In this document: positions 1 to 35,429 of the stretch, piece after piece | Layout of the letters: every line of letters begins with the position of its first letter | Position numbering within the stretch: the first letter of the stretch is position 1 | Assembly: GCA_012522535.1 (NCBI GenBank) | Contig: JAAYKF010000009.1 | Location: 1 to 35,429, forward strand | Length of the DNA stretch: 35,429 nt | Source: Bacteroidales bacterium | Lineage (GTDB): Bacteria; Bacteroidota; Bacteroidia; Bacteroidales; WCHB1-69 | Direction of reading: 5' to 3' | Translations under genes and position numbers: made by a program | The notes under the pieces: generated by a model | Told to the model about the DNA's origin: nothing | Databases searched by the model: none | The model's input: only the letters and a program-made list of their open reading frames with translations

Positions 1-492
1 ACGGCGATAGCCAATGATTTTTTCGCCATCTTGTGGAAGATTGGGCAACTCCCTTGAGCGAGCCCCAGTGGCAATGATTATATTGTCGGCTGAATATTCT
101 TGCACATTACCTTCCGAGTCGGTTACATCCATTTTTTTGTCAGCTTTCAGCTTGCCAAATCCTTGGATAAAATCCACTTTATGTTTGTTCAAAAGATATT
201 GAATCCCTTTGCTCATCTGTTCTGAAACTCCACGACTTCGTGCCACAATGGCAGATAAGTCGGCTTTTATTTCGCCCTCTACTGCCACACCATAGTCGTT
301 GGCATTTTTCATATAATTGAAAACTTGAGCACTTTTCAATAGGGCTTTTGTGGGAATACAACCCCAGTTTAAACATATTCCACCGGGTTCTGAACGCTCA
401 ACACAAGCAACTTTCAAACCCAATTGCGAAGCTCTAATGGCGGCAACGTATCCTCCCGGACCACTGCCCAATACTATTAAATCGTAATGCAT
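1..492 (-). CDS. lpdA: Dihydrolipoyl dehydrogenase, N-terminal 164 codons (partial at window edge)
   Basis: FAD-dependent E3 enzyme that reoxidises lipoyl groups of 2-oxoacid dehydrogenase complexes or the glycine cleavage system using NAD+. The start at 492 gives MHYDLIVLGSGPGGYVAA, a Rossmann FAD-binding GxGxxG at residues 9-14, followed by the redox-active disulfide motif C40-LNWG-C45 with IPTK, diagnostic of this group of flavoprotein disulfide reductases. The remainder (NAD-binding, central and dimerisation domains with the His-Glu active-site pair) lies left of the window, so the exact complex it serves cannot be seen. It is divergent from the sigma factor gene at 805. The family assignment is firm; mercuric or glutathione reductases share the disulfide but their flanking sequence differs. 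Confidence 0.93.
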   Translation of the reverse strand, partial: MHYDLIVLGSGPGGYVAAIRASQLGLKVACVERSEPGGICLNWGCIPTKALLKSAQVFNYMKNANDYGVAVEGEIKADLSAIVARSRGVSEQMSKGIQYLLNKHKVDFIQGFGKLKADKKMDVTDSEGNVQEYSADNIIIATGARSRELPNLPQDGEKIIGYRR

Positions 493-804
493 ATCAATTG
501 TTTTAATTTTTGCGAATTTAAAAAACTTTTTCAACAATATAGAATTAAACAGATGGAAAACAGAAAATGTTTGTTTTATAGTAGTTAATATTGGAAAGAT
601 TTTGTCTCATATGGACTAGAAAGTTAAAATTATAGCCTACAATAAAAAATCAATTTGCACATAAAACATTTTTTGATAACTTTGAATAATAAAACTATGA
701 CGTAAATTTTAAAAATTACATTTATTGAAAAAATATAATATATAATGTATTTTTTGATGCAACGATTTTGAAAAAAACTGCGTCTAACAAATAGAGTAAT
801 TAAA
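493..804. other. Divergent intergenic region, AT-rich
   Basis: These 312 bases between lpdA (-) and the ECF sigma gene (+) contain no credible gene. They are very AT-rich and hold the predicted promoter at 654-684 for the sigma operon. The only consensus-like element for lpdA is one base off the -7 pattern (513-520 on the minus strand). A leader of about 115 bases would separate the predicted start of transcription from the sigma start codon; no riboswitch-like structure was recognised in it. Confidence 0.6.
654..684 (+). promoter_or_regulatory. Predicted Bacteroidota promoter of the ECF sigma operon
   Basis: TTTG at 654-657, a 19-base spacer, then TAACTTTG at 677-684: an exact fit to the Bacteroidota housekeeping pattern TTTG-N19-21-TAnnTTTG. 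It predicts transcription starting near 690 and a leader of roughly 115 bases. The match to the housekeeping consensus suggests the operon is read by the primary sigma factor, although an added autoregulated promoter cannot be excluded. Confidence 0.6.
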
Positions 805-1329
805 ATGCTGAGTGAAGAGAAACTCATTTCTGAATGTTTGAAAAACAATCGTGAGGCTCAAAGAGAGCTTTATGATAGGTTTTCATATAAAATGATGGGT
901 GTGTGCAGGCGATACACAAACTCTTTGGAAGATGCTGAGGATGTGATGATTGAAGGCTTCACCACAGTATTTGAAAAACTCTCAATGTATAATGGTAACG
1001 GCTCATTTGAAGGTTGGATTAGAAGAATAATGATAAATACTGCCATTACTCATTATAGGAATAATAAAAAACATCGCTTTCATGCAGAAATTGACGAATG
1101 TTATGATGTACAACAAAACCAAGAAACAGCAGTGGATATGATGGGAGCAAAGCAGATAATGAAACTTGTAGAAACTATGCCAGATGGTTATAGGATGGTT
1201 TTTAACCTGTTTGCGGTTGAAGGTTTTTCTCATGCCGAAATAGCCCAGCAGTTGGGGGTTTCGGAGGGTACTTCAAAATCGCAATATGCTAAAGCGAGAC
1301 AGTGGTTACAATGTAGATTGCAAAAATAG
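805..1329 (+). CDS. ECF-family RNA polymerase sigma factor
   Basis: A 174-aa sigma-70 family protein of the extracytoplasmic-function type. Sigma region 2 spans roughly residues 20-90 (RELYDRFSYKMMGVCRRY, then DAEDVMIEGFTTVF and FEGWIRRIMINTA), and region 4 roughly 115-170, with the helix-turn-helix signature GFSHAEIAQQLGVSEGTSKS. Length and order are normal for Bacteroidota ECF factors; regions 1 and 3 are absent as expected. The next gene begins three bases after its stop and encodes a membrane protein with an anti-sigma-like N-terminus, so this is most likely a sigma/anti-sigma pair. Its regulon cannot be read from the window. The ATG at 805 follows the predicted promoter at 654-684. Confidence 0.93.
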   Translation: MLSEEKLISECLKNNREAQRELYDRFSYKMMGVCRRYTNSLEDAEDVMIEGFTTVFEKLSMYNGNGSFEGWIRRIMINTAITHYRNNKKHRFHAEIDECYDVQQNQETAVDMMGAKQIMKLVETMPDGYRMVFNLFAVEGFSHAEIAQQLGVSEGTSKSQYAKARQWLQCRLQK

Positions 1330-1332
1330 AAG

Positions 1333-2250
1333 ATGAAAGAAGCATTTGAAAATAAATTGGTGGAGACGCTAAGGAACTATTCTGAGAAACCCTCAGATCG
1401 TTGCTGGAATACCATTTCCAACAACCTGCCACCTGTTTCACCTGCACAACCGGCAGCTGCAAGTTCCAATGCTGTTAAACAGTTTGTTGGCTCCACGGTG
1501 GGCAAAATCACCACAGCAGTTGTCTCTGTTGCCACACTGGGAACAGTAGCAACACTTTTTGTAATCAACAGTAATAATGATGAAAAAATTATAGAAAATA
1601 GTGAGAAACAGACAATAGAAATTCCTGCAGAAAAAGAAGAGCTTGTGGTGGATGATGTAGCTACATTGCCCGAGTTTGAGAACAAAGAAACTTCTGTTAA
1701 AGAGCAAAATATATCAGAAAAGAGAGAAAATAAGATTGAGGAGCCTGCAGTTTTTAAAAAAGAGGAACTAAAAGAAGTTGCCGTCAAGCCCGTAAACACA
1801 GCTATGTCAGAGAGTAGTGATAAGGGTTTTTCTGACAAAATTAAGCCCAAAAACGAAGCCAAGTCGAGTTTTGTTCCAGATGAAGAGAAAGAGAGTTACG
1901 TGGAGGAAGATTTTGTTGAAGAGAGTTTGGGTCAGGATGATGTTTTTGTAGAAGATGAGTTTATTGAAAAACCCCATTATCCAGATGTGGAGCAAATTGT
2001 GCGTCCCAATGTTTTCACCCCCAATGGCGACGGTGTAAACGATTTTCTGGTGTTTGAAAATATTGAAAAATTTCCCAAAGCACGTTTGGTGGTGGTTGAT
2101 GCCAAGGGCGAAAAGGTTTACGAACGAAATCAGTATGATAATAGTTGGGATGGCTCCAACACACCCGATGGAACATATTTCTACGTTTTAGAAATATTCA
2201 ATGGTGAAGAGCAATTCTCAATCTATGGCACAATTCACATACTCAGATAA
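1333..2250 (+). CDS. Membrane protein with anti-sigma-like N-terminus and C-terminal T9SS type-B (CHU_C) domain
   Basis: 305 aa. Residues 1-32 (FENKLVETLRNY, then W25-NTISNNL) resemble the short cytoplasmic segment of Bacteroidota anti-sigma proteins. A single hydrophobic segment follows at about 59-78 (KITTAVVSVATLGTVATLFVI). Residues 80-223 are a charged, Glu/Lys-rich low-complexity linker. Residues 224-305 form a gliding-motility-associated C-terminal domain, with the hallmarks PNVFTPNGDGVNDF, WDGSNTPDGTYFYVLE and a terminal GTIHILR. There is no N-terminal signal peptide, so it would be an inner-membrane protein with the CHU_C domain in the periplasm rather than an ordinary secreted T9SS substrate. 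It starts three bases after the ECF sigma gene. What it senses is unknown; the anti-sigma role is inferred from position and architecture. Confidence 0.8.
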   Translation: MKEAFENKLVETLRNYSEKPSDRCWNTISNNLPPVSPAQPAAASSNAVKQFVGSTVGKITTAVVSVATLGTVATLFVINSNNDEKIIENSEKQTIEIPAEKEELVVDDVATLPEFENKETSVKEQNISEKRENKIEEPAVFKKEELKEVAVKPVNTAMSESSDKGFSDKIKPKNEAKSSFVPDEEKESYVEEDFVEESLGQDDVFVEDEFIEKPHYPDVEQIVRPNVFTPNGDGVNDFLVFENIEKFPKARLVVVDAKGEKVYERNQYDNSWDGSNTPDGTYFYVLEIFNGEEQFSIYGTIHILR

Positions 2251-2254
2251 AACC

Positions 2255-2286
2255 TTGAAAAGCGTATTATTTATTCTATATATTTG
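2255..2286 (+). promoter_or_regulatory. Predicted promoter of the small membrane protein gene at 2303
   Basis: TTG at 2255-2257, a 21-base spacer and TATATTTG at 2279-2286, matching the Bacteroidota pattern. It lies just after the stop of the CHU_C protein gene, so the next gene is probably transcribed separately from the sigma operon or in addition to read-through. Confidence 0.5.
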
Positions 2287-2302
2287 CATCAAATAGAAAT
2301 CA

Positions 2303-2794
2303 TTGAAAAAGTTAATAATAACAATTACAGAAGAAACAAAGGAGCCTAAGCTGTTTTATAGGTTTACAATGTCTTTGTTCCCTTTGTTTGCTTTTCTATT
2401 TGTTGCTTTTCTGTCGTATGTTTTATTTAATCCAATTCTTACGACATTGATTTTAATTCCTTTAGGGTTTTTATGGTTTGCTTCTACCTTGCGAGTGGTG
2501 TATGTTTACGACGATTTTTTGTACATAGTTTATCGTATTTTTAAAAAGACAGAGAAGGGTTTGTGCCGAAAAATTCTTTTTAAAGATATTCAAGAAATTA
2601 GGAAATATGATATGGGAGGCACCTTTGTTCTTGTTGTTAGGGAAAAAGAGGTGATTGAAGATATTACTATAATCAATAGGGCTTATCTTTGGTTAGATGT
2701 TGACCCAAGTAGTTTGGCTGAGTTTCTTAATTTTATGGAGGAAAAGGGTGTGCATATTACCACTAAACACAACAAAGAGTCGCAAGCGGAATAA
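2303..2794 (+). CDS. Hypothetical membrane protein, 163 aa
   Basis: Not recognised as a named family. The best start is TTG at 2303 (MKKLIITITEETKEP), close behind the predicted promoter; the first in-frame ATG, at 2369, would remove the N-terminal strand. One or two hydrophobic segments occupy about residues 25-65 (SLFPLFAFLFVAFLSYVLF, then TTLILIPLGFLWFAST). The rest (70-155) is a soluble, beta-rich stretch (VVYVYDDFLYIVYRIF, ending in a helical SSLAEFLNFMEEKGV), a layout like the small bacterial PH-domain membrane proteins, though this is a guess. It converges on rpe with nine bases between the stops. Confidence 0.6.
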   Translation: MKKLIITITEETKEPKLFYRFTMSLFPLFAFLFVAFLSYVLFNPILTTLILIPLGFLWFASTLRVVYVYDDFLYIVYRIFKKTEKGLCRKILFKDIQEIRKYDMGGTFVLVVREKEVIEDITIINRAYLWLDVDPSSLAEFLNFMEEKGVHITTKHNKESQAE

Positions 2795-2803
2795 TATTAT
2801 AGT

Positions 2804-3454
2804 CTAAAGATTTTTCAAATCTTCTATGGTTTTTGTGGGATTTTCTGATTTAAAAATTGCATTTCCAGCCACTAAAACATCGGCACCAACATCTATAAGT
2901 TTTTTGGCATTATTCAAGCCTACTCCACCGTCAACTTCTATTAATGTTTTCAGCTTGCGTTTTTCAATCATAGATTTCAATTTTTCAATTTTGAAATAGG
3001 TCTCTTCAATAAATTTTTGACCACCAAAGCCGGGATTAACCGACATTAATAAAACCAAATCGCAGGACTCTATGATGTTTTCCAAAAGCATTACATTTGA
3101 ATGTGGATTCAGTACCACTCCAGCTTTCATGTTTTCATCTTTAATTTGTTGTAATGTTCTGTGTAGGTGGGTGCTGGCTTCGTAGTGAACTGTAAGTATA
3201 TCTGCACCAGCTTGTGCAAATTGTTTCACATATTTTTCTGGTTCAACAATCATCAAATGTACATCTAATGGCTTTTTAGCATGCCTTTTGATGACTTCAA
3301 CCACTGGAAATCCTATGGATATATTTGGCACAAAAACGCCATCCATTATATCCACATGAAACCAATCGGCTCGACTGTTGTTTACCATTTCTATATCGTT
3401 TTGCAGATTAGCAAAATCGGCAGAAAGTAGGGAAGGGGCAATCAGATGTTTCAT
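2804..3454 (-). CDS. rpe: Ribulose-phosphate 3-epimerase
   Basis: 216 aa, the usual length. It interconverts ribulose-5-phosphate and xylulose-5-phosphate in the cytosolic pentose phosphate pathway. The TIM-barrel signatures are plain: IAPSLLSADFANL at the N-terminus, HVDIMDGVFVPN with the metal- and acid-base Asp, HLMIVEPEKY, NPGFGGQKF, and VDGGVGLNNA near the C-terminal phosphate-binding loop. It is downstream of rpoD on the same strand, but a hairpin terminator lies between them and the rpe start is preceded by its own -7 element, so it is probably transcribed independently. The ATG at 3454 fits the family start. Confidence 0.97.
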   Translation of the reverse strand: MKHLIAPSLLSADFANLQNDIEMVNNSRADWFHVDIMDGVFVPNISIGFPVVEVIKRHAKKPLDVHLMIVEPEKYVKQFAQAGADILTVHYEASTHLHRTLQQIKDENMKAGVVLNPHSNVMLLENIIESCDLVLLMSVNPGFGGQKFIEETYFKIEKLKSMIEKRKLKTLIEVDGGVGLNNAKKLIDVGADVLVAGNAIFKSENPTKTIEDLKNL

Positions 3455-3464
3455 CTTTTTTTTG

Positions 3465-3472
3465 CAAATATA
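3465..3472 (-). promoter_or_regulatory. -7 promoter element for rpe
   Basis: On the minus strand this reads TATATTTG, fitting TAnnTTTG, 10 bases upstream of the rpe start codon. No good TTG box is seen 19-21 bases further upstream, where the rpoD terminator sits. The leader would be very short or absent. Confidence 0.35.
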
Positions 3473-3475
3473 ATA

Positions 3476-3503
3476 AAAATGCGACTCTTAAAAGTCGCAT
3501 TTT
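3476..3503 (-). terminator. Rho-independent terminator after rpoD
   Basis: Arms of 11 bases (3476-3486 and 3493-3503, core GCGACT/AGTCGC) flank a 6-base loop. Read on the minus strand, the stem is followed by a T-rich run (ATTTTTATTATATT), so it would end the rpoD transcript just before rpe. Confidence 0.8.
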
Positions 3504-3506
3504 GAA

Positions 3507-4370
3507 TTATCCTAAATATGATTTCAGCATTTTGCTTCTCGAAACGTGTTTCAGTCGTCTTATGGCTTTCTCTTTAATTTGTCGAACTCTTTCTCGTGTT
3601 AAATCGAATTTTTCGCCAATTTCCTCCAAGGTCATGGGGTGTTTTCCTTCCAGACCAAAGTAGAATCTAATGATTTCAGCTTCTCTTTGTGGAAGTGTTG
3701 ATATTGCTCTTTCCACCTCTTTGCGTAACGATTCGTACATAAGTCCTGTTTCTGGTGTAACGCTGTCTTCACTTCTTAGCACGTCGTACATTGTATTGTC
3801 TTCATCTTGAATTAGTGGAGCGTCCATGGAAACATGACGACCTGCATTTCGGAGCGATTCTTTCACTTCAGCTTCTGTAATATCCAATAGGTCGGCAATT
3901 TCTTGTGCGTTAGGCTCTCTTTCAAATTCTTGTTCCAACTGAGCATAGGCTTTATTTATTTTGTTTATGGAACCAATTTTGTTTAGAGGCAACCTCACAA
4001 TTCTTGATTGTTCTGCTAAAGCTTGCAAAATAGATTGACGAATCCACCAAACGGCATAAGAAATAAACTTAAAACCTCTTGTTTCGTCAAATCTTTGTGC
4101 TGCTTTTATTAAGCCTAAATTCCCCTCATTAATAAGGTCGGGTAGGCTAAGTCCCTGATTTTGATATTGTTTTGAAACAGATACTACAAATCGTAGGTTT
4201 GCTTTTGTAAGCTTTTCTAAGGCATCTCTATCACCGGCTTTAATACGTTTTGCAAGTTCAACTTCTTCTTCGGCTGTAATAAGCTCTACTTTACCAATTT
4301 CTTGCAAATATTTATCCAAGGAAGCCGTTTCACGACTTGTAACCTGTTTAGTAATTTTGAGTTGTCTCAT
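3507..4370 (-). CDS. rpoD: Primary (housekeeping) RNA polymerase sigma factor
   Basis: 287 aa, the short primary sigma factor typical of Bacteroidota, which lacks the long acidic region 1.1 of proteobacterial RpoD. Region 1.2 is near residues 16-50 ([20 protein letters not shown]). Region 2 (about 55-125) has [32 protein letters not shown] and the DNA-melting segment [19 protein letters not shown]. Region 3 is about 130-215. Region 4 (about 220-285) has [20 protein letters not shown]. It would read the TTTG/TAnnTTTG promoters listed elsewhere in this window. It is monocistronic to judge from the terminator behind it. Confidence 0.97.
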
Positions 4371-4475
4371 GTAATTTGTTCAATTAAAAAAATAATGAAT
4401 TATTCAACTCTAACTTTAACGCAGAGAAGTCCATAATGTTACAAGATTTCTCATGCATTTTAGTTAAAAGAGTGT

Positions 4476-4491
4476 CAAAGTTTTCACTTTG
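4476..4491 (-). terminator. Possible weak hairpin terminator after pnp
   Basis: A 6-bp stem (CAAAGT/ACTTTG) closed, on the minus strand, by a GAAA tetraloop, about 27 bases beyond the pnp stop and followed by a short T-run further on. The stem is short and AT-rich, so the call is tentative. Confidence 0.3.
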
Positions 4492-4517
4492 TTCCTAAAG
4501 AAGGGACTAAATCTACT

Positions 4518-6659
4518 TTAGTCTTGCTTTTTTTCGGGTCTAGGTGGTCTGGGCGTTAAAACTTTTTGCGATAGTCTTAGCTTGTTGGTTCTTCTGTCGA
4601 TTTCAATAAGTTTTACCTTTATTTCATCTCCAACTTTCAAGATATCTTCAACGTTTTCAACTCTTTGCCAGCTAATTTCCGAGATGTGTAGTAGTCCATC
4701 TTTTCCGGGCAAAATTTCCACAAAAGCACCAAATGGCTGTATAGATTTCACTTTTCCTTCATAAACTTCGCCAACTTCTGGAACGGCAGTAATGCCTTCT
4801 ATTCTCTTCATAACTACGTTTAGTGAGTCTTTGTCGTTGGAGAAAATTTCAATTTCGCCAAAATCGCCAACTTCTTCTATTGTAATTGTAGTTCCAGTTT
4901 CTCTTTGAAGTTCTTGAATATTTTTGCCACCAGGTCCAATTATTGCTCCAATAAATTCGCGAGGAATTCTAGTTTTCATAATTCTTGGAACAAAATCTTT
5001 ATAATCATCACGTGGAACCTCTATGGTTTTTTTCATCTCTTCAAGGATATGAAGTCTGCCAAGTCGTGCTTGTTCTAGGGCATTTGCCAAAATTTCGTGC
5101 GATAGTCCGTCAACTTTAATATCCATCTGACAAGCTGTGATGCCGTCAACTGTTCCAGTTACTTTAAAGTCCATATCACCAAGGTGGTCTTCATCACCAA
5201 GAATGTCGCTTAAGATGGCATATTTTCCTGTTTTAGGATCGCTAATTAATCCCATTGCAATACCCGATACTGGCTTTGTAATTTTTATGCCAGCGTCCAT
5301 CAATGCCATTGTACCGGCACAAACTGTTGCCATGGATGATGAGCCGTTGGATTCTAAAATATCAGATACCAATCTAATTGTGTATGGATTAACATCTGGT
5401 CCTGGTATAACGGGTTTAAGTGCCCTTAGTGCTAAGTTTCCGTGTCCTATTTCGCGACGTGCTGTACCTCTAATGGGTTTCACCTCGCCGGTGGAAAATG
5501 GAGGGAAGTTGTAATGTAAAATAAAGTTGTTAGTTCCTTCTATCACAGCTCCATCAATGGTTTGCTCGTCAAGCTTTGACCCCAATGTACAAGTTGTAAG
5601 CGATTGAGTTTCGCCTCTTGTAAATATGGCTGAGCCATGTACCGATGGAAGGTAGTTTGTTTCGCACCAAATGGGACGAATTTCATTTGTTTGGCGACCA
5701 TCTAAACGGATTTTATCATCAAGAATCATTGTACGAACCACTTCATACATCAATTGATCGTAGTAGCGTTTTGCGATGGGAGTTTTAGCATCAAGTTCGT
5801 CTTCTGGAATTGTATCTAAGAAGTTTTTGAAAATTTCACTCCAAGCGTCTGAGCGTTGATGTTTTGGAAGTTGAGCTTTACTAATTTCGTAAACTTTTTC
5901 TTTCAACTCGCTAAACATTCTATTTCTAAGGTCTTCGTCGTTGGTTTCGTGACAATATTCGCGTTTGTTTTGTGCTTTTTCCACCTTTGCTGCAAGGTCT
6001 AATTGTACTTGACAAAGAACTTTTATGGCATCGTGTGCAATTCTAAGTGCTTCAATCATTTCCGACTCTTGCACCTCTTTCATTTCACCTTCAACCATCA
6101 TAATATTGTCCATAGTGGCAGCTACAACAAGGTCCATATCGGCATTTTCCAGTTCATCAACTTGTGGATTGATGACGAATTTGCCATTAATTCTTGCAAT
6201 TCTAACTTCTGCTACGGGTCCATTAAATGGAATGTCGGAAACTGCCAATGCAGCTGATGCTGCAAGACAAGCCAGTGCGTCGGGCAGAGTGTTGCTGTCG
6301 CCAGAAATTAAAGAAACCAATACTTGAGTGTCGGCATGAAAATCTTCGGGAAACAGTGGACGTAATGCTCTGTCCACCAATCTTGAGATTAGAATTTCAT
6401 ATTCTGAAAGACGTGCTTCTCTTTTAAAAAACCCACCAGGGAAACGACCTGTTGCTGCGTATTTTTCTTGATATTCTACTTGTAGTGGCATGTAGTCCAC
6501 GTGTTCTGCAGCCTCTGCTTTGGCACAAACTGTGGCTAAAAGCATGGTGTTGCCCATTTTTACAACCACCGAGCCATCGGCTTGTTTTGCCAATTTGCCC
6601 GTTTCGATGGTAATCTCCCTGCCATCAGGAAGTGTACATGTTTGTTGATGTATTGTCAT
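4518..6659 (-). CDS. pnp: Polynucleotide phosphorylase (3'-5' exoribonuclease)
   Basis: 713 aa, normal length. It degrades RNA phosphorolytically from the 3' end and is a core part of mRNA turnover. Two RNase PH-like domains are evident: the first from residue 1 ([18 protein letters not shown] at about 70-90), the second at about 310-550 ([32 protein letters not shown], and [16 protein letters not shown] with its catalytic and metal-binding Asp residues). These are followed by a KH domain ([19 protein letters not shown]) and an S1 domain ([27 protein letters not shown]). It lies downstream of rpsO, the classic order, with a 40-bp palindrome in the gap that probably controls read-through or mRNA processing. 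Confidence 0.98.
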
Positions 6660-6691
6660 GTGTTAATAGGGTTTTATAATTTAAAATTGAA

Positions 6692-6731
6692 TAACACAAA
6701 AAGGCAATTTTAAAATTGCCTTTTTGTGTTA
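6692..6731 (-). terminator. Perfect 40-bp palindrome between rpsO and pnp (terminator/processing hairpin)
   Basis: Two 20-base arms, 6692-6711 and 6712-6731, are exact reverse complements with no spacer; as RNA they would form a roughly 18-bp stem with a small AU-rich loop. The core GGCAATTTTAAAATTGCC is followed in either direction by five T, so it can act as a rho-independent terminator for rpsO. It ends 32 bases before the pnp start codon. In E. coli the same gap holds a terminator and the RNase III hairpin through which PNPase represses itself; a similar role here is inferred. Confidence 0.75.
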
Positions 6732-6745
6732 AAAGTGTCTTTCTT

Positions 6746-7015
6746 TTATCTTCGAAGTCCAAGCTCTTTAATAATAGCGCGATATCTTTCAATATCTTTA
6801 GCTTTAACATAATCTAGTAATCTTCTACGACGACCAACCATTAATACTAATGAACGGCGTGTAAAATTGTCCTTCTTGTTGGTTTTCAAATGCTCAGTTA
6901 AATGCTTAATTCTGTATGTGAATAATGCAATTTGACTCTCTGGAGAACCAGTGTTAGTCTCTGAACCTGAATACTTTTTGAAGATCTCTTTTTTAATTTC
7001 AGTAGTTAAGTACAT
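6746..7015 (-). CDS. rpsO: 30S ribosomal protein S15
   Basis: 89 aa, exactly the usual length. It binds 16S rRNA early in assembly of the platform of the small subunit. The family signatures are clear: [20 protein letters not shown] at residues 14-33, [35 protein letters not shown] and the C-terminal [12 protein letters not shown]. It has its own well-formed promoter upstream (7062-7091) and is followed by a strong palindrome before pnp. In several bacteria S15 represses its own translation via the leader; the roughly 40-base leader here was not resolved into a recognisable operator. Confidence 0.98.
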
Positions 7016-7061
7016 GTTGTTTCTTTTATACTTTGTAATATGCTGTTTTTATTTCGGACTG

Positions 7062-7091
7062 CAAAGATAGTCAATATTTTAATATAAACAA
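7062..7091 (-). promoter_or_regulatory. Predicted promoter of rpsO
   Basis: On the minus strand TTG (7091-7089), a 19-base spacer and TATCTTTG (7069-7062): a full match to the Bacteroidota consensus, giving a leader of about 40 bases. Confidence 0.6.
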
Positions 7092-7116
7092 GTCTTTGTT
7101 CAAAATATTTTTTCAA

Positions 7117-8276
7117 CTACCACTTAATAAGCTTGAAAACAATTTCGTTGTAGTTGTCCCACTCGTAAAGCACTCCAATATCTCTTTTTCCCATTTTCAC
7201 AATGTCGGAATATGCTGTATAGGCGTAGTCGTCCTTATCACCCTTGTCGATAAGAATGTTTTTGAACCATGTTTTTTCCTCATCTTTGCTAATGCGAAGA
7301 GTTAAATTATTTCTTTGATTTTTGTTTGCCGCATTGCAAAATGCTATAATTTTCTTTTTGCCACCATTGTCAACATTCAACATACTGCCCTGATTTACGG
7401 GGTCTATCAATCTGTTGTCAAAATAAGTGGTGTCCCAAGTTTGACCCCCATCGCTACTAATGGAAATAATTCGAGCCCTAATGTCGCCATTTTGGTTTCT
7501 GCTGTTGAGCATAAGCCTGTTGTTGCTCAGCTGTGCTGCGGTGGATTCGTTGCTACTGACTACATTTACAGACTCGCTAATGTGAAAAGTTTTTCCATGG
7601 TCATCTGAATAATACCCATGGCAAAATAATCCGAAAATGGTGCTATGGGTGGTCCTTGGGAGTGATTTGCAGCCACATATAGCCTGCCCTTATATTTGCC
7701 ATCTGCAAACTGCATGGCGTGTCCGGGTGTGTTGGCATATGTTCTCCAATCTTCCTCAAACTTATACTCTGGATTGGCCGAAGGAAAATTGGGTCGATGA
7801 ACCATGGTGGTGATGTTTGTAGGCTCGCTCCAGCTGTGCCCGCCGTCGGTGGAAGTGATATACCAAACCTCTCGATAGCCGTTTTTTATTCTCACATCAT
7901 ATTCGTGATTGTTGCCAGTATTGTAAAAAAGAAAAACTCTCCCTTGAGGATATTCGGGGTCTAAGAGGTCAACAACTGGTGCCGAATTGCCCGCTTGCAG
8001 TTGACCATAATCAACCAAGACTTTGAGCTTACTCCATGTCTTACCCCTGTCGCTACTTCTTTTCATCACAATATCAACATTGCCAAAATCGTCAATGTTT
8101 TCACGACCCTCGCAAAAAGCCAATAGGTCGCCATTGGGAATGGAAACTATTGCTGGTATGCGGAAAATGGCATAACCCTCGCTATTGGATTTAAAAACTG
8201 TGCTTCGCTCCTTTTGGGCACTTAGTCCCAAAACAGATAGGCTAATTATCAGAAGAACTATTTGCTTGATACTCAT
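7117..8276 (-). pseudogene. Sialidase (exo-alpha-sialidase, BNR/Asp-box), interrupted by one frameshift
   Basis: Family GH33-like sialidase, which releases terminal sialic acids from glycans. The N-terminal part reads from 8276 (MSIKQIVLLIISLSVLGLSAQ, a signal peptide) to about 7617; the C-terminal part continues in another frame to 7117. The shift sits at the GGG run at 7615-7617 (minus-strand ATGGGTATTATTC): one additional G would restore FAMG-YYSDDHGKTF and give a 386-aa protein, the normal length. The FRIPAIV arginine motif (about residues 38-44) and at least four Asp-boxes (SSDRGKTW, STDGGHSW, SDDHGKTF, SSDGGQTW) are intact. The 5' end overlaps the 3' end of the DUF4349 gene by 35 bases, so the two were co-transcribed. 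It may be a true pseudogene or a base-calling error in a homopolymer. Confidence 0.85.
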
Positions 8277-9127
8277 TTTTATACTTTTTCTTTTTTTCTT
8301 TATTCTTTTTTATCCTAAGGTAGGCAATGAACCCAATTATCAGCCCTATTATCAGTAATGGCCACAACGTTATTATCAATAAAACAATTCCTTTTATGAG
8401 CCACCAGCCATTATTTAATGACTTCACAACTCCATCTTTAAAGGATTCTGTTTTAGAAAAAGAGCTGTTTTCAATGTTTTGGTATATAGTAAGTTCTATG
8501 GTGCTATATTGAATTTGGTCTTTTAGGGCATTTAGGTAGTTTTGAGTGGCTTCAATTTCTGTTCTAATGTCATTTAGCTGTCGTTCAATCTCTAAAATAT
8601 CGGAAAGATTTGTAGTTCTATTTTTGAGCAAATCAATAAATCTTTGTTCAAGTTCTTTTTTGTTTTTCAAACGAGCCTCGGTGTCGATGTACTCCTTTGT
8701 TACATCATATGTTGAAATTGTACTACATATTAATATGTATTCCCAATAATAGAATTTCATCCATAAGTGTTTCAAAGTTTTCGGCAGGAACCCTTATGCT
8801 CAGATTTTTTCTATACTCATAAGTAAAGCTTTCTGTTACAGAATTGCTAATAAAGGCATTGTGTTTTTTGCACAATAAATCTATCTCCCTGCCGCTTTTG
8901 TCCACATCTTCTACCATCATTCTGGTATTGCTGTTTTTAATAATATGACGCTCTTGCACGTCGGAGTCCATTTCTTTATCCTCAGATTTTTCAAATTCAG
9001 GAGCATAATCATGGCTCTGGATTTCGGAGTCAAACTCTTCATAAAAAGAATTATTATCGTTGCTGCCGCAGGATATAAAAGCCACAGACAATGCCAAGAC
9101 TGCTATGTGTAAAAATATTTTCTTCAT
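8242..9127 (-). pseudogene. DUF4349 lipoprotein, interrupted by one frameshift
   Basis: The first part starts at 9127 (MKKIFLHIAVLALSVAFISC; likely lipoprotein, Cys20) and runs through an acidic linker into NLSIRVPAENFETLMDEI, the start of the DUF4349 core, but meets a stop at about 8723. The rest continues in the adjacent frame (STISTYDVTKEYIDTEARLKNK, then a coiled coil around SDILEIERQLNDIRTEIEATQ, then a transmembrane segment WWLIKGIVLLIITLWPLLIIG and a Lys-rich tail). The two halves join near 8725-8735; a single extra base accounts for the break and the joined protein would have about 294 residues. DUF4349 proteins are envelope proteins of unknown role. It forms an overlapping pair with the sialidase gene, itself frameshifted. 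Confidence 0.82.
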
Positions 9128-9172
9128 GGTTTGTGTTGTTTTTGGTTTTAAATATACAATATTATATAATAA

Positions 9173-9197
9173 AGGGAGAGCTTTTAACGCCCTCCCT
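9173..9197 (-). terminator. Terminator after the MFS transporter gene
   Basis: Arms AGGGAGAGC (9173-9181) and GCCCTCCCT (9189-9197) with a 7-base loop. The one imperfect pair is a G-U wobble only when transcribed on the minus strand (A-C mismatch on plus), supporting function for the minus-strand gene ending at 9218; T-rich sequence follows in that direction. Confidence 0.65.
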
Positions 9198-9217
9198 CAA
9201 AATGAATATTAAAAAAT

Positions 9218-10618
9218 CTATTTTTTGTTTGGTAAATCCAAACCGTATCCTTTTTTCTTGTCGATGGAACGTAGCACTAAACTCAAGATAATTGCAGCTA
9301 CTCCAAAGCCTGCAAAAATTAATTCTGGCACAGTGTAGTTGTATCTCACACCCTCAACGCCCATTTTAATTTGCTCTGCTACTCCAGGGTTAGATGCTGA
9401 AAGTGCGTATCCTATAAGCATGGGTACAAGTAGAAGTCCGATGTTTTGTATGTAAAATATTAGTCCATATGCCGAACCTAAATATCTCTCTTCAACAATT
9501 TTTGGTAGCGAAGGCCACATTGAAGCTGGCACCAATGAGAATGCAGTTCCTAGGATAACAATAGTAAATATTGCTGTAAAGGTTGTAAATGCTGCATTGG
9601 GAACTAAGGCAAAAATTAGATGCGAAATAGTCAGCAATATAGCCCCATACATCATCATTGTAGCACCTTTTCCTTTAAAGTCTAAGAATGCACCAATAAA
9701 AGGTGTTAATATCATTGCCCCAATGGGGAAGAATGAAACATATCTGGAAGCTATAATGTAATCTATTTCCAATTTAGATGAAAGCATATCGCTGGCAAAT
9801 TTTTGGAATGGGAAGATAGCCGAATAGAAAAGAACACATAGTCCGGCAATGGCTAAGAAGCCAGGGTTTGTGAGGATTTTGCCAAGGTCGGAAACCTTAA
9901 ATTCTTCTTCGTGCGACTCTTCTTCGTCTTCGTCAATTTCTTTATCTAGTTTGCTGTCCATAAATGTGAAAATTAGGAAGCTTAAGAATCCTACTATTAG
10001 GAATAGTACTCCAAAATATAGAGAGTTGGAAACGCCTCCGTTTTTTGCAAATATTGGCGACAGTTGGAAAACGGCAAAAACACCCAATCTGGCAATGGCC
10101 ATCTCTAACCCCATTGCCAAGGCAAGTTCTTTACCTTTAAACCATTTTACAATGGCTTTAGATACGGTAATACCAGCCATTTCAATCCCAACACCAAAAA
10201 TGGCAAATCCGAAAAATGCCAGTTTGGCAGATGCTGGAACTGATGGAATAAAAGAGTTTAGCCATATCGCCATAGAGGAAGTTGCAAAGCCTGTTGTTAG
10301 TGCATACCACTTGATTGTACCCCCAAGAAGCATAAGCGCTCCAGAGAGTCTTAGGGTAAACCTAATACCCATTTTATCTAAAATAATACCAGATAGAATT
10401 AAGAAACCTGCAAAAACATTGAGGAAAAATTCCGAACCCCCAAGCATGCCAAATGTTTCATTGGACCATAAATAGGGTTCTTGTTCTAATAGGTTTTTTA
10501 ATGGTGCAACAACGTCAACAAAAAAGTATGCGAAGAACATTGTTAGTGAAATAAGCCCTAAGGCAATCCACCTTGCTGTTTTGCTGTCTCTTAAGCTCTG
10601 TTTAATAGTTTCAGTCAT
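9218..10618 (-). CDS. Major facilitator superfamily transporter, MFSD1-like
   Basis: 466 aa with about 12 hydrophobic segments in two halves, split by an acidic cytoplasmic loop at about residues 224-245 (DEDEEESHEEEF). The segment near residue 360-390, MWPSLPKIVEERYLGSAYGL followed by IQNIGLLLVP, resembles from memory the corresponding part of animal MFSD1 proteins, for which dipeptide transport has been reported. The first loop carries the usual MFS feature after helix 2 (LDKMGIRFTLRLSG). The substrate is not readable from sequence; peptide or organic-acid export or uptake would suit an amino-acid-fermenting host, but that is inference. It is monocistronic with its own -7 element and terminator. 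NarK-like annotation is less likely because the nitrate-signature segments were not seen. Confidence 0.8.
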   Translation of the reverse strand: MTETIKQSLRDSKTARWIALGLISLTMFFAYFFVDVVAPLKNLLEQEPYLWSNETFGMLGGSEFFLNVFAGFLILSGIILDKMGIRFTLRLSGALMLLGGTIKWYALTTGFATSSMAIWLNSFIPSVPASAKLAFFGFAIFGVGIEMAGITVSKAIVKWFKGKELALAMGLEMAIARLGVFAVFQLSPIFAKNGGVSNSLYFGVLFLIVGFLSFLIFTFMDSKLDKEIDEDEEESHEEEFKVSDLGKILTNPGFLAIAGLCVLFYSAIFPFQKFASDMLSSKLEIDYIIASRYVSFFPIGAMILTPFIGAFLDFKGKGATMMMYGAILLTISHLIFALVPNAAFTTFTAIFTIVILGTAFSLVPASMWPSLPKIVEERYLGSAYGLIFYIQNIGLLLVPMLIGYALSASNPGVAEQIKMGVEGVRYNYTVPELIFAGFGVAAIILSLVLRSIDKKKGYGLDLPNKK

Positions 10619-10655
10619 AATGTTTATTTTTAATAATAATGTTTTGTTTTAATGG

Positions 10656-10663
10656 CAAATTTA
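10656..10663 (-). promoter_or_regulatory. -7 promoter element for the MFS transporter
   Basis: Minus-strand TAAATTTG, a match to TAnnTTTG, 37 bases upstream of the start codon; a TTTG lies 18 bases further upstream (10685-10682), one base short of the usual spacing and inside the end of rsmG. Confidence 0.4.
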
Positions 10664-10680
10664 AAACTTTTATGTTTCAA

Positions 10681-11304
10681 TCAAAAAATATGAAGAACTT
10701 TTTTCTCAATAAAAAATTCTTCCTTAAACCAAATGCTAATATTATACTGGTGTACAGTTTGAGAAAGTGGTTTTATTTCATTTTCAAGATCGCCACCTTT
10801 TAGATATAAAACACCGTTGGGCAAAAGATTTATATTTTTCTTTTTCAACTTCCCTTTTGTCCACGGCATAAAGTCGGGCAGCTGGGTAACAGCACGACTA
10901 ACAATAAAATCATATTTGTTTTTCACGTTCTCACTTCTTATCTGTTCTGCCTTCACATTTGTCAAGCTCAAGGCATTACTAATTTCGGTGCAAACTCTAA
11001 TTTTTTTACCTATACTATCGGTTAGATGAAACTGCACATTGGGAAACATAATTGCCAGTGGAATGCCCGGAAAACCGCCACCAGTACCAATATCCAATAT
11101 GTCGCTGCCATCGGCAAAATTTATAAGTTTTGCAATTGCCAACGAGTGCAAAACATGGTTTATATATAAATTTCCAATGTCTTTACGAGAAATAACGTTT
11201 ATTTTTTCGTTCCAATCTCCATATAACGACATAAGCTGTTCAAATTTTTGCTCCTGCTCGGTGTTGATATTTGGGAAATAGTGTTTAATAATTTCAAAAT
11301 CCAT
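10681..11304 (-). CDS. rsmG: 16S rRNA (guanine-527-N7)-methyltransferase
   Basis: 207 aa, the normal size. It methylates G527 in the 530 loop of 16S rRNA with S-adenosylmethionine; loss in other bacteria gives low-level streptomycin resistance. The N-terminal region has the family motif YGDWNEKINVISRKD and NHVLHSLAIAK (residues 28-60). The SAM-binding motif is ILDIGTGGGFPGIPLAI (about 69-85), followed by DSIGKKIRVCTEI and FIVSRAVTQLPDFMPW. It is upstream of and on the same strand as the MFS gene, but a promoter element lies between them. Its start is close to and divergent from the glucosaminidase gene. Confidence 0.95.
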   Translation of the reverse strand: MDFEIIKHYFPNINTEQEQKFEQLMSLYGDWNEKINVISRKDIGNLYINHVLHSLAIAKLINFADGSDILDIGTGGGFPGIPLAIMFPNVQFHLTDSIGKKIRVCTEISNALSLTNVKAEQIRSENVKNKYDFIVSRAVTQLPDFMPWTKGKLKKKNINLLPNGVLYLKGGDLENEIKPLSQTVHQYNISIWFKEEFFIEKKVLHIF

Positions 11305-11336
11305 ATTTTTTATTTTTTATATCTTTTTCTTTTTTA

Positions 11337-11344
11337 TAGTTTTG
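11337..11344 (+). promoter_or_regulatory. -7 promoter element for the glucosaminidase gene
   Basis: TAGTTTTG fits TAnnTTTG. It sits 28 bases before the ATG at 11372 and overlaps the alternative in-frame start at 11342, which argues for the downstream start. Confidence 0.45.
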
Positions 11345-11371
11345 TATAAAATTATAAAAGCACCTCTTTAT

Positions 11372-12370
11372 ATGAAAAAAAGTAAAATTATATTTCTTAT
11401 ACTCTTTTTTACATCTTTTGTTAGTTACTCGCAAAGTTATACAAAATCTGATATAATAATTTTTATTACCAAATATAAAAATGCTGCTATTAAAAAAATG
11501 AATGAACATGGCATACCGGCAAGTGTTACCTTGGCTCAGGGAATATTAGAGTCGGCGGCTGGTACCAGCGAATTGGCACAAAATGCCAATAATCATTTTG
11601 GAATTAAATGTGGTGGTGCGTGGAATGGTGAAACTTATCTGAAAGATGATGATAATAAAAATGATTGTTTTAGAAAATATAATTCTGTGGAAGAGTCATA
11701 CGAAGATCACTCTCAGTTTTTATTGAAGAATAAAAGATATGCCTTTTTGTTTGATTACGATTCCGACGATTACATCTCATGGTCGAAAGGATTGCAAGAT
11801 GCAGGTTATGCCACAAATCCAGAGTATTCAAAAATTTTGGTTAGAATAATTGAAGAGTACGAATTATATAATTACGACAAAAATATCCCTAAAACAGAAA
11901 AAGCTGAAACTGTTACTACGCCCACAGTAGTGAAACCTCATGAAAGCGAAAGCGATGCCTTTGTTATTCTTGGAATTGTTTATCGACCTGTGTCGGTAAT
12001 GTACGATAGAAATGTTTACATAAATAATCACACTCGTTTCATTGTTGCCAAAGAAGGTGACACTTATTTGAAAATTGCAGAAGAATTTTTCTCCGACGAA
12101 AAATATATCAGAAAATACAATGATGTTTCAAAAACAGAAACCCTGAAACCTGGTGAAATAGTTTATATAGAATCAAAACGCTCCAAAGGTGCTGTCGATT
12201 TTCATATAGTGACAAAAGGTGAGACTATACATCAAATAGCACAATTTCAAGGAATTAAGCAAAAATCACTAATGTCGCTAAATAGTATGAACGACAGTTA
12301 TCAGATTGTTGAAGGCGAAAGCTTATGGTTAAAAAAGAAAAGACCTCAAAGCTCAAAACCCTCGTACTAA
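11372..12370 (+). CDS. Secreted glucosaminidase with two LysM domains
   Basis: 332 aa from the ATG at 11372, chosen because it opens a clean signal peptide (MKKSKIIFLILFFTSFVSYS) and lies behind the -7 element. Residues about 25-165 form a FlgJ/GH73-type N-acetylglucosaminidase domain (PASVTLAQGILESAAGTSEL with the catalytic Glu in ILESAAG; NNHFGIKC; DCFRKYNSVEESYEDHSQFL; GLQDAGYATNPEYSKILV). Two LysM-like peptidoglycan-binding modules follow (RFIVAKEGDTYLKIAEEFF at about 230-280; FHIVTKGETIHQIAQFQGI at about 283-327). It would cleave peptidoglycan glycan strands in the periplasm, for growth or separation. Bacteroidota carry this architecture commonly. It is followed by 155 bases containing the promoter of the lysine cluster. 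Confidence 0.9.
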   Translation: MKKSKIIFLILFFTSFVSYSQSYTKSDIIIFITKYKNAAIKKMNEHGIPASVTLAQGILESAAGTSELAQNANNHFGIKCGGAWNGETYLKDDDNKNDCFRKYNSVEESYEDHSQFLLKNKRYAFLFDYDSDDYISWSKGLQDAGYATNPEYSKILVRIIEEYELYNYDKNIPKTEKAETVTTPTVVKPHESESDAFVILGIVYRPVSVMYDRNVYINNHTRFIVAKEGDTYLKIAEEFFSDEKYIRKYNDVSKTETLKPGEIVYIESKRSKGAVDFHIVTKGETIHQIAQFQGIKQKSLMSLNSMNDSYQIVEGESLWLKKKRPQSSKPSY

Positions 12371-12456
12371 TATTTTAGAAATCAATTAAGATAAGTTTTG
12401 TTTGTTTTTGTATTTTGCTAAAAACTACTAAACATTTCAAAGAAAATGTAAATTAG

Positions 12457-12487
12457 TTGTTTTAATCAAGCTTTATTTATATTTTTG
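12457..12487 (+). promoter_or_regulatory. Predicted promoter of the lysine-fermentation cluster
   Basis: TTG at 12457-12459, a 20-base spacer and TATTTTTG at 12480-12487, a full consensus match. Transcription would start near 12494, leaving a leader of about 32 bases before the ATG at 12526. Confidence 0.6.
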
Positions 12488-12525
12488 CTGAAAGAAAAAA
12501 ATTGTTTCTAAAAAATAGAATTACA

Positions 12526-13173
12526 ATGAAAAAAAGAATTGAAATTGATGAAGTTGTCAGCAAAATAAAAAGCGGAATGACAATTATGGTGGGAGGTTTT
12601 TTGGGTAATGGTTCTCCTCACAAAATTATAGATGCAATAGCAAAATCTGATATTAAAGATCTTACCGTAATTTGTAACGACTCTGGTTTCCCAGATAAAG
12701 GTGTTGGAATTTTGATTGCAAATAAAAAAGTGAAAAAAGTTATTACATCTCACATTGGCACAAATCCAATTACTATCGACCAAATGAATGCCAAAGAAAC
12801 AGAAGTAGAGTTTAATCCACAAGGGACATTGGCAGAGAGAGTTAGAGCAGCAGGAGCAGGTCTTGGAGGTGTTCTTACACAAACTGGACTTGGAACTGTT
12901 GTTGCCGAAGGCAAACAAATTATAAATATCGATGGTAAAGATTATATTTTAGAAAAACCTTTAAAAGCCGATGTGGCAATTATTGCTGCTAGCTACTCCG
13001 ACGAAGAAGGAAATTTGGTTTACGAAGGTACAACACAAAATTTCAATCCAATTATGGCAACAGCTGCTGATGTTGTTATAGCCGAAGTAAATGAAGTGAA
13101 AAAAACAGGAGAAATCCCCATGGAATTAGTTCATACTCCCAAGGTTTTTGTTGACTTCATCCTTAAAAACTAA
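12526..13173 (+). CDS. atoD: Butyrate/acetoacetate CoA-transferase, subunit A
   Basis: 215 aa, close to the family's usual 217. It is the glycine-loop subunit of a two-subunit CoA-transferase that, in lysine fermentation, moves CoA from butyryl-CoA to acetoacetate. The signature VGGFLGNGSPHKIIDAI is at residues 21-37, followed by VICNDSGFPDKGVG, EFNPQGTLAERVRAAGAGLGG and the conserved EKPLKADVAIIAASYSD with EGNLVYEGTTQNFNP. The ATG at 12526 is preferred over an in-frame TTG at 12502, since MKKRIEIDEVVSKI matches the usual family start. The catalytic glutamate belongs to subunit B (AtoA), which is not in this window; the neighbours are kat, kce and kdd. Acetate-type or 3-oxoacid CoA-transferases are the alternatives. 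Confidence 0.92.
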   Translation: MKKRIEIDEVVSKIKSGMTIMVGGFLGNGSPHKIIDAIAKSDIKDLTVICNDSGFPDKGVGILIANKKVKKVITSHIGTNPITIDQMNAKETEVEFNPQGTLAERVRAAGAGLGGVLTQTGLGTVVAEGKQIINIDGKDYILEKPLKADVAIIAASYSDEEGNLVYEGTTQNFNPIMATAADVVIAEVNEVKKTGEIPMELVHTPKVFVDFILKN

Positions 13174-13195
13174 GAAAAATTAAAACTATTATATT

Positions 13196-14452
13196 ATGAA
13201 AGAAGCTCCAAAATTAAATTTGACAAACTCAATGAAAGAGTTTGAGTATGCCAAAACCCTTATCCCTGGTGCAGTGGCAGGAATCCGTCGCCCATACAAC
13301 TTCGTTGAAGGCGAATACCCAATCTATTTTGACAATGGTAAAGGCGGTAGAGTAACTGATATTGATGGAAACGAATATATCGACTATCTATGTGCTTATG
13401 GTCCAATGATTATTGGAAACCGCGAAGAAGAAATTGATAACGCAGTTATTGCTCAAATGCAAGAAAAAGGTTTCTGCTTCTCGTTGACTCAAAAATACCA
13501 AAACATGTTAGCTGAAAAGCTTAAAGAAATAGTGCCTTGTGCAGAAATGAGCTTTTTTGTTACAACAGGCTCTGATGCTACAACTTTGTCAACTCGTATA
13601 GCTCGTTCATACACACAAAAAACTAAAATTATTCGTTGCGGATACCACGGATGGCACGACTGGTGCGTGGAAGTAAAAGGTGGAATTCCTAAGAAACTTT
13701 GGGAAGATGTTCTTGAGTTTGAATACAATGATGCTGAAGGTCTAGAAAAACTTTTAGAAGAAAACAAAGATGAGGTAGCAGCTGTTATCGTTACTCCTTA
13801 TGGTCACCCATTGGCATTACCTATGGAAGATCCAAAACCTGGATTCCTTGAAAAAGTTAAAGAACTAGCTGCTAAACATAAAGCTGTTCTTATTTTTGAC
13901 GAAATTAGAACTGGATTTAGAGTTTCAATTGGTGGTGCTCAAAAATATTACGGTGTAACTCCAGATATGGCTGTTTTCGGAAAAGCTATGGCCAACGGAT
14001 ATCCTATCGGTTGTGTTACTGGTAAAACAGAAATTATGAAAGAAGTTGAGAAAAATGTTTTCGTTTCTTCAACATTCTTCCCCAATAGCTTGAGTTACAT
14101 TGCATCTTTGAAAACTATAGAAATTCTTCAAAGAGACAAAATACTAGAACAAATTTGGGAAAAAGGTGAATATTTCAATGGCGAAATTGCTAAGCTTCTT
14201 GAAAAATACGATGTTGGTGCTCGCATTTCTGGTATTCCTCCAATGATGTTCATTACTTTTGATAAAGACGAAGATGGTACATACAAAGCAAAAAGAACTG
14301 ATTTCTACACTCAACTAATTCGTAGAAAAGTATTCTTGCAACCATATCACCACGGTTATATTTGTGCACGTCATACAAAAGAAGATCTTGACTACACAAT
14401 CAACGCCATCGAAGAATCACTACAATATCTTCGCGAAAAATATTATAAATAA
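13196..14452 (+). CDS. kat: 3-aminobutyryl-CoA aminotransferase (class III, PLP)
   Basis: 418 aa, class III aminotransferase fold. TTGSDATTLSTRIAR (PLP phosphate cup), CGYHGWHDW, D235 in LIFDEIRTGFR (pyridine nitrogen) and K263 in FGKAMANGYPIG (Schiff-base lysine) are all present, so it should be active. By sequence alone it could be called a glutamate-1-semialdehyde aminomutase-like protein, but its place between atoD and kce matches the acyl-CoA beta-transaminase described from an anaerobic-digester metagenome (Perret et al. 2011, from memory), which converts 3-aminobutyryl-CoA plus 2-oxoglutarate to acetoacetyl-CoA plus glutamate and replaces the ammonia lyase Kal. No kal is present here. 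The gene is followed by a strong hairpin before kce. Function is inferred from context plus family. Confidence 0.82.
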   Translation: MKEAPKLNLTNSMKEFEYAKTLIPGAVAGIRRPYNFVEGEYPIYFDNGKGGRVTDIDGNEYIDYLCAYGPMIIGNREEEIDNAVIAQMQEKGFCFSLTQKYQNMLAEKLKEIVPCAEMSFFVTTGSDATTLSTRIARSYTQKTKIIRCGYHGWHDWCVEVKGGIPKKLWEDVLEFEYNDAEGLEKLLEENKDEVAAVIVTPYGHPLALPMEDPKPGFLEKVKELAAKHKAVLIFDEIRTGFRVSIGGAQKYYGVTPDMAVFGKAMANGYPIGCVTGKTEIMKEVEKNVFVSSTFFPNSLSYIASLKTIEILQRDKILEQIWEKGEYFNGEIAKLLEKYDVGARISGIPPMMFITFDKDEDGTYKAKRTDFYTQLIRRKVFLQPYHHGYICARHTKEDLDYTINAIEESLQYLREKYYK

Positions 14453-14467
14453 CATTTAATAAATTCT

Positions 14468-14507
14468 ACAACAGGATTTTCCTTTACGAAAATCCTGTTG
14501 TTCTTTT
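14468..14507 (+). terminator. Strong hairpin with T-tail between kat and kce (terminator or attenuator)
   Basis: A perfect 14-bp stem, 14468-14481 paired with 14488-14501 (arms begin ACAACAGGATTTTC), with a 6-base loop CTTTAC and then TCTTTT. It has the form of a rho-independent terminator, yet it lies inside an otherwise co-directional pathway cluster and no consensus promoter was seen between it and kce at 14523. Partial read-through setting a lower kce-kdd dose, or mRNA 3'-end protection, are the likely roles. Confidence 0.7.
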
Positions 14508-14522
14508 AAAATAACAGACAAA

Positions 14523-15341
14523 ATGGAAAAATTAATCATTACAGCTGCAATTTGTGGTGCTGAAGTTCTTAAAGAACACAATCCTGCAGTTCCATACACA
14601 GTAGAAGAATGTGTTAGAGAAGCAAAATCGGCCTACGATGCTGGTGCTAGCATTATTCACCTTCATGTACGTTGGGATGATGGAACTCCTACACAAGATA
14701 AAGGTCGTTTCAAAGAAATTATGGATGCTATTAAAGCAGAAATTCCAGATGTTATAATCCAACCTTCAACTGGTGGTGCCGTTGGAATGACAGACGATGA
14801 ACGTCTTCAACCTACAGAACTTAATCCCGAAATGGCTACTTTAGACTGTGGAACACTAAATTTTGGTGGCGACGAAGTATTTATGAATACTGAAAATACA
14901 ATCAAATATTTTGGCGAAAGAATGATCGAAAGAAACATTAAACCTGAGCTTGAAGTATTTGATAAAAGTATGATAGACATGGCTCTTCGCCTTCATAAAA
15001 AAGGATTTATTAAAAGCCCCATGCACTTCGATTTTGTAATGGGAGTTAATGGCGGTATCGATGGAACACTTAGAGATTTTATGTTCCTTCGTGGAAGTAT
15101 TCCTAGCGATGCTACTTATACTGTTGCCGGTGTAGGTAGATACGAATTTCCTCTTGCTGTTGCTGCCATTATCGATGGTGGTCACGTTAGAGTTGGATTC
15201 GAAGATAATGTTTACATCTCGAAAGGTGTGTTGGCAAAATCTAATGGAGAATTGGTTGAAAAAGTGGTACGTCTAGCCAAAGAATTTGGTAGAGAAATAG
15301 CCACACCAGCCGAAGCAAGAAAAATATTGAACTTAAAATAA
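14523..15341 (+). CDS. kce: 3-keto-5-aminohexanoate cleavage enzyme
   Basis: 272 aa, BKACE (DUF849) family. It condenses 5-amino-3-oxohexanoate with acetyl-CoA and cleaves it to 3-aminobutyryl-CoA and acetoacetate. The Zn-binding pair is H46 and H48 in IIHLHVRW, with the third ligand at E227 in HVRVGFEDN next to the catalytic-type D228 and R223; these agree in order and spacing with the Kce of Candidatus Cloacamonas described in the literature. QPSTGG (Ser/Thr substrate contacts) is at about residues 80-85. BKACE members act on several beta-keto acids, but the neighbouring kdd and kat make the lysine pathway the clear choice. It is 29 bases from kdd. Confidence 0.92.
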   Translation: MEKLIITAAICGAEVLKEHNPAVPYTVEECVREAKSAYDAGASIIHLHVRWDDGTPTQDKGRFKEIMDAIKAEIPDVIIQPSTGGAVGMTDDERLQPTELNPEMATLDCGTLNFGGDEVFMNTENTIKYFGERMIERNIKPELEVFDKSMIDMALRLHKKGFIKSPMHFDFVMGVNGGIDGTLRDFMFLRGSIPSDATYTVAGVGRYEFPLAVAAIIDGGHVRVGFEDNVYISKGVLAKSNGELVEKVVRLAKEFGREIATPAEARKILNLK

Positions 15342-15369
15342 AATTAAAATATTATAACTTCTTAATCTT

Positions 15370-16413
15370 ATGCAAAAAGTAGGAAATAAATATGGCTTGC
15401 ACAGAGTAATAGAGCCAGTGGGAGTATTGCCTCAACCAGCAAATAAGCTGGACAATAATATGGATGAAATTTATGACAACGAAATCCTTATTGATGTTCA
15501 AACATTAAACGTTGACTCGGCAAGTTTTACACAAATAAAAGAACAAGCAGGTGGCGATCACGAAAAAATTAAAGAAATAATGTTCGATATTGTTGCAAAA
15601 CAAGGCAAACACCGTAATCCAGTTACAGGTTCTGGTGGAATGCTTTTGGGTAAAGTTGCAAAAATTGGAGATGCACTAAAAGGAAAAATCGACCTGAAAG
15701 AGGGCGACAAAATTGCAACACTTGTGTCGCTATCTCTAACGCCACTTAGAATTGATAAAATTAAAGAAATTCGAGACGAAATTGACCAAGTTGACATAGA
15801 CGGACAAGCAATTTTGTTCGAAAGTGGAATTTATGCTAAAATACCAGATGATCTTCCAGAAGGATTGGTATTATCAGCATTAGACGTTGCAGGTGCTCCT
15901 GCACAAACAGCAAAATTGGTTAAACCTGGCGATACAGTTGTAATTATCGGTGCAGGTGGAAAATCAGGTATGCTTTGCTGCTACGAAGCAAAAAAACGTG
16001 CCGGAGTTACAGGTACTGTTATTGGAATTACTCATAGCGAAAAAAGTACAAAACGTCTTCAAGACCTTGAACTTTGCGACTATGTTTTCCCAGCAAATGC
16101 TACTCAACCAGTGGCTGTTATGGAAAAGATTTCTGAACTTACTAAAGGCGAAATGGCCGATATTTGCATCAACAACGTAAATATTCCTGATACTGAAATG
16201 ACAAGTATCTTGTGTACAAAACCATCGGGAACAATTTATTTCTTCTCTATGGCTACATCATTCACCAAAGCTGCTCTAGGTGCCGAAGGCGTTGGTAGCG
16301 ATGTGAATATGATAGTTGGTAATGGTTATGCTAAAGGTCATGCCGAAATTACTTTGCAAATTATGAGAGAAAGCGAAAAACTAAGAAAAGTATTCTTAGA
16401 ACTTTACGCTTAA
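15370..16413 (+). CDS. kdd: L-erythro-3,5-diaminohexanoate dehydrogenase
   Basis: 347 aa. It oxidises 3,5-diaminohexanoate (made from beta-lysine by the 5,6-aminomutase) to 5-amino-3-oxohexanoate with NAD(P)+, releasing ammonia, and so supplies the substrate of Kce next door. The opening GNKYGLHRVIEPVGVLPQPA and the stretch NVDSASFTQI are characteristic of the family; a Rossmann nucleotide site is at about 192-205 (DTVVIIGAGGKSGMLCCYEA). The medium-chain dehydrogenase-like fold lacks the usual catalytic-zinc motif. A terminator follows 24 bases after the stop, closing the cluster. Upstream pathway enzymes KamA and KamDE must be encoded elsewhere in the genome. Confidence 0.93.
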   Translation: MQKVGNKYGLHRVIEPVGVLPQPANKLDNNMDEIYDNEILIDVQTLNVDSASFTQIKEQAGGDHEKIKEIMFDIVAKQGKHRNPVTGSGGMLLGKVAKIGDALKGKIDLKEGDKIATLVSLSLTPLRIDKIKEIRDEIDQVDIDGQAILFESGIYAKIPDDLPEGLVLSALDVAGAPAQTAKLVKPGDTVVIIGAGGKSGMLCCYEAKKRAGVTGTVIGITHSEKSTKRLQDLELCDYVFPANATQPVAVMEKISELTKGEMADICINNVNIPDTEMTSILCTKPSGTIYFFSMATSFTKAALGAEGVGSDVNMIVGNGYAKGHAEITLQIMRESEKLRKVFLELYA

Positions 16414-16436
16414 TTGATATAATTTTTGAATTTTAT

Positions 16437-16469
16437 AAAGAGTCGTAAAGCATCGCTTTGCGACTCTTT
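16437..16469 (+). terminator. Terminator after kdd
   Basis: Arms of 14 bases, 16437-16450 and 16456-16469 (AAAGAGTCGTAAAG with CTTTGCGACTCTTT), around a CATCG loop. The only imperfect pair is a U-G wobble when read on the plus strand, fitting its place at the end of the lysine cluster. The T-run after the stem is poor. Confidence 0.7.
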
Positions 16470-16546
16470 AACATTTATTATATGAACATTCGTGCTGCAT
16501 CCAAAGTTTTGAAACTAGGTGAAACAGTTTTTTGCTTATAAATGAT

Positions 16547-16554
16547 TACCTTTG
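16547..16554 (+). promoter_or_regulatory. -7 promoter element upstream of the small membrane protein and mutL
   Basis: TACCTTTG fits TAnnTTTG, 18 bases before the ATG at 16573. No TTG box is found at the usual distance. It may start a long transcript through mutL, the two rhomboid genes, the EEP gene and uvrB, which are separated by very short gaps. Confidence 0.4.
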
Positions 16555-16572
16555 TAAAATAATTTATGAGAT

Positions 16573-16827
16573 ATGATTTTTACATTTTTACATAAACCTA
16601 AACCCAAAAGATCAAACTATAAACCTGTGTATTATCGTCCAGAAGAGGAGAATGATAAAAAGAAAATTATCAGTCCTAAAGAGTACGAAGAGATGGAGTT
16701 GCAGGAGAAAATTCGTAGAACATGGAGCAGAGAACGAAAATACACCAGCATCTCAAAAAATACCATTTTACGTATGTTCATCGTACTTTTACTTCTTTTA
16801 ATCATAATCTTCTTCGTTAAAGTCTAA
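16573..16827 (+). CDS. Small basic protein with C-terminal membrane anchor, 84 aa
   Basis: Family not recognised by name. Residues 1-60 are highly charged (KPKPKRSNYKPVYYRPEEEN, then KEYEEMELQEKIRRTWSRER), and residues about 66-83 form one transmembrane helix (ILRMFIVLLLLLIIIFF), so it looks like a tail-anchored inner-membrane protein with a cytoplasmic charged domain. It sits five bases before mutL. A predicted -7 element precedes it, and codon use looks like that of its neighbours, so it is probably real. Similar short proteins are seen next to mutL in other Bacteroidota, from memory. Confidence 0.7.
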   Translation: MIFTFLHKPKPKRSNYKPVYYRPEEENDKKKIISPKEYEEMELQEKIRRTWSRERKYTSISKNTILRMFIVLLLLLIIIFFVKV

Positions 16828-16832
16828 ATTCA

Positions 16833-18668
16833 ATGTCGGATATAATTCAACTACTTCCCGATAATATTGCCAATCAAATTGCAGCAGGGGAGGTTATTCA
16901 ACGACCTGCATCTGTTGTCAAAGAATTGATTGAAAATGCTGTTGACTCTGGTGCCGATGAAATTGAGCTCATTATCAAAGACTCTGGAAAAACTTTAATA
17001 CAAGTTGTTGACAACGGAAAGGGTATGAGCGAAACAGATGCTCGCCTCTCATTTGAACGTCATGCCACATCAAAACTACGCACAGCAGACGATTTGTTCA
17101 ATATCAGAACCATGGGTTTCAGGGGCGAAGCTTTGGCGTCAATTGCAGCCATAGCTCATGTGGAGCTAAAAACATCCACCGACGACCATAGTGTAGGGAC
17201 AGAAATTATTATAGAGGGCTCCAGAATTGTGGACCAGTCGCCTTGCTCGTTCCCCAAAGGGACTTCCGTAGCGGTGAAAAATCTGTTTTTTAATGTGCCT
17301 GCACGTAGAGCTTTCCTAAAATCTGATGCAGTGGAGATGAGCCATATTCTCGAAGAATTTTATAGAGTGGCTCTTGCCCACCACGAAGTGAGTTTCTCGC
17401 TCTATCACAATGACAAATTGGAGCATAAAACAGGAAAAGAAAAGCTTAAAAGTAGAATTGTATCCCTAATGGGAAAAATTTTTAATGAGAATATTGTTTG
17501 GGCTGAGCAAGATACAGATTTTGTTGCTATACAGGGCTTTGTGGGCAAGCCTCAGGCAGCCAAAAAAACCAGAAATAATCAATATCTTTTTGTAAATAAC
17601 AGATATTTCAGAAGTCCATATATCCACAATGCCATAGCTAGGGCATACCAAGAGCTGATACCCGAAGGCTATAACCCCTCATATTTTCTGTTCTTTCAGG
17701 TGAACCCTTGTGATATTGATGTGAATGTGCATCCCACAAAAACAGAAATTAAATTTAAAGATGAAAGGGTGATTTATGCAATTTTGCACTCTACAATCCG
17801 CAAAGCATTGGCAGAGAATTACCTAACCCCATCTTTAGACTTCGACATTGATCCCATTTTCAACTTCGACTCTAAGCCACAAGGCGAAATTAAGCCACCA
17901 GAAATTAAAATAAATCCCGATTATAACCCCTTTTCTAATCCCACAGCAGCACCCAAAACTGGCTTTGAAAAACCACAAATTAGCAGCAGGGATAGAAACA
18001 ATATTGAACATTGGCAAAAACTTTACATCAACGAAACTGACGCAGTTTCGCAGCAACAAACAATTGAGCAAACCGATAGTTTTGAAGATGATGATGAGAT
18101 GCTTTCAGGGGCGTTTATACAGATGTACAACAGCTTTGTTGTTACAAGAATAAAGTCTGGATTAATGATTATAAATCAGGCTGCGGCACACGAAAGAATA
18201 CTCTTTGAGAAAATTTTGTCGAAGATTGAAGATGGAAGTCAGAATTGCCAAAAAATGTTGTTTCCTGCCACCATTGAGCTAAAATCGTCCGACGCAGAAA
18301 TAATGCGAGAGATAATGGATGAACTGAATAATTTGGGCTTCGACATCTCTGACGTAGGACACAATTCATTTATTATAAACGGAACACCCACAGATTTTTC
18401 TCTATCCGAAAATTTGAACGAAGAGATAGAAAAATGGATAGACTCTTTCAAAAGTAATATGTTGGTTGCAAGGGAAGATAAAAAAGTAAATATAGCAAAA
18501 TCCATGTCTAAAAATTTGGCAATAAAATCCAACAGAAAACTTACCACCGAAGAGATGGAGTTTCTTGTAAACGACCTTTTTGCTTGCTCGGTTTCGCATC
18601 AGTCGCCCAGTGGAAAAACTGTCTATAAAATGATTAGTAAAGAAGAATTGTTTGATTTTTTTAATTGA
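16833..18668 (+). CDS. mutL: DNA mismatch repair protein MutL with degenerate endonuclease motif
   Basis: 611 aa. Couples MutS mismatch recognition to strand incision and repair. The N-terminal GHKL ATPase is intact (ELIENAVDSGADEIEL, DNGKGM, ATSKL, TMGFRGEALASIAAI at residues about 33-115), followed by the transducer domain up to about 330. The C-terminal dimerisation domain is recognisable (EEMEFLVNDLFAC), but the usual endonuclease motif DQHA-x2-E-x4-E reads NQAAAHERILFE here, from N448: the metal-ligand Asp is Asn and the His is Ala, while E454 is kept. This suggests weak or no nicking activity. It is followed six bases later by rhomboid genes. Confidence 0.95.
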   Translation: MSDIIQLLPDNIANQIAAGEVIQRPASVVKELIENAVDSGADEIELIIKDSGKTLIQVVDNGKGMSETDARLSFERHATSKLRTADDLFNIRTMGFRGEALASIAAIAHVELKTSTDDHSVGTEIIIEGSRIVDQSPCSFPKGTSVAVKNLFFNVPARRAFLKSDAVEMSHILEEFYRVALAHHEVSFSLYHNDKLEHKTGKEKLKSRIVSLMGKIFNENIVWAEQDTDFVAIQGFVGKPQAAKKTRNNQYLFVNNRYFRSPYIHNAIARAYQELIPEGYNPSYFLFFQVNPCDIDVNVHPTKTEIKFKDERVIYAILHSTIRKALAENYLTPSLDFDIDPIFNFDSKPQGEIKPPEIKINPDYNPFSNPTAAPKTGFEKPQISSRDRNNIEHWQKLYINETDAVSQQQTIEQTDSFEDDDEMLSGAFIQMYNSFVVTRIKSGLMIINQAAAHERILFEKILSKIEDGSQNCQKMLFPATIELKSSDAEIMREIMDELNNLGFDISDVGHNSFIINGTPTDFSLSENLNEEIEKWIDSFKSNMLVAREDKKVNIAKSMSKNLAIKSNRKLTTEEMEFLVNDLFACSVSHQSPSGKTVYKMISKEELFDFFN

Positions 18669-18674
18669 TAATCT

Positions 18675-19535
18675 ATGAATATGTTGTCTCCGGGTGGATT
18701 TAGAGTGTTGCCCCCAGTAGTGAAAAATTTGCTGATAATAAATGCCATTTTCTTTCTGGCAACCGTAACCCTACCCAATACTTTCAATATTGATTTGTAT
18801 GAAATATTTAGCTTGAAATATTTCGGCTCTGAGCATTTTAGACCCTATCAGCTAATTACTTATATGTTTATGCATGGCAATTTTGGACATATATTTTTCA
18901 ATATGTTTGCCCTCTGGATGTTTGGTTCCACCATTGAAAATTTCTGGGGACCCCGAAGGTTTCTGATTTACTACCTTGTAACTGGAATTGGTGCCGGATT
19001 GGTGCATTATGCAGTATATTATTTTCAAATAAATCCACTAATTAATACTTTGGATACTTTCTTGTTCAACCCCAATATGGCTAACTTGAATGAGATTTTG
19101 TCAACGCACCGTTTTAAAGTTGACCCATATTATGATGCCGAAATTTATAACGCATTCCTTAGTTTCCAAAGAGCTGTTGGAGAGTTGAATATATCGCCAA
19201 ATAATAGTCTTGCTATGCAAAATGCTTCACTTTTTATCAGCGATTATCGCGAATATTATCTAAATATGCCCAGTGTTGTAGGAGCCTCGGGAGCAGTTTT
19301 TGGAATCCTTTTAGCCTTTGGAATGATGTTCCCTAATGTGATGATTTACCTGTACTTTTTCATACCAATTAGAGCCAAATGGTTTGTGATTTTCTACGGT
19401 GCTTTGGAGTTATATCTCGGCTTTACAGGAACGCAAGACGGAGTGGCACACTTTGCCCATCTGGGTGGAATGTTGTTCGGAATTGTGCTGATTTTAATGT
19501 GGAGAAGAAAATCTAAGAATAATTTTTTTAACTAA
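18675..19535 (+). CDS. Rhomboid-family intramembrane serine protease
   Basis: 286 aa, multi-helix membrane protein. The rhomboid hallmarks are present: HGNFGHIFFNMFALWMFG (helix 2, His and Asn of the oxyanion hole), GASG with catalytic Ser205 and AHLGG with catalytic His262. A long insertion of about 90 residues (about 115-200) separates the front helices from the serine helix, longer than in GlpG. It should cleave transmembrane substrates within the bilayer; substrates are unknown. It begins the pair of rhomboid genes (next starts six bases on), which with mutL and uvrB nearby gives an ordering seen in other Bacteroidota. Confidence 0.92.
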   Translation: MNMLSPGGFRVLPPVVKNLLIINAIFFLATVTLPNTFNIDLYEIFSLKYFGSEHFRPYQLITYMFMHGNFGHIFFNMFALWMFGSTIENFWGPRRFLIYYLVTGIGAGLVHYAVYYFQINPLINTLDTFLFNPNMANLNEILSTHRFKVDPYYDAEIYNAFLSFQRAVGELNISPNNSLAMQNASLFISDYREYYLNMPSVVGASGAVFGILLAFGMMFPNVMIYLYFFIPIRAKWFVIFYGALELYLGFTGTQDGVAHFAHLGGMLFGIVLILMWRRKSKNNFFN

Positions 19536-19541
19536 ATAAAA

Positions 19542-20477
19542 ATGTTTAGAGCCTATCAAAATATTTCGCTTAAAGATAGATTTAAGAAGTTTTTTCAGTC
19601 GAAAAGTAATCTTTCCAGATTGATTTTAGCAAATTTAGCTATCTATCTCTTAATCCTAATTTCAAGTATTTTTAACGAACTGTACTTTTTTCTTTACAAT
19701 ATAGAATTGGGAGAAATAAGACACAATCCCTTTGTGGAAGCCCTGATGTTGCCAGCCTCATATGCAAATATTGCATCAAAACCTTGGACTTTTCTAACCT
19801 ATCAATTTTCGCACAGCGGATTTTTGCACATACTTTTCAATATGATTATGCTATATTTTAGTGGTAGAATTTTCCTTGAATTTCTAAGAGAAAAACAGCT
19901 CTTTTGGATATATATTATAGGTGGAATATTTGGGGGTGTTTTTTATGTTTTAGCTTTTAATACCTTCCCTGTTTTTCAAGATATTTTACCTCAAGCAAGA
20001 GCCATAGGGGCATCGGCATCTGTTTTTGCCATACTTTTCACCGTAGCCACCTTTGTTCCCAACTATCAAATTCGCCTGGCTTTTATAGGAAATGTTAAGA
20101 TAAAATGGATAGCCCTTGTCTTTATAGTTATTGATATTTTAAGCATAAATAAGGGCAATTCGGGTGGACATATTGCCCATTTGGGCGGTGCTTTTTGGGG
20201 CTTTTTAGCAGGTAGCTTTTTTATCTTGAACAGAGATTTTAAGATAACAGATAAGTTTAAAAACTTAAAAAGAAAGCCTAAAAAACGAAAATTTAAAGCC
20301 AAAAAACAGCGTGTGAAGCCTGTTTCGGAGATGTCGGATCAAGAATATAACGCCCGAAGGGCAGAAAGACAAAAAGAGATTGATGCTATTTTGGATAAAA
20401 TATCTAAATTTGGATACGAAAAATTGACAAAAGAGGAGAAAGACCTTCTCTTCAGATCGAGTAAAAATCAGAATTAA
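19542..20477 (+). CDS. Second rhomboid-family intramembrane protease
   Basis: 311 aa, with HSGFLHILFNMIMLYFSG (His/Asn helix), catalytic Ser158 in IGASAS and His213 in HIAHLGG. The usual GxSG is GASA here, so the Gly after the serine is replaced by Ala; activity may persist but could be altered. The C-terminus adds a cytoplasmic basic tail of about 85 residues (KNLKRKPKKRKFKAKKQRVK, then EMSDQEYNARRAERQKEIDA), absent from the first copy. The stop codon overlaps the start of the next gene by one base (TAATG), indicating translational coupling. It is probably a diverged duplicate of the upstream gene. Confidence 0.9.
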   Translation: MFRAYQNISLKDRFKKFFQSKSNLSRLILANLAIYLLILISSIFNELYFFLYNIELGEIRHNPFVEALMLPASYANIASKPWTFLTYQFSHSGFLHILFNMIMLYFSGRIFLEFLREKQLFWIYIIGGIFGGVFYVLAFNTFPVFQDILPQARAIGASASVFAILFTVATFVPNYQIRLAFIGNVKIKWIALVFIVIDILSINKGNSGGHIAHLGGAFWGFLAGSFFILNRDFKITDKFKNLKRKPKKRKFKAKKQRVKPVSEMSDQEYNARRAERQKEIDAILDKISKFGYEKLTKEEKDLLFRSSKNQN

Positions 20478-21619
20478 TGGCTAAAAAGAGTAAAAGTCTT
20501 AATTTTATAAATCGCATTATTATGCTGGCAAATATTTTTGCCGTAATATTGCTACTCTTGTCCTATTTGTCGGCAAAATTTAGCCCCGAAAAATTGTGGA
20601 TGTTGGCATATTTTGGTCTGGCTTATCCCATTATTCTATTAGTAAATATTGCATTTGTTTTTTATTGGATAATCGTAAATCCCAAATCTGTTCTAATATC
20701 TGTTGTAGCCATTATTTTAGGATATGGATATATCGGAAAAACTTATCAATTTGCTGGCAAAAGTTTGCCCAAAAAATCCGAGGATTATATTAAAGTTATG
20801 TCCTTTAATGTGCAACTTTTTGATTTATACAACTATAACAAAGATTGGACTTTTAATTTCACAAATAGAGATAGCGTTTTTAGATATTTAAGAAAAGAAC
20901 AGCCCGATATTGTCTGTTTTCAGGAGTATTTTACCCACGACAAAAATATTTTTCCAACAAAAGATTCTTTGGTCAAAATATTAGAAACGGAATATTATTA
21001 CGAATATTTTCCCATAAGTCAATCGCAACACAATTATGGAATTGCCACCTTTTCTAAATTTCCTATCGTGAATAATGGTAAGGTGAATTTCAATCAAAAG
21101 AGTAATAATTCTGCTATTTTTTCAGATGTTGTTGTTCCCAATGGCGACACTGTAAGGGTTTATAATATGCATTTGCAATCCATAAAGCTTAGTGGCGAAG
21201 ATTTGGTTTTTGCCAACGATATCACAAAGTTTACCGATAATGAAATTACGGGAAAAGAGCTTAAAAAAGATACAAAAATGTTACTCCGGAAGCTCAAACA
21301 TGCCTTTGTAAAAAGGGCAAAACAGGCAGAGCAGGTAAAGGCACATATGAACACTTCGCCATATAAAATTATTGCCTGTGGCGACTTCAACGATACTCCA
21401 TGTTCCTATGCCACACAGCTTGTTTCAAAAAACTTGAAAGATGCCTTTGTGGAGTCGGGCAGAGGTATTGGAAATTCTTACAATGGAAATTATCCCTCAT
21501 TTAGAATTGACTATATTTTGCACGATAAATCCTTTAAAAGTAGAGGTTTCACCACCGATTACAAAATGAAAGTCTCCGACCATTTCCCCATTTATACATA
21601 TATAAAAATAGAAAGCTAA
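20477..21619 (+). CDS. Membrane-anchored endonuclease/exonuclease/phosphatase-family protein
   Basis: 380 aa. Three transmembrane helices at the N-terminus (about 13-30, 38-62 and 66-85) are followed by an EEP domain from about residue 103. Its metal and catalytic motifs are VMSFNVQLF, DIVCFQEYF, YNMHLQS, ACGDFNDTP, RIDYIL and VSDHFPIY, all intact. Such proteins hydrolyse phosphodiesters of nucleic acids, phospholipids or phosphoinositides; the domain would lie outside the inner membrane or in the cytoplasm depending on topology, which I cannot fix. It overlaps the rhomboid gene by one base and precedes uvrB by four. Substrate unknown. Confidence 0.88.
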   Translation: MAKKSKSLNFINRIIMLANIFAVILLLLSYLSAKFSPEKLWMLAYFGLAYPIILLVNIAFVFYWIIVNPKSVLISVVAIILGYGYIGKTYQFAGKSLPKKSEDYIKVMSFNVQLFDLYNYNKDWTFNFTNRDSVFRYLRKEQPDIVCFQEYFTHDKNIFPTKDSLVKILETEYYYEYFPISQSQHNYGIATFSKFPIVNNGKVNFNQKSNNSAIFSDVVVPNGDTVRVYNMHLQSIKLSGEDLVFANDITKFTDNEITGKELKKDTKMLLRKLKHAFVKRAKQAEQVKAHMNTSPYKIIACGDFNDTPCSYATQLVSKNLKDAFVESGRGIGNSYNGNYPSFRIDYILHDKSFKSRGFTTDYKMKVSDHFPIYTYIKIES

Positions 21620-21623
21620 AGTT

Positions 21624-23636
21624 TTGAAATATAAATTAGTATCAGATTTTTCTCCATCAGGCGACCAGCCTCAAGCCATTAAACAGCTCGCTGAGGGCAT
21701 CAAGCGTGGCGACAAAAGTCAAACCCTTTTGGGGGTAACTGGCTCCGGAAAAACTTTTACTATTGCCAATGTAATTGCCAATTTGAATAGACCCACTTTG
21801 GTTATGAGCCATAACAAAACTCTGGCAGCACAGCTTTATAGCGAGTTTAAAAGCTTTTTTCCAGAAAATGCTGTGGAATATTTTGTCTCATACTACGACT
21901 ATTATCAGCCAGAGGCTTTTATACCCTCAACCAATACCTATATCGAAAAAGATTTGTCCATTAATGATGAACTGGAAAAACTTCGTCTTAGTACAACCAC
22001 TCAGCTTTTGTCAGGGAGGCGTGATGTAATTGTTGTCTCTTCTGTTTCATGTATTTATGGAATTGGAAACCCCGATGACTTCAGAAAAAATGTAATTAAA
22101 ATTAGTGTTGGACAGCAGGTTTCAAGAAATTTACTTTTGCAAGATTTGGTAAATAGCCTCTATTCGAGGACAGAAGCAGATTTCAAGCCCGGAAATTTTA
22201 GGGTGAAAGGCGACACCGTGGACATCTATCCGGCATACACCGATTTGGCTTACAGAATTATTTTTTGGGACGATGAAATTGAGTCCATTGAGTCTTTTAA
22301 TCCCAACGATGGATATGCCATTTCAAGAAATGAACAGCTTATAATTTATCCGACAAGCATATTTGTTACATCGCAAGATATGGTAAGTCAGGCAGTTCGC
22401 GAAATTCAAATAGACCTAAAAGAGAGGGTGGATTATTTTAAAGAGATTGGTAAGCCCTTGGAAGCCAAAAGGATAGAAGATAGAGTTACCTACGATGTGG
22501 AGATGATTAAGGAGTTGGGATACTGCTCGGGAATAGAAAATTATTCCAGATATTTCGACCGTCGAGCCCCCGGCACTCGTCCCTTCTGCCTTTTAGATTT
22601 TTTCCCCGATGATTATATCACCGTAATCGACGAAAGTCATGTTACAATACCCCAAATTAGAGCTATGTATGGTGGCGATAGGTCGCGAAAGCTAAATCTT
22701 GTAGAATACGGCTTCAGACTGCCAGCAGCCATAGATAATAGGCCCCTTAAGTTTGAAGAATTTGAAGAGCTTACAAACCAATTTATCTTTGTTAGTGCCA
22801 CACCTGCCGACTATGAGTTGGAAAAAAGTGAAGGTGTTGTGATTGAGCAAGTGGTGCGACCCACAGGGCTTTTAGACCCAGTTATAGAAATTAGACCCTG
22901 CCACAATCAAGTTGACGACCTTTTGGAGGAGATAGAAAAAGTTGTAGGCGAAGGCTTTAGGGTCTTGGTAACGACTTTGACCAAACGCTTGGCAGAAGAG
23001 ATGTCGAAATATCTTCTGAGATTAAATATCAGAACAAGGTATATCCATTCAGATGTGGAAACGCTTGACAGAGTGGAGATTCTGAACGATTTGCGTGGCG
23101 GTGAAATTGATGTACTTGTGGGTGTAAATCTTCTTCGTGAGGGCTTAGATTTGCCCGAAGTGGCTCTGGTGGCAATTTTAGATGCCGACAAAGAGGGCTT
23201 TTTACGCTCGGAGCGTTCGCTAACACAAACCGCCGGTAGGGCAGCCCGAAATTTGAATGGTAGAGTGATTTTTTATGCCGATAAAATTACCAATTCTATG
23301 CAAAAAACCATGGACGAAACCCAGCGAAGACGTGAAAAACAGATAAAATATAATATCGAAAATAATATCACTCCCACCACCATTAGCAAAGAGATTAAAA
23401 CCCACCTCACCAATGCCGTGGAAAACAAAGAGAGAGAAGTTAGAAACTACGAAATAAAATCTGCCGAAAGCTTAGCTGCCGAAGAACAAACCTGGAAATA
23501 TGCCACTAAGGATAAAATCCAAAAGGAGATAAAAACACTCCAAAAAGAGATGGATAAAGCTGTAAAAGAATTAGATTTTATTGCTGCCGCATATCTGCGA
23601 GATCAAATTAAAGAAATGAAAACATATTTAGATTAA
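21624..23636 (+). CDS. uvrB: UvrABC excision nuclease subunit B
   Basis: 670 aa, the usual length. UvrB verifies damage handed over by UvrA and holds DNA for UvrC in nucleotide excision repair. The start is TTG at 21624 (MKYKLVSDFSPSGDQPQAI), chosen because the family begins in this way. Walker A is VTGSGKTFTIAN (about 40-51); the beta-hairpin is YYDYYQPEAFIPSTNTYIEKD shortened here to its tyrosines; the helicase DEAD-like motif is IDESHVTIPQ, and motifs V-VI are GVNLLREGLDLPE and QTAGRAARN. The C-terminal UVR domain that binds UvrC ends the protein (KEMDKAVKELDFIAAAYLRD). It converges on dnaG across a 391-bp gap. Confidence 0.98.
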   Translation: MKYKLVSDFSPSGDQPQAIKQLAEGIKRGDKSQTLLGVTGSGKTFTIANVIANLNRPTLVMSHNKTLAAQLYSEFKSFFPENAVEYFVSYYDYYQPEAFIPSTNTYIEKDLSINDELEKLRLSTTTQLLSGRRDVIVVSSVSCIYGIGNPDDFRKNVIKISVGQQVSRNLLLQDLVNSLYSRTEADFKPGNFRVKGDTVDIYPAYTDLAYRIIFWDDEIESIESFNPNDGYAISRNEQLIIYPTSIFVTSQDMVSQAVREIQIDLKERVDYFKEIGKPLEAKRIEDRVTYDVEMIKELGYCSGIENYSRYFDRRAPGTRPFCLLDFFPDDYITVIDESHVTIPQIRAMYGGDRSRKLNLVEYGFRLPAAIDNRPLKFEEFEELTNQFIFVSATPADYELEKSEGVVIEQVVRPTGLLDPVIEIRPCHNQVDDLLEEIEKVVGEGFRVLVTTLTKRLAEEMSKYLLRLNIRTRYIHSDVETLDRVEILNDLRGGEIDVLVGVNLLREGLDLPEVALVAILDADKEGFLRSERSLTQTAGRAARNLNGRVIFYADKITNSMQKTMDETQRRREKQIKYNIENNITPTTISKEIKTHLTNAVENKEREVRNYEIKSAESLAAEEQTWKYATKDKIQKEIKTLQKEMDKAVKELDFIAAAYLRDQIKEMKTYLD

Positions 23637-23871
23637 TTCTGCCCTTGTGCGATGGCGACTAAAACCAATTTGTCAGTCTGAGTAGTCCCGATAAAATCGG
23701 GGGCGAGCATCGAAGACTAAGACAAATTTGGTGTGCAAAAGTAAAATCAGGGGCGTTTCAAGCACCTACTCAACGATCCTAAAGGGAAGCTAATTCTGCC
23801 CATTGAGCGAAATCGAAATGTGCAGAATAATCGGGCAGTTCGGCTGACTGTTGTGTTTTTAAGCATTTTCA

Positions 23872-23886
23872 GAACCCGTAGGGTTC
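23872..23886. repeat. Short hairpin GAACCC-GTA-GGGTTC
   Basis: A perfect 6-bp stem with a 3-base loop within the repeat-rich interval; it could be part of a dispersed repeat or of a bidirectional terminator. It is not part of a tRNA despite ending in GGTTCGAAT. Confidence 0.4.
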
Positions 23887-23907
23887 GAATATTTGTTTTA
23901 TAGAAAT

Positions 23908-23980
23908 AACCTGCAAGGTCTTTCCGACCTTGTAGGTTTAGAATCAAAAGAATAAAGGTCTTTCCGACCTTGTAGGTTTA
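23908..23980. repeat. Hairpin-forming repeat unit, one full and one partial copy
   Basis: The first copy (23908-23938) is AACCTGCAAGGTC, loop TTTCC, GACCTTGTAGGTT, complementary apart from one wobble. A second copy, of 26 identical bases (23955-23980 matching 23915-23940), repeats the loop and right arm with a period of 40 bases and a different left flank. The form resembles the dispersed intergenic palindromes of Bacteroidota; genome copy number cannot be judged here. Confidence 0.75.
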
Positions 23981-24027
23981 TAACCAAAATTTAGGGTGTC
24001 TTATAAGACAAATTGAGCTAACTATTT

Positions 24028-26004
24028 TTAATGCGTTACAATAATATTCAGATGCTTTGTTAGCTCTAATCGAATATCTCCCAAACTTTTGTGTTTTTGC
24101 ATCATCAATACAATCTCCTCATAATCAGTCTCTTCCTTCATTGAGTTTTCAATATCTTTCATAAGCATCTCAATTCTACGAAGTTTAAGTTTTAGAAGTG
24201 AACTGAAAATCATCTCTTGAAGAATATTTGTGGACTCATCATTAATATCAGGAGTTTCGATATTATGTTTGTTTTTCCACTCATCGCTTATATCATATGG
24301 AAATGATAAAAAATCTATGGCTTTATTTCTAATTTCTTCATTTTCGTGCGAAGTAAAAAAGCGTTCTATATTAGAATCATTTTCAAAAAATCTATTTTTA
24401 TATTCCAAAAACATTTCAGCATAGAGTGCATTGGTAAAATCAATTTCATCATTGGTCAAATCGCTTATAATATATGTTGCCACTTGATATGTTTCTTCCT
24501 GCTTGTTATTATTTTCGTCTAAATCTTTTATTTTAAAATTCTTTGTTCCATAATTTAGAAGTATATGAATTATGGCACCTTCTTGATATTGCGGATTGTA
24601 GTAGTCAACCTCAAGTCTGCTTTGTTGCTCCTCTTCCTTAATGGGCATCAGCTCATCTATACCGCTGGTGTCTTGTCCTTGTTTCTTAACTCTACTACGG
24701 AACTTTTTTGTCAATATTTTATTCAATTGACCAATTAAGCTGTTTTCCGAAATTTCGAAAAGGGCACTACACTCTTTCACATACACTGCACGTGTAATTT
24801 GATTTGGAATAAGGGCAATATCATCTATTATTTCCGAGATAACTTGCGATTTTCTTATGGGGTCGTTTTCTGTTTCCGAAAGTAAAAGTTTAGTTTTGAA
24901 GAGAATAAAATTTTGTGCATTCTCTTCGAAATATTTTTGGACTTCCGAACTTCTGTTTTTCTTCACAAAGGAATCGGGGTCTTCGGGTTCGGGAAGTAGA
25001 ACAACTTTCACATTCATATCTTCACTCAAAATCAGTCCAATTCCCCGCAAAGATGCCTTTATACCCGCTGGATCGCCATCATAAATAATGGTGATGTTGC
25101 TGGTGAATTTTTTTATTAGCCTAATTTGCTCTGTTGTTAACGATGTCCCCGACGATGCCACCACATTTTCAATGCCAGCCTGATTCATGGAGAGAACATC
25201 GGTGTAGCCCTCCACCAATAAGCAATTATCCTCCTTTACAATTTGATTCTTCGCAAAATTAATTCCATATAAAATCTTACTCTTATTGTAAATATCACTT
25301 TCGGGACTATTAATATATTTTGCCTGCGATTTTTCCGAACTCAAAATCCTACCGCCAAAGCCCAAAACTCTACCCGAAATATTGTGAATGGGAAAAATTA
25401 CCCTCTCGCGAAATCTATCATAATATCTGCCCTCTTTTTCAATTACCAAACCCGATTTAACCAGCTGCTCTTTGGTATAGCCATTTTTTGTAGCTTCCAA
25501 TATAAAAGCGTCCCACGATGAGGGGCTAAATCCCACCTGAAACTTTTTAAGAGTGTCGATGCTAAATTCACGCTCTTTGAAATATGTTAGTGCAATCTGT
25601 TTACCCTCGTCCGATTCAAACAGAGTTTTGGTGAAAAATTTTTGTGCAAATTGATTTATGGCAAAATTTGTTTCTCGCTCCGAAAGTTCAGCCTTCATCT
25701 CGTCAGACATCTCCACCTCTTCAACTTCGATGCTATATTTATTTGCCAAATATTTCAAAGCCTCCACATAGGAGTAGTGCTCGTGTTCCATAACAAAGCT
25801 TACAGAATTGCCACCTTTGCCGCAACCAAAACATTTAAAAATTCCCTTGGAAGCCGAAACATGAAACGAAGGAGTTTTTTCGTTATGAAACGGACATAAA
25901 CCAATAAAATTAGCACCTCTTTTCTTCAAAGAGACGAAATCGGAGACCACTTCCACAATTTGTGAAGTGTCAATTATTCGCTGAACTGTTTCTGGTTTAA
26001 TCAA
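24028..26004 (-). CDS. dnaG: DNA primase
   Basis: 658 aa. It makes RNA primers for chromosomal replication. The CHC2 zinc finger is at about residues 38-64 (LCPFHNEKTPSFHV then FKCFGCGKGG); the RNA polymerase domain follows with the Toprim signature LLVEGYTDVLSM and IIYDGDPAGIKA (about 255-315). The C-terminal part (about 430-658) is less conserved and should bind DnaB helicase. The start is TTG at 26004 (MIKPETVQRIIDTS), since no ATG or GTG upstream in frame is available and a consensus promoter (26057-26025) lies just ahead, giving a leader of about 15 bases. Confidence 0.97.
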   Translation of the reverse strand: MIKPETVQRIIDTSQIVEVVSDFVSLKKRGANFIGLCPFHNEKTPSFHVSASKGIFKCFGCGKGGNSVSFVMEHEHYSYVEALKYLANKYSIEVEEVEMSDEMKAELSERETNFAINQFAQKFFTKTLFESDEGKQIALTYFKEREFSIDTLKKFQVGFSPSSWDAFILEATKNGYTKEQLVKSGLVIEKEGRYYDRFRERVIFPIHNISGRVLGFGGRILSSEKSQAKYINSPESDIYNKSKILYGINFAKNQIVKEDNCLLVEGYTDVLSMNQAGIENVVASSGTSLTTEQIRLIKKFTSNITIIYDGDPAGIKASLRGIGLILSEDMNVKVVLLPEPEDPDSFVKKNRSSEVQKYFEENAQNFILFKTKLLLSETENDPIRKSQVISEIIDDIALIPNQITRAVYVKECSALFEISENSLIGQLNKILTKKFRSRVKKQGQDTSGIDELMPIKEEEQQSRLEVDYYNPQYQEGAIIHILLNYGTKNFKIKDLDENNNKQEETYQVATYIISDLTNDEIDFTNALYAEMFLEYKNRFFENDSNIERFFTSHENEEIRNKAIDFLSFPYDISDEWKNKHNIETPDINDESTNILQEMIFSSLLKLKLRRIEMLMKDIENSMKEETDYEEIVLMMQKHKSLGDIRLELTKHLNIIVTH

Positions 26005-26009
26005 AATAG

Positions 26010-26017
26010 TATCTTTG
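26010..26017 (+). promoter_or_regulatory. -7 promoter element for the LOG-family gene and polA
   Basis: TATCTTTG fits TAnnTTTG on the plus strand. It overlaps the region used by the dnaG promoter on the other strand, so the two divergent promoters may interfere. No TTG box at 19-21 bases was seen. Confidence 0.4.
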
Positions 26018-26024
26018 TAATGTT

Positions 26025-26057
26025 CAAAATTAGTGAAAAAATAGATATTAGAACAAA
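26025..26057 (-). promoter_or_regulatory. Predicted promoter of dnaG
   Basis: On the minus strand TTTG (26057-26054), a 21-base spacer and TAATTTTG (26032-26025), a full consensus match, 21 bases before the TTG start codon. Confidence 0.55.
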
Positions 26058-26069
26058 AAAAGAATTATT

Positions 26070-26666
26070 ATGCAAGGAAAAAATAAGAAAATAGCAGTTT
26101 TTTGTGGCTCGGCAAAGCCCATAAACAGGCAGTTTGAAGATAGTATGAAAAAGTTTGCACAAAAGGCAGTAGAGGATAATTATGCCATTGTTTATGGAGG
26201 TGCATCGGTGGGATTGATGGGAACACTTGCTGACGAAACCCTGAAAAACAAGGGTGAAATTATTGGTGTCTTTCCAAAATTTTTCTCCTCCAACGAAATT
26301 GCACATAATAATCTTAGCGAAATGATATATGTGGAAAATATGGCTGAAAGAAAACAGATAATGGCCGATATTTCCGACTATTTTGTGGTTTTTCCGGGCG
26401 GATTTGGAACTTTTGATGAAATGTTTGAAATTTTAACAATGACACAGCTCGACTTTCACCAAAAACCACTAATTTTATTCAATGATAATGGATTTTATGA
26501 AAATTTGTATCTGCAATTGAAAAAAATGCATCAAGAAGGATTTATTAGAGATTTTCATTTCTCTGCCTTTGCAGTGGCAAATAATGTTGACGAAATTTTT
26601 GAACTAATAAAAACTCATAAAACTGAAAATGATGCCCAGTGGCTTGGATGGGCAAAAGAAAAATAA
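26070..26666 (+). CDS. LOG-family nucleotide phosphoribohydrolase
   Basis: 198 aa, Rossmann-like LOG family (TIGR00730-type). It carries FCGSAKPINRQFE near the start, YGGASVGLMGTLAD, the MAERKQIM motif and the diagnostic PGGFGTFDEMFE. Members remove ribose-5-phosphate from AMP or cytokinin nucleotides; in bacteria lacking cytokinins the physiological substrate is usually AMP or unknown. The gene precedes polA by six bases and probably shares its transcript. Lysine decarboxylase, an old annotation for this family, is not supported. Confidence 0.9.
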   Translation: MQGKNKKIAVFCGSAKPINRQFEDSMKKFAQKAVEDNYAIVYGGASVGLMGTLADETLKNKGEIIGVFPKFFSSNEIAHNNLSEMIYVENMAERKQIMADISDYFVVFPGGFGTFDEMFEILTMTQLDFHQKPLILFNDNGFYENLYLQLKKMHQEGFIRDFHFSAFAVANNVDEIFELIKTHKTENDAQWLGWAKEK

Positions 26667-26672
26667 TTAAAT

Positions 26673-29477
26673 ATGGAAAAGAAAAAAATATTTCTGTTAG
26701 ATGCTATGGCTCTGATTTACAGAGCTTATTATGCTTTAATTAGGTCGCCACGAATTACAACTACTGGTTTGGATACTTCGGCGGCTTTTGGTTTTACAAA
26801 TACGCTTTACGATATTCTGAAAAATGAAAAACCATCGCATATAGGTGTGGTTTTCGACTCCCACGGACCTACCTTCCGCGAAGAGGAATTTGAAGATTAT
26901 AAAGCAAATCGCGAAGCCACCCCAGATGGAATTTTATCCATGATTCCATATATAAAACGTATTATTGATGCCTTTGGAATTCCTGTTTTGGAAATGCAAG
27001 GCTTCGAAGCTGATGACATTATTGGAACATTGGCGAAAAAGGCCGAAAAAGAGGGCTTTGAGGTCTTTATGATGACCAGTGATAAAGATTTTGGGCAACT
27101 ACTGTCCGACAATATTCATATGTATAGACCCGCACGTATGGGCGAAAAAGCACAAATTATAAAAAGTGCCGACTTTTGCCAAAAATATGGTATAAAAGAG
27201 CCAGAACAGTTTATTGACATTCTTGGACTTTGGGGCGACGCTGTGGATAATATCCCCGGGGTGCCAGGTGTGGGCGAAAAAACAGCCCAAAAATTGATAG
27301 AGCAGTTTGGCTCCATCGAAAATATGCTGGAAAACACAAGTGAGATAAAAAGTGAAAAATTAAGGCAAAGGGTGGAAGAAAATGCCGAACAAGCTAAGCT
27401 TTCAAAAATGCTTGCAACCATAGTTTTGGATGTTCCAGTGGATTTTAAAGAGGATGAGCTAAAGTATAAAGATGTGAATCTACAAGATTTAAAAGCCGTT
27501 TTTGATGAGTTGGAATTTAGAACTATCGCCAAAAGAGTGTTCACTGACTTTAGTTTAACACCACCGCCTACAACTGACGGAAAGAAGTCGGAAATGATAT
27601 TTTCGGATGGCGATGGCACTCCAAATTTATTTTCAAGTTTAGATGATGATGAGTCGTTTCAATCAGCCAGTTTATTCCAAAACTTTAGAAATTCCGATTT
27701 TCAGATAATAGAAGTAAACAACATCGCCGAGGCAGAAAATGCTATGGCAGAAATTGAAAAAGCCACTCTGTTGGGTATCTCCATCGACGGACCAATGAAA
27801 AATATTATTGATATTTATCCCATCGGATTTTCGGTTGCAGTGTCTGAAAATAAAGCTTTCTATTTTGCCATCAACAATAAGAACTTGTTGCCTTTTATAG
27901 AGAAAATAATCTTGCTGCCCACAGAAAAATCTACCTATGATTTGAAAAATAAAGCTTCATTTTTTAAATCTTTAGACTTAGCTTTTCCACTAAATTGCCA
28001 TGATATGATGTTGGCAAACTACCTAAATCACCCCGAAATGCGTTTGCAATATTCAAGCCTAAGTGAACAACACTTGAAATATGAGCCAATTGATTTAGAT
28101 GAAATTTTTAATGGAAAAAAACATTCGCAAAACATAAAAGATTTTCAGGAAAACAGCCATACAAATGTTATAAATGGACTTGGCGAACATGCAATTCTGA
28201 ACTTAAAGCTCAAAGAAAAACTTTGTAATCAACTTCAGAAAAATGGACTTTATGAACTCTATAAAAATGTAGAATTGCCATTGGCTGAGGTGTTGTATGA
28301 TATGGAAAGAGCTGGTGTTTCCATCGATAAAGAGGCTCTTTTAAGTTTTTCAAAAGAGTTGGAAAAACAGATTAAAGATATTGAAAATCAGGTGTTTGAG
28401 CTTTCTGGCGAGCATTTCAATATTGCTTCGCCCAAGCAGTTGGGTGATATTCTTTTTGAAAAACTTTTGCCCGATGTTAAGGCTAAAAGAACAAAGACAA
28501 AGCAGTATCAAACAGGGGAGGAGGTTCTAAAAAAAATAGAAGATAAGCACCCAGTTGTACCTTTAGTTTTAGAATTTAGAGGATTGACCAAGTTGAAATC
28601 TACATATGTAGATGCACTTCCACCCTTGATAAATCCCCAAACGCAAAAGATTCATGCCACGTTTAATCAGGCTGTTACAGCCACTGGCAGATTGAGTTCC
28701 ACAAACCCCAATATGCAAAATTTGCCCATTAGAACCGAGCAAGGTCGTGAAATTCGCAAAGCCGTTGTTTCGTCGGGCGATGATTTTGTTTTAATTTCGG
28801 CTGACTATTCTCAAATTGAACTTAGGGTTATCGCATCATTGAGTGGCGACAAAGCCATGAGCGAGGCTTTCGAAAAAGGTTTAGACATTCACAGTGCAAC
28901 TGCAGCCCGTGTTTTTGGCATTGATGACCAAGATGTAGATGCCGATCAGCGTAGGAAAGCAAAAGCTGTAAATTTTGGAATTATTTATGGAATCTCCTCT
29001 TTCGGTCTTGCCGAACAATTAGGAGTTAGCAGATTTGAAGCTGCCGATTTAATAAAATCATACTTTGTGCAATATCCTGGGATTAAGGCATATATCGAAA
29101 ATCAGGTGCAAATTGCAAAAGATAATGGCTATGTGGAGACAATTTTGCATAGGCGAAGATATTTGAGTGATATTAACTCCAAAAATGCCATGATAAGAAA
29201 TTTTGCCGAACGCAATGCTGTGAATGCTCCCATACAAGGTTCGGCGGCGGATATGATTAAAGTGGCAATGATAAATATTCATAAAAGATTCAAGGAAAGT
29301 CAGATTAAATCTTCCATGATAATGCAAATTCATGACGAATTGGTTTTTGATGTGCATAAATCGGAAATTGACAAGGTGAAAGAGATAGTATTAGAGGAGA
29401 TGAAATCTGCAATACCGCTAAATATCCCCGTTGAGGTGGAAATAGAAGTGGGTAAAAACTGGCTTGAAGCTCATTAA
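26673..29477 (+). CDS. polA: DNA polymerase I, with apparently inactive proofreading domain
   Basis: 934 aa. Repairs and fills gaps and removes Okazaki RNA primers. The 5' nuclease (residues 1-290) is intact: FREEEFEDYKANREATP, GFEADDIIGTLA, TSDKDFGQLL, GLWGDAVDNIPGVPGVGEKTA. The 3'-5' exonuclease region (about 340-520) keeps the fold but not the catalytic residues: motif I reads LLGISIDGPM around D372 instead of D-x-E, and motif III reads GLGEHAILNL, without Y-x3-D. The polymerase domain (about 540-934) is complete: motif A SADYSQIELRVIAS, motif B RKAKAVNFGIIYG, and motif C MQIHDELVF. Alignment was done by eye. Confidence 0.97.
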   Translation: MEKKKIFLLDAMALIYRAYYALIRSPRITTTGLDTSAAFGFTNTLYDILKNEKPSHIGVVFDSHGPTFREEEFEDYKANREATPDGILSMIPYIKRIIDAFGIPVLEMQGFEADDIIGTLAKKAEKEGFEVFMMTSDKDFGQLLSDNIHMYRPARMGEKAQIIKSADFCQKYGIKEPEQFIDILGLWGDAVDNIPGVPGVGEKTAQKLIEQFGSIENMLENTSEIKSEKLRQRVEENAEQAKLSKMLATIVLDVPVDFKEDELKYKDVNLQDLKAVFDELEFRTIAKRVFTDFSLTPPPTTDGKKSEMIFSDGDGTPNLFSSLDDDESFQSASLFQNFRNSDFQIIEVNNIAEAENAMAEIEKATLLGISIDGPMKNIIDIYPIGFSVAVSENKAFYFAINNKNLLPFIEKIILLPTEKSTYDLKNKASFFKSLDLAFPLNCHDMMLANYLNHPEMRLQYSSLSEQHLKYEPIDLDEIFNGKKHSQNIKDFQENSHTNVINGLGEHAILNLKLKEKLCNQLQKNGLYELYKNVELPLAEVLYDMERAGVSIDKEALLSFSKELEKQIKDIENQVFELSGEHFNIASPKQLGDILFEKLLPDVKAKRTKTKQYQTGEEVLKKIEDKHPVVPLVLEFRGLTKLKSTYVDALPPLINPQTQKIHATFNQAVTATGRLSSTNPNMQNLPIRTEQGREIRKAVVSSGDDFVLISADYSQIELRVIASLSGDKAMSEAFEKGLDIHSATAARVFGIDDQDVDADQRRKAKAVNFGIIYGISSFGLAEQLGVSRFEAADLIKSYFVQYPGIKAYIENQVQIAKDNGYVETILHRRRYLSDINSKNAMIRNFAERNAVNAPIQGSAADMIKVAMINIHKRFKESQIKSSMIMQIHDELVFDVHKSEIDKVKEIVLEEMKSAIPLNIPVEVEIEVGKNWLEAH

Positions 29478-29486
29478 AATTATAAA

Positions 29487-30770
29487 ATGAAAAGAAAAAA
29501 CATAATCCTATTTTTAAGCATACTGTTTTTGTCCCATACTGGGCTTGTAGCCCAAGATACACTGAGAATGGTTCAGTATAATTTGATGCAATATATGACA
29601 AATCAGTATGGAGGTTGCACCCAAGAAACCAATAATTTGAATGATAAGGATGAATATCTTAAACAGATTTTTGGGTACTTGAATCCACAAATAATCGCTG
29701 TAAACGAAATAGGAAGCAAGGAGAGTGATGTTAATAGGATTTTAGACAATGTCCTCAATATCAATGGGGTAGATTATTGGAAAAGGGGGCAGCTATCCAA
29801 TCTTTCGGGTGGTACATTGGCAAATATGGTTTATTATGATAGTAGAAAATTGATATTGATAGACAATGTAATTGTTCCTACCAGTTTGCGCGATATAAAT
29901 ATCTACAAATTTTGCTACAACACCCCTCATTTGGAGGAGGGTGATACAATTTTTTTCTACTCCATAATTGCACATCTAAAGGCAGGAACTACGGGTGGAG
30001 ATGTGCGTTTTGCAATGGTTCAGGCACTAATGTCGAGATTAGAAAATTGGGGGGTTTCCGAAAACTATGTCTTTTCGGGAGATTTTAATGTATATGGCTC
30101 CTCGGAACAAGCTTATCAATTTCTGATAAATCACTCCAATCCCATGGTGCGTTTCCACGACCCCATTGATATGCCTGGAAATTGGAATAATAATTATCAA
30201 TTTAGAAATATTCATACACAGTCAACACACACAGCCTACGACAATTGCTATGCCTCGGGTGGTTTGGATGATAGATTTGATTTTATATTGGTTTCATCGC
30301 CAGTGCTAAATGGATATGACAATATCAAGGCACTGCCCGAAACCTATCAGGCTGTGGGGCAAGATGGAAACCGATTTAATGGAACTGTAAACTATCCAAC
30401 CAATGAGTCTGTGCCACAAGAATTGGCAAATACGCTATATTTAATGTCGGACCATTTGCCCGTTGTAATGGATTTTTTGGTCTATTACCCCACGGCAGGA
30501 GTGGAAAATTATCAGAAAAAAGAAGATGAATATAGGGTGATAAACCCCTTTGAAAATGAGATTAAAATTACATTTTTGTCAGAAAAAAGTCAAAAGATAG
30601 AATATGCTCTCTACGACTCGCAGGGTCGAAGGCTTAAAAGTGGAAAATATATCCACTACCACTGGGGGCAAGAGAAGATTTTAGATGTTGAAAATCTTAA
30701 TTCGGGCATCTATTTTCTGAATTTAATAAATGCTGAAACCAACAAAACAGTGAAGCTTTATAGACTTTAA
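29487..30770 (+). CDS. Secreted endonuclease/exonuclease/phosphatase-family protein with T9SS type-A sorting domain
   Basis: 427 aa. A signal peptide (MKRKNIILFLSILFLSHTGL, then VAQ) leads into an EEP domain at about 25-335 with MVQYNLMQY, IIAVNEIG, IIAHLKAG, FSGDFNVYG, RFDFILVSS and MSDHLPVVM, so the metal-dependent phosphodiesterase centre looks complete. The last 80 residues are a type-A T9SS C-terminal domain (INPFENEIKI, YDSQGRRLKSG, LNSGIYFLNL, NKTVKLYRL), predicting export across the outer membrane and release or surface attachment. Secreted DNase-like scavenging is plausible. It starts 10 bases after polA, but an extracellular role makes a shared function with polA unlikely. The gene also shows that the host has a T9SS. 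Confidence 0.92.
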   Translation: MKRKNIILFLSILFLSHTGLVAQDTLRMVQYNLMQYMTNQYGGCTQETNNLNDKDEYLKQIFGYLNPQIIAVNEIGSKESDVNRILDNVLNINGVDYWKRGQLSNLSGGTLANMVYYDSRKLILIDNVIVPTSLRDINIYKFCYNTPHLEEGDTIFFYSIIAHLKAGTTGGDVRFAMVQALMSRLENWGVSENYVFSGDFNVYGSSEQAYQFLINHSNPMVRFHDPIDMPGNWNNNYQFRNIHTQSTHTAYDNCYASGGLDDRFDFILVSSPVLNGYDNIKALPETYQAVGQDGNRFNGTVNYPTNESVPQELANTLYLMSDHLPVVMDFLVYYPTAGVENYQKKEDEYRVINPFENEIKITFLSEKSQKIEYALYDSQGRRLKSGKYIHYHWGQEKILDVENLNSGIYFLNLINAETNKTVKLYRL

Positions 30771-30814
30771 TATTTTTTATTTTTGAAATAAAGTCAAATT
30801 TGTTGAAATTTATC

Positions 30815-30845
30815 TTTGATTTGGTCGAACTTTTTTGTAATTTTA
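30815..30845 (+). promoter_or_regulatory. Predicted promoter of the universal stress protein gene
   Basis: TTTG at 30815-30818, 19 bases, then TAATTTTA at 30838-30845, which differs from the -7 consensus only in the last base. The TTTG is itself part of a second -7-like element, TATCTTTG at 30811-30818, so there are two candidate starts. Confidence 0.35.
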
Positions 30846-30878
30846 CAGTATAATAGTCATAACAAAAACAAAAAAGCT

Positions 30879-31727
30879 ATGAAAGGTATAATAGTAGGAA
30901 CGGATTTTTCGGAATCCTCCATCAACGCACTTAAGCATGCAACAACCATAGCCGACAAGGCAAAGTGTGATATTACTCTAATTTGGGTTAAAACTCCCGG
31001 AACAACACTTGGACTGTTGCAAGACAACATAAATGAGTATCTGCAAGTTGCCAAAGATAGATTGGACCAAATTGCCGACGACCACAAAACCATGATGCCT
31101 AAGGGAAAAAGTATTAAGACCAAAATCATAGAGGGTAAAGTTCATCTAGCCTTGGCACGCGAGGCCGAAGAGACTGATGCTGACCTTGTTGTAGTTGGTG
31201 CACACGGTATCTCAGGTCATGAAGAGTTTTTTATTGGAAACAGTGCATACAGAACTGTTATGACAGCTAAATGCCCTGTGTTGACAATTAGAGCTGACAC
31301 AAGTGTTAATAGAGCATTGACAGATATTGTAGTTCCTATTGACAACCTTCAAGATACAAGGCAAAAACTGCCAGTAGCTGTTAAATTTGCAAAATTATTT
31401 GCTGCTAAAATTCATATTTTAGGGCTATATACTTCGTCAAATGTAGAATTTAGAAATATTGTAAATGCTTATGTTTTCTCTGTTGAAAAATATTTGAAAG
31501 AGAAAAGTATTCGTTTCCAAGTGTATAAACGAGAGTCGTTTAATGGTGCCGAAACTACAATGGGTTTTGCAAAAGAAATTAATGCAAGTCTAATAGTGAT
31601 AATGAGAGAACAAGGAAGCGAAATTGGTGGTTTATGGCTTGGAAACCAAGCACGTGAGTTGGTAAACAACAGTAAACTTCCCATTCTGAGTGTTGCAACT
31701 CAAGATATCTTAGGATTATCTAAGTAG
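30879..31727 (+). CDS. Universal stress protein, tandem UspA domains
   Basis: 282 aa from the ATG at 30879 (MKGIIVGTDFSESSINAL), chosen over an in-frame start 63 bases upstream because the latter lies inside the promoter and adds a sequence unlike the family. Domain 1 (about 1-145) ends with an ATP-binding-type motif GAHGISGHEEFFIGNSA; domain 2 (about 150-275) has the fold but a weaker nucleotide motif (MREQGSEIGGLWLGNQA). These cytoplasmic proteins accumulate under starvation and other stresses, with unclear chemistry. Flanked by a promoter and a terminator, it is a single-gene unit. Confidence 0.92.
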   Translation: MKGIIVGTDFSESSINALKHATTIADKAKCDITLIWVKTPGTTLGLLQDNINEYLQVAKDRLDQIADDHKTMMPKGKSIKTKIIEGKVHLALAREAEETDADLVVVGAHGISGHEEFFIGNSAYRTVMTAKCPVLTIRADTSVNRALTDIVVPIDNLQDTRQKLPVAVKFAKLFAAKIHILGLYTSSNVEFRNIVNAYVFSVEKYLKEKSIRFQVYKRESFNGAETTMGFAKEINASLIVIMREQGSEIGGLWLGNQARELVNNSKLPILSVATQDILGLSK

Positions 31728-31751
31728 AATTTTTTACAATTATTTTCAATA

Positions 31752-31782
31752 AATGAGGCTTGTTTTTATAATAAGCCTCATT
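31752..31782 (+). terminator. Terminator after the universal stress protein gene
   Basis: A perfect 10-bp stem AATGAGGCTT / AAGCCTCATT (31752-31761, 31773-31782) with an 11-base T-rich loop, followed by CTTTATTG. It ends 6 bases before the miaB promoter. Confidence 0.75.
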
Positions 31783-31787
31783 CTTTA

Positions 31788-31817
31788 TTGTACATAGCAG
31801 AACTTTATCTAATTTTG
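31788..31817 (+). promoter_or_regulatory. Predicted promoter of miaB
   Basis: TTG at 31788-31790, a 19-base spacer and TAATTTTG at 31810-31817, an exact consensus match, with the GTG start codon 35 bases further on. Confidence 0.6.
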
Positions 31818-31851
31818 TACTCCTATTATATCTCATAACAAAAAAAGAGAA

Positions 31852-33174
31852 GTGAAAAAAAAAGTTTTTATTGAGACTTATGGCTGTCAGATGAATTTTA
31901 ACGACAGCGAAATTGTAATGTCAGTTTTATCGCCACACTATCAAAATACTGATAATATTAACGAAGCTGAATTGATATTAATAAATACATGTTCCATCAG
32001 AGACAATGCAGAAGAGAGAATTTGGAATAGATTGAAACATCTTCGAGCTTTAAAAAAGAAGAATAAAAATTTAAAAATTGGGGTTCTGGGCTGTATGGCG
32101 GAACGCCTAAAAGATGATTTTATTGAAAGGGAAAATATTGTTGATTTGGTTGTAGGTCCCGATGCGTACAGAGAATTACCACAGCTATTGTCTCTGGTCG
32201 ATTCGGGTCAGAATGCCATAAATACAATTTTATCGGAAGAAGAGACATATGCCGATATTTCCCCAGTTAGGTATGCCACCAATGGAGTTTCGGCTTTTAT
32301 TTCCATTATGCGTGGCTGTCAAAATTTTTGTTCCTATTGTGTTGTCCCCTACACACGCGGAAAAGAGCGAAGCCGCAACCCTCACTCAATTGTAGAGGAA
32401 GCAAAAGATTTATTTGAAAAAGGATATAAGGAGATTACACTTTTAGGACAAAATGTAAATTCATATTTGTGGAAAAATGACCAAGAGACAATACATTTTT
32501 GGAATCTGATGGAAATGGTTGCAGACGTTAGTCCATTATTGCGAATCAGATTTGCCACATCTCACCCCAAAGATATTTCGGATGAGCTTATTGACGTTAT
32601 AGCTCAGCGACCAAATATTTGCAAAAGCATACATTTGCCTGTACAGTCGGGAAGCGATAATATGCTAAAGCTGATGAACAGAAAATATACCCGTGAGTGG
32701 TATTTGTCGAGGATAGAAGCCATAAAAAACAGAATGCCTGATTGCACAATTTCCACAGATATTATAGCTGGATTTTGTAACGAATCTGAGCAAGACCATC
32801 AGGATACTTTAGATTTGATGCGAAAAGTAGGCTATTCGGCAGCATTTATGTTTAAATATTCCACACGCCCGGGAACATTTGCCTACAAAAAACTGGATGA
32901 TAATGTGCCAGAAGAGTTGAAAATAAAGCGTTTGCAGGAGATAATAAACTTGCAGCAAGAACTCTCTTTGGCAAGTAATAAAAGAGATATTGGTAAAACT
33001 TTTGAGGTCTTAATCGAGGGCTTCTCCAAGCGTTCAGACGAGCAACAGTTTGGCAGAACTTCCCAAAACAAAGTTGTAGTTTTTCCAAAGTCAAACTTAG
33101 ATAAAGGAAATTATGTAAATGTTCTTATAAAGTCCTGCACAGCAGCAACATTAAAGGGTACAATTGTTGACTGA
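31852..33174 (+). CDS. miaB: tRNA-2-methylthio-N6-dimethylallyladenosine synthase
   Basis: 440 aa. A radical-SAM methylthiotransferase that converts i6A37 to ms2i6A37 in tRNAs reading UNN codons. Start is GTG at 31852 (MKKKVFIETYGCQMNFNDSE). N-terminal [4Fe-4S] cysteines are in YGCQMN, NTCSIRDNAEERI and LGCMAER; the radical-SAM CxxxCxxC is RGCQNFCSYCVVPYTRG (about residues 150-165); a C-terminal TRAM-like RNA-binding domain ends the protein. It could be confused with MtaB or RimO, but VVPYTRGKERSR and GQNVNSYL are MiaB-like. It converges with the beta-barrel gene at 33179. Confidence 0.97.
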   Translation: MKKKVFIETYGCQMNFNDSEIVMSVLSPHYQNTDNINEAELILINTCSIRDNAEERIWNRLKHLRALKKKNKNLKIGVLGCMAERLKDDFIERENIVDLVVGPDAYRELPQLLSLVDSGQNAINTILSEEETYADISPVRYATNGVSAFISIMRGCQNFCSYCVVPYTRGKERSRNPHSIVEEAKDLFEKGYKEITLLGQNVNSYLWKNDQETIHFWNLMEMVADVSPLLRIRFATSHPKDISDELIDVIAQRPNICKSIHLPVQSGSDNMLKLMNRKYTREWYLSRIEAIKNRMPDCTISTDIIAGFCNESEQDHQDTLDLMRKVGYSAAFMFKYSTRPGTFAYKKLDDNVPEELKIKRLQEIINLQQELSLASNKRDIGKTFEVLIEGFSKRSDEQQFGRTSQNKVVVFPKSNLDKGNYVNVLIKSCTAATLKGTIVD

Positions 33175-33178
33175 TAAA

Positions 33179-33853
33179 TTAGTATAAACTAATGCTAATC
33201 CCCAAACTTGCTGGTTTAACAGCTGGTCCTTTGTCTTTAACAAATACTGTGGTTAACGGGAAAGAACCCGTTAGGGTAACAAATTTCCAGCCAACTCTAC
33301 CAATAATTTCGAACATAAAATTTTCGGGGTTCAAAATGTTTTTGTCAATAATCTTCATTGGATTATCAATGCCAGTGATATCGTTGCCATAATACTTTGT
33401 ATATCTGTCTGCCAAATAATTTGACCTAAGTCCTAAAGCAAATCTAAAGTCGCTTTTGTGGCGATAACGAACCTCCAATGGAATGTTGATATATCTGAAA
33501 GAGAGCTTATTTATGTTGTACGTAATATTTTCGGGCACTAATAAAAACTCCGTTGTTCGTCCGCTACCAATTCTTGTAACTGCGTTTGAATGCAGATTGT
33601 GCGACGAAAACCCAAAGCCCAGCCCAAAGCTAATAGGGCTGTTTTCGCTTGTTTTAATATCAATCATAATGGAGCCATTAAAGCCTTGACTAATTGGTCT
33701 TTGCTTCATTCCATCTTCCAAACCTAACCAAAAAGAGTTTACAGCACCAAAATTTATTCTGTCTTTATTTGTTCCTTTGTTGGGAGCATCATTTTGTGCC
33801 ATAATAGCCCAAGAGCTCATTATTGTTATTGCAATAAGAAAAAATCTTTTCAT
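33179..33853 (-). CDS. Outer-membrane beta-barrel protein, PorT-like domain
   Basis: 224 aa with a signal peptide (MKRFFLIAITIMSSWAIMA, then QND) and amphipathic strands ending in an aromatic C-terminal residue (LGISISLY). Phrases such as SFRYINIPLEVRYRH and RFALGLRSNYLA are typical of the OMP_b-brl_2/PorT-like superfamily of Bacteroidota. The family includes the T9SS component PorT, but many members are unrelated small outer-membrane barrels, and there are no T9SS component genes beside it, so I do not call it PorT. The stop is four bases from that of miaB. Confidence 0.8.
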   Translation of the reverse strand: MKRFFLIAITIMSSWAIMAQNDAPNKGTNKDRINFGAVNSFWLGLEDGMKQRPISQGFNGSIMIDIKTSENSPISFGLGFGFSSHNLHSNAVTRIGSGRTTEFLLVPENITYNINKLSFRYINIPLEVRYRHKSDFRFALGLRSNYLADRYTKYYGNDITGIDNPMKIIDKNILNPENFMFEIIGRVGWKFVTLTGSFPLTTVFVKDKGPAVKPASLGISISLY

Positions 33854-33984
33854 AATAATTTAGTTTTCGACTGTAAAAGTACTCAAATAAAACTTAATAT
33901 GAATAAGTTGAGACAAAATAAGGACTTAAAAATTTTTAAAACAATAAAACTAATCAAATTGGTTTTCAGTTTGATACCACTTTA

Positions 33985-34010
33985 AGCCCAATAATTGAGT
34001 CTATTAGGCT
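33985..34010 (-). terminator. Possible terminator after the WG-repeat gene
   Basis: 9-base arms AGCCCAATA (33985-33993) and TATTAGGCT (34002-34010) with an 8-base loop; the single imperfect pair is a G-U wobble only on the minus strand, which fits the gene ending at 34034. There is no clear T-run. Confidence 0.4.
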
Positions 34011-34033
34011 GATTATAAAAAGTACAGGTAGTT

Positions 34034-35236
34034 CTACTCCTTTGGAAGCACAAGTTCCCCTTTTTTGTTTACATAATGAGTTCTTCCTCTAAAATCGCCT
34101 GCTTCATAATATTTTATAAGCTCCCCTCTAAAGCCACCGTAGCTGTGCATTTCTCCTCTATAAATTATCTTATTGTTTTTATCAATAATGGCATTAAGAT
34201 AATAATCATTCACAAAGCGAGGCATATTTGTGAGCTTAACACCGCAAACCCCATGCTCAAATGCATCTACAAGATAATATTGAGGCTCTATCACAAATTC
34301 TCCTTTTTTATTGATAAAACCCCATTTTATACCGTCCAATGTAGCTCCAGCCAAACCCTCTGAAAACCAACGAACTTCCCTGAAAATCGGCTCGATGACC
34401 ACTTCGTTTTTGAGATTAATAAACCCAAATAAACTATCTTTTTGAATACTTGCCAATCCTTCACGGAAAAAGCCCACATTCCTATAAGTGGCTTTGGGCA
34501 AAGCATCCAATGAGTCTGTATTCAAATTCAGTGCTTTGTCCATAAATCTATTTCTATCTTCTTCATATTGAAAATCAATTATAATATTTCCTTTTCTATC
34601 TATAAAACCCCACTTGTCATCCCTTTTCACTTTCAGTATTTCATCGGAAGCACCTGTCCATGCGTGAATACTATCTATAAGCACATTCCCTAAGGTGTCT
34701 ATCAATTGTGTCCCGCAAAAAGATATTCCATTTATAAATATACTGCAATTTGTAGGTAGGTGTTTGGCAACCTCTCCATTTTTGTTTATAAAGTATGGAT
34801 GAGAATTATCACTATTACCATCTTCTACCCTTGCAAATCCATTTGTGAATTTTGAAGCTCTTTCAAATTCCTTATTAAAAACTTGTTTGCCTTTTTTATC
34901 AATAAACCAGTATTTACCTTGTTTCCAATTCCTAATTACAGCATAGCCTTCTGCAAAAGATTCTCTTGGAGAGCAATATCTTCCAATATCAAATACTTTT
35001 CTGCCCAAAGTATCTATGCAGTAGTAATCAAAATCGCCATTGGGGAACTTCTTTTCTGAAACAAAAGCAAGACCTTCACTAAAGCCGGGATATTTTACAT
35101 ATATGTATTTAGCAGGAATAATAACTTTCCCGTTTTTATCCATAAAACCATATTTCCAATTTTCTCCTATAAATTCATATAGCCCATTACCTTGCCCCAA
35201 CGCAATAAAAGGAATTAGAAAAACCAAAATAATAGC
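34034..35236 (-). pseudogene. WG-repeat protein, start cut off by an insertion sequence
   Basis: About 397 codons remain. At least six WG repeats are visible (KYGFMDKNGKVIIPAKY, KYWFIDKKGKQVF, KWGFIDRKGNIII, LFGFINLKNEVVIEP, KWGFINKKGEFVIEP and one weaker), a beta-rich repeat of unknown function often in exported proteins. The first residues (IILVFLIPFIALGQ) are the hydrophobic core of a signal peptide without its start Met and basic residues; a TGA precedes it in frame only 15 bases upstream of the TTG at 35227. The sequence beyond about 35237 is the end of an ISL3-like element, so the gene has probably lost its start to the insertion. A rescue from TTG at 35227 is possible but would leave a weak signal peptide. 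Confidence 0.8.
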
Positions 35237-35429
35237 GGCTCACCTTAATTTTTTGGGGACTAAGCAAAAAGTTTCTCCATTCTGAATAGAAAGAATTTAG
35301 TGTCTATTACTCCTCTTAAATTAGCACGGAATAGTTTTATTTTAGAATTAAAAGATTCAGCATTTGCATTTGTAAACCTATTTTCATCAAAGAAATTTAA
35401 AATTGTTTCCAAGTGATATTTTATACTAT
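35237..35429 (-). mobile_element. End of an ISL3-like insertion sequence (runs off the window)
   Basis: The transposase gene at 35260-35429 is followed by about 23 non-coding bases ending in GGCTCACCTTAATTTTTT (35237 onward on the plus strand), the likely terminal inverted repeat. Beyond it the sequence is host DNA: the WG-repeat gene cut in its signal peptide. ISL3 elements usually duplicate 8 bases of target; ATAATAGC (35229-35236) would be the copy on this side. The partner end lies outside the window, so the boundary is an estimate to within a few bases. Confidence 0.7.
35260..35429 (-). CDS. ISL3-family-like transposase, C-terminal 56 residues (partial)
   Basis: The reading frame ends at the TAG at 35262-35260. 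The tail FDENRFTNANAESFNSKIK, then FRANLRGVIDTKFFLFRMEKLFA, strongly resembles the DDE C-terminal region of ISL3 (ISAon1-type) transposases of Bacteroidales, which from memory read like NAxAESFNAKIKxFRxxFRG with FFLFR. The Glu of AESFN fits the last residue of the DDE triad. The rest of the protein lies right of the window. Confidence 0.8.
   Translation of the reverse strand, partial: SIKYHLETILNFFDENRFTNANAESFNSKIKLFRANLRGVIDTKFFLFRMEKLFA

Follow-up and report, generated by a model that had tools for sequence, protein, structure and literature searches.

A conserved ECF sigma factor pair in Bacteroidales whose putative anti-sigma partner carries a type IX secretion sorting domain, and its promoter signal at cargo genes

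Introduction

The window, which is the whole stretch of 35,429 nucleotides analysed here, comes from a Bacteroidales bacterium (GenBank assembly GCA_012522535.1, contig JAAYKF010000009.1). Near its start, a gene for an ECF sigma factor is followed by a gene whose product ends in a CHU_C domain, the C-terminal domain of type-B cargo of the type IX secretion system (T9SS). What is a secretion sorting domain doing on the partner of a sigma factor? The first-pass annotation of this DNA proposed that the domain serves as a sensor, so that sigma activity would follow the state of secretion or of the envelope. To our knowledge, it is not established how Bacteroidota fit cargo production to T9SS capacity.

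The features of the locus are listed below with their main evidence.

758 to 785, plus strand: ECF-type promoter TGCAAC-N17-CGTCT, with putative autoregulation; conserved in most family loci
805 to 1329, plus strand: ECF sigma factor with sigma2 and sigma4 domains, 174 aa; Pfam, NCBIfam and PDB profile matches
1333 to 2250, plus strand: putative membrane-bound anti-sigma factor with a C-terminal T9SS type-B domain, 305 aa; architecture and place beside the sigma gene kept in all 26 homologues
1339 to 1425, plus strand: putative sigma-binding cytoplasmic segment, residues 3-31, two helices with the motif PSxxCWxxI; alignments and joined model
1507 to 1563, plus strand: transmembrane segment, residues 59-77; hydropathy, with a counterpart in all homologues
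1564 to 2004, plus strand: disordered acidic periplasmic linker of 147 residues; low pLDDT, length kept
2005 to 2247, plus strand: CHU_C / T9SS type-B C-terminal domain, residues 225-305; Pfam, NCBIfam and model pLDDT 84-97

Results

The sigma factor and the architecture of its partner

Both open reading frames were found where the annotation had placed them, with the partner 3 bases downstream of the sigma gene, and Pfam confirmed the sigma domains of the 805-1329 product (Sigma70_r2, 4.4e-13; Sigma70_r4_2, 2.8e-16). The same protein scored 94 bits with TIGR02937, and its profile matched AlgU, RpoE and SigW in the PDB. Since it has the sigma2 and sigma4 domains only, it belongs to the ECF (group 4) sigma factors.

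The architecture that had been claimed for the 1333-2250 product, a short N-terminal segment followed by one transmembrane segment, a long linker and a C-terminal CHU_C domain, was recovered in full with Pfam, NCBIfam and hydropathy. CHU_C was the sole Pfam family in this protein (residues 225-294, 75.9 bits against a cut-off of 27), and the NCBIfam model for T9SS type B, TIGR04131, gave 40.9 bits against a cut-off of 35. With both scores above the curated cut-offs, the C-terminus has the domain of type-B cargo. By sequence, the domain matches the C-terminus of GhpA (9flp, 2.7e-6), and its best structural match in the PDB was weak (8glk_D, a T9SS substrate-bound complex, E 0.0095).

The partner has a single hydrophobic segment, residues 59-77, with a length of 19 residues and a mean hydropathy of 1.93. 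Residues 1-45 were hydrophilic, and the transmembrane segment is therefore not an N-terminal signal peptide. The claimed lack of a Sec signal peptide was thus borne out, as judged by hydropathy rather than by a dedicated predictor, and the partner is not filed as T9SS cargo on that account. Its N-terminus is predicted to lie inside. The linker, described before as about 145 residues long, was counted at 147, with 42 acidic and 20 basic residues. When the partner was modelled alone with AlphaFold2, the linker had low pLDDT and the transmembrane segment 59-77 was not built as a helix.

The partner is neither a FecR-type nor a class I (zinc-type, ASDI) anti-sigma factor. Pfam gave no FecR match in it, and in place of the four-helix domain of class I, two helices are predicted, with CHU_C as the only Pfam family.

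A small membrane protein is encoded 52 bases past the anti-sigma gene, at 2303-2794 with a TTG start (or an ATG at 2369), and has no Pfam family above cut-off. Two further observations elsewhere in the window come from sequence only. A sialidase-like secreted protein seems to be split into two open reading frames, 7566-8276 and 7117-7512 (7117-8276 overall), possibly by a frameshift, and the gene run at 12526-16413 (a CoA-transferase subunit, an aminotransferase, a cleavage enzyme and a dehydrogenase) resembles part of a lysine fermentation pathway.

Conservation of the pair within the family

Homologues were searched for in 60 related genomes, and full-length ones were found in many genera of one family of Bacteroidales. 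The 26 loci counted, from 14 genera, are those in which both genes were readable; four other fetched loci were left out, two as fragments at contig ends (L028, L029) and two as ordinary cargo (L015, L022). An ECF sigma gene lay immediately upstream in all 26 loci, at a spacing of -26 to +54 bases, and the transmembrane segment, the linker and CHU_C were retained in every homologue. The annotation had asked whether the N-terminus, the helix and CHU_C are conserved jointly beside an ECF gene, and they were so in 26 of 26. An arrangement kept in all of these homologous loci is far beyond chance.

In the alignment of the 26 proteins, W25 was invariant and P20 and C24 nearly so. CHU_C contained nine invariant residues (P225, N226, P230, N231, D233, Y268, N270, Y282 and G299) and reached the last residues of the protein. 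The linker was unconserved in sequence, with a length of 127-183 residues (median 146.5). Two traits of a membrane-bound anti-sigma factor are present, namely a conserved gene directly downstream of the sigma gene and, in all homologues, a W-motif segment with one hydrophobic segment. The partner is best filed among the membrane-bound anti-sigma factors, as a new variant.

A diverged second pair of an ECF gene and a W-motif/transmembrane/CHU_C gene was seen in the window's genome on contig C17 (L250, 1299-2390, minus strand), and a pair like it in the relative G020 on contig C188 (L272, 524-2151). Contig C106 (L315) of the window's genome has, at its edge, another ECF gene that resembles these and is truncated.

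Modelling of the contact between sigma factor and partner

Because the sigma and partner genes share one frame, they were modelled with AlphaFold2 as a single chain, consisting of the sigma factor and partner residues 1-80, with the intervening TAG read as Gln. The partner helices 3-14 and 22-31 reached pLDDT 92-97 when joined to the sigma factor, against 74-83 for the partner alone. The comparison is one of pLDDT only, between alignments of different depth, and the joining of the chains forces proximity. The higher helix pLDDT in the joined model supports docking on the sigma factor indirectly, short of proving it. Furthermore, the modelled sigma part aligned with ECF factors in their anti-sigma-bound form (SigW-RsiW, Z 14.2; RpoE-NepR and SigK, 12.2; CnrH-CnrY, 11.8); this alignment covered the sigma part and not the anti-sigma helices, and the fold of the helices is thus without a match either way. 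From the models, we infer that the N-terminus of the partner may inhibit the sigma factor.

A constant N-terminus and a variable periplasmic module across Bacteroidota

An unbiased search with the sigma alignment gave 80 loci from Flavobacteriales, Cytophagales, Chitinophagales and Bacteroidales. In most of them, the protein encoded directly downstream had the same N-terminal W-motif and transmembrane segment, and W25 was at least 90% conserved in the phylum-wide alignment. The periplasmic modules of 76 partners, a set that includes the window's own and two paralogues, comprised CHU_C in 20, an OMP beta-barrel in 20 and PKD in 12; TIGR04131 matched 18 of the 76. The CHU_C label needs five changes on the sigma tree, many forks of which are weakly supported. 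The N-terminus is constant while the periplasmic module is swapped, which marks the periplasmic part as the sensor. A fixed sigma-binding end with interchangeable outer ends would be expected of an anti-sigma family with differing sensors. Since the sensor is a beta-barrel or disordered elsewhere, CHU_C is not essential to such pairs.

The full CHU_C architecture was also found in a cultured strain, Crocinitomix catalasitica ATCC 23190 (L047, apparent GTG start). Degenerate CHU_C-like partner ends without the PNxFTPN motif were observed at six loci of Bacteroidales and Bacteroidota (L060, L068, L090, L094, L104 and L110), which suggests that the sensor can diverge until it no longer works as a sorting signal. 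The 'anti-sigma factor' model NF052375 matched some partners at 24 bits against a cut-off of 100, and these matches were not used as evidence.

A promoter shared by the sigma gene and type-B cargo genes

In most family loci, a two-box signal with the consensus KRNAAC-N16/17-CGWCW was found upstream of the sigma gene. A scoring matrix was built from 21 sigma-gene promoters only, which were picked by eye, with two loci without a clear site and two weak ones omitted. The site at 758-785 was the top-scoring one of the whole window (20.8, the next being 11.5). A very similar promoter stands upstream of the sigma gene in Flavobacterium relatives, whose partners are without CHU_C.

The pattern GCAACNNTN14CGTCW had eight perfect matches in the window's genome, of which three were inside reading frames, one was the sigma gene's own and four were in other intergenic regions. 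The raw number of motif matches in the genome was not above that of a reversed-pattern control (6 versus 5), so the argument rests on position. Three of the four other intergenic matches stand before genes or operons that encode CHU_C proteins bearing signal sequences, on contigs C14 (1057 aa), C63 (693 aa) and C156 (a 157-aa secreted protein and a 922-aa PKD/CHU_C protein), and the fourth precedes a gene for a small secreted protein. The genome contains about 30 CHU_C genes; assuming about 2,000 genes in all, we estimate the probability of three in four by chance at about 1e-5.

Over the 60 genomes, a loose promoter pattern was uninformative, with fewer matches than its reversed control in most of them, and targeted orthologue searches were therefore used, in which the matrix was applied to cargo orthologues found by protein similarity. 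A score of at least 9.8 was obtained at 14 of 16 cargo-operon starts, the exceptions being L286 and L278, the latter from outside the family. The pattern itself had already yielded two of the 16, both in the window's genome, and the independent tally is thus 12 of 14. Random windows scored a median of -2.6 with the same matrix (95th percentile, 5.9). Among 23 other CHU_C-type genes of the window's genome, 21 scored 6.3 or less, the exceptions being the gene on C63, already found by the pattern, and one on C37. A third, C63-like cargo type scored at least 11 at seven loci of the family, among them the C63 gene; other family loci were without the signal, and all four loci outside the family had negative scores.

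The two-gene operon on C156 (L192:570-3830, G000) and its counterparts (L275-L287) occur in 14 genomes, nearly always with the ECF signal. Its first gene encodes a small secreted protein of about 150 aa, conserved but unmatched in Pfam, and its second a large secreted protein, which has PKD and CHU_C domains in the window's genome.

Moreover, the variants of the promoter agreed within genomes between the sigma gene and the cargo genes. GGGAAC...CGACA was found at both in G003, and TGTAACGTTTT...AAAGCGTC at both in G016 and G028. Shuffling of genomes gave P ~0.001 for this co-variation, and in a permutation at genus level none of the 120 pairings surpassed the true one by the wider measure, and at most one did by the core measure. 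Because the genome has paralogous ECF genes (C17, C106) whose products could use this promoter too, and the Flavobacterium promoter is similar, the assignment of the regulon rests on this co-variation. Taken as a comparison of promoters, these results support the view that the sigma factor would transcribe its own operon and a subset of CHU_C cargo genes.

The annotation had suggested a search for the operon's own motif upstream of T9SS genes. Type-B cargo genes have it, whereas no site was present at the gldK operon (L137, window's genome), the only machinery locus checked. CHU_C cargo genes adjoining PorP/SprF genes (C129, C157, C98 and C178) were without the ECF signal, and the cargo genes that do bear the signal had no PorP/SprF match next to them. 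There are possibly two differently controlled classes of type-B cargo.

Discussion

A proposed secretion-coupled switch and its alternatives

We lean towards reading the pair as a secretion-coupled sigma/anti-sigma switch, in which the tethered sorting domain reports the state of the T9SS and the sigma factor drives cargo genes. Two cytoplasmic helices around Trp25 would hold the sigma factor in a clamp at the inner membrane. Having a contour length of about 50 nm, the tether would at full stretch be long enough to span the periplasm, and would let CHU_C reach the T9SS at the outer membrane and bind there as a cargo mimic, which could not be exported because it is anchored. Engagement of the T9SS, or displacement by accumulating cargo, may then change the anti-sigma factor, in the simplest form by proteolysis, and free the sigma factor for transcription of its own operon and of the subset of CHU_C cargo genes. 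The outcome would be a feedback, of either sign, which fits cargo supply to the secretion state. Slightly less likely than not is the narrower form, a T9SS counterpart of the FlgM switch, in which the tethered type-B signal competes with real cargo and occupancy of the machine gates the ECF sigma factor for cargo genes.

The pair may be real while CHU_C is only an Ig-like module that binds a ligand or glycan, responding to envelope stress or a surface ligand without working contact to the T9SS. In the structural comparison with the PDB, CHU_C folds did resemble other Ig-like domains, and the same sigma subfamily uses beta-barrel and PKD modules in other lineages, so that its general task may be envelope sensing. 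However, the full CHU_C signature, with its nine invariant residues and its extreme C-terminal position, has been kept in 26 diverged proteins, and most of the apparent regulon is made up of genes whose products bear this domain as well. We therefore consider the Ig-like module unlikely, as a minority reading of some weight.

The promoter-bearing cargo genes could also answer chiefly to a paralogue of the sigma factor (C17 or C106), or to several ECF factors with overlapping specificity, with the pair itself being real. The genome does contain such paralogues, Flavobacterium relatives share the promoter class, and overlap of ECF regulons was deemed likely in F. psychrophilum (PMC9723704). Nevertheless, the cargo promoters track the genus-specific changes of this sigma gene's own promoter, for example in the three genomes named above, and control by a paralogue is rather improbable for this reason.

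It is far less probable that the partner is true T9SS cargo, whether secreted or displayed, whose signal anchor is not cleaved and whose gene stands in the sigma operon by happenstance. The complete type-B domain and the cargo-like low-complexity sequence would suit such a protein, but we rejected it on the missing N-terminal signal peptide, on the sigma gene that is always adjacent and on the W-motif segment before the transmembrane segment, which is common to CHU_C-free sigma partners across the phylum. Finally, draft assemblies do contain gene fusions, but an accidental fusion without regulatory meaning is ruled out by the conservation over 26 loci in 14 genera and by pairs of the same type in other Bacteroidota orders, including that of the cultured C. 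catalasitica.

Relation to known systems

Several known systems share features with the switch proposed here. With the secretion-coupled FlgM/FliA switch of flagella the likeness is in functional logic only, in that the substrates of a secretion system are under regulation and the anti-sigma factor is itself such a substrate or resembles one. FlgM is soluble and is exported by a type III system, whereas the window's protein is anchored in the membrane; the two were neither expected nor found to be related. The short two-helix anti-sigma factors represented by CnrY of CnrY/CnrH (4cxf) resemble the partner in its N-terminal segment, which is predicted as two short helices. The CnrY sensor is metal-related, whereas the periplasmic part of the window's protein is a T9SS domain, and no sequence homology was found between the two. 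CnrY also offers the precedent for a dual-interface clamp of two helices, and a class I anti-sigma factor lies nearby for only 6% of the ECF factors of Bacteroidetes (PMC7406223).

In FecR-type/TonB-dependent cell-surface signalling (PMC11637429), as is proposed here, the periplasmic part of an inner-membrane anti-sigma factor reads an outer-membrane machine. However, the window's pair is without a FecR domain and without an adjacent gene for a TonB-dependent transducer, and the machine that its anti-sigma factor reads is likely the T9SS. RsiV, which binds lysozyme (PMC4183432, PMC5014341), is similar in that the extracytoplasmic domain of an anti-sigma factor binds the signal directly and the protein is then proteolysed, as may happen here; it differs as a Gram-positive lysozyme receptor with another sensor domain.

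In Porphyromonas gingivalis, PorA/PorXY/SigP (PMC7712824) is a further case in which a protein with a T9SS C-terminal domain influences a T9SS-linked ECF sigma factor. PorA is a signal-peptide-bearing surface protein of the outer membrane, which acts via the PorY kinase and PorX, and the activator of PorY upstream of SigP is undetermined in that organism (PMC7712824). In contrast, the window's CHU_C domain is on the putative anti-sigma factor itself at the inner membrane, and the downstream genes encode cargo, not machinery. The annotation had remarked that SigP is controlled through a different partner, which is correct, as this is PorXY (PMC7712824), while the window's sigma factor has its own adjacent partner. 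The window's genome encodes GldK, a PorX-like PglZ protein and PorP/SprF proteins. The PglZ domain, which is found in PorX, was present in 30 of 36 family genomes, the window's included, and the PorX route thus probably coexists with the sigma/anti-sigma pair.

In F. psychrophilum, the SM6 promoter class is likewise an ECF class that controls T9SS genes, and one ECF/anti-sigma pair is in its regulon (PMC9723704). That regulon includes the T9SS machinery proteins GldN and PorU (PMC9723704), whereas the window's signal was found at cargo genes, and the Flavobacterium partners found here are without CHU_C. Judged from the same promoter type, a link between the SM6 pair and the window's sigma subfamily is plausible.

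Biological meaning

No description of an anti-sigma factor bearing CHU_C or a gliding-motility C-terminal domain was found in the literature searched, which left subscription journals mostly outside. What is new here is the conserved ECF promoter of the sigma gene and its recurrence at T9SS type-B cargo genes. Genes for some exported proteins appear to be activated by the switch, suggesting that their production is matched to the state of the secretion machine. The question can now be tested, as the promoter and the sensor domain are defined and the architecture is also found in a cultured strain, C. catalasitica ATCC 23190. A sorting domain used as an anti-sigma sensor would give a direct molecular readout of the secretion state, and would give CHU_C a role beyond sorting. 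If the proposal is true, Bacteroidota would have a transcription loop that is coupled to secretion and runs across both membranes, with CHU_C as its sensor domain.
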